Virus record (IMG/VR): IMGVR_UViG_3300033149_003034
Coordinates: 1 to 45,893 of that record
Source: a virus
Reading direction: 5' to 3' (one strand)
Length of the DNA: 45,893 nt
Below the pieces are notes generated by a model, which searched no databases, was not told where the DNA came from, and was given only the letters and a program-made list of their open reading frames with translations. Below are positions 1-45,893 of this stretch, piece after piece (position 1 is the first letter of the stretch; each line of letters begins with the position of its first letter). The position numbers were made by a program, and so were the translations under genes.

Positions 1-35
1 TACTCCATATCCAATTTCTAACGCTGTCTTTGGAG
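1..35. repeat. Terminal direct repeat marking circular closure
   Basis: These 35 bases are identical to 45859-45893. An open reading frame starting at 45779 reads through the join in frame and continues to 430, so the contig closes into a circle of about 45,858 bp. This most likely reflects assembly of a circular, or circularly permuted and terminally redundant, phage genome rather than a biological repeat. Confidence 0.9.
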
Positions 36-430
36 ACAATGTTAGTGGTCCTGTATTACGTTATATGTTTCCTTGTGCTGGGAAGATAACAAAGGGCCTA
101 GTTGTTATTGGTAAGAAACTCAAGGACGGTGTGTCGGTAGAAATAAAACTGAAGGACGATATTCATGAAGAATCGAAGTCCTATATTATGGCTAGGAAAA
201 ATATCTTAACCAATCCAAATATGGATGTAGATTCGGGTGATCAGCTGACTGTGTCGGTCAAACCTGTTAACCCTGAAGAAATAATAAATGAAGTTTGGGT
301 ATCTTTCCTTTGGACACCTACTGTGAAAGAAGTTGACATAAAAAGCTTCCTAGTTGATGAACTCGAAAATGTAAGTAAGGAGGTCTTACCATGCCCTGCT
401 ACTCCGTTGGAGGAGGGAAATACAGACTAG
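2..430 (+). CDS. Virion-region hypothetical protein, C-terminal part (starts at 45779)
   Basis: The frame is open from base 2, and the first methionine inside the window (65) is internal. The body looks beta-rich, with alternating hydrophobic strands such as KGLVVIGKKL and EIINEVWVSFLW, and an acidic tail ending VPCP-like residues before EEGNTD. The last 40 bases overlap the next gene, whose strong SD (aaggaggt at about 377-385) is embedded here. Similar beta-sandwich accessory proteins are common in phage head/tail operons. No specific function is assigned. Confidence 0.8.
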   Translation, partial: TPYPISNAVFGDNVSGPVLRYMFPCAGKITKGLVVIGKKLKDGVSVEIKLKDDIHEESKSYIMARKNILTNPNMDVDSGDQLTVSVKPVNPEEIINEVWVSFLWTPTVKEVDIKSFLVDELENVSKEVLPCPATPLEEGNTD

Positions 431-582
431 GCCGTAAGGGACCTGTTTACAAAGACAAAGAAACTTGCGAACGTGCCTACAAGGCATACTTAGCAAAAAA
501 GCATAGTGGCAAGAAAAGGCACCATTCTGCAGAGGATGGCAAGTTTCTGACTGAGCGCTTGAAGAAGTTTAACCTTTTATGA
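391..582 (+). CDS. Small basic phage protein with HHSA-type C-terminal tail
   Basis: 63 residues, very basic. The start is set by taaggaggt 6 nt upstream. The N-terminus PCYSVGGGKYRLGRKGPVY and the central YKAYLAKKHSGK resemble short proteins often seen in phage structural operons (from memory, function unknown). The C-terminal tail HHSAEDGKFLTERLKKF is mirrored by the tail of the next gene (HHSAPNGSFFDTRASKF). It may be a DNA-associated or packaged minor protein. It has no catalytic motif. Confidence 0.8.
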   Translation: MPCYSVGGGKYRLGRKGPVYKDKETCERAYKAYLAKKHSGKKRHHSAEDGKFLTERLKKFNLL

Positions 583-594
583 AAGGAGTCTGTG

Positions 595-864
595 ATGCCA
601 AGAGGGAAACCGAAACCTAGAAAAGGTAAAGACATGTTGGCCTGGAGAAGCAGGCAAAAACCAGGGTCGATAATGAAACCCTCTATATTCGAGAAAATCA
701 AGAGATCTGCAGCTGCAAGAGGCGCCGATGATCCAGAGGCAGTTGCAGGTGCTGCTTACTGGAGAACTGTGAGAGCCAAATATCGCAAGGCAAAGAAGCA
801 CCACTCAGCACCAAATGGTTCATTCTTTGACACTAGAGCTTCAAAATTCGGAGTTTCCAGATGA
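595..864 (+). CDS. Small basic phage protein, tail shared with upstream gene
   Basis: 89 residues with about one quarter Lys/Arg. ATG at 595 is preferred over the GTG at 592 because gaaaggag lies upstream at a normal distance. A low-complexity basic start (PRGKPKPRKGK) is followed by a helical core SIFEKIKRSAAARGADDPEAVAG and an Ala/Arg-rich stretch, then the tail HHSAPNGSFFDTRASKF. The stop overlaps the next ATG, so translation is coupled. A nucleic-acid-associated virion protein is plausible but not proved. Confidence 0.8.
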   Translation: MPRGKPKPRKGKDMLAWRSRQKPGSIMKPSIFEKIKRSAAARGADDPEAVAGAAYWRTVRAKYRKAKKHHSAPNGSFFDTRASKFGVSR

Positions 865-2243
865 GAGAATATGAACTGATATTTGATGAGGCTCTGAAGA
901 ATGGCCTCAGTCCAGATAACAGGCTGCCGCCTAATTCACAGGTGCTACTTGAGTGCAGAGGTTTCAAATGTGGAGCTATTGGTCTAGAACCATACATCGA
1001 GTTGGAAAATCCTCTGCCATCAACACTTGACGTTTCCTACGAATGGCCGTTTCCACAGTTTTTGACAGGTGAAAAGTTCAACATCTTAGTTGTCCGTGAT
1101 TCTTTCGATGCCAGCGATAAGGTATATTCTGTAAGTGATGATCATCAGACTGCCAATCTGATCTTCGACATAGACGAACACACCTATGGTCTTGGCACCT
1201 TGATGGAACTTGCAGACTTTGGTGAATATGCTTTCATGACCAATGGAGTGATAATGATCTACTGGGACCCAAACGTTGGTGATTGGGTGGAGACAACCTC
1301 TCACTCTAAAATCCCTATGATGCGAACCATCTGCAATTTCAAAGGTCAGGCTATTGGAGGGTGTGTTGTAAGCTCTTGGTACGACTGTGATGAGACCTTT
1401 TATGTTTGGTCAAAGATTGGTGAGATGGACTTTACACCAGATAGACGAAATGAGGCTGGTTATCGCCGCTGTCCGTTTGGTGGAGAAGTTTACAATGTCA
1501 GACGTCTTGGAGACAACGTGGTTGGCTATTCATCTAGAGGAATAACCTTGTTAACACCTGTGACTGCCCCAGCAGCTACCTTTGGATTTAAAGAGTTATT
1601 AGATGTAGGGTTAGTGAACCGAGGAGCTGTCAACGGCAACTTGTGGCGACAGGTTTTTGTTGGTGAAGATTATATCTTAAGAGAAATAACTAACGATGGT
1701 GTAAAGGAACTTGGTTATCAATACTATATGGAACAGCTTGCAGACGAGGACATAACAGTATGCTATGACCCGTCTGAAGGTGATTTCTACATTGGTAACA
1801 GCTCGAGGACCTTTCTTTTGTCAAGGTATGGACTATCAGAGATTAAGCAACATCCCTCTGCTGTGTGGAGAAGGAACAATCAAACCTATGCATTACCAGA
1901 CTCAGTTGATGATGTAGATAACTTGATAGTTACCTGGCCATTCAACTTCGGCTATGGTGGAAGGAAAACTCTGTTCACAGTTGAAACTGATGCATCTGGC
2001 TACACTGATGGTTATGCAGCAGTTGATTACTACTCAATCAATGGATGGAAGACAAGTGGTCTGGCAAGGTTGAATGATAGTGGTTCTGCAAGGAAAGTTG
2101 TAACAAGTGATATGTTTAGACTGAGACTAATATTCGGTTCACTGGATGATGACTTCACAGTTGGCTACATAAAAACACGTTACAAGATGACTGATATGAG
2201 ATTTATAAGAGGAATCTATGCACCACCTCCAAGAGGACAATGA
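861..2243 (+). CDS. Large virion protein, possible tail hub/nozzle (beta-rich)
   Basis: 460 residues, translationally coupled (ATGA overlap) to the upstream small gene. The sequence is acidic, aromatic-rich and beta-rich throughout, with repeated strands containing Trp/Tyr-Asp pairs (YWDPNVGDW, WYDCDETFYVW, YDPSEGDFYIG), which looks like a propeller-type fold. The position, after adaptor-type genes and before internal proteins, matches the place of podovirus tail nozzle or DNA-stabilisation proteins (T7 gp12 / P22 gp10 analogues). That is an inference from context and fold pattern; I see no diagnostic motif. Confidence 0.65.
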   Translation: MREYELIFDEALKNGLSPDNRLPPNSQVLLECRGFKCGAIGLEPYIELENPLPSTLDVSYEWPFPQFLTGEKFNILVVRDSFDASDKVYSVSDDHQTANLIFDIDEHTYGLGTLMELADFGEYAFMTNGVIMIYWDPNVGDWVETTSHSKIPMMRTICNFKGQAIGGCVVSSWYDCDETFYVWSKIGEMDFTPDRRNEAGYRRCPFGGEVYNVRRLGDNVVGYSSRGITLLTPVTAPAATFGFKELLDVGLVNRGAVNGNLWRQVFVGEDYILREITNDGVKELGYQYYMEQLADEDITVCYDPSEGDFYIGNSSRTFLLSRYGLSEIKQHPSAVWRRNNQTYALPDSVDDVDNLIVTWPFNFGYGGRKTLFTVETDASGYTDGYAAVDYYSINGWKTSGLARLNDSGSARKVVTSDMFRLRLIFGSLDDDFTVGYIKTRYKMTDMRFIRGIYAPPPRGQ

Positions 2244-2725
2244 TGTTGACTAGACTATTACCAGAACAAATATCCCGCTTTTGGGACATTATAAAGTTCG
2301 CTGTCGAACAATCACTGCCACCAACTGTTGGTGAGCATCCTGACAAGATGAACCGAATCTTGGCTGCTGCACTAAGTGGCAGAATAGAAGTGTGGGCATC
2401 TTATACAAAAGAAGGTGGAAAAAACAGGTTTGAAGGAATAGTGCTAACAAAGATTCTTTATGACGACGCAAGTGATACAAGAAACTTGTTGTTGTACTGT
2501 CTCTACGGCTATGACAAAGTGAGTGATGATAGTTGGTTGGGCGGATTACTCACGATTGCTAAATATGCAAAATCTCGTGGGTGTTCACAGATTGTTGCTT
2601 ATACTGATGTTCCTTATGTTGTTGAGTTAGTTAATAAACTGGGAGGTGAGGCTAGATATACTTTCCTTTCATTTGATGTTAATAAGATTGTTCAAAATTT
2701 AAACAATCTAACTGTGGAGGCTTAG
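2240..2725 (+). CDS. GNAT-like acyltransferase-type phage protein
   Basis: 161 residues. The start overlaps the previous stop (ATGATG). The pattern of an N-terminal helix (LLPEQISRFWDIIKFAVEQSLP), a central strand pair (VWASY...FEGIVLTKILYD), a helix with AKYAKSRGCSQIVAYT, and a C-terminal VVELVNKLGG resembles the GNAT fold, where the Gly-rich loop and the late helix bind acetyl-CoA. The classical Q/RxxGxG/A loop is not clear, so it may be a non-catalytic relative. Such proteins are often found beside phage internal virion proteins. A copy of the 25-bp palindrome lies inside its 3-prime coding end. Confidence 0.55.
   Translation: MMLTRLLPEQISRFWDIIKFAVEQSLPPTVGEHPDKMNRILAAALSGRIEVWASYTKEGGKNRFEGIVLTKILYDDASDTRNLLLYCLYGYDKVSDDSWLGGLLTIAKYAKSRGCSQIVAYTDVPYVVELVNKLGGEARYTFLSFDVNKIVQNLNNLTVEA
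2685..2709. repeat. Dispersed 25-bp palindrome, copy 1
   Basis: Starts AGATTGTTCAAA, central base A, ends TTTAAACAATCT, so the arms match at 11 of 12 positions. It lies inside the coding 3-prime end of the GNAT-like gene and encodes part of its VQNLNN sequence. It shares the invariant AG...CT ends with 16 other copies. Confidence 0.9.
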
Positions 2726-2726
2726 A

Positions 2727-3656
2727 ATGTGGTGGAGCTTTGAAGATATAGGAAAGAATCACTTACCATTGTTTGTGAAGTGTAAGGGTGGAGGTGGAGG
2801 CGGAGGAGGTGGTTCTGGTAGAGTTGACTATCCAGATTATATGAAGACCATTCATAATGACTGGTTAGACAATACAGGAGCTGATTCAATAACTTCGTCA
2901 ATAACTGATGTCATGAATTCTGCACTCGGCAGCTCTCCATGGACAGCTCAAAGTGCATATGACCCTGACACTGACATTGTAGAGATAGTTGGTGCCCCTG
3001 ATGATATACAAGCTCTGGTTGATTTACTAAGTTCAGGCACTACACTCGATACATTAATATCTAATGTCCTGAGTGATTCTCGAATAGATGACGCAGTTGA
3101 TGAGTATGCAGCTGATCTGGATGCAAGACTAACATCTGACATCTTGCCTCGCTTCGAAGCTGGAATGAGAGATATAAATGCAGTTGTTTCATCTGCCTTT
3201 GCAATCGGAAGGGCAATTATTGAGGAAAACCAAGACCGACAGGTTGCAAAATACTCCGCTGACCTACACAGAGAAGCATTCTCAGATGATGCAATTAAAG
3301 TTATTGGTCTAAAGCTCGAATATCAAAGGATTGCCTCTGCAATGCTGATGGAGGCTTACAGAATGAAAATCGTTGCTAAGAAAGAGGAAAATGAGATTAA
3401 CATGAGAATAGATGAGGAAGATGCACTATGGGATCTCAGTATTTTTCAGTATGGTTCCAATCTACTTGCATCAATAGGTGGCGGTGTTGTAGATCCTGGG
3501 ACTAAAAGGCCATCTACTCTGCAATCTGCAATAGGTGGCGCCTTGAGTGGTGCTGCAGCTGGAGCGATGATAGCTGGGGCATCGAAGGGAGCTATTGGAG
3601 GTCCTACTGGTATGATAGCCGGAGCAGTCCTTGGTGCTGCATCTGCATTTCTATAG
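2727..3656 (+). CDS. Internal virion / ejection-type protein with poly-Gly and glycine-rich hydrophobic tail
   Basis: 309 residues with GGAGG upstream. Nine consecutive glycines follow KCK near residue 20, an unusual flexible linker. The middle is helical and rich in Asp/Ala (DDAVDEYAADLDARL, AFAIGRAIIEENQDR), followed by a long Lys/Glu-rich helix, and the end is a Gly/Ala-rich hydrophobic stretch (AIGGALSGAAAGAMIAGASK onwards) able to insert in membranes. This layout and the position upstream of two further internal-type proteins fit podovirus internal core or ejection proteins. The family is not certain. Confidence 0.7.
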   Translation: MWWSFEDIGKNHLPLFVKCKGGGGGGGGGSGRVDYPDYMKTIHNDWLDNTGADSITSSITDVMNSALGSSPWTAQSAYDPDTDIVEIVGAPDDIQALVDLLSSGTTLDTLISNVLSDSRIDDAVDEYAADLDARLTSDILPRFEAGMRDINAVVSSAFAIGRAIIEENQDRQVAKYSADLHREAFSDDAIKVIGLKLEYQRIASAMLMEAYRMKIVAKKEENEINMRIDEEDALWDLSIFQYGSNLLASIGGGVVDPGTKRPSTLQSAIGGALSGAAAGAMIAGASKGAIGGPTGMIAGAVLGAASAFL

Positions 3657-3666
3657 GAGGTTGAAA

Positions 3667-4791
3667 ATGGATTTGAGCAATCTTTTACAAAACAAACTGT
3701 TGTTACAATACCTGGCTGGCGCAGGTGCTGACATTGCATCTGGCCAACCAATAGGTCAGAACGTCAGTGCTATTACTCAGCAGAACATAGCTGCACAAAA
3801 CATGATGGGGTTATTGGCAAAGATGTTAGCTGGCGAAGTGCCAGAGGGTGGAAAGATAACTATCGACAACAAAGGTACGAAGATTCAAGTACCAAAGATG
3901 CAGTCTCAACAACAGTTAGCCGCTGAGGGTTCGCAGTTACCTGGTGGTTCTGGAGTGGATTGGACTAAGCCTGAAAATATAGCTAAACTCTCATCTTTCC
4001 TCCGCCCTAGTGAAGGCCAGTTAGGTAACATCTCGCCTGGGGACCTAGCTGGCCTTTCAACTGCTGATATTACCCAGGCATTACAAGGTGCACTTGCGGT
4101 TAAAGAATTTGGTAGAAAACGTCTGAGGGACATCGCAGATGCTTTGTACAAGCAAAAAATAATGGACTATTACGACGTTCTAATAGGTCGTGAAACTCCA
4201 TCTGTCACCATTCCTGGGACAGATATCAAGCTTACCAGAAAGGAATTCCTTGATTGGTATAAGACTGCAACCAAAGATGAGCGTACTGCTGCGATTAAAA
4301 ACTACGAATATGCCCTTCAGCAAGGATTCAAGGGTTCCTTTGAACAATTTATGGATCGTGCTAAGACAACACATCAGAAGGATTACGAATACTATGTCAC
4401 TCAAGAGCGACAAATGGGCAGAGAGCCAAAACCTTTCAATGAATGGATGCTTGATGTTGCAAAGGCCGGTGGACTGTCGATTGGCGAGATAGTTGGTCGG
4501 AAGAAAGCACTTGCCGAGGTGGCTGGACAGCTCTATTTCAAAGATCCTAAATGGGTAAATGATGTGGAACGTTACCTGAAATCTGAGCCTGTACGAATCA
4601 GAATACTTACGGCAGACGACGAACAACTCGAAACAGCACGTGAGACTGTTAGGTTCATAGAAAACAAAATCAAAGCAGGTGGTGGTGTAATTGAGGATGT
4701 CAAGTTGTCTGAGGACGAGAGGACGATGATCTGGACTGTTAAGTGGCCTTCTGGCGATGTGGAGGTAATTAAACATGATATCAGGCCTTGA
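3667..4791 (+). CDS. Internal virion protein (hypothetical), helical
   Basis: 374 residues. ATG at 3667 is chosen because aggaggttgaaa precedes it; an upstream in-frame methionine lies inside the previous gene. The N-terminus is hydrophobic and Gln/Ala rich (NLLQNKLLLQYLAGAGADIA, AQNMMGLLAKMLAGEV), followed by a mostly helical middle and a short beta-rich end. It overlaps the giant downstream gene by 17 nt. No enzymatic motif was seen. Operon position suggests one of the proteins ejected with the DNA. Confidence 0.7.
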   Translation: MDLSNLLQNKLLLQYLAGAGADIASGQPIGQNVSAITQQNIAAQNMMGLLAKMLAGEVPEGGKITIDNKGTKIQVPKMQSQQQLAAEGSQLPGGSGVDWTKPENIAKLSSFLRPSEGQLGNISPGDLAGLSTADITQALQGALAVKEFGRKRLRDIADALYKQKIMDYYDVLIGRETPSVTIPGTDIKLTRKEFLDWYKTATKDERTAAIKNYEYALQQGFKGSFEQFMDRAKTTHQKDYEYYVTQERQMGREPKPFNEWMLDVAKAGGLSIGEIVGRKKALAEVAGQLYFKDPKWVNDVERYLKSEPVRIRILTADDEQLETARETVRFIENKIKAGGGVIEDVKLSEDERTMIWTVKWPSGDVEVIKHDIRP

Positions 4792-7700
4792 TTTACTTGG
4801 TCAAAGTGGTGAGGCAAAAGTTGAAAAAACAGGCCTTGATTTGTTAGTTCCAAGGGAAGCTCCTACCACTGAAGCGCCTGTTTCCATAGAGCCGATTCGT
4901 CAGCAGTTGAGACGTGAGGCAGCTGGATTGTTAGCTGAGGAAACTCCAGTTGCTATCTCACCACTTGGTGGCACTGCTGGGCTGAGAGCAGTGATGGGTC
5001 TTGATACTGCTGAATATGATAGATTTGCAACTAAACCTATAATAGACATAGACGAATTTGTCGAGGGGGCTACTGAGACTCTCAGTGGTCTAAAGACGCT
5101 TGCTACTAGACCCAGGCATTTATACAGAGGTATAATAGGAGCACTAGCAAGTGTAGCTGCTTTCCCTATCGGTGCTATATTTGGTGGTAGAGACGCTGTG
5201 CAGACCTTGATGGGAGGCGGAAGCCTAGAGGACGCCTATGAGTCGTTTCATAATGCCATTGCTGAGGCAGAGAAGCTATTTGGTAGTGAAGCTCTCACTC
5301 CATTAATAGGTCCAGAAACGAAGGAGTCTAGATTAGTCAGTGGTATAGTATTCTCGCCAATCACTGGTATAAGTATGATATTCAATAAACTGGCAGAGTC
5401 TGTTATACCAGAGCTAGTTTCTAGATCTGTAGAATACACACCTATTCTAAACAGATTCTTATCAGAACCAAATGTAAGAGGTGCAATAAAGTTCTACGGC
5501 GATAAGGTTGCACTTACTTCGATGGGCAGAATACTTCATCCAACTAAGAGAGCTGAGACTGCTGGAAAGATAGAAGACATAGCTGATAGAGCAGTCAAGG
5601 TTGCCAAGGTCGAAGAAGCTGTAGAAAAGATACCTGACGAAGCAGTGAAAAGAGCCCAAGAGAAGATTTTGGAATATGAAAAGAAGAAGTTGGAAGCAGA
5701 GGCTGCGGAGATAGCTGAGAATATAGATTACACAACTATGATAAAAGAAGATTTGCAGGCGAAGGGTAGGAGAATCAAGAAAGTTAAACAGGCTAAGAAA
5801 TATATAGCTGATGAGGCAATCCATAAGGCTATAGAGAGTATCAAAGAGAAAAAGGCTAAGCCTAGGAAAAAGACCAAGGTCGAGAGAAAGCCAACTGCTG
5901 ATGAAGACCTTAGACTCATAAAAGAAGTCGAGGATCACTTTGGTAAAAAGATAGATGAGTTATCTGACAAAGAAATAGAGGATTATTTCCTGGAGAAATA
6001 TGGTGAAGAGATAACCGATGTAGATGAGCAAACAGGCACTAGGGAACCACTTGAACTTTCAACTGACAATTCACCTTTTCGTGAAAGAAACCCAGAAGTA
6101 ACTAGAAAGAAGCGCGAGATTTTAGCTGAAAAGAAACAGTTTGATAGTCCAGAAACGATAGTTGAAAAACACATAGTTGACGTTAACTCTTGGTTGGATG
6201 GAGCTGAGGATGTTGACATTGTTAAGGCAAGGGAAGCGCTTAGTGACCTAGCAGTTGCAGTCAAAGACCCTGCGAACAGAATTCCTTTGCTGGATTACTT
6301 TAATGGAGATTCAGCTGCAGTAAATAATTTTATCGAGGTTGCAGAAGAAGCTGCGAAGTGGGCTAGGAGAGCAGATCGTTCAAAAATTGAACGAACTGGT
6401 GAATTGCCAGAAGTACAACTTAATATAATGATTCCTGTTGAAGAAATTCCTAAATCAGTTTGGAAATTCCTAGTTACATCCAAGCAATTTGCCAAAAGAA
6501 TATTTGATGAGAAAGGTCTCTTTGTCAAGGATGTTTACAGAAATAAAGAACTATTCGACAAGACAAGTTTTTGGTATGGAAGAGATGGGAAGTGGAGGTA
6601 TGAGATAGACGATAGTAAAGCCACTCTTAAACTTCCCAAAGATCGTCGCTCGTTAGATGGTTTTTCTACAACATTGGGCGAGATACTTGACTATCCAGAG
6701 TTGTACAAGGCAGTTCCTGAGATAAAGAATATGAGAGTTTACTTTAGAGACCTAGGAAGCGACGCAGGACAGTATGTTTCTGGAGGATTTAGGGCACTTG
6801 GGAAAGGTTATATAGCAATAAATCCGTACAGATCAGGGAATATAAAGAGAACCCTCTTTCACGAGTTGCAACATGCAGTTAATGACACAGTTGGATCCAA
6901 GTTTCTTGGAGCCGATGCTAGGACCACCAGTAGTTACTTCGAATACCTCACCGACCCTGGGGAGATGGAAGCTAGGTTGGCAAGTAGAAGAATGAGTATG
7001 TCTAGGGAAGAACGTAGGAAGACTCCACCGTGGAAGTCGTTGGATAGAATGCTTAGAATAGAGAGTAGTACTAAAGACATTAGAATGAGAGCTAAGTATG
7101 GGACCAGGCTTTATTCAGGAATTCCTATTGACAAAGCCATAGAGTCAATCAAGAAAGTTCTGGAGAAAAGAACCAAAAAAATTATTACCAGAGAGGACCT
7201 ACAAAAATTTCCTGAAGAGCAAAGGAATGTAATAGCAGATGCACTAGCTTACAAAGAAGCCTTTAACAAAGATGAAATAGCATCTAAAAAATCCAGAAAA
7301 CTTACCTTCAAAGACATAACCCGTCTTGGGCCTGAGGGCATTTGGGATGTCATGCATGAGTCTAGGAAGATGCTGCTGAAAGGCATGAGGACTGGTAAAT
7401 TGGACAAGCATGCCGAGAGAGTCCTCTGGCAAATGGTGAACGAGAAAGGTGGTCATGGTTATGGACAGTTGATGTTTATGCAGTTTAGAAAAGAGGTCTA
7501 TGGCGGTCTTAGCGCAGCTAAAAAGAGCATTCTTAATAAATTGATAAGAGGAAAACGGATTGAAGATATAGCCAACTATAAGCCAAAAGTGAAATTTCCA
7601 AAAGACCAGTCATTTAACAATGCTATTGCATATGGACACTTGTTTGAGGCTATCGAAGGACTATCTCATGAAGAGGCTCTTGATTTGTCGAGAAGAAGGG

Positions 7701-10018
7701 ATGCATACTTCGAATGGATGAATAAGCTTGTAGACTTCAGAAGGGAAAAAGGACTCATTTCAGAAGAAATGGCCGAAGGACTGAAGACACACAATTATGC
7801 AAGGTTCAAAGGTATAGGACAGCGACTTGAGCGGGGTGAGGGAATACCTATTGAAAAATTATATGATGAGAAAGAGACAGTCAGAGTAGGTGGCAGAGTT
7901 AGGTCGGTCAATAGCTCTGGAATTGAATCTCTACAACCAGGTAAGATGTCAGACATTCTTGAAACAGATCAAGAGTTGGTTGCACTTGAGATATTCAACA
8001 GAGTATATGGACAGGCTTTTAGAAATGATACATTTAGGGAGTTGGCGGAGTTAGCTAGAAAAAACCCAGATAACCCAATAGTGAGGTTGCCAAGAAAAGA
8101 TGCACACCCTGACCAACCAAAGATAAAGGACACAAGGCTTTGGGCCAAGTTTAATTATATAGAAGATGGTAAGAAAAAGTCCATCTACATAGATAGGGTA
8201 TTTGCAAGAGGTTTGGAGGCACTTGGGAAAGATGTATCGCCGAGAGCAGTTGCTTGGTCAAGTAATCTTGCCTTGGCAAAACCTGCAAGAGTAATGATGA
8301 CTGGGGCAGCACCTCTTTGGTCAATCTTTGTGAATCTTCCTAGGGACATATTTCACACCTATATGGCAGCTGGTAGATACGAGGGCGGAAGGTTTAAACA
8401 AATCTATAGTCCAGTACCTCCAGTTTTTGCAGCTCAGCTTGGAAGAGATTATGCAGCTACATTCTATGATGTGTTTTTCAGGCGGCACAAGACTATGCAG
8501 AGAAAGAGATATGTAAAGGCAGCTGAACACGGACTGTTGATGCCCTTTTTGTCTACACAAGCTAGGACTAGTGTTACTGGATACAAATTACCAGGTAAGT
8601 TTGCGCCTCTTGAGAACTTCTTCTTATACCTTCCTGAATCACTTGAGATGTGGACAAGAGTTGCAATCGCTGAGAGAGTACTAAGACAAAGAGCCAAGGA
8701 AGCAGGAGTTAGTCTTGAGGAAATTAGACGCAGTAGCGATGCAATGAAAGAAGCTGTATTTGTTGCACGGGACTATCTTGACTTCCAACAAGGAGGTTGG
8801 TGGATCAAGATGCAAGATCAGCTTGGTAAGATATACCTCAATGCAGGTGTCCAGGCAATGAGGACTTTTGGTAGGGCTATTAAAGAGAATCCAAAGCAGG
8901 CTATATTAAGGCTTGGTCAGACGATAGGCATACCGACTGTTTTGGTAGTTGCTGCTTCCAAACTTTATGCGCCAAAAACTAGTCGTGACATACCTGAATA
9001 TATGCATGATAATAACTTTGTAATCCCCTTCCCTGACAGCTTCAGATTCACTGGTAAGGACGGTCAAGAGTATGGGCTAGTGCTTACAATACCGTTGGAT
9101 TCTGGTGCAGCATTTTTTAAGAATCTGTTTAGGGGATTGACTGAAAAGTTTATGTACGAAGCTGGATTGACTGATGAAGAGCCAAATTATGAGGCTATAC
9201 TAGGTTCACTTACGAAAACTGCCCCAGATATTATGTCGCTTCCTCCATCACACAGAGCTGTTATGGAATATTTGTTGAACATAGATTTTTGGACCCGAAA
9301 GAGTATTTCTCCTAAAACTTTCAAATACCCAGATAGTATGGAGGAATACATTAAAGGTAAAACTTCTGAATTGGCAATAGATGTTGGAAAAGTTACTGGG
9401 TTATCACCTGAAAGATTAGAAAGGGTCAAGAGAGCAATTCTCGGCGATAATATATGGACATATGCAGTTGGCAAAGGTTATGACGAAGCTTTTGGTGACA
9501 TACCCAAGGAAATGAGGGAAGAGCATCTTGCGCTAGTGCTTGCAGAAATTCCTGGAGTTAAAAGATTTATAAAAGTTGTTAGAGCAGGTGGGGGTAGGAT
9601 AGAAAAGCAGAAGGAGATACTTGAGAAAATTGACCTTGCTGACTTTATTAACTCTAGGAATGTGGATTTTTATGCCAAACTTTACCATTGGTATGGAAAG
9701 AAAGATGCTAAGAAAGAGTTTATTGACTATGTAACTGACAAGGAAAGAGTTAAAACTCTAGATGAAAAAGAAAGACTGATAAAGAGATGGGAATTCATTA
9801 GAGCTATTAAAGACTTGCCTGATAGATCTTCCTGGGCTAATATGTGGTATAAGTCCCCAGAAGCTAAAGCTAGGGACTATGTTGATAGGTTAAGAGCTGC
9901 AAAGACTGAGGAAGAGAAAGAGGAATTGAAGAGGAAACTAGATATACTTATAAAAGCTGGAGGATATGTTACTCCTAGATTTCGCTATGAAGTGAGTCGT
10001 CTCCTTCATGAGAAATAG
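4775..10018 (+). CDS. Giant internal virion protein (1747 aa) with HExxH metallopeptidase motif
   Basis: 1747 residues, the largest gene, starting behind ggaggtaattaaac. The N-terminal third contains long Lys/Glu helices. Around residues 640-740 there is a compact domain with FHELQHAVND (H696, E697, H700), a zincin-type HExxH, followed by a conserved-looking acidic ExEARL segment that could supply the third ligand. Near residues 1330-1500 a hydrophobic helical section (IGIPTVLVVAASKLYAPKT, LVLTIPLDSGAAF) recalls the large polyvalent-protein-associated domains of phage ejection proteins. A role in DNA ejection, with peptidase activity on the cell wall or on virion proteins, is inferred. The stop is 43 nt inside the convergent minus-strand gene. 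Confidence 0.75.
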   Translation: MISGLDLLGQSGEAKVEKTGLDLLVPREAPTTEAPVSIEPIRQQLRREAAGLLAEETPVAISPLGGTAGLRAVMGLDTAEYDRFATKPIIDIDEFVEGATETLSGLKTLATRPRHLYRGIIGALASVAAFPIGAIFGGRDAVQTLMGGGSLEDAYESFHNAIAEAEKLFGSEALTPLIGPETKESRLVSGIVFSPITGISMIFNKLAESVIPELVSRSVEYTPILNRFLSEPNVRGAIKFYGDKVALTSMGRILHPTKRAETAGKIEDIADRAVKVAKVEEAVEKIPDEAVKRAQEKILEYEKKKLEAEAAEIAENIDYTTMIKEDLQAKGRRIKKVKQAKKYIADEAIHKAIESIKEKKAKPRKKTKVERKPTADEDLRLIKEVEDHFGKKIDELSDKEIEDYFLEKYGEEITDVDEQTGTREPLELSTDNSPFRERNPEVTRKKREILAEKKQFDSPETIVEKHIVDVNSWLDGAEDVDIVKAREALSDLAVAVKDPANRIPLLDYFNGDSAAVNNFIEVAEEAAKWARRADRSKIERTGELPEVQLNIMIPVEEIPKSVWKFLVTSKQFAKRIFDEKGLFVKDVYRNKELFDKTSFWYGRDGKWRYEIDDSKATLKLPKDRRSLDGFSTTLGEILDYPELYKAVPEIKNMRVYFRDLGSDAGQYVSGGFRALGKGYIAINPYRSGNIKRTLFHELQHAVNDTVGSKFLGADARTTSSYFEYLTDPGEMEARLASRRMSMSREERRKTPPWKSLDRMLRIESSTKDIRMRAKYGTRLYSGIPIDKAIESIKKVLEKRTKKIITREDLQKFPEEQRNVIADALAYKEAFNKDEIASKKSRKLTFKDITRLGPEGIWDVMHESRKMLLKGMRTGKLDKHAERVLWQMVNEKGGHGYGQLMFMQFRKEVYGGLSAAKKSILNKLIRGKRIEDIANYKPKVKFPKDQSFNNAIAYGHLFEAIEGLSHEEALDLSRRRDAYFEWMNKLVDFRREKGLISEEMAEGLKTHNYARFKGIGQRLERGEGIPIEKLYDEKETVRVGGRVRSVNSSGIESLQPGKMSDILETDQELVALEIFNRVYGQAFRNDTFRELAELARKNPDNPIVRLPRKDAHPDQPKIKDTRLWAKFNYIEDGKKKSIYIDRVFARGLEALGKDVSPRAVAWSSNLALAKPARVMMTGAAPLWSIFVNLPRDIFHTYMAAGRYEGGRFKQIYSPVPPVFAAQLGRDYAATFYDVFFRRHKTMQRKRYVKAAEHGLLMPFLSTQARTSVTGYKLPGKFAPLENFFLYLPESLEMWTRVAIAERVLRQRAKEAGVSLEEIRRSSDAMKEAVFVARDYLDFQQGGWWIKMQDQLGKIYLNAGVQAMRTFGRAIKENPKQAILRLGQTIGIPTVLVVAASKLYAPKTSRDIPEYMHDNNFVIPFPDSFRFTGKDGQEYGLVLTIPLDSGAAFFKNLFRGLTEKFMYEAGLTDEEPNYEAILGSLTKTAPDIMSLPPSHRAVMEYLLNIDFWTRKSISPKTFKYPDSMEEYIKGKTSELAIDVGKVTGLSPERLERVKRAILGDNIWTYAVGKGYDEAFGDIPKEMREEHLALVLAEIPGVKRFIKVVRAGGGRIEKQKEILEKIDLADFINSRNVDFYAKLYHWYGKKDAKKEFIDYVTDKERVKTLDEKERLIKRWEFIRAIKDLPDRSSWANMWYKSPEAKARDYVDRLRAAKTEEEKEELKRKLDILIKAGGYVTPRFRYEVSRLLHEK
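6373..6397. repeat. Dispersed 25-bp palindrome, copy 2
   Basis: Starts AGATCGTTCAAA, central A, ends ATTGAACGAACT. Fully inside the giant internal-protein gene, where it encodes DRSKIERT. This shows that the repeat is kept even within long coding DNA. Confidence 0.9.
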
Positions 10019-11234
10019 ATTGTCTATTTTTTGAACGATCTTCCCAACCAAGCACATGGATAATAGATTCCATCCCAGGTTTTCTTACCACCTTTATATA
10101 TCGTGAGGTTTCGAGAGTGCTCAGAACTCGGTCCATTGTTAGTTTGTCCATGTTAGTTTCAAACTGTCTAGCAAACTGCCACATAGGAATGTCAGGTGTG
10201 AGTGAGTTTTCGAAGAAAACTATTGCGTCATTCAAAAGGCTTGATATGTCACTTTTCCCGATACCTCTAAAAACAAGTCCCATTGTTTGTTCTACTTCGG
10301 TCAACAACTTTGAGGCCCTTTCTAGGTCTACACTATCCAATATCATACTGTTTCCTCTGCTAGCACTACATACCATTGCTAGAGAAATTAAATGATTCCT
10401 ACGTCTTCCACAGTACCCGTCAAAGCGCTTGTCATGAAAAGGTGGATTTTTCTCTGCCTCGATGCACCACTCGGTGTAACCAGATATGAAGTCATCTGTC
10501 ATTGTAAATGCTCCGCTTAGCAAGGCTACTTGTTCCAGGTCGTGAACAAGTGCTTGTTGTAACTTTATTTCCTTTTCTGAAACAGTAGGTATTATCACCA
10601 GTTTTTCTTTCTTATCCGCATATACGAAGATTATGCGTGATGTAAGGCCTCCGCCAATAGCTTCCAACGGAAGTGAACTTTGCAGACTGTCCGGAGTAGT
10701 GCCCGCTAACAAGTTTACCCACACGCCTACGATTTCTTCTTTGTCACGACTAACTGTGTCATAGACCCACCTATTGTGGCAGTCATACCAGTCGCAAAGG
10801 GCTGCCATCAGTTCTTTGTTATGATAACCAAGGAACACAGTAAACTCGTTTGAAAATATAGTCATTGATGAATGATAGTATTGCTTGCCTGTGGTCATGT
10901 CTATGTCGGTCAAGTTAGTTTCCCTCATCCTTTTTATAAGAGCTTGCAATGAAGTTGCTTGGGCAGATAGGCGAATGTTAGGTATTTGTTCTAGTATATC
11001 ATAAGCATACTTCATTGCAGTTCCTTTGCCAGTGGCAGAGGGACCTACTAGAACAATGTAAAAGTTAGGATATATCGTGAGTGAGATTCCAAGGTTGACA
11101 TAAGTCTTCCGCTGCAGTGCTGCAGCAATAGCTGAAATGGCGACCCACTTTCTAAATAGTGTAGGTGGTTCGGATTCCTCGGTAAGTTTCATAAAAGCAT
11201 CTATCCAGTCAGGCAAGATTCGTTCGTCAGACAT
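9975..11234 (-). CDS. DUF3987-like P-loop ATPase, putative replicative helicase/primase-type protein
   Basis: 419 residues. An N-terminal helical segment (DWIDAFMKLTEESEPPTLFRKW) is typical of this group, followed by Walker A GPSATGKGT near residue 65 and a likely Walker B strand SMTIFSNEF around residue 125. A sensor-like LAGTTPDSLQSSLP and an arginine segment GGGLTSRIIFVYA follow, then a helical C-terminus. Proteins of this DUF3987 / YfjI-like type stand in phage replication modules as helicase or primase-helicase candidates. Here it lies directly downstream of the polymerase. SD gcgagga. The 3-prime end overlaps the giant virion gene by 44 bp on the opposite strand. Confidence 0.65.
   Translation of the reverse strand: MSDERILPDWIDAFMKLTEESEPPTLFRKWVAISAIAAALQRKTYVNLGISLTIYPNFYIVLVGPSATGKGTAMKYAYDILEQIPNIRLSAQATSLQALIKRMRETNLTDIDMTTGKQYYHSSMTIFSNEFTVFLGYHNKELMAALCDWYDCHNRWVYDTVSRDKEEIVGVWVNLLAGTTPDSLQSSLPLEAIGGGLTSRIIFVYADKKEKLVIIPTVSEKEIKLQQALVHDLEQVALLSGAFTMTDDFISGYTEWCIEAEKNPPFHDKRFDGYCGRRRNHLISLAMVCSASRGNSMILDSVDLERASKLLTEVEQTMGLVFRGIGKSDISSLLNDAIVFFENSLTPDIPMWQFARQFETNMDKLTMDRVLSTLETSRYIKVVRKPGMESIIHVLGWEDRSKNRQSISHEGDDSLHSEI
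10017..10041. repeat. Dispersed 25-bp palindrome, copy 3, in convergent gene overlap
   Basis: Starts AGATTGTC, ends GAACGATCT, with a T-rich centre; this is one of the two most diverged copies. It begins at the stop codon of the plus-strand giant gene and lies in the coding 3-prime end of the minus-strand DUF3987-like gene. Confidence 0.8.
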
Positions 11235-11246
11235 TCTGGTTCCTCG

Positions 11247-13754
11247 CTATTCAGATGTAGTGCAGAGTTCGTAGTAGATCTTCCTCAACAAGTCAGCGAG
11301 CTTGCCTATGTCGGTAGGGACTTCTTTGCTTTTTAATTCCTTCATCTCTTCTTTACACATATTAAAGCCAATTGATAGATCGGCAGGTGTCTTTATCTCT
11401 CTATCGTGCCAATAAAGAGGTTGTTCAAGCGACTCTTTTATCAAAAGTAACATTCTAGCATGTTCTTCCCAAGGGATTGAAAGTGGTATTTGAAACACTA
11501 TTGCGTCATGTATTTGAGTTAACAACTCAATTGGTTTGAAGAGGTGTTGATTGTAGTAGACGTATTCAACTCCATGTTCGTTAATCTTGTCTGCAGTTGT
11601 ACTTTGAGGTAAATGTGCATAGGCTTCACGATAGGTGTTTTCGCAGGCACTTCTAGGAACGTTAGGGGGTGAAGGGATAATAGGACCGAGAAATAACCTT
11701 CGACGACCCATTAGGTTTACGACGGTTCTGTTTTTCTTAAGCATGTTTTGAATTACTTGGTGATAGCCGTTTCTTATTTGTGGATACCCTTTGTGAATCT
11801 TTTCCAGAACGTACTTTGCCTCACCTTCAGGCATTTCATTTGTGAGTGCGAATGTCTTATATCCGACATTATAGTTGATCGCATGGTTTCCCTTTTTGCC
11901 CCAATAGCGCTCGGACTGTCGTCCGTCACCAAGTGATGATGAACCATCTTTTGAAGATATCTGGTCATAAGGTTTGTCAAAGATTATTGAGGCGGTTAGA
12001 CGATGCAAGTCAATGCCTTGTTCAAAGGCCTCTATTTGCGACACAACTCCGCCGACATAAGCAACGATTCGGTTCTCTATCTGTGACAGGTCCATGCTAT
12101 AGAGTATGTAACCTTCATCAGCAAGGAAGAAGCGTAATAGGTCATGTGGCCAATTCTGTTGATTCCCTCCTGTGCCAAAGATTGTCTCACCACTGGAAAT
12201 TCTTCCAGTTTCAGCGCCCACTGGTTTGTATGATGAGCGATAACGTCCGTCTTGGTCAACTTTTCCGATGTTGAGATAAGTGGATATACGCTTCGAGAGT
12301 GATCGAATATCTAGCATCAACCGTGCAGCTTTGCTACCAGGTCCTCCGCTGCGGTAGATTCGCTTGAGTGCATCGATGTCAGTTGTTTTCTTTCCTGTCT
12401 TGCGATTTACGTAAGGTCGGAGACCTAGTTCTTCGTAAAAATAATGTTTTAGTTGTTCTGGCGAATTATAGTTTATTTCGTGACCTACTTCACGATTTAA
12501 TTCATCTGCAAGCTTGTCTAATTCAGCTTGCTGTTGCTCTTTGTATTTCATCATCCCTTCAACATCAATTCTTATTCCACGCTCTGACATGTAAATCAAA
12601 GGTTCGATCAACTTCCGTTGACGCTCATAGGTTTCCTCATTTATTTGCTTAGCAAGGATTTGCAGTTGCTTAGGAATGGCTTCGACAGGCACTATCGCAT
12701 CCATTCCGTTGTAGGTCCACCATTCTTCCCAAGAACCAGTTCCCATCTTCATCCACTGCTTTCCATCGTCTTTGTAGTATGGAACATCGGTGTGCATTGT
12801 AGTTACGAAGTCAAGGCCTGCGGGGAAATCTGGGAAGGCAATCTTTTGAGCAATCTGTGTGCAGTGAATATTGCCTCGAGGATGGATTCCATACTTATGG
12901 AACAAGAATTGGAGATCAAAGATGAAATTAGCACCTACTTTTGAGATCTTTTCTTCTTGAATGATCTTTGCGATCAAAAGCATTATTTCGTATTCTTGCT
13001 CAGGTGTAAAATAGTCACCTTGTTGGTAGCGGAAAGGGATAGATATCGAATGATTAACTGACCAGGCAAATGAGATGCAATCTAGCTCACCGTTTATAAC
13101 TTCGATATCGATTCCTATTGTTTGACCTCTTAGGCCGATCTCGTAGCAATGGTTGAGAGTGGCAACTGCCTCATCAAACGAGGGTTTGATGGTTACGTTT
13201 CTTTCCTTGCGCTCTATCCATGAGAACTCGCTCTCATATTTTGCTTTTAGTAAGTCTTCGCAAATAAGTGGTTTGTTCAAAAAGTTGAATTTCGGAGGAA
13301 TGAACGTAGCAGGGTGGAATGTAGGAACTACTTTCAAGCCAGGTACAATTGTAGATTCAATGACTGAGCCTCTCCACTTAGTTATACCTACTCGGTTAGC
13401 CAGTGCAAGTAAAGCGATGTTGCCACAGGCTACAACGACGTTTAGATTAGGTAGTGACTTTAGTTCGTCAGCTAGTTCCTGGATATGTTGATAACCCTGT
13501 TCAGAAATCTTCCACTTGCCACGAGAATCTATATCAATGTAATGCTTGAGTGGTGCATCTAGGTCCTTGATGACGTTAGTTATGTAAATGTTAGATCGCT
13601 GAATTCTGGTCATTGCAAGGCATTCATCAAGGCCTCGGCCTGCAGGACCAATGAATGGTTTGTGATATTTTACTTCTTGAAACCCAGGTTGTTCGCCAAC
13701 TATTGCTAACTTAGCGTTACGATCTCCACTTGGTGGGACGAAAGTTCTCCTCAT
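11247..13754 (-). CDS. DNA polymerase, family A, with N-terminal uracil-DNA-glycosylase-like domain
   Basis: 835 residues. Residues 1-175 form a UDG family 4/5-like domain: motif 1 GEQPGFQE...KPFIGPAGRGLD (20-43) and the HPAT motif at 147-150; the Cys pairs that bind Fe-S in family 4 UDGs are not visible. Residues about 205-360 hold a 3-5 exonuclease: DIE (D216, E218), ANFIFD (D280), and YNGMD (Y348, D352). The polymerase part has motif A MDLSQIENRI (D555), motif B RYWGKKGNHAINYNVGY (616-632) and motif C QIHDAIVF (D750). The usual Glu after the motif C Asp is Ala (A751). A UDG-like extension on PolA is known from SPO1-type phages. SD ggaggtcat sets the start. Confidence 0.92.
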   Translation of the reverse strand: MRRTFVPPSGDRNAKLAIVGEQPGFQEVKYHKPFIGPAGRGLDECLAMTRIQRSNIYITNVIKDLDAPLKHYIDIDSRGKWKISEQGYQHIQELADELKSLPNLNVVVACGNIALLALANRVGITKWRGSVIESTIVPGLKVVPTFHPATFIPPKFNFLNKPLICEDLLKAKYESEFSWIERKERNVTIKPSFDEAVATLNHCYEIGLRGQTIGIDIEVINGELDCISFAWSVNHSISIPFRYQQGDYFTPEQEYEIMLLIAKIIQEEKISKVGANFIFDLQFLFHKYGIHPRGNIHCTQIAQKIAFPDFPAGLDFVTTMHTDVPYYKDDGKQWMKMGTGSWEEWWTYNGMDAIVPVEAIPKQLQILAKQINEETYERQRKLIEPLIYMSERGIRIDVEGMMKYKEQQQAELDKLADELNREVGHEINYNSPEQLKHYFYEELGLRPYVNRKTGKKTTDIDALKRIYRSGGPGSKAARLMLDIRSLSKRISTYLNIGKVDQDGRYRSSYKPVGAETGRISSGETIFGTGGNQQNWPHDLLRFFLADEGYILYSMDLSQIENRIVAYVGGVVSQIEAFEQGIDLHRLTASIIFDKPYDQISSKDGSSSLGDGRQSERYWGKKGNHAINYNVGYKTFALTNEMPEGEAKYVLEKIHKGYPQIRNGYHQVIQNMLKKNRTVVNLMGRRRLFLGPIIPSPPNVPRSACENTYREAYAHLPQSTTADKINEHGVEYVYYNQHLFKPIELLTQIHDAIVFQIPLSIPWEEHARMLLLIKESLEQPLYWHDREIKTPADLSIGFNMCKEEMKELKSKEVPTDIGKLADLLRKIYYELCTTSE

Positions 13755-13766
13755 ATGACCTCCAAT

Positions 13767-13791
13767 AGTTTGTTTAATTTTTAAACAATCT
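13767..13791. repeat. Dispersed 25-bp palindrome, copy 4
   Basis: Plus-strand reading AGTTTGTTTAAT, T, TTTTAAACAATCT-type right arm. It covers the stop codon and last codons (RLFKN) of the ParB-methyltransferase gene and sits 12 bp upstream of the polymerase start codon. Confidence 0.9.
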
Positions 13792-15096
13792 GTCGATCTT
13801 CACAAGGAATGAGTCTTTGTAGGATTTACCTAGTTCGAAGCCAACAGCTGACATTCCAAGCTGGTGGGCACTTATTAAACCATTTCCTGAACCAAGAAAA
13901 GGAATGAGCACACGAGAGCCTGGAGGTGCGAAGGTTTCGTAGATGTCAGTTGTCAGTTCGATAGGTCGTTCAGTTTCGTGGACCTTCTGGTTTGGTGGGA
14001 CAGGTGAATATTGAAAGACGTTTGACCTGCCTGGTTTGTTAAGCGTCGGGCGACCTTTCCAAGCATAGAAAAACATCTCATATGAATTTGCTAGTTTAAT
14101 TTCCGGTCTCTTTGATTGCCCAGTTGGTTTTACCCAGATACCACACATTCTAGTGGTCTTAAAACCTGCGTTTTGTAACTCTCTGTAAACGACCTCGAAC
14201 CATGGCTCAGGTGCGAACCAACAAATTAGCCAACTGTGGGGAGCCATTACTCGGTAGCATTCTTTGAAGAGTTTTGAGAGGAATTCTTGGTATTCGTCAG
14301 AAGGTATTTCGTTGTAACTAGTTGTTGAATATTGAGATACACCTTCTGATTTTTTTACATTTTTTAAGTCAATTGCATAGGGAGGATCAATCTCTACTAG
14401 GTGAATAGTTTCATCAGGAATATCCTTCACTCCAATGAAGAAGTCCTTTAAAATGAAACATCTAGCGAGTTGCTGCAGGGTTGTGTTAGAACGTTGTTTT
14501 TCTATTTTCTGTGCAATGGTTTGTTTCAGGAGTTCTTCGTCAAGTTTTTTCAGTACCTTTGTTGCATCACTTTGGGTTTTGCACTTTTCAAATAACTCTG
14601 GAAATACTTCCATTGCCTCAGCACGTTTAATGGCTTGAGAGACAGATGCCTTAGAAACACCTCCGATTAAAGCACCTGTGTCTTCAACTGACCAACCAAC
14701 GTTGCCTGGACCTGGAGCTTTGACACCATGCAACTGTTGTTGCAATCTATGAATTTCAAGTGTTAGTTTATCAAGCTCATACCATTCCATGTCTTTGCGG
14801 AAGAAATTCTCAGATTTTTCAATAACCTTCATTTCAATTTCTGAGAGTTCTCTGTCGTAGATTCTGACTGGAACTTCACTGACATTGTTTCTTTGTAGCA
14901 CTGTCAATCTACGTTCGCCAGCCAAGAGTGTGTAAGTTCCGTCGCCATTATCTTTGACTGCAAGTGGAGAGATCAGGCCACTTTCCTTCATATTCTCTTC
15001 GAGCGAATCGAGGTCACCCATCTCTTCACGTGCACGTTTTCCGACAGTTATTGAACTAAGTGGGACCATTCCTACTTTTCCAACCTTGATAGACAT
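13774..15096 (-). CDS. ParB-domain / DNA methyltransferase fusion
   Basis: 440 residues. Residues 8-100 are a ParB/Spo0J-type N-domain with the nucleotide-binding box LLAGERRLTVLQRN (GERR at 60-63). Residues 135-160 look like the ParB helix-turn-helix (SVEDTGALIGGVSKASVSQA). Residues 205-440 are an amino-methyltransferase of beta-type order: DPPY at 237-240 first, then the SAM-binding FLGSGNG at 400-406, with HETERPIELT before it. N6-adenine or N4-cytosine methylation is expected. ParB-methylase fusions are well known in phages and usually act as solitary methylases. Which DNA site it recognises is unknown; the 25-bp palindromes are a candidate. SD gggaggtaact. Confidence 0.88.
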   Translation of the reverse strand: MSIKVGKVGMVPLSSITVGKRAREEMGDLDSLEENMKESGLISPLAVKDNGDGTYTLLAGERRLTVLQRNNVSEVPVRIYDRELSEIEMKVIEKSENFFRKDMEWYELDKLTLEIHRLQQQLHGVKAPGPGNVGWSVEDTGALIGGVSKASVSQAIKRAEAMEVFPELFEKCKTQSDATKVLKKLDEELLKQTIAQKIEKQRSNTTLQQLARCFILKDFFIGVKDIPDETIHLVEIDPPYAIDLKNVKKSEGVSQYSTTSYNEIPSDEYQEFLSKLFKECYRVMAPHSWLICWFAPEPWFEVVYRELQNAGFKTTRMCGIWVKPTGQSKRPEIKLANSYEMFFYAWKGRPTLNKPGRSNVFQYSPVPPNQKVHETERPIELTTDIYETFAPPGSRVLIPFLGSGNGLISAHQLGMSAVGFELGKSYKDSFLVKIDRLFKN

Positions 15097-15098
15097 AG

Positions 15099-15302
15099 TT
15101 AGTTACCTCCCAAGATTTCAAGAAGTTTAGCTGCCTGTTCAGATGAAAGGCTTAATTTCTTTTCCCTTTTCTTGCTAGTTGTCTTTTTTGGTTTTTTGAC
15201 AGGTATTCGACGTGATAAGCGAATTTGACGTAATAGTTCAAGTGCTTCATCAATAGACATTTCAGAGATTGAAGTGTAATCAAGGTCATCTAAATTAGCC
15301 AT
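15099..15302 (-). CDS. Small hypothetical protein, basic centre
   Basis: 67 residues, start behind gaaaggaggaggaaa. An acidic N-terminal half (NLDDLDYTSISEMSIDEALELL), a basic Lys/Arg segment (RRIPVKKPKKTTSKKREKK), then a short helix LSSEQAAKLLEIL. It overlaps the upstream gene by 8 nt and lies 2 nt before the ParB-methylase gene. I do not recognise it; a small regulator or adaptor is possible. Confidence 0.7.
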   Translation of the reverse strand: MANLDDLDYTSISEMSIDEALELLRQIRLSRRIPVKKPKKTTSKKREKKLSLSSEQAAKLLEILGGN

Positions 15303-15549
15303 TTTCCTCCTCCTTTGAAATATCTGCTTTGTGTAGTGAAGGTAGGACTTTCCTAGGTTTTATCTTCCCACTGATAATCATTCCTATAGCGACACCTCCA
15401 TAGTCCTCGATTAAGTCGAGAACGTCGTCAAGAATGACGCTGAACAGTGCTCGGCGCAGACCATAGGTCTCCAGCAGTCGATCGGCACGTTCTTTTTGTT
15501 CGGGAGTTATTTCAAATGAAAAGCGTGGGATGTAGTTGTCACGAGACAT
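15295..15549 (-). CDS. Small hypothetical protein, possibly DNA-binding
   Basis: 84 residues. A strand FSFEITPEQKERADRLLETYG followed by two helices (RRALFSVILDDVLDLIEDYG) has the order of a ribbon-helix-helix protein, where the strand pair contacts DNA; this is an inference from pattern only. It overlaps the downstream small gene by 8 nt, so the two are probably co-translated with the ParB-methylase gene. Confidence 0.65.
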   Translation of the reverse strand: MSRDNYIPRFSFEITPEQKERADRLLETYGLRRALFSVILDDVLDLIEDYGGVAIGMIISGKIKPRKVLPSLHKADISKEEENG

Positions 15550-15551
15550 TT

Positions 15552-15743
15552 TTAAGACCTCCGATTATGGGGATGAGTTAGATATTTCCTTAAAAAAGGA
15601 AAGTCATTTGCCCTTGCTATCTTTCCACACTTCCCACAACGAGAGGCTCCAAGGATTACTCCCCATCTGTTGATAGGACGCCACTGGTGTTGGCAGGAAT
15701 GTGTGATAGAATGTAGTTCACTTTTTTGTGAAGTCATTGACAT
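15552..15743 (-). CDS. Small Zn-ribbon-like protein
   Basis: 63 residues with GGAGATC upstream. Contains HSCQHQW and, later, RCGKCGKIARA, giving two Cys/His pairs that could bind one zinc. It is short and basic and unrecognised. It lies between the sulfosugar synthase gene and the RHH-like gene, immediately downstream of palindrome copy 5. Confidence 0.6.
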   Translation of the reverse strand: MSMTSQKSELHSITHSCQHQWRPINRWGVILGASRCGKCGKIARANDFPFLRKYLTHPHNRRS

Positions 15744-15759
15744 TTTAAGATCTCCAAAT

Positions 15760-15784
15760 AGTTTGTTTAAAATTTAAACAATCT
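15760..15784. repeat. Dispersed 25-bp palindrome, copy 5
   Basis: Plus-strand reading AGTTTGTTTAAA, A, TTTAAACAATCT: arms match at 11 of 12. Its last base overlaps the stop codon of the sulfoquinovose-synthase-like gene. Confidence 0.92.
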
Positions 15785-16983
15785 TACCATTTCGTGGTAG
15801 GATCGATTACTTCCTCCTTTATATTGTCGGTGTAAGGTATTAAGTCTTTCAATAGAGAAGTTATCTCACACTTCAGATTTGTAGTGGGTTTGTAACCTAA
15901 GTCTTTTAGCTTGTGATGGACTGGTAGATAATAATGCTCCTCCATCTCTTTTCGTGGATTTTCTATGTGAAAAATCTCGGTAGATAGGCCTAGTTCGGAC
16001 GCGCATTCTTTTACGGTTATGGCTAGTTCATCTACTGAACAAGTCATAGCAAATTGATTTAGAGTTCTGTATTCACCTTGTTTAGGAGGATTTTCTAAAG
16101 CTATTGTCAAGCAAGTTATCGAATCCTTAAGAGTCAAAAACCCTCTGGTTTGGCCACCTTTTCCGTAAGGTGTAATAGGATGTCCTATCAATGCCTGGAC
16201 ACAGAAGCGATTGATCACTGTCCCGAAATACTCGTCGTAATCAAAGCGGGTTATTTCTACGCCTTCAGACGTAGGCATCAATCCAAATACTACGCCTTGC
16301 ATTATGTCAGTTGAACGCAATCCCCAGTTGCGACAAGCAAACTCGATATTGTGAGTGTCGTGGACCTTTGAAAGGTGATACCATGAGCCAGCGGTTCGAG
16401 GAAACAACAAGTCGGCCATCGGACAGGTTCGTGAATCTTCTATGGATATAATCTTGCCTGGTTTTAACTCTTCAAGGCAAGTGTAAGGTATATATCCCTC
16501 AGGTATTATACAGGGAGGTGTCCCATATTCTCCCATTGTTCCTAATTTTATCAAGTGAGCTTCGGGACAAGCTTCTTTTATAGCCCATAGTAAGTGGAGC
16601 GTTCCGATGACATTTCCTTTTTGTGTCTCAGTTGCGTGCTGTACACTTTTCATAGACCAAGGTGCGGAAGGTTGTTCTGCAAGATGAATAATAGTGTCAG
16701 GTTTGAAGACGCTTAGGATGCCTCTTATGAACCCAGGTGAGTCGAAACCGAGGGATAGGTCAACTTGGTCGGCGAAGTTTCTGAATGTTTTTAAGTATAA
16801 CTTTCTTTCCCATACAGAAGCTATTGGTGTTAGCGAGTCGCTGCCGACTTTATGAACACGTCTTCTGCGTGACTTATCGTCGATTCCGAAGACAATGTAG
16901 CCACGTTTTAAGAGATGGATAGTTAAAGGATAACCTATATATCCATCGTTTCCTAAGACTAAGACTTTGTGGCTTGAGTTCAT
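15784..16983 (-). CDS. sqdB: UDP-sulfoquinovose synthase-like NAD-dependent epimerase (SQD1/SqdB family)
   Basis: 399 residues, short-chain dehydrogenase fold. The NAD-binding motif VLGNDGYIG is at 9-17. Family features recognised: SRRR near 38-42, LTPIA at 51-55, HLAEQPSAPWSM near 100-111, KLGTMGEYGTP (T149), PEGYI at 161-165, WYHLSKVHDTHN (Y202, K206 as the YxxxK pair), QGVVFG, TRFDYD, NRFCVQALIGHPIT, and YGKGGQTRGF near 273-282. These match UDP-sulfoquinovose synthase, which makes UDP-6-sulfo-quinovose from UDP-glucose and sulfite. The overlap with the upstream dCMP deaminase (ATGA) ties it to the phage operon. Sulfite addition itself is not proved; a relative with another substrate is possible. 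Confidence 0.85.
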   Translation of the reverse strand: MNSSHKVLVLGNDGYIGYPLTIHLLKRGYIVFGIDDKSRRRRVHKVGSDSLTPIASVWERKLYLKTFRNFADQVDLSLGFDSPGFIRGILSVFKPDTIIHLAEQPSAPWSMKSVQHATETQKGNVIGTLHLLWAIKEACPEAHLIKLGTMGEYGTPPCIIPEGYIPYTCLEELKPGKIISIEDSRTCPMADLLFPRTAGSWYHLSKVHDTHNIEFACRNWGLRSTDIMQGVVFGLMPTSEGVEITRFDYDEYFGTVINRFCVQALIGHPITPYGKGGQTRGFLTLKDSITCLTIALENPPKQGEYRTLNQFAMTCSVDELAITVKECASELGLSTEIFHIENPRKEMEEHYYLPVHHKLKDLGYKPTTNLKCEITSLLKDLIPYTDNIKEEVIDPTTKW

Positions 16984-17504
16984 AAATCAAACCTCCTTAT
17001 GACTATGTCTGAGTTGTTGGCCAGTAGCTCTGTGTGAGGATCGTAGAATTTTGTATCTTCTACAACGACCTCTACAATGCCTGCGTTGATGAGAGTGCCG
17101 AAGCACTTCTGACATGGTATCACAGAGTTCATATAAAGAGTAGTACCAACAGTTTGGACACCAAGTCTTGCAGCATTAGATATGGCATTTTCTTCTGCAT
17201 GTTGCGCTATACAGTATTGTATGCCTTCACCGCTTTTGTAACCCAACAACTTGCGTGGGCAGGTTGTGGCGATTACTTTTGGTGGGTAGATTTGAGACAG
17301 GTTAGAGAGTGTCTTGTCTTTCATAAATCTCTCGTGACCACAGTGAGGGATATCCCTAGGTGGTCCATTATAACCAGTTGATACAATACTCTTGTCACGC
17401 ACAAGAAGTGCGCCTATCTTTCGTGACAGACAAGGTGATTTTTTAGCAATGACTTTGCAGATTTCATAAAAATATTTATCCCAACTCTTTGGTGCATTCT
17501 TCAT
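16980..17504 (-). CDS. dCMP deaminase
   Basis: 174 residues of the zinc-dependent cytidine/deoxycytidylate deaminase family. The zinc site is visible: QHAEENAI (H102, catalytic E104) and PCQKC (C131, C134). The start region SWDKYFYEICKVIAKKSPCLSRKIGALLV and the NGPPRDIPHCGH loop are typical of ComEB/phage dCMP deaminases, which turn dCMP into dUMP for dTTP synthesis. No thymidylate synthase is seen in the genome, so host enzymes would complete the path. SD ggagaa. It overlaps the downstream sqdB-like gene by 4 nt. Confidence 0.92.
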   Translation of the reverse strand: MKNAPKSWDKYFYEICKVIAKKSPCLSRKIGALLVRDKSIVSTGYNGPPRDIPHCGHERFMKDKTLSNLSQIYPPKVIATTCPRKLLGYKSGEGIQYCIAQHAEENAISNAARLGVQTVGTTLYMNSVIPCQKCFGTLINAGIVEVVVEDTKFYDPHTELLANNSDIVIRRFDL

Positions 17505-17658
17505 AGCGTATGTTCTCCATTTTAGTGTTCAATAGTAATCCTATGTCCATCAACGTAGCATGAATTGCTGCTACAAGGTCTGAAGAGGCAGTCTTTTGGT
17601 TCGACTGCCTCTCGATTGCTCTTTCGAAAACCAGATTAGCGATCTCTTTCTCGTCCAT
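17476..17658 (-). CDS. Small hypothetical protein
   Basis: About 60 residues from ATG at 17658, where a weak SD (aggga) is found; an ATG at 17676 would add six residues but lacks an SD. Helical, acidic N-terminus (DEKEIANLVFERAIER), then DLVAAIHATLMDIGLLL. It overlaps both neighbours, as is usual in this compact block. Function not recognised; its place before dCMP deaminase hints at nucleotide metabolism only by context. Confidence 0.6.
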   Translation of the reverse strand: MDEKEIANLVFERAIERQSNQKTASSDLVAAIHATLMDIGLLLNTKMENIRYEECTKELG

Positions 17659-17983
17659 ATAGAAAGTCCCTGTCATTCATGTCGACTAATAGTGCATCGA
17701 GCAGGAAAGTATAATTTCTTAAGTCAGTAATTTTTTCCCTCCACTGTTTCATAGAATATTTCCACGGCTCTCTGGCCATATCACAGATCGAGGTAAAATG
17801 CTTAGTCATCATTCCAATAAGTGCGAAAGTTGGTTGGACGTCTTGCGTGAAGGCAGCTCGATAGAATTGCTGAAGTCTGTCGTCGCCACTTTCTGGTGAA
17901 TATTCTTTTGCTTTCTTTAGCAGGACCCTCTTACTGCGAAGAAAAGATTTTTCAAGTTCGATCATGAATTCTTCGTTAGTCAT
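17636..17983 (-). CDS. DUF1599-like phage protein (MazG-type nucleotide metabolism candidate)
   Basis: 115 residues, SD aaaaaggaggtaaaag. A helical protein with AKEYSPESGDDRLQQFYRAA, FALIGMMTKHFTSICDM and WREKITDLRNYTFLLDALL. The pattern of acidic helices around KH..S and EKI.D..NY is frequent in phage proteins annotated as DUF1599-like and thought to be related to all-alpha NTP pyrophosphohydrolases. Clustering with dCMP deaminase supports a nucleotide-pool role, but no MazG ExxE cluster is obvious. Confidence 0.6.
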   Translation of the reverse strand: MTNEEFMIELEKSFLRSKRVLLKKAKEYSPESGDDRLQQFYRAAFTQDVQPTFALIGMMTKHFTSICDMAREPWKYSMKQWREKITDLRNYTFLLDALLVDMNDRDFLYGRERDR

Positions 17984-18209
17984 TTCTTTTACCTCCTTTT
18001 TGATAGGTCCGCTTTCTTTCTGGGACGTTTAACCAATCAAAGATCGCCCTTTGTACGTTGTAGCGGTTTCCCCTGAATTTAATCTCTAATCGTCGGATAG
18101 GAGAAAAATATACCCATCTTGAGTCGTTATCTAGACATAGAAGATCTTTAATGAAGGCAATCATTTCTTCTTCATTCAGGTGTAGTTCCACATCGCTTGC
18201 TTGCTCCAT
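17976..18209 (-). CDS. Small hypothetical protein
   Basis: 77 residues, SD tttttggagg. The N-terminus is acidic and helical (DVELHLNEEEMIAFIKDLLC) and the C-terminus is basic and aromatic (RWVYFSPIRRLEIKFRGNRYNVQRAIFDWL). It overlaps the downstream gene by 8 nt. Not recognised. A terminator-like hairpin lies directly upstream, so its expression may be lowered relative to the SSB-like gene. Confidence 0.65.
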   Translation of the reverse strand: MEQASDVELHLNEEEMIAFIKDLLCLDNDSRWVYFSPIRRLEIKFRGNRYNVQRAIFDWLNVPERKRTYQKGGKRND

Positions 18210-18221
18210 CTGTTTTCCTCC

Positions 18222-18254
18222 AAAAACCTGCCTGTTGCCGCTAGGGCAACAAGC
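18222..18254 (-). terminator. Hairpin with short T run, intrinsic terminator or attenuator
   Basis: On the minus strand GCTTGTTGCC, loop CTAGC, GGCAACAGGC (10-bp stem with one wobble) is followed by AGGTTTTT. It lies between the DUF669-like gene and the 77-aa gene and ends 13 nt before the latter start, partly overlapping its SD. The U tract is short, so partial termination is more likely than a full stop. Confidence 0.6.
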
Positions 18255-18279
18255 AGATTGTTTGAATTTTAAACGATCT
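18255..18279. repeat. Dispersed 25-bp palindrome, copy 6
   Basis: Plus-strand reading AGATTGTTTGAA, T, TTTAAACGATCT. It touches the stop codon of the DUF669-like gene on one side and the terminator hairpin on the other. Confidence 0.9.
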
Positions 18280-18698
18280 TACCGACGAGCTACATATTTG
18301 GAGACAGTGTTTTGATCTCCGTATTCGTCGTCTTTACGAACTCCGACGATTAGCCAACCTTCGAGGCCTACAAGGTCATCAGTCCAGGAGAAGGGTTTGG
18401 AATAGTCGATTCCGAAGGCACTTGCGAATTGCTTGAATTTATAAAGTGCACGCTGAGCACTTTTTGGATCAAGCTTGTCACGATCTGCGAGGTCCCAGAA
18501 GAAGTCATTGAACTCGATGACCATGGGGTCATCAGGGACATCGAAGACTGGTTGATACCACTTTGCACCATTCTTGTCCGAGATCCCTTCTCGAACGTTG
18601 ATGATGCGGGCTTTTACCTCAGTTCCACGAGGTAGGACCTTCGGTTCTGGTGCGTCGGCAATTTCTTTTTCCAGGTCAGTGTAGTCGACTAAAGACAT
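18279..18698 (-). CDS. DUF669-like / single-strand DNA-binding type phage protein
   Basis: 139 residues, SD aaaggaggtaaaatt. A Pro-rich acidic start, a strand RGTEVKARIINVREGISDKNGAKWYQPVFDV, a helical middle DPKSAQRALYKFKQFASAFGID, and an end with DLVGLEGWLIVGVRKDDEYGDQNTVSKYVARR. This order is typical of phage DUF669-type proteins found beside Sak4/AAA ATPases, thought to be OB-fold ssDNA binders. Its neighbour here is exactly such an ATPase. The name is assigned by pattern. Confidence 0.65.
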   Translation of the reverse strand: MSLVDYTDLEKEIADAPEPKVLPRGTEVKARIINVREGISDKNGAKWYQPVFDVPDDPMVIEFNDFFWDLADRDKLDPKSAQRALYKFKQFASAFGIDYSKPFSWTDDLVGLEGWLIVGVRKDDEYGDQNTVSKYVARR

Positions 18699-18712
18699 AA
18701 TTTTACCTCCTT

Positions 18713-19024
18713 TTAATTTAGTTTTGATGTTGTTAGTTGCTTGTTACACTTTCTTGTTTCATCACCTCCTTTCGTCAGTGATATCATCAATGGATGAGCA
18801 TGCTCGTGGTAAGGTTCTAGACATACTGCTATCATCCCTTCAAACTGCGTGTCCAGTCCCTTCTCGCGACATAGTCTTATGAAAGTGTCTACTATATACT
18901 CATGTGTCCCATCTTCGTCTGCAAAGTATCTATCCCATTTAAGTTCAATGGTTGTATACCACTTCCCAGAAGGTCTGAAGATGTCCACTCTGACGTTACT
19001 TGGGTCTTCACTGTAGTGAGTCAT
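18713..19024 (-). CDS. Hypothetical protein
   Basis: 103 residues from ATG at 19024, chosen because ttggaggtgtgca lies directly upstream; a longer reading would start inside the ATPase gene. The sequence is alpha/beta: VRVDIFRPSGKWYTTIELKW, a helix YIVDTFIRLCREKGLD, and a strand GMIAVCLEPYHEHAHPLMISL. It contains HEHAH, a possible metal-binding cluster. It lies between the DUF669-like gene and the ATPase gene, so it probably belongs to the recombination module. Not recognised. Confidence 0.7.
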   Translation of the reverse strand: MTHYSEDPSNVRVDIFRPSGKWYTTIELKWDRYFADEDGTHEYIVDTFIRLCREKGLDTQFEGMIAVCLEPYHEHAHPLMISLTKGGDETRKCNKQLTTSKLN

Positions 19025-19037
19025 TGCACACCTCCAA

Positions 19038-19859
19038 CTAGAACTCAAGCGGCGGTTTATCTTGCCAATCGAGACCTGCTTTTTTCAACAGTTTTTTAAT
19101 ATCAGGCTCCTCGACTGCATCGAGTTTTCCATCGGCTTTTAGCCGAGACCGAGCGAGGTAAGTTCCCATAGAGTCAATTAGCATCTTCCTGCGAGGACCC
19201 CTTGGACCTTCCTCTCCAATGAGTACGTAGATTTCGTCGAACAATAAGGGTATAGTTACAACTGCCTGACCAGTTGTGTAGAAACGGTATTTTATATCTT
19301 CACGGACTATGCCTGTTTTACTATCTATTGACAACACCTTCCGCATTTCCCTAAGGTGACCTGTCAAGATGAAATCGCAAGGGAGGCGCATTAGTTTGCG
19401 AATGTAATTAGTCATATGCACCTTCTGCGGATTATAGTCGTGACGGTGTTGAGGTATTTCACCTGCTCGACCTTTCTGAGCGAGACCGTAGTTCATCACT
19501 GCCTCGCCCCACGTAGTGGCGCTGTCAAGACAGTAGGTTCCAAAGTGGTTGAAGTAACCTATTTGCAATCTTAGATCTATGGTCTTCATCCATTTAGCGA
19601 ATTTGTCAGGTTCAAAGGGATCTTCGTCTTCCCACTGTGTATCAGCGACTATGTCACCTTTCTCGATGTATTCACGAAGGCATTTTGTGCCGCCAGGGTC
19701 GAAAGAGTCTATATGTACGGGTTTGCGAGCAGTTCTTAGCAAGAAGGTCTTTCCAGCGTTAGTTTCGCCTGTGATGAGAGCGCTGAAGCGCTTTTGTAAC
19801 GGATCGCCTTCGTAATATTCTTTTACCTTTTTCAGTTCATTTGTGTAGTCATAGGGCAT
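19038..19859 (-). CDS. Sak4-like / AAA phage recombination ATPase
   Basis: 273 residues, SD gaaaggaggaaa. Walker A GETNAGKT is near residue 31. A likely Walker B strand TYCLDSATTWG is near residue 110, and a strand CDFILTGHLREM is in the sensor position. Small RecA-core ATPases of this kind (Sak4 / AAA_24 family) promote single-strand annealing or recombination and occur beside SSB-like and PD-(D/E)XK nuclease genes, as here. The C-terminus is basic then acidic (KKLLKKAGLDWQDKPPLEF). Confidence 0.78.
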   Translation of the reverse strand: MPYDYTNELKKVKEYYEGDPLQKRFSALITGETNAGKTFLLRTARKPVHIDSFDPGGTKCLREYIEKGDIVADTQWEDEDPFEPDKFAKWMKTIDLRLQIGYFNHFGTYCLDSATTWGEAVMNYGLAQKGRAGEIPQHRHDYNPQKVHMTNYIRKLMRLPCDFILTGHLREMRKVLSIDSKTGIVREDIKYRFYTTGQAVVTIPLLFDEIYVLIGEEGPRGPRRKMLIDSMGTYLARSRLKADGKLDAVEEPDIKKLLKKAGLDWQDKPPLEF

Positions 19860-20130
19860 TTAGCTTTTCCTCCTTTCTAGATATCTCTCTTTTATCTATG
19901 TCAATTAGCTGGTTAATGATCTCTTCAAGATCGACTTCGTGACGAAGTGCAAGAGAAACCATTCTGCCAATGGCTTCTGCTTTTGCCATAGTTGATTTGC
20001 CACTCTTTCCGAGTGTACAGAAGATTTCAAATGGCTTGTTGTTGTGTTCTGAGATTGTTATGTAAAGATTACCGTAGCCAGTTGGGACCTTCACCGTTAC
20101 AGAGTGCAGTGTTTCAGGTCTGTCTTTCAT
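19849..20130 (-). CDS. Stand-alone TSCPD-like domain protein
   Basis: 93 residues from ATG at 20130, set by tggagtggtgag and a 1-nt gap to the nuclease stop. KVPTGYGNLYITISE, PFEIFCTLGKSGKSTMAKAEAIGRMVSLALRHEVDLEEIINQL match the TSCPD domain found at the C-terminus of adenosylcobalamin-dependent ribonucleotide reductases and as a separate phage protein. The Cys residues that the family usually has in the GCG and GGC positions are Tyr and Lys here. A regulatory or binding role is more likely than catalysis. No ribonucleotide reductase gene is present. Confidence 0.78.
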   Translation of the reverse strand: MKDRPETLHSVTVKVPTGYGNLYITISEHNNKPFEIFCTLGKSGKSTMAKAEAIGRMVSLALRHEVDLEEIINQLIDIDKREISRKEEKLNAL

Positions 20131-20131
20131 C

Positions 20132-21118
20132 TCACCACTCCAAGTCTTTCTTAACAGAAGTTTCAATCTTAGAAGGATCCCAAAACTCAGTACGAAAACC
20201 GAGAGGTGGTTCTTCACAATGTTGCAAAGGGTTTTGCCATGAGAGGCAGAAATCGTGGAAAGCGCAGCCGAAGTATTTAGTGCAGTTGCTAGGGTTCATT
20301 GGAAAGGCCATCAGTAACAAGTCGTCGTCTGAGGAATGAAACAACCTGTCCATTTCCCTCTCGATTGAATCTAGAATATCAACAACTGTCCACAACCAAA
20401 CGTTCATTTGGTCAGGAGTTTTGAATGCAGGGACACGTTCCAAGGTTACATAGTAACCAGCTGGGCGGTTAACACTGCCACGTTTTAAGAATTCAAAACA
20501 GGTTCCACAGAATTCTATCCCAAGTACATCTTCAATAGGGAACATACAGTAAAGGCAGTGTGTGTAGGTTCCGTTTTGGATACTTAAGTGAAATTTCTCT
20601 CTCCACTGTCGAGAGATACGCTTCGTAGATTTGTGATCCCAAGAGAATATCTTACCGTCTGACTTTCGTCTCATAATAGAATCAAGGCGGTAGTGTAAAA
20701 CTCGGCGATCATCAACTGGGACCGTTCCAGAGATTTCAAGCATCTTTACACCGTCCAATGTGACGACTTCGTTCTCGACTAAATCGTTAGACCGTTTCTC
20801 TGCAAATTCCATAAGTGCACGAAGGGCTCCTGCTGGGTCTTTTGGAGTGTAGAGGTTGTCACTTTCAGGAGGAAATTCTTTTCGGTAATGTCTTAAGAAT
20901 GCGTTGTAGGCACCTTCAATGTCGCTATAGCCATAGCGAAGTTGCCACTCACGTGCTTTGTGCCAAGATTCACCGAAGTAGGCATCGTGGTTAGGTACGT
21001 CCATTCTCCAGCCAAGGATGTGTTCGAAGAAGTATTTCCTTGGACATTCAAGAAAAGTTTCAATTTTTGACGAATCAAGGATTGACCACTCGGGTTGTTC
21101 TGTTAGTGGAAATGACAT
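20132..21118 (-). CDS. PD-(D/E)XK exonuclease, Cas4/RecB-like, with Fe-S type cysteines
   Basis: 328 residues, SD agaaaggag. Start motif SSKIETFLECPRKYFFEHIL with C24, FGESWHKA with the conserved His, YRLDSIM (Asp) and FSWDHKST (the DxK catalytic pair). The C-terminus NCTKYFGCAFHDFC supplies three cysteines that, with C24, fit the four-Cys iron-sulfur cluster of Cas4/AddB-type nucleases. In phages this nuclease pairs with a Sak4-like ATPase and SSB, both neighbours here, for end resection or recombination. Confidence 0.85.
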   Translation of the reverse strand: MSFPLTEQPEWSILDSSKIETFLECPRKYFFEHILGWRMDVPNHDAYFGESWHKAREWQLRYGYSDIEGAYNAFLRHYRKEFPPESDNLYTPKDPAGALRALMEFAEKRSNDLVENEVVTLDGVKMLEISGTVPVDDRRVLHYRLDSIMRRKSDGKIFSWDHKSTKRISRQWREKFHLSIQNGTYTHCLYCMFPIEDVLGIEFCGTCFEFLKRGSVNRPAGYYVTLERVPAFKTPDQMNVWLWTVVDILDSIEREMDRLFHSSDDDLLLMAFPMNPSNCTKYFGCAFHDFCLSWQNPLQHCEEPPLGFRTEFWDPSKIETSVKKDLEW

Positions 21119-21123
21119 AGCTT

Positions 21124-21294
21124 TTACTCCTTTCTTAACAAGTGAATATCCATCAGTTCCATTGTCAAACGAAGGATTCGCTTGCAGAGTTCGAGGATTG
21201 TTAGACTCTCAGGCAAGTGAGAACCTTTCCATTCCTTCTGCATTTGCAGGGCTTCTCTACGCCATCTTCTCAATGTTCGTTCTGTTATCATCAT
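21124..21294 (-). CDS. Small helical protein
   Basis: 56 residues, reading MMITERTLRRWRREALQ at the start and MELMDIHLLRKE at the end. SD aggaggtctg precedes the double ATG. All helical with basic and Leu-rich faces. Its stop is followed 6 nt later by the nuclease ATG, and the final codons provide the nuclease SD, so the two are translationally coupled. Not recognised. Confidence 0.65.
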   Translation of the reverse strand: MMITERTLRRWRREALQMQKEWKGSHLPESLTILELCKRILRLTMELMDIHLLRKE

Positions 21295-21430
21295 CAGACC
21301 TCCTTTCTAGGATGTTGAAGATTAATGTTCCGCATCTGGAACAGAGATACTTTCCAATGCTCTTTTTATTGGTTAGTTTCCAAATCTGCGGTTTGCAGAT
21401 GTGACAACCGCTGAGTTTTATGAACTTCAT
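21257..21430 (-). CDS. Small Zn-ribbon protein
   Basis: 57 residues starting MKFIKLSGCHICKPQIW with SD cctggagg. Two CxxC knuckles (CHIC and CSRC, 22 residues apart) form a classical zinc ribbon. The tail overlaps the next gene by 38 nt. Probably a small nucleic-acid or protein-binding adaptor; function unknown. Confidence 0.6.
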   Translation of the reverse strand: MKFIKLSGCHICKPQIWKLTNKKSIGKYLCSRCGTLIFNILERRSDDDNRTNIEKMA

Positions 21431-21736
21431 TTAAGCCTCCAGGATGTGATTCCTTTCGATGTAAGAACCTTCTTTAAACAATAGCAAATTCAATCGCTTA
21501 TGTTTTGCAGCAAAAATGGCGCAAGCTATTGAATTCATCACGTTTAAAGAGCAAGGCACGATGTAGTCGTGGGGCTGGGAGTTTTTCATCTTCTCGCTGA
21601 ACACCCTGATCATATGGTTAGTTGAATATCTATTCATTGAACCTTCGCTGAGAAACACTAGAGTACCATATTTCTCTGCTGGAGAAAAGTCGTGAGATGA
21701 CTTGTTTACGATGTAGACAGTAGGCATCTCATTCAC
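21431..21736 (-). CDS. Hypothetical protein, alpha/beta
   Basis: 101 residues; ATG at 21736 overlaps the upstream stop, and ATG at 21727 is an alternative. MPTVYIVNKSSHDFSPAEKYG, GTLVFLSEGSMNRYS, and SIACAIFAAKHKRLNLLLFK look like a compact Rossmann-type domain. From memory such proteins occur in unrelated phage genomes next to nucleases and Zn ribbons, but no activity is known to me. Confidence 0.65.
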   Translation of the reverse strand: MNEMPTVYIVNKSSHDFSPAEKYGTLVFLSEGSMNRYSTNHMIRVFSEKMKNSQPHDYIVPCSLNVMNSIACAIFAAKHKRLNLLLFKEGSYIERNHILEA

Positions 21737-22088
21737 CTTCTGAGTGACTTAGGTCATGTTCTGGCGTAGTGTTAGACATAGACCTTACCTGTTCCAGCAG
21801 AGATCGCGGTGCAGTTGAAGTTGCAGGCCTGCGGTCCTTAAGCTCGTCCGTCGAGATCTGGCCAATGTTAGGTGTTGGTTGCGGCAGATCGTTTAATTTT
21901 TGAACGAACTTATTACGACCTTCAACTTCATTGAACCTAGGAATATCAACAGGAGTTAGATCAATCTCAGCGGGTTCATCTGAGCATTCGTGGTATTCGA
22001 CTATGTCGATTATCTTTCCATAAGCAGGTAAAGCTTTCCTTTTTACATTCAAGCGTTTTCCACAGTTAGCGCAGTAGACAACTTTCAT
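21729..22088 (-). CDS. Zn-knuckle protein with disordered tail
   Basis: 119 residues, SD tgggaggactaac. The N-terminus has CANCGKRL and a later Cys at HECSDEP, a half or full zinc ribbon. The rest is polar, Pro/Ser-rich and likely disordered (LPQPTPNIGQISTDELKDRR). A copy of the 25-bp palindrome is embedded in the coding region, where it encodes NKFVQKLNDLP. Unknown function. Confidence 0.65.
   Translation of the reverse strand: MKVVYCANCGKRLNVKRKALPAYGKIIDIVEYHECSDEPAEIDLTPVDIPRFNEVEGRNKFVQKLNDLPQPTPNIGQISTDELKDRRPATSTAPRSLLEQVRSMSNTTPEHDLSHSEGE
21886..21910. repeat. Dispersed 25-bp palindrome, copy 7
   Basis: Plus-strand reading AGATCGTTTAAT, T, TTTGAACGAACT. Internal to the Zn-knuckle gene. 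Confidence 0.88.
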
Positions 22089-22091
22089 TTG

Positions 22092-22421
22092 TTAGTCCTC
22101 CCATTTCTTTATCACAACCTTACACATTTCCCAAGGTTTTGCTGAGGGGTTTAGTTCAGTTATTTCACATTCGAGAGGAATTTCCGCCTCGATTAAAGCA
22201 GAGATTTCTGAGCTAAACTTTGCAGGCACATAGCCGAGAAAGGCAGACTTCTCGAACGTTTCGTAGACAATTTTCAAGGCATTAGGGTCGTAAGGATTAG
22301 TTAGTTCTGGAACGAGTTTTAGAACATTGCCGACCGACAGGTCGTGGATCACTTTTGGTAACTCATGATAACGAGCTCCTGCGATGTAGAATTCTCTGAC
22401 CACATTTTCTTTTTCACTCAT
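22092..22421 (-). CDS. Stand-alone HIRAN domain protein
   Basis: 109 residues, SD gtggaggtaaaag. REFYIAGARYHE, VGNVLKLVPELTNPYDPNALKIV, and FLGYVPAKFSSEISAL are hallmarks of HIRAN, which binds DNA 3-prime ends or damaged DNA in HLTF/Rad5 helicases and also occurs alone in phages and bacteria. The gene follows the DNA ligase gene with an 8-nt overlap, so a role in recognising DNA ends during repair or joining is a fair inference. Confidence 0.8.
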   Translation of the reverse strand: MSEKENVVREFYIAGARYHELPKVIHDLSVGNVLKLVPELTNPYDPNALKIVYETFEKSAFLGYVPAKFSSEISALIEAEIPLECEITELNPSAKPWEMCKVVIKKWED

Positions 22422-23247
22422 CTTTTACCTCCACAAAGACAGGAAACCGAGGGATTCTCCTGTCAGTTAAATGTTGATAGCCAATGACACAGGTTTTGCC
22501 AACTAATGCTTCACGTTCTTGCCATAACAAGTGACGCTGTTCCTCAGTGAAACCAGTTCCTACATTGAAAATCTGGCCATCTCCACTTGCACATACCAGA
22601 GAACCAAGTGTTCCTTTTGGAACTCCATTGATGGAGATTTCTTCGTTATAACCGACTATTTTGTACTCGTCGGTTTTTTTAGGTTTGAATTTCATTATCC
22701 ATGTGGAGCGTTTGCGTTCGTAAGGACATTGAAAATGCCTGACGATTATTCCCTCATAAGACATCTTTATGAGAATGTCATAGGTGTGCATTATCTCATC
22801 CAATGACCAGCAGACCCAGAAAGGTGAGACGACAAGGTAAGGTGATTTATCCTTCAAATCATTCAGTTTTAACAGTCTAACTGCCTGAGCTTCCAATGTT
22901 ACCAAGTCAAACATATGAAACTGAATTGACTTGTAACTTGGATGTCTATTTACTGTGCGTGAAGTTATCGAGACAATTTCTTCAAAACTCATTCCATGGC
23001 AGTAAAGTTCGCCATCGAGTTCTATGTCAATTCCTAGACCGTCAAGCGCCTCGTTAATATGTGGAACAGAGTGAATGATGTTTTCTTCACTCGAAAGCAG
23101 AAGGTAACTGCCTCCAACGCTGACTGCACGACATCTTACACCATCGTACTTTGGTTGAACTATGTACGGAGGCTGCCATTTGGCAAGACGTTTTTCCTCG
23201 AAAGGGTAACACTTCATTATTCCTCTCCACCGCTGCCACTTATTCAT
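22414..23247 (-). CDS. ATP-dependent DNA ligase (small viral type)
   Basis: 277 residues from ATG at 23247, which has ggaggtgacaagg upstream; an in-frame upstream start inside the previous gene is rejected. Motif I QPKYDGVR (K33 would take AMP), a LDGELYCHG motif III-like segment, SYEGIIVRH motif IV and WIMKFKPKK motif V are present. The C-terminal part (GTLGSLVCASGDGQIFNVGTG) is the OB domain. The size fits minimal phage and Chlorella-virus ligases. It would seal nicks in replication or recombination. Confidence 0.9.
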   Translation of the reverse strand: MNKWQRWRGIMKCYPFEEKRLAKWQPPYIVQPKYDGVRCRAVSVGGSYLLLSSEENIIHSVPHINEALDGLGIDIELDGELYCHGMSFEEIVSITSRTVNRHPSYKSIQFHMFDLVTLEAQAVRLLKLNDLKDKSPYLVVSPFWVCWSLDEIMHTYDILIKMSYEGIIVRHFQCPYERKRSTWIMKFKPKKTDEYKIVGYNEEISINGVPKGTLGSLVCASGDGQIFNVGTGFTEEQRHLLWQEREALVGKTCVIGYQHLTDRRIPRFPVFVEVKDE

Positions 23248-23683
23248 CCTTGTCACCTCCACAGTCGATTATATACTCGAATTCAGGTTCTTCAACCTGA
23301 ATTGTGCGAGTGACAACTTTTGTCTTGCCTGTTGGAACAGCTATGATTTGGCAGCTATTGGTTGGCTTGCAGTGGATTGTTAAGTAGACTGGTACGCCGT
23401 TTGTCCAGAATGAGGTGTCATAAGAGACCTGTTGTTTATCTATCCGCTTTTCCCACTTGCATTTTAGTACTTCTGACAATGAAGGTAAGATTGAAGACTC
23501 TAGTTCCTCAACATCATCTAGATATACATACAGCATAGCCATCTGCTCATAAACAGAGCCGATGACTTCTTGGCTGGTCAGGTTTTGGATGGTAGTAATG
23601 ACATCTTCTATTGCTTTTTCTGTTCTGATTACGTTTTTGAACCATTTGACTCTTTTCTTTATTCTTTCTTTTAAAGGCTCCAT
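23240..23683 (-). CDS. Hypothetical protein
   Basis: 147 residues, SD agaaaggag. A helical N-half with a basic start (EPLKERIKKRVKWFKNV) and EELESSILPSLSEVLKCKW, then a beta-rich end (VPVYLTIHCKPTNSCQIIAV, VVTRTIQVEEPEFEYIIDC). It is the first gene after a terminator and a palindrome, and it overlaps the ligase gene by 8 nt. No family recognised. Confidence 0.7.
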   Translation of the reverse strand: MEPLKERIKKRVKWFKNVIRTEKAIEDVITTIQNLTSQEVIGSVYEQMAMLYVYLDDVEELESSILPSLSEVLKCKWEKRIDKQQVSYDTSFWTNGVPVYLTIHCKPTNSCQIIAVPTGKTKVVTRTIQVEEPEFEYIIDCGGDKDE

Positions 23684-23701
23684 CGCTTTTGCTCCTTTCT
23701 T

Positions 23702-23726
23702 AGATTGTTTAATTTTTAAACGGTCT
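23702..23726. repeat. Dispersed 25-bp palindrome, copy 8
   Basis: Plus-strand reading AGATTGTTTAAT, T, TTTAAACGGTCT. Intergenic, 18 bp upstream of the ligase-operon first gene (minus strand) and 44 bp past the minus-strand terminator. Confidence 0.9.
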
Positions 23727-23770
23727 ATTTATCAATCCATCTCACTTCACATTTTCATTAATCTTAAAAT

Positions 23771-23803
23771 GCCCTCTGAAAAGGGCTGCGGATTTCAGAG
23801 GGC
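23771..23803 (-). terminator. Intrinsic terminator, minus strand
   Basis: An 11-bp stem GCCCTCTGAAA / TTTCAGAGGGC with an 11-nt loop, followed on the minus strand by ATTTTAAG. It lies just after the 125-aa gene (23829-24206), so it ends that promoter-driven unit. The U run is short. Confidence 0.75.
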
Positions 23804-23828
23804 AAGACCTACGAGTAAACCGCCATAG

Positions 23829-24206
23829 TTATTTCTGTGCAGCCCTCTTCTGAAGCTCAGCCAGAAGCTTCTTTTGCTCCTCAGGTGTGGCACTCTGGAA
23901 TTTTGCAAGGAAAGCCTGGATAGGATCGACCTTTGCACCCTTAACGGCAACGCCCATTTTAGCGTCTTTCAGACGTTCTTGGATGGACTTTTGATCTTCT
24001 CCTCTGCGGAGTGCACTGCGAATATTCGCCTGAAGGGTTACTCGCCAGTTGGCCAGGGCATTGCTGAGTACAGCTTCGCCACCGTACATCTTAATGGCTT
24101 CCTCTGCAGTTTCAGGGACTTGAATCTCGATGGTTGCGGTTAGATCATTAGGGATGCCTTTTTCAGGGTTTTTAGGGACCTTTGCGCTTACTAATTCCTT
24201 TTTCAT
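23829..24206 (-). CDS. Highly expressed-looking hypothetical protein with own promoter and terminator
   Basis: 125 residues, SD aatggaggttagct. KKELVSAKVPKNPEKGIPNDLTA, VPETAEEAIKMYGGEAVLSNALANW, a basic helix ANIRSALRRGEDQKSIQERL and an Ala/Lys-rich C-terminal helix. The gene has its own consensus promoter, a leader with two hairpins, and a terminator, so it is a one-gene transcription unit. From memory similar proteins occur in many phages without a proven role. A basic, abundant, DNA-associated protein is a possible reading. Confidence 0.75.
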   Translation of the reverse strand: MKKELVSAKVPKNPEKGIPNDLTATIEIQVPETAEEAIKMYGGEAVLSNALANWRVTLQANIRSALRRGEDQKSIQERLKDAKMGVAVKGAKVDPIQAFLAKFQSATPEEQKKLLAELQKRAAQK

Positions 24207-24233
24207 AGCTAACCTCCATTAAAGAGTGATTTG

Positions 24234-24263
24234 TGCAGCCTTTGGCTGCAGGTGCAACGCACC
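24234..24263 (-). promoter_or_regulatory. 5-prime leader with two tandem hairpins
   Basis: Within the 68-nt leader of the 125-aa gene: GGTGCGTTGCACC (24263-24251, 5-bp stem) and TGCAGCCAAAGGCTGCA (24250-24234, 7-bp stem, 3-nt loop) lie back to back right after the predicted transcript start. Adjacent 5-prime hairpins commonly protect mRNA from decay; no riboswitch class is recognised. Confidence 0.55.
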
Positions 24264-24280
24264 ATTTTGAAAACATTGTT

Positions 24281-24309
24281 GTTATAACATTAGTTTGTTT
24301 GATTGTCAA
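24281..24309 (-). promoter_or_regulatory. Sigma-70-type promoter, minus strand
   Basis: On the minus strand TTGACA (24309-24304), 17-bp spacer, TATAAC (24286-24281). Transcript start expected near 24274, 68 nt before the 125-aa gene. The 16 nt around the -35 (aatttcccattgacaa) recur exactly at the minus-strand promoter near 28690. Confidence 0.8.
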
Positions 24310-24327
24310 TGGGAAATTTTGTATTTT

Positions 24328-24402
24328 TCACAATCCCTTGTTCAATCTCCAAAAGATAAAGAGTAATGCCAGAGTCAAGATCAAGACTATCCAATAGACC
24401 AT
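24328..24402 (-). CDS. 24-aa membrane microprotein
   Basis: ATG at 24402 with ggtggaggatagcgcaaa upstream; reads MVYWIVLILTLALLFIFW then RLNKGL. One hydrophobic helix with a short positive end, so N-out or signal-anchor type. It overlaps the end of the HTH/Zn-ribbon gene by 16 nt. Very small, so real expression is uncertain, but SD and composition are good. Confidence 0.5.
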   Translation of the reverse strand: MVYWIVLILTLALLFIFWRLNKGL

Positions 24403-24737
24403 TTTGCGCTATCCTCCACCACTTCTTTCGTTGTAAACTTTCTCCTACACTCCCTACATTGTCTATGTCGATAGTAAAACTTGCCAAGGGAAGACCATAG
24501 GACCTTTGAATTCTGTGCTCCGCAGTCAGGACATTTTGGGCCTCCTTTTACTTGCCTTTTTATGCCTCTCCGAGGCAGAGAAGAGGCCTCCATAAACTGT
24601 TGGACCGCAGATTTACTGACAATGAGTTTGTCAGCAATCTCGTCCAGGGACATTCCTTGGACATAGTAAAAGTCTGCGATCATTTCTCTTGGATCATTGT
24701 AGTTCATTTCTTTAGCTTTCTCTATCCAGTCGATCAT
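24387..24737 (-). CDS. HTH plus Zn-ribbon transcription regulator
   Basis: 116 residues, SD taggagactatct. Residues 15-55 form a helix-turn-helix (DPREMIADFYYVQGMSLDEIADKL, VSKSAVQQFMEASSLPRRG). Residues 68-103 form a zinc ribbon, CPDCGAQNSKVLWSS...YYRHRQCRECRRKFTTKE, that closely resembles the NrdR N-terminal ribbon. The combination suggests a DNA-binding regulator. It lies beside two membrane microproteins and upstream of the promoter-driven 125-aa gene. What it controls is unknown. Confidence 0.75.
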   Translation of the reverse strand: MIDWIEKAKEMNYNDPREMIADFYYVQGMSLDEIADKLIVSKSAVQQFMEASSLPRRGIKRQVKGGPKCPDCGAQNSKVLWSSLGKFYYRHRQCRECRRKFTTKEVVEDSAKWSIG

Positions 24738-24747
24738 AGATAGTCTC

Positions 24748-24840
24748 CTAAAAGATTGTTATGTAAAGCAACATTCCGCAGACTACAACTGCGCTTCCGA
24801 TAATGTAGCCTGTGAGAAATCCTTTAAGGAAATTAGTCAT
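24748..24840 (-). CDS. 30-aa membrane microprotein
   Basis: ATG at 24840 with aaaggaggtagtga upstream; reads MTNFLKGFLTGYIIG, then SAVVVCGMLLYITIF. One clear transmembrane helix. The stop is about 10 nt before the HTH/Zn-ribbon start and the following taggaga gives that gene its SD. A strong SD supports it. Confidence 0.6.
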   Translation of the reverse strand: MTNFLKGFLTGYIIGSAVVVCGMLLYITIF

Positions 24841-24857
24841 TTCACTACCTCCTTTCA

Positions 24858-25022
24858 TTAATCTTCAAAGGTAATCTTTATTCGTTGAAGTGGTTCTTTT
24901 CCATCTGGCCTGGAAATCCGCTGAGGAATGTAGATTACGAAATCACCTGAGGGTGACTCATAACGGTCACCACCACTTTTGCGGGCAGGTCTTTTGAGTT
25001 CTACTGTTTCGACTATTTTCAT
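24858..25022 (-). CDS. Small hypothetical protein
   Basis: 54 residues, starting MKIVETVELKRPARKS and ending PLQRIKITFED. Its ATG overlaps the upstream stop (ATGA), which supports coupled translation. A basic middle and beta-rich ends (SGDFVIYIPQRI). Unrecognised. Confidence 0.65.
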   Translation of the reverse strand: MKIVETVELKRPARKSGGDRYESPSGDFVIYIPQRISRPDGKEPLQRIKITFED

Positions 25023-25210
25023 TGTTCATCCTCCTTTCCTTCTACAGAAATATAAATCTTATTATCATTAGTCCAGGTAGGTCTAAGTGCAATTCTGACT
25101 ACACAATCATATGCACGTATTTCTACCATCACGGTGTACTCGTCGTCGGTTCTTACAACTACATTCGGAGTACCGCTTATTTCGTCCACAACCTTTACTC
25201 TTTCGTTCAT
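25019..25210 (-). CDS. Small hypothetical protein, beta-rich
   Basis: 63 residues from ATG at 25210 (weak purine-rich SD); a TTG at 25246 could extend it by 12 residues into the upstream gene. NERVKVVDEISGTPNVVVRT, YTVMVEIRAYDCVVRIAL and KIYISVEGKEDEQ suggest a small beta-barrel. Coupled by 4-nt overlap to the downstream gene. Unrecognised. Confidence 0.6.
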   Translation of the reverse strand: MNERVKVVDEISGTPNVVVRTDDEYTVMVEIRAYDCVVRIALRPTWTNDNKIYISVEGKEDEQ

Positions 25211-25229
25211 TGTTCTTTTCTTCTCTCTT

Positions 25230-25550
25230 TCAGGATTGTTCCTCAAAATCTTCTGGTCTCAACTCTACACCAAGCGCTTCGGCAATTTTAAAGATTTGGT
25301 CCTTTGTTAGTTTTATTTCTAAATCCTTTGCCTTTTTTCTCTCACCTGGGCTAGGAAGTTTGGTTAATCTCTCATCCTCAGCCAATTTTCTATCTGCCTT
25401 TTCGAACCTCCTTTTCCAATGAAAGTGACGTTGTTCGTAAGAGCGCAAAATTCTGCGGATTGTGAGAATGGTTTCCCAGAGTTCTTTACAACGCAGTTTC
25501 GCTTCGCACCTTTCACGTTCTAGGACTGCTTTTTCTTCTTCCGTCAGCAT
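25230..25550 (-). CDS. Coiled-coil hypothetical protein
   Basis: 106 residues, SD ttaggaggtccc. Almost wholly charged helix (EEEKAVLERERCEAKL, RRILRSYEQRHFHWKRRFEKA), then a small C-terminal segment KLTKDQIFKIAEALGVELRPEDF that looks like a helix-hairpin. Probably oligomeric. No family assigned. Confidence 0.65.
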   Translation of the reverse strand: MLTEEEKAVLERERCEAKLRCKELWETILTIRRILRSYEQRHFHWKRRFEKADRKLAEDERLTKLPSPGERKKAKDLEIKLTKDQIFKIAEALGVELRPEDFEEQS

Positions 25551-25568
25551 CTTGGGACCTCCTAAAGT

Positions 25569-25919
25569 TTAAATCGAAGATTGTATTTTCCTTATTACTT
25601 TCATCGCTTGAACAACTAGGTTGTATAACTTAAGGTATTTATACTTATGGGACTTTATAACACGTTCCATTTCATAGATTCTGTAGTAATATGTGCCCAG
25701 TATGTCTCGATTGATAGTATTATGTTTTAAGTCTAACATAATGTCGGCTAAGTGACCTGCGACTCTCCACGCTATTGCTGTGTGGAGGTCAAGTATTTGA
25801 CTGCATCTGGGATGAGCCTCTGGGCAGATATAGATAAAATTGCACTTTGGTACGTGGCAATAGCGTCGTAGTTTATACTCTATATCTTTCATCACCTCTA
25901 TTATCGTCTCGGTGTTCAT
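25569..25919 (-). CDS. Hypothetical protein with Cys/His cluster
   Basis: 116 residues, SD ctggaggagaga. RRYCHVPKCNFIYICPEAHPRC near residues 19-39 contains four Cys and two His, a possible metal site or the SAP-like Cys pattern of small regulators. The rest is helical. Located between the coiled-coil gene and palindrome copy 9. Not recognised. Confidence 0.6.
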   Translation of the reverse strand: MNTETIIEVMKDIEYKLRRYCHVPKCNFIYICPEAHPRCSQILDLHTAIAWRVAGHLADIMLDLKHNTINRDILGTYYYRIYEMERVIKSHKYKYLKLYNLVVQAMKVIRKIQSSI

Positions 25920-25930
25920 TTCTCTCCTCC

Positions 25931-25955
25931 AGTTTGTTTAAAATTTAAACAAACT
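25931..25955. repeat. Dispersed 25-bp palindrome, copy 9 (perfect)
   Basis: Left arm AGTTTGTTTAAA, central A, right arm TTTAAACAAACT: all 12 arm positions pair, so this is a perfect dyad with a one-base centre. Intergenic, between genes starting at 25919 and ending at 25958. Confidence 0.95.
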
Positions 25956-25957
25956 AT

Positions 25958-26236
25958 TTACCTCCACACTTCTTTTCCATCTTCCAACCTCCAACCTGTT
26001 GATACTACATCTTCGAAGTTGATGCCAAAGGCATTGCACACATCTAGGTGTGTGCCTCTCGATAGACCCCAGATGGTACCATCTGAGGTTTTGACAATAA
26101 CTTCTGTAACCTTTCCTTTGACAATTGTCTTAGGTTTACTTTTTCTTCTTTTCCTCCAAGGATTTCCGACTAAGGGCCTTCTCCAACCACTTGGTCGGAC
26201 AACTGAGATGTGTTGTCCTAGAATTGACACACTCAT
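25958..26236 (-). CDS. Small basic hypothetical protein
   Basis: 92 residues, SD aaggaagg. The N-half is very basic (RPSGWRRPLVGNPWRKRRKSKPK), and the C-half is beta-rich (KGKVTEVIVKTSDGTIWGLSRG), ending GWRLEDGKEVWR. May bind nucleic acid. Unrecognised. Confidence 0.6.
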   Translation of the reverse strand: MSVSILGQHISVVRPSGWRRPLVGNPWRKRRKSKPKTIVKGKVTEVIVKTSDGTIWGLSRGTHLDVCNAFGINFEDVVSTGWRLEDGKEVWR

Positions 26237-26255
26237 TTTGCTTCTCCTTCCTTAA

Positions 26256-26447
26256 TCAACCACTGCTATCAACAAAATATTTATATTTGCACTTCGAGCA
26301 CCAAAACACTGAAAGGCCACGTGGCGAGAGCTGCTCCCATCATAAGCGATGACTTTTTTCTCCACATTTCTTAACTATTTTCGGAGTCTTTTTCCAGCTA
26401 TTAGCAAAACCAAGGTCTTTCAGTTTAACGCTTAAGTGACTTTTCAT
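26256..26447 (-). pseudogene. Zn-ribbon ORF interrupted by in-frame TGA
   Basis: ATG at 26447 follows ggaggtgatcattgctg. The frame reads MKSHLSVKLKDLGFANS, then KKCGEKSHRL, a TGA at codon 36 (26342-26340), then WEQLSPRGLSVFWCSKC and KYKYFVDSSG before a second TGA. The Cys and His before the stop and CSKC after it would together make a zinc ribbon, so both halves look like one protein. A CGA-to-TGA or TGG-to-TGA change, a sequencing error or readthrough could explain it. Other genes here use TGA as a normal stop. Confidence 0.5.
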
Positions 26448-26652
26448 CAGCAATGATCACCTCCTTTCCTGATGTATAGATTGTTGCCTTCCCTTTGATG
26501 TTAATTGTTGGTAAGGATCTCCTTTCCACCTTTCGTTCCAACAGTGCAAGTCGTTCTTCGATTGCTTGCAACTGCATACATTTTGAATAACAGAAGGCAA
26601 TTGCTAAGATCATTGAAATAGCGAACGCCGCAGTTATTGCTATCTCTTTCAT
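26425..26652 (-). CDS. Single-TM coiled-coil protein
   Basis: 75 residues, SD gtggagagattgag. Residues 5-24 form one membrane helix (IAITAAFAISMILAIAF), followed by a heptad-like acidic/basic helix LQAIEERLALLERKVERR and a short tail. A membrane-anchored oligomeric protein; could be spanin-like or an inhibitor of host functions, which is only a guess. It overlaps its neighbour on each side. Confidence 0.65.
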   Translation of the reverse strand: MKEIAITAAFAISMILAIAFCYSKCMQLQAIEERLALLERKVERRSLPTINIKGKATIYTSGKEVIIADEKSLKR

Positions 26653-26924
26653 CTCAATCTCTCCACCATCATCCTTTCCGCTTCCTCAGCCCACAATGCC
26701 CAGGGTTCGTTGATTGAAGGTTGGCGTTTCAACTCACCCATCATAGTGACGTGCCAACACTTTCCGTGGAACCTTGCACCTGGACAACTGCATTTCCAGA
26801 AAGATCTATCAAACCTGATGTGATAAGTGAAACGGTCATCTTTGATCACCTGCACTGTTCGAGTCGTCTCAAAGAATCGGAATTCGTAAAAGGTATTTTT
26901 ATGAGTTGTTGTTAACACTTTCAT
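26649..26924 (-). CDS. SWIM zinc-finger protein
   Basis: 91 residues from ATG at 26924 (SD agaggtaac); a start at 26957 is possible. The signature CSCPGARFHGKCWHV fits the SWIM motif CxC...CxH, which binds DNA or proteins. Upstream it is beta-rich (TFYEFRFFETTRTVQVIKDD). Stand-alone SWIM proteins in phages are usually of unknown role. Confidence 0.7.
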   Translation of the reverse strand: MKVLTTTHKNTFYEFRFFETTRTVQVIKDDRFTYHIRFDRSFWKCSCPGARFHGKCWHVTMMGELKRQPSINEPWALWAEEAERMMVERLR

Positions 26925-27150
26925 TGTTACCTCTTCTTTGCTTCCATCTGAATCCAAGGAATTTATCTAACTGTTTCGGAGTTTGCATGGTATGGAACTC
27001 GTTCCATATACAGCCACAAGGACAGATACATACTACACAATATCCATCCTCAGTGACTATCCTCACCGCATGCTCATTATCACATTCTGGACAAATTGCG
27101 TTGTTGTCGATATGAAGTGAGTAGCCTTTTGAGTCTTTATGGATAGTCAT
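26899..27150 (-). CDS. Zn-ribbon-like hypothetical protein
   Basis: 83 residues, SD aaaaaggaggtaaaa. CPECDNEHA and CVVCICPCGCIW give CxxC and CxxCxCxCxC patterns, enough for at least one zinc. A basic and Asn-rich tail (KQRRGNNESVNNNS). Probably the first or second translated gene from the promoter at 27428-27456. Confidence 0.65.
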   Translation of the reverse strand: MTIHKDSKGYSLHIDNNAICPECDNEHAVRIVTEDGYCVVCICPCGCIWNEFHTMQTPKQLDKFLGFRWKQRRGNNESVNNNS

Positions 27151-27173
27151 TGTTTTACCTCCTTTTTAGATAA

Positions 27174-27199
27174 CACACATCCAAGAATGTGTCTTTTTT
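27174..27199 (+). terminator. Plus-oriented intrinsic terminator
   Basis: Hairpin ACACAT ... ATGTGT (6-7 bp, short loop around ccaaga) followed on the plus strand by C and seven T. The U tract is on the plus side only, so it should stop plus-strand (antisense) transcription entering the minus-strand operon; for minus-strand transcripts it is only a hairpin between two genes. Confidence 0.55.
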
Positions 27200-27202
27200 T
27201 AA

Positions 27203-27376
27203 CTACAATTCATCAATAAAAAGTGCCACAGGACTTTCTGGATCATTCTCGTTCCACAACTCAGGTCTTGGAACTCCATCGGTGTTTCCATCCAGATCAA
27301 CGATGATTAGTCGGTCAGGAGAAAACTTCCTAAGTTCCTCAATGAGTTCTCCAACAGTCGATACTTTGTTGTCCAT
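27203..27376 (-). CDS. Small hypothetical protein (VGELIE type)
   Basis: 57 residues, SD gggaggtataac. Starts MDNKVSTVGELIEELRK, then FSPDRLIIVDLDGN, ends VALFIDEL. Short phage and bacterial proteins with this helix-strand-DG layout are common, role unknown. It is the first gene after the operator-containing promoter at 27428-27456, 45 nt downstream of the expected transcript start. Confidence 0.75.
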   Translation of the reverse strand: MDNKVSTVGELIEELRKFSPDRLIIVDLDGNTDGVPRPELWNENDPESPVALFIDEL

Positions 27377-27427
27377 GTTATACCTCCCTTCATCAAATAG
27401 TTATGATTCACCTTATCATCGCCGCCC

Positions 27428-27456
27428 ATGTTAACACATTAAAATGTGTTTGTCAA
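27428..27456 (-). promoter_or_regulatory. Sigma-70-type promoter with palindromic operator in spacer, minus strand
   Basis: On the minus strand TTGACA (27456-27451), exactly 17 bp, TAACAT (27433-27428). The spacer and its edges carry an 18-bp dyad with 8-bp arms AACACATT / AATGTGTT around two bases. A repressor bound there would cover the promoter. Expected start near 27421, driving the long minus-strand early region. Confidence 0.82.
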
Positions 27457-27505
27457 CACCTTTAAAACAATTATTTTCATTTACAGTTCACATCAAAGTC
27501 GTGGA

Positions 27506-27661
27506 TCAATTACTGAGTAACCAAAGAAGATGAAAAACCTTCCGCTTCAACTCGTTGAGTGCCTTGATTGCCTCATCCCTTGATGATGATCTGATGACAA
27601 TATCCTTGTTCAACAACATAGCTAACAAGACATGGTAGGAAGTTTCCATTGCTCTCTCCAT
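27506..27661 (-). CDS. Small hypothetical protein, no visible SD
   Basis: 51 residues beginning MERAMETSYHVLLAMLLNKD and ending VFHLLWLLSN. No Shine-Dalgarno; the start lies 9 bp past palindrome copy 10 on the minus-strand side and 33 bp after the upstream gene. Composition is coding-like (helical, amphipathic, basic middle), but evidence is limited. Confidence 0.4.
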   Translation of the reverse strand: MERAMETSYHVLLAMLLNKDIVIRSSSRDEAIKALNELKRKVFHLLWLLSN

Positions 27662-27670
27662 TGTCGCAAC

Positions 27671-27695
27671 AGACCGTTCAAATTTTAAACAATCT
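27671..27695. repeat. Dispersed 25-bp palindrome, copy 10
   Basis: Plus-strand reading AGACCGTTCAAA, T, TTTAAACAATCT. It overlaps the stop codon of the 233-aa gene. Confidence 0.9.
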
Positions 27696-28395
27696 ACTCA
27701 CCGCCCTCAGATGGTCTCTTAGCTAGTTTCTTCAAATTCTCTGGCGAAAGCGCTTCGTTTTCAAACGCTAACCTTTCTCTATCACGTTCCTCTATCTCTT
27801 TCATTTTCTGGTGAAACTCTTCGTCAGTCATCTTTTCTTTAACGGTTGGGACTTTCTTACTTTTGGCCAATATACCTTGTGTTCTGGCACTTTCTATAGC
27901 CTTTCTCTTTATCTCCTCAATTTCCTTTCTCTTTTCACTATCTATTTTCTTCCTTATATTCTTCCACTCCTCTTCATCTATAGCCCTACCGGCACTTACT
28001 TCTCCATCGAAGATCTCTTGCTTGTTTTTATGCATTGTACTAAACTGCTGCGGCACATACTGACTAGGCTCCACCTTCTGCATTCTCAAATTTTCAAATG
28101 AAAGGGCCATAGCCCTTCTCTTATAGCCTTTCTTTGTTAAACTAGCCTGCCTCAATCCTCTGCTAACCAGCACTCTCACAGCATCACTCATTCTCAAATC
28201 TCTGTCTTCCACCTTTCCATTTGCCACAAGCACCTCCAACATCAACTCTAAACTCCAACTAACTAACTGACTCAGACTCTTAACAAATACTCCTTCTTCT
28301 TCCCAATACAACGCTAACCTCGCCAACGTTGTTACATCTATTCTCGCTTGTACAGACAGCGATCTCTCAAATTTGACATCTTTATCTATCTTCAT
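27694..28395 (-). CDS. Hypothetical protein, plasmid/phage-maintenance-like, charged
   Basis: 233 residues, SD taaaggaggtcc. N-terminal 90 residues: FERSLSVQARIDVTTLARLALYW, SLSQLVSWSLELMLEVLVANG and DAVRVLVSRGLRQASLTKKG, looking like strand-helix-helix DNA-binding elements. The C-terminal 110 residues are a long charged helix (DEEEWKNIRKKIDSEKRK onward). It is the first gene leftward from the control region and so a candidate early regulator or replication initiator; no family is recognised. Confidence 0.65.
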   Translation of the reverse strand: MKIDKDVKFERSLSVQARIDVTTLARLALYWEEEGVFVKSLSQLVSWSLELMLEVLVANGKVEDRDLRMSDAVRVLVSRGLRQASLTKKGYKRRAMALSFENLRMQKVEPSQYVPQQFSTMHKNKQEIFDGEVSAGRAIDEEEWKNIRKKIDSEKRKEIEEIKRKAIESARTQGILAKSKKVPTVKEKMTDEEFHQKMKEIEERDRERLAFENEALSPENLKKLAKRPSEGGE

Positions 28396-28416
28396 TTTGC
28401 AGGACCTCCTTTAACA

Positions 28417-28456
28417 TTTGTTTGTTTGTTTGCCTGTTTGTTTGTTTGTTTGTTTA
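28417..28456. repeat. TTTG tetranucleotide tract
   Basis: About ten tandem TTTG units with one CCTG and a final TTTA variant, in the minus-strand leader just upstream of the SD of the 233-aa gene. On the transcript this is an A-rich CAAA tract, likely unstructured. Length variation by slippage is possible. Confidence 0.8.
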
Positions 28457-28666
28457 TTGTAACCATATCCACCTCCCACCCGTAAATGTTTGTTCGTTTA
28501 TAGGTTTGCAAGTTTGTCTCTAGTTCTGTTTCTAGTTATATATTTTTTATACTAGGACAAACATCTCTACAACCAAACACTTCTCTGGGCAAACATGGCA
28601 TGGTGGGTACCGGATATAGTTACAATTAACAACCAAACATTAAACATTAAACAACCAAACAATTTC

Positions 28667-28695
28667 ACAATACCCAAACTTCACCCATTTGTCAA
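28667..28695 (-). promoter_or_regulatory. Probable sigma-70-type promoter, minus strand
   Basis: On the minus strand TTGACA (28695-28690), 17 bp, TATTGT (28672-28667). Sixteen bases around the -35 equal those of the promoter at 24281-24309. The expected leader to the 233-aa gene is about 265 nt and would carry the CAAA tract; a second, weaker AT-rich promoter near 28530 cannot be excluded. Confidence 0.65.
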
Positions 28696-28722
28696 TGGGA
28701 AATTATGTGAAATTAATGACTA

Positions 28723-28795
28723 GGTTAATAGTTAATAGTTAGTGGTTAGTGATTAGTGGTTAGCAAGTGGTTAGTGATCAGTTGTTCGTTGTTAG
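28723..28795. repeat. GTTAGTG-type short direct repeats
   Basis: Runs of gttaatagtta, gttagtgattag and gtggttag in loose tandem. The same words (gttaatagttggtggttagtggttag) reappear at 28988-29013, next to and into the end of the 109-aa gene. They may be iteron-like or simply low-complexity DNA. Confidence 0.7.
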
Positions 28796-28853
28796 TTCTC
28801 GCTTCGCTCGCTGCAACCCCAGCCCCTTCAAATTCGTTGATCTATAGCACCAA

Positions 28854-28878
28854 AGATTGTTCAAAAAATAAATGATCT
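28854..28878. repeat. Dispersed 25-bp palindrome, copy 11 (diverged)
   Basis: Left arm AGATTGTTCAAA fits; right arm ATAAATGATCT departs at several positions but keeps the AG...CT ends and spacing. Non-coding control region. Confidence 0.65.
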
Positions 28879-28932
28879 TTCGATCGGCCAAAAGACCAAA
28901 AGACCAACTTTTCAACGCAGTTGAAAAGGAAT

Positions 28933-28963
28933 AAAAAAAGCCTAGGAACAACGTCCTAGGCCT
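28933..28963 (-). terminator. Strong intrinsic terminator, minus strand
   Basis: On the minus strand GCCTAGGA, 6-nt loop, TCCTAGGC (8-bp GC-rich stem), then CTTTTTTTATT-like U run (28939-28933). It closes the single-gene unit 29011-29340. Confidence 0.88.
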
Positions 28964-29010
28964 TTCAATTGAATATGGTAGGTGATCGGTTAATAGTTGG
29001 TGGTTAGTGG

Positions 29011-29340
29011 TTAGATGTCAAGATTTTCTAATACCTGAGGGTTATCAACTGCCAATTCGGCAATTTTGCGTGGCAATCCAGCGGCGATCAACCTTTGAAT
29101 TTTCTCCTCACGTGATTCAATCTTTCGGCCGCAGTTGAGGACGTGAATCGTCGAATTGTTCAATTCCAGCGCTTCGTCCTTTGTTAGGGCTCGTAATGAC
29201 CTTTGAAATGCAATCACTCGGTTTGACAAAGCCCATTCAATGATCTGCTCACGTGATACATTGGAGAAATCAAATGTGATTGTCAATCGGACTTTGTCAC
29301 CATTGTCTAGCGTAGTCTGAAACGTATGTGTCTTTTTCAT
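29011..29340 (-). CDS. Hypothetical phage protein, single-gene unit in control region
   Basis: 109 residues from ATG at 29340, set by cgaaaggagtaaaagct. A beta N-half (HTFQTTLDNGDKVRLTITFDF), then SREQIIEWALSNRVIAFQRSLRALTKDEAL, and a C-half REEKIQRLIAAGLPRKIAELAVDNPQ. I recall similar proteins from other phage genomes without function. It has its own promoter and strong terminator, so it is expressed separately, probably early and in quantity; position between opposed promoters suggests a regulator or a DNA-binding protein. Confidence 0.75.
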   Translation of the reverse strand: MKKTHTFQTTLDNGDKVRLTITFDFSNVSREQIIEWALSNRVIAFQRSLRALTKDEALELNNSTIHVLNCGRKIESREEKIQRLIAAGLPRKIAELAVDNPQVLENLDI

Positions 29341-29412
29341 AGCTTTTACTCCTTTCGTTTCCGACCACCTACCAATATTCAATTGTCAAAGAACACCATA
29401 TCATTTACCGTT

Positions 29413-29440
29413 ACCATACCATACCTGAAAAATTTGTCAA
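29413..29440 (-). promoter_or_regulatory. Probable promoter, minus strand
   Basis: On the minus strand TTGACA (29440-29435), 16-bp spacer, TATGGT (29418-29413). Downstream start near 29405, about 65 nt before the 109-aa gene. The -10 is weak and a repeated tatggtatggta offers alternatives. Confidence 0.55.
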
Positions 29441-29591
29441 CTCGAGAACTCAATGGGGGAGTTGGGCCTTGCAAGCCCGTGGGTTGACTTCTCTACATTT
29501 TGTCCTAGAAATTTATAAATTCACATTGTTGTACATTTCATGACCAGAGCCATGAACAACTAAAGGACAACTCACAGCGAACAACGAACAA
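29441..29591. other. Intergenic stretch between opposed promoters
   Basis: About 150 bp with no gene, part of a 390-bp gene-free interval (29341-29731). Apart from the listed promoters and palindrome copy 12 I see only a weak 4-bp stem (gggc...gccc near 29463) and A/C-rich direct words (gaacaacgaacaa). Probably a spacer carrying regulator sites. Confidence 0.5.
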
Positions 29592-29616
29592 AGTTCGTTT
29601 AAAATTTGAACAAACT
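29592..29616. repeat. Dispersed 25-bp palindrome, copy 12
   Basis: AGTTCGTTTAAA, A, TTTGAACAAACT. It lies 38 bp upstream of the late-promoter -35 box, a position where a bound protein could activate or block the promoter. Confidence 0.92.
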
Positions 29617-29653
29617 TTTGCGTTGAAGGCCGCAAAATTCACTAAAAATTACG

Positions 29654-29682
29654 TTGACAAACGACGTTGGTCGTTATATAAT
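29654..29682 (+). promoter_or_regulatory. Perfect consensus sigma-70 promoter of the late region, with dyad in spacer
   Basis: TTGACA (29654-29659), 17 bp, TATAAT (29677-29682): both hexamers match the bacterial consensus exactly. The spacer contains the dyad AACGAC-GTTG-GTCGTT, a likely operator. Start expected near 29689, leader of about 43 nt to the small-terminase-like gene. It is the only strong plus-strand promoter I see and it heads the whole rightward gene block. Confidence 0.9.
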
Positions 29683-29731
29683 GTGTGCAAGGTATAAGGT
29701 GCAGGAAAGGAACTTTGTTTTGGAGAAAGAG

Positions 29732-30376
29732 ATGCAACAAGGTGAACCGAAAAGGATAATGGGTCTCTATGGGTTCGAATATAAGGAACCAGACAAACGA
29801 ATGAAACCTATTGAGGAGCGCAAGAGGTACGAAATAAAGCGTCTTTGGCAACGGAACCATGAAATAGTTAATCTCGCCGCAAGGGGTTTCAAAAACACTG
29901 AGATAGCCGAAATCTTGAACATCTCTCCTGCGACTGTCAGCATTACGTTGAACTCTGAACTTGGAATGAGAAAGCTCTCGGAACTACGTGAAGCTCGCGA
30001 TGATGAAGCGAAAAAAGTGACTGAGAAAATCAGGGTTTTAACCAACAAAGCATTGCAAGTTTACCATGAGATCTTTGACGACGAATCTGGTGAGTGCACT
30101 CTTAAGGACAAAAAAGCTGCCGCTGACACTGTATTGCTCGAACTAAGCGGCCTCCGAGTTCCGACAAAGATCCAAAGTCAATCTGTTCACACTGTCCTCA
30201 CTAGGGATGAAATAGAAGAACTCAAAAGACGTGGCATTGAAGCTGCGCGCGAAAGTGGATTGTTAGCAACCAGCGAAAAATCGCTGGAGCAAGCGGAGCG
30301 CAGCTCAGGCCCCTCAAGCAATACTCAAAACGATGATACCACTAATAATAACAACAACGAAGAGGAAATGGCATGA
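29732..30376 (+). CDS. Terminase small subunit-like, HTH protein
   Basis: 214 residues from ATG at 29732 with tggagaaagag upstream; any start before 29683 would lie in the promoter. After a charged N-terminus, residues about 45-80 form a helix-turn-helix (IVNLAARGFKNTEIAEILNISPATVSITLN), followed by helices with REARDDEAKKVTEKIRVLTNKALQVY and LKDKKAAADTVLLELSGL, a pattern of small terminase subunits that bind pac/cos DNA and oligomerise. The C-terminus is Ser/Asn-rich. The large subunit lies 4 kb downstream. A transcription factor is the alternative reading. Confidence 0.65.
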   Translation: MQQGEPKRIMGLYGFEYKEPDKRMKPIEERKRYEIKRLWQRNHEIVNLAARGFKNTEIAEILNISPATVSITLNSELGMRKLSELREARDDEAKKVTEKIRVLTNKALQVYHEIFDDESGECTLKDKKAAADTVLLELSGLRVPTKIQSQSVHTVLTRDEIEELKRRGIEAARESGLLATSEKSLEQAERSSGPSSNTQNDDTTNNNNNEEEMA

Positions 30377-30660
30377 CAGTTTGGTACAAACAAGGGGTCG
30401 TTGGCGACCTGCGGCAATCAGCTAGGAAAGGCCTAGGAAAGGTTGCTAGGTTGTTAGAAAAACGTGGTGAAGATTTGTTCGTCACGTCTCTACGTGACGG
30501 TAACCACTCACCAGGTTCTCTTCACTACGACGGCCTAGCGTTCGATATCCGCTATCCGCACACTGCGACTGTGCAGCAGTTAAAAGATGAACTTGGACCT
30601 GAGTGGGACATAGTCCCTGAAGCAAACCATATACATTGTGAGTATGACCCAAAGGAGTGA
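30373..30660 (+). CDS. M15-type peptidase, probable endolysin
   Basis: 95 residues, SD gaagaggaaatgg, 4-nt overlap with the upstream gene. VTSLRDGNHSPGSLHYDGLAFDIRYP and EANHIHCEYDP give the zinc site of M15 peptidases (H51, D58, H88), as in VanY and L-Ala-D-Glu phage endopeptidases. It is a bare catalytic domain with no cell-wall-binding part and no signal peptide. The next gene is holin-like, making a lysis pair. Confidence 0.85.
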   Translation: MTVWYKQGVVGDLRQSARKGLGKVARLLEKRGEDLFVTSLRDGNHSPGSLHYDGLAFDIRYPHTATVQQLKDELGPEWDIVPEANHIHCEYDPKE

Positions 30661-30664
30661 TGAG

Positions 30665-31066
30665 ATGTCTTTTGATCCAATAACTGCAGGAATAGATCTT
30701 GTAAAAGAAGGAATCAAGCGTATCTTTCCCGAAAAGATGTCAGAAGAACAAGAGCGCAAGCTTGACTCTGTGCTTGAACAATCCTTTCGCAAATTCATAG
30801 TTGAATACGAAGGCTCAGCACGTGACTATCAACACGTGCCAATAGTTGGTCCTATCGTTTTATTATTCAGAGGCCTCATTCGGCCTCTTTGGACCATCGG
30901 TACTTTATACTGGAACTGGGTTTATTTCACTTCGGTAGACCAGTGGCCCGAGATGAAGTGGAGGCTATTGTTAATAAACACTATTTTGGTCCTCGTTTTC
31001 TGGTTCGGTGAACGAGCGGTTAAAAATGTAACTCCTTTCCTTGTTGAGTTGTTTAAGAAAAGATGA
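30665..31066 (+). CDS. Holin-like membrane protein
   Basis: 133 residues from ATG at 30665 (SD aaggagtgatgag). The N-half is soluble (DPITAGIDLVKEGIKRIFPEKM, helical, acidic), and the C-half has hydrophobic helices (VPIVGPIVLLFRGLIRPLW, TIGTLYWNWVYF, LLLINTILVLVFWFGERAV) and a basic end FKKR. This is the shape of the three-TM phage holin group. Beside the M15 peptidase it likely times lysis. Overlaps the glycosyltransferase start (ATGA). Confidence 0.75.
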   Translation: MSFDPITAGIDLVKEGIKRIFPEKMSEEQERKLDSVLEQSFRKFIVEYEGSARDYQHVPIVGPIVLLFRGLIRPLWTIGTLYWNWVYFTSVDQWPEMKWRLLLINTILVLVFWFGERAVKNVTPFLVELFKKR

Positions 31067-32109
31067 AACCTGAGTTGTCCATAATAATCTCCAACCGCAA
31101 CGACATTGCGATGCTTGCAGTGACCATCAGGTCGTGTATTGAATCTTTCAAAGCTTTCCCTAAAGGTTTCTGCGAAATAGTTATTTGCGACAACTCTGAC
31201 GAACCAGCTTACGAACTTGTAAAGGCTGCAATTCCAAAAGGTTACATAAAGGAAGGAACCATCAAACTCCTCCGTCAAACCTTTCCTTGTTTGTTTTCAG
31301 CCCGTGAAACTGCAGCACGTCATGCACAAGGTAAATATATCATCTGTCTTGACTCTCATATGTTAGTCGGTAGAAGTACGTTTACTGATCTCTATCAATT
31401 TATGGAACGACGTTCTTATGACAAGACCCTTGGCTTTGCACATGCACCGATCAACTGGGCACACCAACATGAGTCACGCTCTAAACATGATCGTGATATG
31501 AGTGTGCACGAACTCGGAGATTGGAACTCTGTTTACAAAAACCCTCATCCAATGACCTGGAAGGGAATGCCCTGGATCTGCCGCCGTGAGTGGTTTCTCT
31601 CACGAGAAAATGGAATAGGTGGTTACGGAGCCCTCGCAAAACACCGTGTTTCTTGGGGCGGCGGAGACATGCACATCGGCATTAAACCTTGGCTCCTTGG
31701 CTACGTAAACTGGGCAGTTCCAACCGATCCTTGCATCCACATAGGGCCATTTCCCAAACTTGACCAATCAAAAGATAAACACTCAGTCAGTGTCTCTCAC
31801 TATGCCAACCAAGATCGCTATCGACTCTATGCAAAATCAGGTAACTTCCCTCACACTTTCGGATTTCTCGTTTCGTGTTATGTTCTTGGTGGAACCGAAA
31901 TGATGAAACGCAATGAAAAGATATTAACTGAAAGGTTCGGTCGCTACATTGATATCAAAAAGTGGTGGGATAAAGCTATTGAAATTGGCTCTGAGGAACG
32001 TGAGTGGTTACTAGAAAACCAAAAAATTTCCTTTAGCGAATTGCTAAGGTTGGAACCTTGGAAATCAATCGAAGATTGTTCAAAATTCAAACAATCTATC
32101 TGGGGGTAA
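31063..32109 (+). CDS. GT2-type glycosyltransferase
   Basis: 348 residues. The start LSIIISNRNDIAMLAVTIRSCIES and IVICDNSDE are the nucleotide-sugar binding strands of the GT-A fold. ARHAQGKYIICLDSHMLVG contains DSH in place of the DxD metal motif, as in polypeptide GalNAc transferases and many GT2 enzymes. The GWGGGDMH-like segment (WGGGDMHIGIKPW) may be the acceptor side. It sits between lysis genes and the tailspike and could modify a virion or host surface glycan. The last codons lie in palindrome copy 13. Confidence 0.8.
   Translation: MKPELSIIISNRNDIAMLAVTIRSCIESFKAFPKGFCEIVICDNSDEPAYELVKAAIPKGYIKEGTIKLLRQTFPCLFSARETAARHAQGKYIICLDSHMLVGRSTFTDLYQFMERRSYDKTLGFAHAPINWAHQHESRSKHDRDMSVHELGDWNSVYKNPHPMTWKGMPWICRREWFLSRENGIGGYGALAKHRVSWGGGDMHIGIKPWLLGYVNWAVPTDPCIHIGPFPKLDQSKDKHSVSVSHYANQDRYRLYAKSGNFPHTFGFLVSCYVLGGTEMMKRNEKILTERFGRYIDIKKWWDKAIEIGSEEREWLLENQKISFSELLRLEPWKSIEDCSKFKQSIWG
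32073..32097. repeat. Dispersed 25-bp palindrome, copy 13
   Basis: AGATTGTTCAAA, A, TTCAAACAATCT: both arms share most positions. Inside the coding 3-prime end of the GT2 gene (encodes CSKFKQS). Confidence 0.92.
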
Positions 32110-32113
32110 AAGA

Positions 32114-34306
32114 ATGAAAATAAAGACTTTCGTCTTCACGATGCTGTTGATTATAACAACAACCTTTGCTAGTGCAGACTATTTCCGTGACGTAGTTCTA
32201 ACTGGCACAGATGGACCTTGGACTGATGTTCGTTCTTATAGTTCTCTAACCAACGCAATAAATGCAATCGGCGCTAACAAGCAAACTCTCTTGATTCCGG
32301 CCGAAGTGACATGTTCCAATTTAACAATACCTTCCAACGTCACTTTAAAATTCACTAAAGATGGTGCTATCAACAACTCAGGCCAACTAACTATTCAAAC
32401 AAAAGACATCATCGCCGACAGTCACCAAATATTCACAGGTTCTGGTGATATAGACTTCGCCGATACCACAGAGGTAAAAGCCTCTTGGTTCAGCTCTTTA
32501 GCGACTGCCATTTCACTAACAAACGACGACGGAGTGCGTCTCATAATAGATGGCCAATACACTCTCAGTTCATCCCAAACTCTTGGAGCTGAAGTAATCC
32601 TCGTCTTTCCATCCCCGGATTCTGCAATTTCAACTAATGCTGGCGCTACTCTGTCAAACATCTCAAACATCGTTTCAGGAAAACACGTCATTTTAACTGG
32701 CGACGGCGACTTTGATTTTGTTGAAGGTTCAACTGTCCACTCATCGTGGTTCACTTCTCTTCACAGAGGTTTAGCATTCATAGACGATGACAACGTGAAT
32801 CTGACAATGATAGTCGATGGCAATACTGACATAGACTCCGACACGACAGTCGACGATTACATCACCTTGAAAGTCGAAAAAGGCAACCCAATCAACATCT
32901 CCGCCGGTGTCACCCTCACCATCAACGGCACTCTTGAAGCTGGAAGGTATCAGGTATTTGATGGAGATGGAAACGTAGTTTTTGAGGATGGAGCTATAGA
33001 TGTTGTTTATCCTGAGTGGTGGGGAGATGATGGTAACGCTATTCAGAACGCTATAGATTCTCTCTCATCTGGGACTGTTTCATTAGGACGTGGCACTAGC
33101 TATACAAACTGCGACAACATTCAACTAAAGACATCGGTTAACATTAATGGTAACGGAGCAATACTTAATGGCTCTGGCTCAAGCTATATAGTTTCAGCGA
33201 TTGACGTAAATCAGATCTATGTACAAGACCTCTATATCATCCCTGGTGATAATAATACTTACTGCTTTTATGGCCGCAAAGTTAGATACTCACATTTCGA
33301 AAACATTTTTGTCGGGCAGAGAGTTCCTGATATTAGAGGTTCGGACAGTACTATCGGGTTCGCTATCACAGGTGGTGCAAGTGGTTCTGGAAGCTACGAA
33401 AACACTTTCAAAGGAATTACTGCCAGGAATTGTGGTGGAGATGGCATTGTCTTACAGATGGATGACGCCGAGGCCACACCAAGAATAAACGCCAATCACT
33501 TCTTCGGTATACATTCAATCGGAAACAGTGGGCATGGTCTAGTTGTCATAGGTGCCTATGGCAATCTTTTTGCTGGTGTACATGTTGAAGACAACGACGG
33601 ATACGGTATAGTAGTTGGGAAAACCAGTGGAGGTGCCATAAGTTATGGCAACGACTTCTTATCTGTCTGGAATGAAAATAACGCCTCTGGTACTGTAAGC
33701 CTTGACACAGATTGTAATTCAAATAGGTTTACCCTCGCAAACTCCTGGCCGATACCTGATGAGTTTAAAGCTACTGATGGGACGATCTGGGTTCGTATGG
33801 GAGCGCAACCGTTTGCATCAAGGAACGGTTTTGACGCATATGCAATAGGTTTAAGAGTATATTCCTCAGAGACTGACTCACAGCCAACGTCTCAATATGG
33901 AAAAACGAATTATAGAATAGGTCCAGGTGGCAGTTCCCCGCTTGATACTATAATGGAAAGAGGCGGTCCAGGGACGTTTCTGGCCACAGGAGGTGTTGCA
34001 AATAAGAAGCAGGACATAGCATACAGTACTTCCATAACTCCAGATATTGCTAATGGACATAACATAAAAGTTGGAACACTGACTGGCAATATCACTATAA
34101 ACGAACCACTCAACGCAGTAGAGGGCGCTGTGATCACTTTTGAGTTCAAACAAGATGGGACTGGTGGTAGAACCGTTAGTTGGGACCCTGTGTTCAAACA
34201 TGCTTGGAGTGATACTGGAAACGCTGCGGATAAAAGATGTACTATCTCGTTTATATACAATGGTACTTATTGGATACAGCTCGGGGCGCAAAGTCCTTAC
34301 TTTTGA
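32114..34306 (+). CDS. Beta-helix tailspike / pectate-lyase-like protein with signal peptide
   Basis: 730 residues, SD tgggggtaaaag. The N-terminus MKIKTFVFTMLLIITTTFASA is a textbook Sec signal with an AxA cleavage site at about 19-21. The following segments (WTDVRSYSSLTNAINAIG, TLLIPAEVTCSNLTI, FTKDGAINNSGQLTI) occur in three imperfect N-terminal copies, then a right-handed beta-helix with GGDGIVL, GNSGHGLVV and DNDGYGIVV turns, and a small beta end domain NGTYWIQLG. Tailspikes of this type bind and cut host polysaccharide. A secretion signal is unusual for a virion protein. Confidence 0.8.
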   Translation: MKIKTFVFTMLLIITTTFASADYFRDVVLTGTDGPWTDVRSYSSLTNAINAIGANKQTLLIPAEVTCSNLTIPSNVTLKFTKDGAINNSGQLTIQTKDIIADSHQIFTGSGDIDFADTTEVKASWFSSLATAISLTNDDGVRLIIDGQYTLSSSQTLGAEVILVFPSPDSAISTNAGATLSNISNIVSGKHVILTGDGDFDFVEGSTVHSSWFTSLHRGLAFIDDDNVNLTMIVDGNTDIDSDTTVDDYITLKVEKGNPINISAGVTLTINGTLEAGRYQVFDGDGNVVFEDGAIDVVYPEWWGDDGNAIQNAIDSLSSGTVSLGRGTSYTNCDNIQLKTSVNINGNGAILNGSGSSYIVSAIDVNQIYVQDLYIIPGDNNTYCFYGRKVRYSHFENIFVGQRVPDIRGSDSTIGFAITGGASGSGSYENTFKGITARNCGGDGIVLQMDDAEATPRINANHFFGIHSIGNSGHGLVVIGAYGNLFAGVHVEDNDGYGIVVGKTSGGAISYGNDFLSVWNENNASGTVSLDTDCNSNRFTLANSWPIPDEFKATDGTIWVRMGAQPFASRNGFDAYAIGLRVYSSETDSQPTSQYGKTNYRIGPGGSSPLDTIMERGGPGTFLATGGVANKKQDIAYSTSITPDIANGHNIKVGTLTGNITINEPLNAVEGAVITFEFKQDGTGGRTVSWDPVFKHAWSDTGNAADKRCTISFIYNGTYWIQLGAQSPYF

Positions 34307-34343
34307 TAACATTAACACTTTCTTTCAACAACAGATAAGTATA

Positions 34344-35894
34344 ATGGCTAAAATATTTTCTAACTCAGAAAAACTAACTAACATTTTATCTCTTTGCTCT
34401 ATAAGCACTCGCATGACTGCGAAGACACTCTTTCCAGAACGTTTCTATGCACCTTTTGCAGAGAATGTTCATGGAAAGATCTTCGATCTTATCGACGGTC
34501 CTGCAAACAAAGTGGCAATCGCAGCCCCTCGTGGCTGGGGTAAAACGAGTATTGTCGCTCTTGCATTTATGGCTAGATACATTCTGTTCAGACTAACAAG
34601 TTTCATCGTTTACATAAACAAAAGTCACGATGCTGCATCCTTACAGACTGAGAACCTACGACGTGAACTTGTAACCAACAAAGTGATAAGAGCCTTCTTC
34701 GGTGAAGTAAAACCAAAACACGTCTCAGGTGAGTTCGAAGAAGTATTTAGCAAAAAAGCCTGGGTTGCTTACGACACACTTGTCTGGCCTCGAGGTGCTG
34801 GACAGCAAGTTCGAGGTGTTCTTTACAAGAACGACCGCCCTGGACTGATTGTGATAGATGATCTCGAAGACCCTGAAAAAATCGAAAATGATGACATAAG
34901 GAAAGGCTGGCACACTTGGCTTTACGCTGATGTTATAAAGGCGGTTCCTCGGCTGCACAAGAATTGGAAGATCGTATACATTGACACTTTAAAACATGAA
35001 GATTCTGTACTCCAAAAGTTACTCGACTCGGAGGAATGGGAAAGCGTTCGTCTCGAGGCCTGCGACGACAATTTTAATCCAACTGCTCCTGAGTTTATGT
35101 CTAAAGAGGACATAGAAGAAGAATGGCAATATCACGTTGAGGCAGGTCAGACTGACGTATTTTTCAGGGAATTGCGAAACCTGCCAATCTCGACTAAAGA
35201 TTCATCTTTTCAGCAAGACTATTTTAAATATTATAACTTGCCACCAGGGCGAAGTCCAAGGGAAAATGACCTATCATTGACTGATGTTGAGGTACAGCAG
35301 AGCAACAACATTGAAACAGTTGTCCTAATGGATCCTGCAAAAACTGTCAAAATTCATTCTGCCGAAACAGCTATCATTGGTATAGGCATTGATCTTGACA
35401 GTGCACGACTCTACATCCGCGATGCTATCAGTGAAAAGATGTATCCTGATGAGATTTACGACGCTCTCTTTGGAATGGCTCAAATGTTAGGTGCAAAAGT
35501 CCTTGGCATTGAAGAAACGTCGCTCAACGAGTTCATTAAACAACCCATAAAGAACGAAATGTTCAGGCGTGGTTCTTTCTTTGAAATCGTCTGGCTGAAA
35601 GCCAGAGGTGGAATGAAGAAAGAAATGCGAATCAAGGAACTTGTTCCATATTATCGAGGTGGCTATGTTTACCACAATGCTTCATGTGCAACTATCAAGA
35701 AACTTGAGCAACAACTTTTGATGTTTCCAAGATCACGTCTCTGGGACTTGATGGACTGCCTCGCTTACGTAATCGAAATGCTCGAATATGGAGAACGTTA
35801 TTTTAGTCCTGGAACTAACAATGACGATCCAGAACTCGAATATCGTGAAATAACCTATGAACAACCTCTGGAAGGTTGGAGGATTATGCAATGA
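34344..35894 (+). CDS. Terminase large subunit
   Basis: 516 residues from ATG at 34344; a longer frame runs back into the tailspike gene and is not used. ATPase: Walker A APRGWGKTS (61-69), Walker B LIVIDDLED (D172, D173), coupling-type IDTLKHED near 213-220. Nuclease (RNase H fold): VVLMDPAKT (D330), VLGIEETS (E390) and WDLMDCLAY (D468/D471). This is the packaging motor ATPase and headful or cos nuclease. The SD is poor. The C-terminus overlaps the next gene start by 4 nt. Confidence 0.93.
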   Translation: MAKIFSNSEKLTNILSLCSISTRMTAKTLFPERFYAPFAENVHGKIFDLIDGPANKVAIAAPRGWGKTSIVALAFMARYILFRLTSFIVYINKSHDAASLQTENLRRELVTNKVIRAFFGEVKPKHVSGEFEEVFSKKAWVAYDTLVWPRGAGQQVRGVLYKNDRPGLIVIDDLEDPEKIENDDIRKGWHTWLYADVIKAVPRLHKNWKIVYIDTLKHEDSVLQKLLDSEEWESVRLEACDDNFNPTAPEFMSKEDIEEEWQYHVEAGQTDVFFRELRNLPISTKDSSFQQDYFKYYNLPPGRSPRENDLSLTDVEVQQSNNIETVVLMDPAKTVKIHSAETAIIGIGIDLDSARLYIRDAISEKMYPDEIYDALFGMAQMLGAKVLGIEETSLNEFIKQPIKNEMFRRGSFFEIVWLKARGGMKKEMRIKELVPYYRGGYVYHNASCATIKKLEQQLLMFPRSRLWDLMDCLAYVIEMLEYGERYFSPGTNNDDPELEYREITYEQPLEGWRIMQ

Positions 35895-36067
35895 ACGACT
35901 TTAATTCCCGCCTTTGTGACGAGCGTCACGAGCGTATAGATAAACGACTCGAACTGTTGGAGGCTACAGTGGAACGTCTCAGGTTTTGGCTTGTTAGTTC
36001 ACTAACAGCACTTTGTTTGAACTTAGTTGGTGTTCTGTTGTTATTGATGAGAACGTTTAAAAATTGA
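35891..36067 (+). CDS. XhlA-like small membrane protein
   Basis: 58 residues from ATG at 35891 (SD ttggagg). Charged coiled coil (DERHERIDKRLELLEATVERLR) followed by one C-terminal membrane helix (FWLVSSLTALCLNLVGVLLLLM). This is the layout of hemolysin XhlA-type proteins that assist holins, so a second lysis-related protein is likely. The last codons and stop fall in palindrome copy 14. Confidence 0.7.
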   Translation: MNDFNSRLCDERHERIDKRLELLEATVERLRFWLVSSLTALCLNLVGVLLLLMRTFKN

Positions 36068-36074
36068 ACAATCT
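36050..36074. repeat. Dispersed 25-bp palindrome, copy 14
   Basis: AGAACGTTTAAA, A, ATTGAACAATCT. It contains the stop codon of the XhlA-like gene. Confidence 0.9.
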
Positions 36075-36102
36075 ATTGAATATTTGAGAGTGGAGGTAAG
36101 TG

Positions 36103-36375
36103 ATGACACTCAAAACCAAGCATATCTCAAAACGAGACAACGGTACCTATATCATAACAGCAGAGGAAACATCTCTCCAGATCGGAACAGACGAGAAAGG
36201 AGACCCGATCTATCAGACTTTTGCTGTGATACACAATCCCAAGGATGGGGACACAGTGTTGCAGGAAAAGTTCACCAAAGAGATGCAAAGGTATAAACAG
36301 AAGCAGGAAGCCTTGGCAACAGTGAAATCAAAAGTTGATACAGTGCTTGCGGAAATTGATTACAGCAAGCTTTAG
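36103..36375 (+). CDS. Small virion-region hypothetical protein
   Basis: 90 residues, SD tggaggtaagtg. A beta-rich N-half (TLKTKHISKRDNGTYIITAE, GDPIYQTFAVIHNP) and a helical C-half KEMQRYKQKQEALATVKSKVD. Short proteins of this sort lie near tail-fibre genes; an assembly or fibre chaperone role is possible but unproved. Confidence 0.7.
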   Translation: MTLKTKHISKRDNGTYIITAEETSLQIGTDEKGDPIYQTFAVIHNPKDGDTVLQEKFTKEMQRYKQKQEALATVKSKVDTVLAEIDYSKL

Positions 36376-36385
36376 GAGGTAAGAG

Positions 36386-36829
36386 ATGGGTGAAGTAACT
36401 TGGACTAGTTATGGAACGTGGACTACAGCTATTAGCTCTGGCCTTGATAGCTTGGCAGATGATGGGTTAGCTATAAGTTCTGCCATAGATAACAGTTCCG
36501 ATAAAAAGCTATTCGTTGACATTGAGGTTTATCTGGCTTCAGTTGATCTGTCCTCTTCTACGAATCCGGCTATCTACATCTGGCTTATTGCTCGAACAAA
36601 TGGGACTAATTTCGAAGACGGTGGATCGAGTGTAGAGCCTGCCCGTGCTCCAGATGCCATTATCCCACTTAGAACAGGTACGGGAGCGATGACTCAAAGG
36701 GTATTTGCTAGAATGCTAATGGCAACACCTGATCAGTTCAAGATTCTCGTGCAGAACAAGGCTGGAGCTGCGTTGGCAGCAAGCGGAAATACAGTAAAGT
36801 ATAACCTCTATGGAGAGACAGTGGCCTAA
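36386..36829 (+). CDS. Virion hypothetical protein, beta-sandwich-like
   Basis: 147 residues, SD taggaggtaagag. Alternating Ser/Asp-rich loops and strands (KKLFVDIEVYLASVDLSSST, AIYIWLIARTNG, TQRVFARMLMATPDQFKILV) and an end KYNLYGETVA. Looks like a structural decoration or fibre-associated protein. One-base overlap (TAATG) with the LamG-like gene. Confidence 0.72.
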   Translation: MGEVTWTSYGTWTTAISSGLDSLADDGLAISSAIDNSSDKKLFVDIEVYLASVDLSSSTNPAIYIWLIARTNGTNFEDGGSSVEPARAPDAIIPLRTGTGAMTQRVFARMLMATPDQFKILVQNKAGAALAASGNTVKYNLYGETVA

Positions 36830-38003
36830 TGTTCCGACTAATCCGAAACCCCGATCCTCGAAAGAAACCGCCCTATGGCAGTAGGATTGATCCTACACAT
36901 CCGCTGGCACAGGGACTGGTGGGGTGTTGGTTGCTCAATGAGGGTGGGCCGGATGTTTTTGATATAACAGACGGTAATAAAAGCAATTCTGTTAATTCTG
37001 GGTGGATTACCACTCCGCATGGATTTGCGTTTAACCCAAATAGTACCGGTGATATAGTAATTGACAAAGGCTATCAACTGTTCCCAGATCAAATAGGTAC
37101 CGTCGGTGTTTTTTACTATCGAACTTCTCAAGCCGATGCGGAAAGATATTACATTGGATGTGGGGCTTCCTCGGGCAATACCCCTTTTTGTATGTGCACG
37201 AATCAATATGGGACTAACAGAGTGTTTTTAACCCAGAATAATGGTAGTTACGTCAAGTATTGGGATACCAATACTAATTTTCCACACACAAGCATAATTG
37301 CAACATTTGATTCGAGATCAGGAGGAAGTTTAGACAATTGGCAAGCGTGGCTTAATGGAGAAAGGTTGGGGACACCAAATGCGACAGGGTCTATAACCGG
37401 AATGACTGAGTCGGGAAGGGTTTATATAGCAAACGCTTTTGGCAGAACTGCATATGGCGATGTGCCAATTATATTCGTATCTATCTGGGACAGGTGGCTT
37501 TCTAATTCAGAAATCCTCCAACTCTACGCCGAACCCTACTCCTTTATCCTCGCCCCTCAATACTGGTACATGGTGGATTTTGGGGTAGTAGGTGCTGCGA
37601 CTACAGCTGCTCCGACAACAATAGCTCCAACAACCCAAGCTCCAACGACGAGTCAACCAACTACGACCCACCCACCACTCAGGCACCAACAACTGTGCAA
37701 CCTACAACTGTACCACCAACGACGGTTAAGCCAACTACTTCACCACCTACAACCGTTTCTCCCACAACTATCCTGCCTACAACAATAGCAGGAACAACTG
37801 TAGCTCCAACAACCACTCTACCTCCACAACCAACTACAGTTGTTCCTACTACTGTTGTACCTTTGGGGATGTATGAATGCTTACTATTGGTTCGATCTGG
37901 TGTGTCGAAAGAGTTATCACTGCAATCTAAAATAACAAAAGAATTGTCAGGAAGATCTTTAATCAACAACGAGGTATTACTACATGGAGACCTTTGTAGG
38001 TGA
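36829..38003 (+). CDS. LamG/concanavalin-like virion protein with Thr/Pro linker, apparent -1 frameshift
   Basis: The first frame gives 319 residues and ends at 37788. Residues 20-240 look like a LamG-type jelly roll (HPLAQGLVGCWLLNEGG, NWQAWLNGERLG, VSIWDRWLSNSEILQLY, then AEPYSFILAPQYWYMV), common in phage fibres that bind sugars. Then AAPTTIAPTTQAPTT repeats begin and break near 37665-37680, where the frame changes to the -1 frame and the PTT repeats go on (QPTTVPPTTVKPTTSPPTT) to a small C-terminal domain ending LLHGDLCR at 38003. The joined product would have about 391 residues. Confidence 0.7.
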
Positions 38004-38265
38004 CACTGTAAAAATATTGATAGACACAGACATTGATCTGTCTGGCTTTGATGAGATAAAAATACTATACAGAAAACCAGACGGCTCCATAGGAGAATGG
38101 GAAGCTGCTGTCTGCCCTGATGACGATACTTACATACAATACCAGTGTAACATCAGCACACTTGATATGAGTGGTACTTGGAAATTACAAGCATTCGTTA
38201 GCAACGACAATGAACAGTATCATGGTAAGTGGACTGACTTAATAGTCCTTTCGCCTATAACTTAG
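37984..38265 (+). CDS. Small beta-rich virion protein
   Basis: 93 residues, SD cgaggtatt. ETFVGDTVKILIDTDIDLSGFDE, IKILYRKPDG, GTWKLQAFVSNDNEQYHGKW: an Ig- or BppU-like beta sandwich, as often found in baseplate or fibre assemblies. The start lies inside the -1 frame end of the upstream gene, which supports the longer frameshifted product. Confidence 0.72.
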   Translation: METFVGDTVKILIDTDIDLSGFDEIKILYRKPDGSIGEWEAAVCPDDDTYIQYQCNISTLDMSGTWKLQAFVSNDNEQYHGKWTDLIVLSPIT

Positions 38266-38288
38266 ATCATTTAAATTTTGAACAAACT
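38264..38288. repeat. Dispersed 25-bp palindrome, copy 15
   Basis: AGATCATTTAAA, T, TTTGAACAAACT. It starts at the stop of one gene and ends exactly one base before the ATG of the next, replacing the usual SD region. Confidence 0.9.
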
Positions 38289-38825
38289 ATGGCTACTCGA
38301 AGAATTCGCATAGGCTCGATGGAAGACATCTTCCAATATGATGATGCAGATTACTCTTCTGCGGTGGAGACAGATCAGCCTATAAAAGCAGGAACTCCAT
38401 CCGCTGGTGACGACGTAGTCAGACTAAGCGACTTAACTGGAGACAACCTAAAAGCAGTCTGGCCTGTTGGTTCTGTGTTTCTCAGCGTTGTTTCCACTAG
38501 CCCTGCGACTCTGCTAGGTTTCGGCACTTGGGTACGCATTGCTGAGGGCCAATTCTTGGTTGGTCAAAAATCTGGCGACCCAGACTTCGGAACAGCCGAA
38601 AACTCTGGAGGCTCGAAAACTCACACTCACGATGTTGATGTAGGTAACACAATATCGAGTGGACCTAGTTCCACAGTAACTGTCGATGCAGATGGTGGTG
38701 GTACTACCATTGACGTAGCAGACGACGCACATACTCATGATGTAGATCCTGCGTCAGTAACTTCCGATGACAATAGTGATCTACCACCTTATTTCGTAAT
38801 CTACGTTTGGAAGAGGACAGCATAA
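38289..38825 (+). CDS. Baseplate/fibre protein with Gp10 C-terminal-like domain
   Basis: 178 residues. VWPVGSVFLSVVSTSPATLLGFGTWVRIAEGQFLVGQ, then GGSKTHTHDVD and DAHTHDVD repeats, and LPPYFVIYVWKRTA: this is the T4 Gp10 C-terminal/collar-like fold, which carries metal-binding His loops and forms trimeric tips. No Shine-Dalgarno is visible since the palindrome abuts the ATG. One-base overlap with the portal gene. Confidence 0.78.
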   Translation: MATRRIRIGSMEDIFQYDDADYSSAVETDQPIKAGTPSAGDDVVRLSDLTGDNLKAVWPVGSVFLSVVSTSPATLLGFGTWVRIAEGQFLVGQKSGDPDFGTAENSGGSKTHTHDVDVGNTISSGPSSTVTVDADGGGTTIDVADDAHTHDVDPASVTSDDNSDLPPYFVIYVWKRTA

Positions 38826-40726
38826 TGCCTTACATAATCCACGGTGAACCGAGTTCCTGGAAAGACAACATTTACACTCGTGAGACATATGACTACGACT
38901 ATCCGTATGATCTAGATTTGCGTCCTGATAGCGATTTACACAAAAAACTACGCAATCGCATCTGGCAACGTGCTAATGCCTCACGAAATGAGATATCTAA
39001 AAGATTCGATCATTGGAGAGAGATAGATAGAACGTTAACAACTTATATTTCTCTAAAGGACAAGGAAAAGGAACTGAAGTCAAGTGATCCTAGGAAGCCT
39101 GTGGCAATAGTATTTCCCTACAGCTACTCAATGCTCGAAGCGTTGTTAACTTACTTGTCAATGGCTTTCTTCCAAGATCCTATGTTCCAATATGAAGGTG
39201 TAGAAGACGATGACACTCTCGGTGCAATGTTGATGGAACTTGTAATAAGATTACACTGCATCAAGAACAAAGTCCCTCTTGCCGTTCACACTGTGCTGCG
39301 TGACTCTTTAGCCTACGGAGTGGGTATTGCAATCCCTGGTTGGAGACAAATCTATGGCCGAAGACCTATTAAATCAACTATCGTTACTGAATCCGAGCTA
39401 GGGACTGAATCCACCACCACGGTTGAGATGATAGAAGATTTACTCTTCGAGGGTAACGAGTTGATTAACATCGACCCTTACATGTGGTTACCTGACCCAT
39501 CTGTCTCCAGTGTAAATGTTCAAGATGGTGAGTTTGTCGGATGGATAGATCGTGATAATTACATGAATCTGTTGTCTGAAGAAAGTAGACCTAACTCTGG
39601 TCTATTTAACGTCAAATACCTAAAGCACAAAAAAGACAAACGCTCAACTCTAGCACTTGACCAGAGTGATCGTCAAACTCGACATGGTGGCTCTACCGAA
39701 CTCCAGCGCTCTGCAACTGGTGTCACAACTCCAGTTGATATTATAAAGATGTACATAACTCTCATTCCTAAGGAATGGGGTCTATCAGATAGTGAATACC
39801 CAGAAAAATGGTACTTCGAACTTGCCTCTGATGACATAATAATAGCGTGTGAGAAGGCAGATCACAACCACGGGATGTATCCAGTAGCTGTTGCATCACC
39901 TGAGTTTGACGGCTATTCAATTACACCTATCGGTCGTCTGGAGGTACTCTACGGCCTACAACATACGCTAGACTTTCTCTTAGTCGTTGATCCTTACTTG
40001 GTCAATATAAATGACCTAAAAGACCCTCAACCAGGTAAACTAATCCGCTTACGAAGGCCTGCATGGGGAAGAGGCGTTGAGAAAGTTGTCCAACAACTTG
40101 CTATAAATGACATAACTCGTTTAAATATTGCTGATAGCAGCTATATAACCCAGTGGATGGATCGCATAAGTGGTGCCGACCAATCTATGATGGGCACACT
40201 CCGTTTATCTGGTCCTGAGCGTCTAACCAGATCTGAATTTCAAGGAACTCGTGGTTCTGCGGTCAGCCGTCTGCAACGAATTGCTATGATAATCGGTATG
40301 CAGTTTATGCAGGACGTAGGTACAATGTTTGCCTCTCACGTTCAACAGTATATGACGAAGGAAACCTACGTAAGAATCATTGGCCGCTATGCAGACCAAC
40401 TCAAAGCAACTTTTGGAAAAGACAGAGTCCAAGTATCACCTTACGACCTAGCAATAAACTACGACCTAATCGTAAGGGACGGCTCAATTCCTGGTGGCAA
40501 CTTCTCCGACGCTTGGATCTCATTGTTCAAAGTAATAGCTCAATCTCCTGAGTTATTACAAGCATTTGATATTACAAGAATATTCATCTACATAGCCCAG
40601 CAACTTGGAGCTAAAAACGTCGAGGATTTTACTCGAAAAGTAACACCTCAAGTAATGCCTGATGAAACTGTCTTACGTGAAGCTGAAAAAGGAAACCTTG
40701 TACCGACTGGAGCTTTAAATGAATGA
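38825..40726 (+). CDS. Portal protein
   Basis: 633 residues from ATG at 38825 (SD ggaagagg, TAATG overlap). The N-terminal crown/wing region LHKKLRNRIWQRANASRNEISKRFDHWREID, then PVAIVFPYSYSMLEALLTYLSMAFFQDPMFQ, VLRDSLAYGVGIAIPGW, and a helical stem and clip (RSEFQGTRGSAVSRLQRIAMIIGMQFMQDVG). This is the usual architecture of the dodecameric portal through which DNA is packaged. Position after terminase and before scaffold and capsid fits. Confidence 0.88.
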   Translation: MPYIIHGEPSSWKDNIYTRETYDYDYPYDLDLRPDSDLHKKLRNRIWQRANASRNEISKRFDHWREIDRTLTTYISLKDKEKELKSSDPRKPVAIVFPYSYSMLEALLTYLSMAFFQDPMFQYEGVEDDDTLGAMLMELVIRLHCIKNKVPLAVHTVLRDSLAYGVGIAIPGWRQIYGRRPIKSTIVTESELGTESTTTVEMIEDLLFEGNELINIDPYMWLPDPSVSSVNVQDGEFVGWIDRDNYMNLLSEESRPNSGLFNVKYLKHKKDKRSTLALDQSDRQTRHGGSTELQRSATGVTTPVDIIKMYITLIPKEWGLSDSEYPEKWYFELASDDIIIACEKADHNHGMYPVAVASPEFDGYSITPIGRLEVLYGLQHTLDFLLVVDPYLVNINDLKDPQPGKLIRLRRPAWGRGVEKVVQQLAINDITRLNIADSSYITQWMDRISGADQSMMGTLRLSGPERLTRSEFQGTRGSAVSRLQRIAMIIGMQFMQDVGTMFASHVQQYMTKETYVRIIGRYADQLKATFGKDRVQVSPYDLAINYDLIVRDGSIPGGNFSDAWISLFKVIAQSPELLQAFDITRIFIYIAQQLGAKNVEDFTRKVTPQVMPDETVLREAEKGNLVPTGALNE

Positions 40727-41021
40727 GATAGTTGTAAGAGCTACAAAGGAACAAATAAATGAATTTAAAGAATCCCTTCTTTGGCAAGATATAGTCAACG
40801 AACTAATGAACTGGAAAGAAGGATTCAACAGAGAAATGCAATCAATAGTTGACGATGCAGCTACTGAAAATCCATCTACTGCGTCTGTCCTACTACACAT
40901 GGGTGACTTAAACGGAAGGCAGAAGGCCGTTGACTATATGATAAACATCCTTGATATGTTTCTATCAATCTTAGAATCCAAGGAGCAGGAAAATGACTCT
41001 GGACGCAACGAAACCGACTGA
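40719..41021 (+). CDS. Small helical virion-region protein
   Basis: 100 residues, SD ggagcttta, overlapping the portal end by 8 nt. KEQINEFKESLLWQDIVNELMNWKEGF and VDYMINILDMFLSILESKEQ; fully helical and acidic. Proteins like this follow portal genes in related phages and may be structural or assembly factors. Confidence 0.75.
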   Translation: MNEIVVRATKEQINEFKESLLWQDIVNELMNWKEGFNREMQSIVDDAATENPSTASVLLHMGDLNGRQKAVDYMINILDMFLSILESKEQENDSGRNETD

Positions 41022-41460
41022 TCAGGTGCTAGTCTCTGAACTAGCCGAATATATTAGGGAAACAAGGGAAGCTTTAAATGCCCTTGAGTCGAATGTTAGT
41101 GACGTTGTTGTGACTAACACTACCATCTCTGGAGGTACCACGACTTTGGTCGTTGGCACAGATTTAAGCGAAGCAGCTATCGAAATCGTGTTAATCGACA
41201 GCTTAGGTGCCTCCGATCTTGCACACATAACTAATGGCACTGAAGGTCAAATCAAGATCTTCATAATGCAAGACAACGACGTTGGCTTTGTTGACGGCGA
41301 CAAAGATGATGGTGACTTTTATTTGAACCAACTGCCTGCGGGTTCAACTTTTGACGCTCACCAGAATGATGTTCTTGCTCTAGTAAACATCGATGGAGAT
41401 GGTGGAGCTACAACTCACGGCTATTGGAAAGAATTATGGCGTCTTGAGGCGGTCAAATAG
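40993..41460 (+). CDS. Virion hypothetical protein
   Basis: 155 residues, SD gagcaggaaa, overlapping the upstream gene by 29 nt. A short helical start (SELAEYIRETREALNALES), then beta-rich (TISGGTTTLVVGTDLSEAAIEIVLI, GQIKIFIMQDNDVGFVDGDKDDG), ending GYWKELWRLEAVK. Probably a decoration or fibre-linked protein. Its stop is part of palindrome copy 16. Confidence 0.72.
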   Translation: MTLDATKPTDQVLVSELAEYIRETREALNALESNVSDVVVTNTTISGGTTTLVVGTDLSEAAIEIVLIDSLGASDLAHITNGTEGQIKIFIMQDNDVGFVDGDKDDGDFYLNQLPAGSTFDAHQNDVLALVNIDGDGGATTHGYWKELWRLEAVK

Positions 41461-41483
41461 ATCGTTTAAAAATTGAACAAACT
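41459..41483. repeat. Dispersed 25-bp palindrome, copy 16
   Basis: AGATCGTTTAAA, A, ATTGAACAAACT. Begins on the stop codon of the 155-aa gene, 17 bp before the scaffold-like gene. Confidence 0.92.
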
Positions 41484-41500
41484 ATTAACGGGGGTTAGCT

Positions 41501-42316
41501 ATGAACGACTTTGCAGATGAAATAGAACTCATGAACAAACACTTGACAGGCGAAGGTGAACAGACGACTGAAGCGCCTTCAACCGAAGGACCTTCAACCG
41601 AAGTGCCTGCGACGGAACTTCCTTCGACCGAAGTTCCTTCAACTGAGGCACCTTCAACAGAGGTACCTTCGACAGAAGCGCCTTCAACTGACGTTCCTGG
41701 GGACGACGTAGTCACTCGACTAAAGGCTGAAATCGAAGAACTAAAGGCCCTTGTAAAAGGTAAGAAATCAACAACCGAAGCACCTTCAACTGAACCACCT
41801 CTAGAACTTGAAGAAAGGAACTTTCTTGAAGGCATAGACGTGGACGAAGTAATGGACAATCCTGCTGCGCTAAACAAGTTATTAAACAAAATCTACCAAC
41901 AAGCAGTAACAGACACCAGAAAAATTCTCGGCGAAGGTGTTCTTCGCTCAATACCTGAAATCGTAAGAACCAACATAGCGACTGTGACGAATCTTCAAAA
42001 AGCTAGTGAACAGTTCTACGAACAAAATCCTGACCTAAAACCCTTTAAGAAAGTTGTAGCGTCAGTTTTTGAGGAACTCGCTTCCCAAAACCCAGATAAG
42101 CGCTACGACGAGATATTAACTGAAGTAGGTGACGAAGTAAGAAAACGTCTTGACCTACACAAACAAGCAACTGCAAACCAACCTAAAAACAAAAAACCAA
42201 CAGCCCCTCGTCTGCCAAGAAAACGCTCCAGCGCTGGCAGACCTAAGGGCCAACAACCACCAACTGATCCTCTTCTAGCTGAGCTGGAAGAAATGAACAA
42301 AGCATTAGGGAGGTAA
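41501..42316 (+). CDS. Scaffold-like protein with PSTE pentapeptide repeats
   Basis: 271 residues. After 22 residues there are about nine PSTEx repeats (APSTEGPSTEVPATELPSTE type), then a coiled coil RLKAEIEELKALVKG, one more APSTEPP, a helical middle (ALNKLLNKIYQQAVTDTRKIL) and a basic Pro-rich tail KKPTAPRLPRKRSSAGR ending ELEEMNKALGR. Acidic helical proteins with a basic C-terminus directly before the capsid gene are scaffolds. The repeat is 15 bp at the DNA level. Confidence 0.75.
   Translation: MNDFADEIELMNKHLTGEGEQTTEAPSTEGPSTEVPATELPSTEVPSTEAPSTEVPSTEAPSTDVPGDDVVTRLKAEIEELKALVKGKKSTTEAPSTEPPLELEERNFLEGIDVDEVMDNPAALNKLLNKIYQQAVTDTRKILGEGVLRSIPEIVRTNIATVTNLQKASEQFYEQNPDLKPFKKVVASVFEELASQNPDKRYDEILTEVGDEVRKRLDLHKQATANQPKNKKPTAPRLPRKRSSAGRPKGQQPPTDPLLAELEEMNKALGR
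41560..41695 (+). repeat. 15-bp coding repeats (PSTEx)
   Basis: Tandem, imperfect 15-bp units around ccttcaaccgaag, about nine copies, within the scaffold-like gene. Synonymous changes differ among units (tcgacc, tcaact, tcaaca), so the protein repeat is kept while DNA identity is lowered. Confidence 0.8.
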
Positions 42317-42322
42317 CTAACT

Positions 42323-42703
42323 ATGGCACTTGAAGACAAATTTGCACAGCATGACAAAATAGTGGTTGACAAGTACGTTAACCCTACAGAGGACTACGAG
42401 ATGAAAACCTATGATTACGTAGTCCGCCCGAGCGCTAACCCAACAACAGGAGCTATCAAGATCACTTTGCCACGTGTAGCTGAGGCCAAAGGCAGGTTTT
42501 ACTCAATCCTGGCCCGTGACGCTGATGGGACTAACACCATTACCGTTCAAGACCAGGATGATAGCGAACTTTGGTCTGACATCACACTCAATGGCCCTGG
42601 TGATCAGGTACTCCTGTACTCTGACGGCATTCATTGGTGGACAGTTGTATCTGTCCTAACCTATTCTGGAACAACTGCTGCACCAACATCTGAAGCTGCA
42701 TAA
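42323..42703 (+). CDS. Capsid-associated / decoration-type protein
   Basis: 126 residues, SD agggaggtaact. LEDKFAQHDKIVVDKYVNPTED, then beta strands (GAIKITLPRVAEAKGRFYSIL, TNTITVQDQDDSELWSDITL, DQVLLYSDGIHWWTVVSVLTYSG) and an end TTAAPTSEAA that recalls the Thr/Pro linkers of two other virion proteins. The place immediately before the major capsid gene fits a head decoration protein. Confidence 0.72.
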   Translation: MALEDKFAQHDKIVVDKYVNPTEDYEMKTYDYVVRPSANPTTGAIKITLPRVAEAKGRFYSILARDADGTNTITVQDQDDSELWSDITLNGPGDQVLLYSDGIHWWTVVSVLTYSGTTAAPTSEAA

Positions 42704-42728
42704 CTTTTGATTAACGGAGGTGACTAAA

Positions 42729-44027
42729 ATGTTTCTTGGAATGAGAGGAACTGGCGACTGGGTCGATGGACAAAGACCCAAAAACTGGAGGGAGCAGATT
42801 CTTTATCTCTATCCTAATGGTATGGCTCCATTGACCGCAATCTTGTCGATGCTTAATAGTGAGAAAACAGACGACCCACAGTTCTATTGGTGGACTCAGG
42901 AACAGACCACAGTTGGTGGTGCTGTAAGTGGTATCTACACACTCCCCGACCTTTCCAGTGCTTACACCAGTGGTGGTGTGGCTGGAGATGTGGTCTATGT
43001 GCAGATTACCACGACACTTGCTAACCGCATCCGTGAAGGTCATCAGATTTTGCTACGTGACTCTGATGATTATCGCGTTGATGTAGTTGGCAAAATCATT
43101 GGCGTAACCAGAGGAACCACCAACTCTGTTTTGGCAGTGAGATTGCTCGAAGACGACGACAACTCTCCTGACCACGACCTGAGTGATTGCGACACCTTCA
43201 AAATCATCGGTAATATCAACCCCGAAGGTGGTGAAATGCCTGATGCGATCGCTCTTAATCCGACAAAGGTTTACAATTACACTCAAATTTTCCGCACACC
43301 TTTGTCAATAACTCGAACCGCTCGCAGGACCAAACTTCGCACTGGTGATCAATATCAGAAAGCCAAGGCTGAAGCTTTGGAAATGCACTCGTGGGAAATG
43401 GAACTGGCGTTCTTGTGGGGTATTCGTACTGAGAACGTCGGCGACAACGGAAAACCTGAGCGCACCACTATGGGTGTGATCAACTTCATCCGCCAGTATG
43501 CTCCAGCTAACTGCGATGACTACACTCTGAACACCGACTACAGTGGAAAGGCCTGGACCACTGGTGGTGAAGATTGGTTCAAAGCTATGCTCGAACAAAT
43601 CTTCCGCTATGGTGCTGAGGAAAAACTCGCACTCGTTGGAAGCGGTGCTTTGCTCGGTATAGATGCTCTAGCAATGGCTGGTGGGCAGGTCAATCTACAA
43701 CCTGCTCAAAAGGTCTATGGGATGCAAATTCGTGAGTGGATTACTCCTTTTGGAACCATCTACATGAAAACTCATCCGTTGTTCAGCTACGATGCAACCA
43801 CCAGGAACATGATGATCATTCTTGAGCCTAAGGAACTGACCTATCGCTACATCGACGATACTACGTTCTATGGTGAATCTTCATCAAAGAAACATCCTGA
43901 GGGTTATGGACAGCGACGAGTTGATGGAACCAATGAGGAGTTCTTAACCGAAGCTGGTCTCGAATTCGGCCTGCCACAAAAGTGCGCAGTGCTAAACGGA
44001 GTTGGCCTGGATAATGAACTTAGCTAA
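42729..44027 (+). CDS. Major capsid protein (SU10-like / DUF5309 type)
   Basis: 432 residues from ATG at 42729 (SD ggaggtgacta). GMRGTGDWVDGQRPKNWREQI, NGMAPLTAILSMLNSEKTDDPQFYWWTQ at the start, then KVYNYTQIFRTPLSITRTARRTKL, AEALEMHSWEMELAFLWG, and GTIYMKTHPLFSYDATTRNMMI near the end. These match the HK97-fold capsid group represented by phage SU10. It forms the head shell; scaffold and decoration genes lie upstream. Confidence 0.85.
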   Translation: MFLGMRGTGDWVDGQRPKNWREQILYLYPNGMAPLTAILSMLNSEKTDDPQFYWWTQEQTTVGGAVSGIYTLPDLSSAYTSGGVAGDVVYVQITTTLANRIREGHQILLRDSDDYRVDVVGKIIGVTRGTTNSVLAVRLLEDDDNSPDHDLSDCDTFKIIGNINPEGGEMPDAIALNPTKVYNYTQIFRTPLSITRTARRTKLRTGDQYQKAKAEALEMHSWEMELAFLWGIRTENVGDNGKPERTTMGVINFIRQYAPANCDDYTLNTDYSGKAWTTGGEDWFKAMLEQIFRYGAEEKLALVGSGALLGIDALAMAGGQVNLQPAQKVYGMQIREWITPFGTIYMKTHPLFSYDATTRNMMIILEPKELTYRYIDDTTFYGESSSKKHPEGYGQRRVDGTNEEFLTEAGLEFGLPQKCAVLNGVGLDNELS

Positions 44028-44047
44028 CCTCCAACTCGGGCCAGCAA

Positions 44048-44079
44048 AGTGGGTTTGGGCACTTTGTGTCCAGCCCACT
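44048..44079 (+). terminator. Hairpin after the capsid gene (processing site or weak terminator)
   Basis: AGTGGGTTTGGGCAC pairs with GTGTCCAGCCCACT to give a stem of about 13 bp with one bulge and a 5-nt loop. No U run follows, so it more likely stabilises the capsid mRNA 3-prime end or marks a processing site than ends transcription. Confidence 0.5.
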
Positions 44080-44096
44080 AACAAAGGAGGACTAAA

Positions 44097-44654
44097 ATGG
44101 TTCTAGCTTCACGACATATGCTTGATATGCTTGCTGATAGTAATTTCTACAGCCTACGTATGACTCAGTTTTTCAACGCAGCTGTTAATGACGGAAGAGC
44201 GCACGTGCTAACTATTACATCTGCAGTTGATGGACTTGATACAACAGCGCCGCTGACACTGCTTCTTCAGACACCTGACAGTGATAAGTTCATCTATATG
44301 GATGTAGTGGCCACTGCCTCTGGTGACGCGCTCTTGGAGATGTTCGAGGATGATGGTGACACTAACCATTTCAACGTCAGTGGAGGAACAACTGTCACTC
44401 CACGCAACAGGAATAGAAACTTCGATGATGACTCTGACATGATCATTAAGAAAGATGTAACAATCAATGCTGCAACTGACGACGTTAAGCTGTTTTCGAT
44501 GAGGCTGGGTAGTAAGAAATGTGGAGGTTCAACTACGTTGACCGATGGAGTTTTGAGGAGAAATACTGAGTATTTAATTAGATTGTCAACAGTCGCTGAC
44601 AACAATGAAGGAACACTTGGCATTAATTGGTATGAGGCCTATAGTCGTGTGTAA
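44097..44654 (+). CDS. Virion hypothetical protein, beta-sandwich
   Basis: 185 residues, SD aaaggaggacta. RMTQFFNAAVNDGRAHVLTITSA, DKFIYMDVVATASGDALLEMFED, then RNRNRNFDDDSDMIIKKD and EYLIRLSTVADNNEGTLGINWYEAY. It resembles virion proteins that follow capsid genes in many phages (from memory; probable decoration or fibre protein). The stop overlaps palindrome copy 17. Confidence 0.75.
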   Translation: MVLASRHMLDMLADSNFYSLRMTQFFNAAVNDGRAHVLTITSAVDGLDTTAPLTLLLQTPDSDKFIYMDVVATASGDALLEMFEDDGDTNHFNVSGGTTVTPRNRNRNFDDDSDMIIKKDVTINAATDDVKLFSMRLGSKKCGGSTTLTDGVLRRNTEYLIRLSTVADNNEGTLGINWYEAYSRV

Positions 44655-44678
44655 GACCGTTTAAAATTTAAACAATCT
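44654..44678. repeat. Dispersed 25-bp palindrome, copy 17
   Basis: AGACCGTTTAAA, A, TTTAAACAATCT. It begins on the last base of a stop codon and ends 9 bp before the next ATG, again taking the place of a normal SD region. Confidence 0.92.
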
Positions 44679-44687
44679 GGTGCAAAA

Positions 44688-45413
44688 ATGAATCTATTAC
44701 AAATCCGACAGAAGTTTCGTGAACTGAGTGGTCTCTATGACCTTGTAAATGAAGACGGTTCCGATAATGGCGCAGATTTCTTCATCAACGAGGGTCGTAA
44801 GTTCCTTGACCGCCTAGATGAAACCCAAAAATCTTGGGCCTCTTGCTTTCGGTTTATCGAGGTTGGACACTTCAGCGTTTCATTTCCTTATTGCAGAGCA
44901 ATAAAGGAAGTCTGGATTGCTGATACAACTAACGGCCGTTGGCAGTTGGAGAAGAAAGACCTTCAAGACTTAATCACTGGCTATATGGCTGACGTTCCAA
45001 GCGAACGTACTGAGGGCACTCCACTTTACTATTCACCTTGCATAACTCGCTATATTCCTGAGGACGCAGACATAACTGAAATCGAAGCATTCGTTGGTTA
45101 TGTTGATGTGTCTTCTGGTAATGCCCATGAGTACAATACTATAATGCTAAACGTCCCAGTACAGTACAAAACTATGGTTGAGATAAAAGGTCTATTCTAT
45201 TCTCAAGAGCTTGTCAATGATGAAGATAAGAACTATTGGTCAGAAGTCCATCCAATGCTACTGATAATGGCAGCTATGAGACAAGTAGAAATAGCTAATA
45301 GAAATACTCAAGGAGTCAATGATTGGACTAGTGCAATTCTAACAGAAATGAAACAACTTGGAATGGACTTGGTTGAAGAACTAATTGCCGAAGTTGATCA
45401 AATGGAGGGCTAA
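44688..45413 (+). CDS. Adaptor / head-tail connector protein (SU10 adaptor-like)
   Basis: 241 residues. LLQIRQKFRELSGLYDLVNEDGSDNGADFFINEGRKFLDRL is the typical helical start of gp6/gp11-type adaptors, then a beta part (FRFIEVGHFSVSFPYCRAIKEVW) and helices VQYKTMVEIKGLFYSQEL, HPMLLIMAAMRQVEIANRNTQG. It would bind under the portal and receive the tail. No clear SD, since palindrome copy 17 lies directly upstream. Confidence 0.72.
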   Translation: MNLLQIRQKFRELSGLYDLVNEDGSDNGADFFINEGRKFLDRLDETQKSWASCFRFIEVGHFSVSFPYCRAIKEVWIADTTNGRWQLEKKDLQDLITGYMADVPSERTEGTPLYYSPCITRYIPEDADITEIEAFVGYVDVSSGNAHEYNTIMLNVPVQYKTMVEIKGLFYSQELVNDEDKNYWSEVHPMLLIMAAMRQVEIANRNTQGVNDWTSAILTEMKQLGMDLVEELIAEVDQMEG

Positions 45414-45414
45414 A

Positions 45415-45789
45415 ATGAGGTATGGCAGTGAACTGGTTCTCGATCTTTATGATTGCAAAGTTAAATTTACTGTAGAGAATGTGCTCAGATACTTTGAGCA
45501 CTTGTGTCCACTACTAAACATGAAACCCTACAAGGTCTACTTTTGGTCTGCTGACGAACTACCATCTGACCAAGTCCCCGACGTAGTCGAAGGAATGTCT
45601 GCCGTCCAGTTCATCTTGACATCGTCAATCACTGTCCATACCTCTGACAAGTTCAACATGGTAATGATTAACATCTTTTCATGCGCCGACTTTGACGCAC
45701 AACATGCTATGAACTTTTCAATAGATTGGTTCAAGGCATCTCACTGCAAACATCACTTTATAGAACGAGGTGTTGTAGATGGAAGATAG
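45415..45789 (+). CDS. S-adenosylmethionine decarboxylase-like protein (pyruvoyl-type)
   Basis: 124 residues from ATG at 45415 with aatggagggct upstream. SELVLDLYDCKVKF aligns with the start of bacterial AdoMetDC; FILTSSITVHTS aligns with the autocleavage region, and INIFSCADFDAQHA with the VYTCGDLDP region. The Ser (S70), His (H75) and Cys (C90) stand at the same spacing as S63, H68 and C83 of the Thermotoga enzyme. The flanking ESH is TSS here. The normal enzyme makes decarboxylated AdoMet for spermidine. Whether this one is active is open. It lies between two virion genes. Confidence 0.75.
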   Translation: MRYGSELVLDLYDCKVKFTVENVLRYFEHLCPLLNMKPYKVYFWSADELPSDQVPDVVEGMSAVQFILTSSITVHTSDKFNMVMINIFSCADFDAQHAMNFSIDWFKASHCKHHFIERGVVDGR

Positions 45790-45893
45790 AATAAAGAAAC
45801 TTGAATTGACAGTAAACCGTCTTTCTAGACGTTCAAGGAAAGTCGCTTCAGCTATGATTACTCCATATCCAATTTCTAACGCTGTCTTTGGAG
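45779..45893 (+). CDS. Virion-region hypothetical protein, N-terminal part (continues at base 2)
   Basis: ATG at 45779 lies inside the end of the AdoMetDC-like gene (11-nt overlap) and reads MEDRIKKLELTVNRLSRR, a short basic coiled-coil-like start, up to the window end. Joined over the 35-base overlap it continues in frame at base 2 and ends at 430, giving about 169 residues. I do not recognise the family. The place between connector-type genes and small virion proteins suggests a structural or accessory virion protein. Confidence 0.8.
   Translation, partial: MEDRIKKLELTVNRLSRRSRKVASAMITPYPISNAVFG
45859..45893. repeat. Terminal direct repeat, right copy
   Basis: Exact copy of bases 1-35. 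It lies inside the coding sequence that begins at 45779. A real 35-bp terminal repeat of a linear genome is possible, but an assembly overlap is simpler. Confidence 0.9.

Follow-up and report, generated by a model that had tools for sequence, protein, structure and literature searches.

A phage branch of the UDP-sulfoquinovose synthase family varies together with a glycosyltransferase and with mucin-like tracts on virion-module proteins

A 45,893-base stretch of virus DNA (a single IMG/VR virus record, called the window here and meaning the whole stretch analyzed) carries a gene that belongs, by sequence and predicted fold, to the UDP-sulfoquinovose synthase family (SQD) represented by SQD1, SqdB, and Agl3. 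Across a lineage of related phages this gene has been gained and lost in company with a glycosyltransferase (GT2) and with Thr/Pro-rich tails on a protein encoded beside the major capsid gene. The explanation that we favor, and consider probable, is a phage-encoded, mucin-like O-glycosylation of the virion for which UDP-sulfoquinovose, made by the phage-specific synthase, is the likely donor. Whether the donor synthase, a polypeptide-GalNAc-transferase-like enzyme, and mucin-like tracts on several virion proteins make up a self-contained phage set, gained and lost as one across the lineage, seems to us evenly balanced.

The synthase gene and its immediate surroundings are as follows:

15784 to 16983, minus strand: UDP-sulfoquinovose synthase-family gene (SQD), 399 aa from its ATG, assigned by homology and predicted fold
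16980 to 17504, minus strand: dCMP deaminase, with ATGA (16983-16980) forming a 4-nt overlap with the SQD start
16992 to 16998, minus strand: Shine-Dalgarno-like AAGGAGG, 8 nt ahead of the start codon of SQD, as read from the sequence

The original prediction had described this reading frame as a true phage gene of the UDP-sulfoquinovose synthase family, with its motifs, the residues T149, Y202, and K206, and the 4-nt overlap, and each of these was recovered, on the minus strand. All four motifs (GTMGEYGTP, WYHLSKVHDTHN, NRFCVQALIGHPIT, and YGKGGQTRGF) occur in the protein. In the alignment T149, Y202, and K206 correspond to T145, Y182, and K186 of SQD1, and the wider set T145/M146/E148/Y149/S180/Y182/H183/K186 of SQD1 is matched by T149/M150/E152/Y153/S200/Y202/H203/K206; the catalytic Tyr, Lys, Glu, and Met are invariant in 50 phage-lineage copies, four of which have Ser in place of Thr. 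The NF041015 (UDP-sulfoquinovose synthase) profile matches over positions 2-383 of 384 (E = 6e-136, with the next family at 1e-9), and the SQD1 chains 1i24 and 1qrr are matched at E of about 4e-101, with 43% identity to Arabidopsis SQD1 in a full-length homology. The profile score of 453 bits lies below the NCBI equivalog cut-off of 575 bits, which is a naming threshold and not a biochemical one; a cyanobacterial homolog that retains the Arg101 discussed below (L083, R-type) also falls under it, at 485 bits. On sequence comparison the phage set is thus treated as a deep branch of the family and not as a certified equivalog.

An AlphaFold2 model of the protein (mean pLDDT 76, pTM 0.84) was nearest to SQD1 in structure comparison (Z 40.2 over 350 residues; Foldseek was also run), the next family being UDP-glucose 4-epimerase at Z 29.8, so that placement in another epimerase branch, the outcome named in advance as counting against the assignment, did not occur. 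Parts of the active-site loops (residues 151-162, 172-185, and 195-205) were modeled with low confidence. The phage protein shares with SQD1, SqdB, and Agl3 the Rossmann fold, the Thr/Tyr/Lys triad, and the GTMGEYG and YHxSK motifs, but differs from them in having Pro for Arg101, a loop from IPEG to FPR that is longer and variable, and, as its partner, a polypeptide-GalNAc-transferase-like GT2 instead of a known sulfolipid or lipid-linked-glycan transferase. Close pairs of phage copies gave dN/dS values of 0.07-0.13, and the gene is under purifying selection. It is not a stray host gene, since the window, itself an IMG/VR virus record, has close relatives among phage contigs that share its gene order.

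A scan of IMG/VR in which the aligned phage proteins served as query yielded at least 111 confirmed stretches that encode relatives. In a 112-row tree, computed by a quick method, 42 viral rows formed a phage-only clade with no cellular members (SH-aLRT 99), and the nearest cellular sequences showed at most 51% identity to it. Among 50,697 named phage records the protein had no match. The original prediction held that phage-encoded members were rarely or not described, which is nearly right; one published instance is a Mu-like virus contig from 900 m in the Cariaco Basin with a putative UDP-sulfoquinovose synthase, for which its authors proposed a role in N-glycosylation (PMC7785012), and the IMG/VR relatives add to it. 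That case resembles the present one as a viral contig bearing an SQD-family gene, but it is a single, Mu-like contig with a proposed action on host proteins, whereas the window gene belongs to the replication module of a different lineage and co-occurs with GT2 and putative virion acceptors. Within the phage set the IPEG-FPR loop varies in length, and two near-identical synthases (L014:6451-7659 and L019:7986-9221) have wholly different loops at this place. A further related synthase (L023:3406-5601) has an in-frame, intein-like insertion within the GTMGEYG/TP motif, which starts CYDDKTEILTKGGW... and ends ...YWSGN.

The position of the gene is defined by these neighbors:

11247 to 13754, minus strand: PolA-type DNA polymerase, the basis of the phage tree
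13774 to 15096, minus strand: fusion of ParB-N and N6_N4 DNA methyltransferase, replication module
15295 to 15549, minus strand: conserved phage ORF of 84 aa that adjoins the SQD slot on its downstream side and marks it, being present also in phages without SQD
19038 to 19859, minus strand: RecA-like ATPase (a putative label from gene order), upstream border of the slot; an 'ATPase' is annotated at the matching place in OP947158

In about 50 contigs SQD lies between the pair of RecA-like and 139-aa genes and a block of 84-aa, 67-aa, ParB-methyltransferase, PolA, and primase genes, and phages found through their PolA have the same block with the slot empty. The slot is therefore fixed but optional in this podovirus-like lineage, and SQD is usually there; in G018/L145 and G045/L168 the gene is found instead in the structural module, beside the major capsid gene. 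A functional coupling of SQD to dCMP deaminase through their 4-nt overlap was considered and rejected: the two genes vary independently, and the overlap does not make them a functional pair because about a third of the SQD-positive relatives have no deaminase. The nearest named phage is Desulfofustis phage LS06-2018-MD01 (OP947158; 46% identity in PolA, 46% in terminase, and 53% in the major capsid protein), whose host, inferred by CRISPR spacers, is Desulfofustis sp. PB-SRB1 (PMC10370329). Its replication module has the same order as that of the window, but it is without SQD, dCMP deaminase, GT2, and mucin-like tracts. As separate observations on this module, the fusion of a ParB N-terminal domain with an N6/N4 DNA methyltransferase (13774-15096) is conserved throughout the lineage, and the PolA frames of L105/G001 and L225/G031 run to about 1,145 aa versus about 835 aa in relatives, perhaps through an insertion in the gene.

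The late transcription unit that holds GT2 contains the following:

29654 to 29682, plus strand: perfect match to a sigma70-type promoter (TTGACA-17-TATAAT) before the unit running from the TerS-like gene to GT2; predicted, as a consensus match only
30638 to 31066, plus strand: 142-aa ORF with hydrophobic stretches, overlapping GT2 by 4 nt and sharing its transcription unit
31063 to 32109, plus strand: GT2, 348 aa, PF00535 (E = 1.6e-13), predicted fold nearest to polypeptide GalNAc-transferases
32114 to 34306, plus strand: 730-aa protein after GT2, tail-spike-like by position, with no family match

Gene content was compared over 54 gene families in 43 records covering the replication slot (21 with SQD and 22 lacking it); the records are contigs that may be incomplete, and absence accordingly means absence from the contig. 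GT2 was the best correlate of SQD among the 54 families, being present in 17 of the 21 SQD-positive and one of the 22 SQD-negative records (p = 2.3e-7). The four SQD-positive records without it are fragments that end short of the GT2 slot, and where both slots were covered GT2 occurred in 16/16 SQD-positive versus 1/18 SQD-negative records (p = 1.5e-8). On the PolA tree, seven independent pairs could be drawn on supported branches, and in 6.7-6.9 of these seven only pairs SQD and GT2 shifted together, with none shifting in opposite directions (sign test, p = 0.016). The suggestion in the original prediction that the synthase is linked to this GT2 is hence borne out by joint occurrence and by joint change on the tree. 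Three records carry GT2 and lack SQD in spite of a covered slot (G033, G046, and G054, the latter two from a separate GT2 search), from which it follows that GT2 can work with another donor: the synthase is nearly always accompanied by GT2, and GT2 can do without the synthase.

An additional nucleotide-sugar epimerase was found in six SQD-positive and no SQD-negative records, mostly next to or directly upstream of GT2, and four of the six also carry a methyltransferase. In G006 (L276:17215-18677), for instance, a second nucleotide-sugar epimerase and a SAM methyltransferase lie directly upstream of GT2, an arrangement seen only in synthase-positive phages. In G002 (L263:4046-6064) a fusion of a B12-binding radical SAM domain with a GT2 domain is encoded two genes downstream of GT2.

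The model of GT2 (pLDDT 82, pTM 0.85) points to a protein acceptor. All 29 of its top PDB entries were polypeptide GalNAc-transferases (Z 22.1-25.0), followed by chondroitin polymerase at 18.9 (Foldseek was also run); against viral structure models only generic GT2 proteins were returned, and no GT4 or GT8 match was obtained. D97-S98-H99, W198-G199-G200, and H226 do not vary among nine diverse members and align with the LDSH, WGG, and late His of pp-GalNAc-T10 (2d7i), at a weak sequence score (E 0.4); by this weak alignment the features of a GT-A catalytic domain, namely DxH and WGG(E) motifs and a metal-binding His, are present. The likeness to the polypeptide GalNAc-transferases (GT27) thus lies in the predicted fold of the catalytic domain (Z 25), the DSH, WGG, and late His, and the Thr/Pro-rich putative acceptors; the differences are the phage origin, the length of 348 aa, an identity of 16-19%, and the lack of the C-terminal ricin-type lectin domain usual in animal GT27, PF00535 being the sole family match. 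As this lectin domain is lacking, GT2 is described as working like GT27 and is not filed as a member. A literature search for mucin-like or polypeptide-GalNAc-transferase-like systems in phages returned nothing relevant, which is weak evidence of absence.

Three candidate acceptors, and the major capsid protein beside one of them, are encoded in the virion module:

36829 to 38003, plus strand: LamG/ConA-like protein with an APTTxAPTT mucin-like tract, which continues in another frame at 37695-38003
41501 to 42316, plus strand: protein of the portal-MCP interval, with an N-terminal PSTEVPSTEAPSTE tract and a 15-bp tandem repeat at 41576-41688
42323 to 42703, plus strand: 126-aa protein adjoining MCP, with the C-terminal tail ...GTTAAPTSEAA
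42720 to 44027, plus strand: major capsid protein (MCP), by a match to phrog_1328

Mucin-like tracts on virion-module proteins, such as APTTLAPTTLPPTTLAPTT, were found in 19 of 21 SQD-positive and two of 22 SQD-negative records (p = 5e-8, at a tract threshold chosen after the tract of the window had been seen and tested on the other records); on the tree 5.4 of the seven pairs changed in the same direction as SQD and none in the opposite one (p about 0.06). A sharper contrast is offered by one orthologous family, that of the MCP-adjacent protein, in which a Thr/Pro tail is present in 14/15 GT2-positive versus 0/17 GT2-negative phages (p = 3e-8; 6.0 of seven pairs, p = 0.03), as scored by a simple pattern rule that overlooks the visible tails of G002 and G014. 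The orthologs of GT2-negative phages stop soon after the domain. G033 and G046, which have GT2 and lack SQD, carry the tail, G033 being both the one tailed and the one GT2-positive record among the SQD-negative records of the comparison set; G054, with a more distant GT2 (42%), has none, and the tail of G018 is short. The association of the tail with GT2 is no weaker than that with the synthase, which fits a scheme in which GT2 transfers the sugar and the synthase is one of the sources of its donor. Peptides ending in ...SGTTAAPTSEAA and the APTTxAPTT repeat are put forward as putative GT2 acceptors. Separately, the LamG/mucin-tract gene (36829-38003) has a frameshift within its repeat when compared with G001, whose 421-aa protein is intact; this is either a real deletion or an assembly repeat collapse.

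The same observations bear on where else the sugar could go. Phage GT2 proteins often modify host surface polysaccharide, and the ORF upstream of GT2 (30638-31066) has the hydrophobic stretches that might suit such an activity, so the enzyme and its sugar could be altering host surface glycans, in superinfection exclusion or receptor change, with the Thr/Pro tracts as unrelated linkers. This is unlikely, given that the tails come and go with GT2 on one orthologous protein and that the predicted fold of GT2 is that of a polypeptide GalNAc-transferase. Quite improbable, too, is an auxiliary metabolic role in which the gene boosts the sulfolipid (SQDG) or surface sulfoglycan of the host and so spares phosphate or alters the envelope during infection, as in the proposal of the original prediction that host lipids could be altered. 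SqdB/SQD1 have an established role in phototrophs and in some bacteria, and the early or replication-module position of SQD would suit this reading; but GT2 matches no known type of sulfolipid transferase and its fold suggests protein acceptors, and no lipid or photosynthesis genes were recognized among the window proteins scanned. No lipid gene co-varied with SQD among the 54 families either, the best co-varying traits being GT2 and the virion tails, and a role in host lipids was rejected. The inferred host of the nearest named phage relative, Desulfofustis sp. PB-SRB1, is moreover a non-phototroph (PMC10370329).

A supply of sugar for hypermodification of the phage DNA was weighed because SQD lies in the replication module by dCMP deaminase, ParB-methyltransferase, and PolA, and because some viruses encode glycosyltransferases that act on DNA (Pyle et al., 2024, as cited in PMC12619734). 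We consider it very improbable and rejected it: the window ORFs scanned included no recognizable gene for a dCMP hydroxymethylase or for other base activation, the deaminase is an inconsistent neighbor, GT2 sits in the late unit between the TerS-like and TerL genes and has a polypeptide-transferase-like fold, and the correlate is a set of protein tails.

Glycosylation of the virion leaves the identity of the sugar to be considered. In Agl3, replacement of His95, Arg101, Met145, Tyr182, or Lys186 by Ala abolishes activity, while T144A stays active (PMC4388408). SQD1, Agl3, and the S. meliloti pSymB enzyme all carry this Arg101, and its presence had been expected to provide a simple confirmation; this failed, as the position is Pro105 in the window protein and Pro in all 81 viral copies aligned and in 42 of 63 near cellular relatives. 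Loss of sulfite-binding residues, named beforehand as a result that would tell against the assignment, is accordingly found in part, at Arg101, but Tyr, Lys, Met, Glu, and His of the catalytic site are unchanged. The phage branch might then have given up sulfite addition while still acting on UDP-glucose as an SDR, for example as a UDP-glucose 5,6-dehydratase or an epimerase, and provide another sugar to the same GT2 for virion O-glycosylation. Beyond the loss of Arg101, a score under the equivalog cut-off and the formation of UDP-glucose-5,6-ene by SQD1-type enzymes without sulfite (PMC8987622) would agree with this possible but doubtful reading. Against it, the catalytic Thr/Tyr/Lys and the Met, Glu, Tyr, Ser, and His are all retained. 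Besides R/P101 only three positions, all conservative, distinguish R-type from P-type proteins; two P-type cellular proteins (L025 and L077) pass the equivalog cut-off that the R-type L083 fails; and a sulfate adenylyltransferase of CysN/CysC type adjoins one P-type cellular gene, probably that of the thaumarchaeal locus L063, to judge by the length of the neighbor there. Given so few differences, and P-type proteins that pass the cut-off, yet Pro at Arg101, the family assignment is kept, and sulfite addition by the phage branch is something that we infer from sequence comparison.

Among 43 neighbors of Pro-type cellular synthases (L028, L033-L035, L046, L047, and others; many from Anaerolineae) no sulfolipid transferase was found. 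Nine of these neighbors are archaeal-type aspartate-semialdehyde dehydrogenases and six are histidinol-dehydrogenase-like proteins, which may belong to another sulfonate pathway.

Under the favored explanation, O-glycosylation of the virion from UDP-sulfoquinovose, SQD would convert UDP-glucose and sulfite, the latter acting as nucleophile, to UDP-sulfoquinovose by NAD-dependent SDR chemistry. As SQD would be expressed alongside the replication proteins of the leftward unit, activated sugar could be ready when the rightward late unit makes GT2, which would accept UDP-sulfoquinovose as donor and move the sugar onto Thr/Ser of the mucin-like tracts of the MCP-adjacent, portal-MCP, and LamG proteins and of a tail protein. 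With assembly of these proteins into the virion, the particle would end up with an acidic O-glycan coat, which may serve in receptor binding, stability, or masking. Of the features looked for in phage virion glycosylation, a phage-encoded glycosyltransferase is present in the window, in the form of the PF00535 GT2, as known from the genes. In mycobacteriophages, virions are O-glycosylated by phage glycosyltransferases, with glycans at the C-termini of capsid and tail-tube subunits (Freeman et al., 2023, as cited in PMC12619734), sites comparable to the C-terminal Thr/Pro tail of the MCP-adjacent protein. The account given in that citing source mentions no sulfosugar synthase, and the window differs further in its GT27-like GT2, its mucin-like repeats, and its phage lineage (PMC12619734).

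For phage biology, the lineage offers a testable case of mucin-like O-glycosylation, in which enzyme and putative acceptor tails stand in one genome and close relatives without both provide natural controls. If the explanation is true, a gene that would otherwise bear the isolated label of 'auxiliary metabolic gene' would take its place in a pathway for coating the virion. Chloroplast and bacterial lipids contain sulfoquinovose, as do archaeal N-glycans; the decoration of virions would, if confirmed, be a new use of this sugar and a new source of sulfonated glycans.
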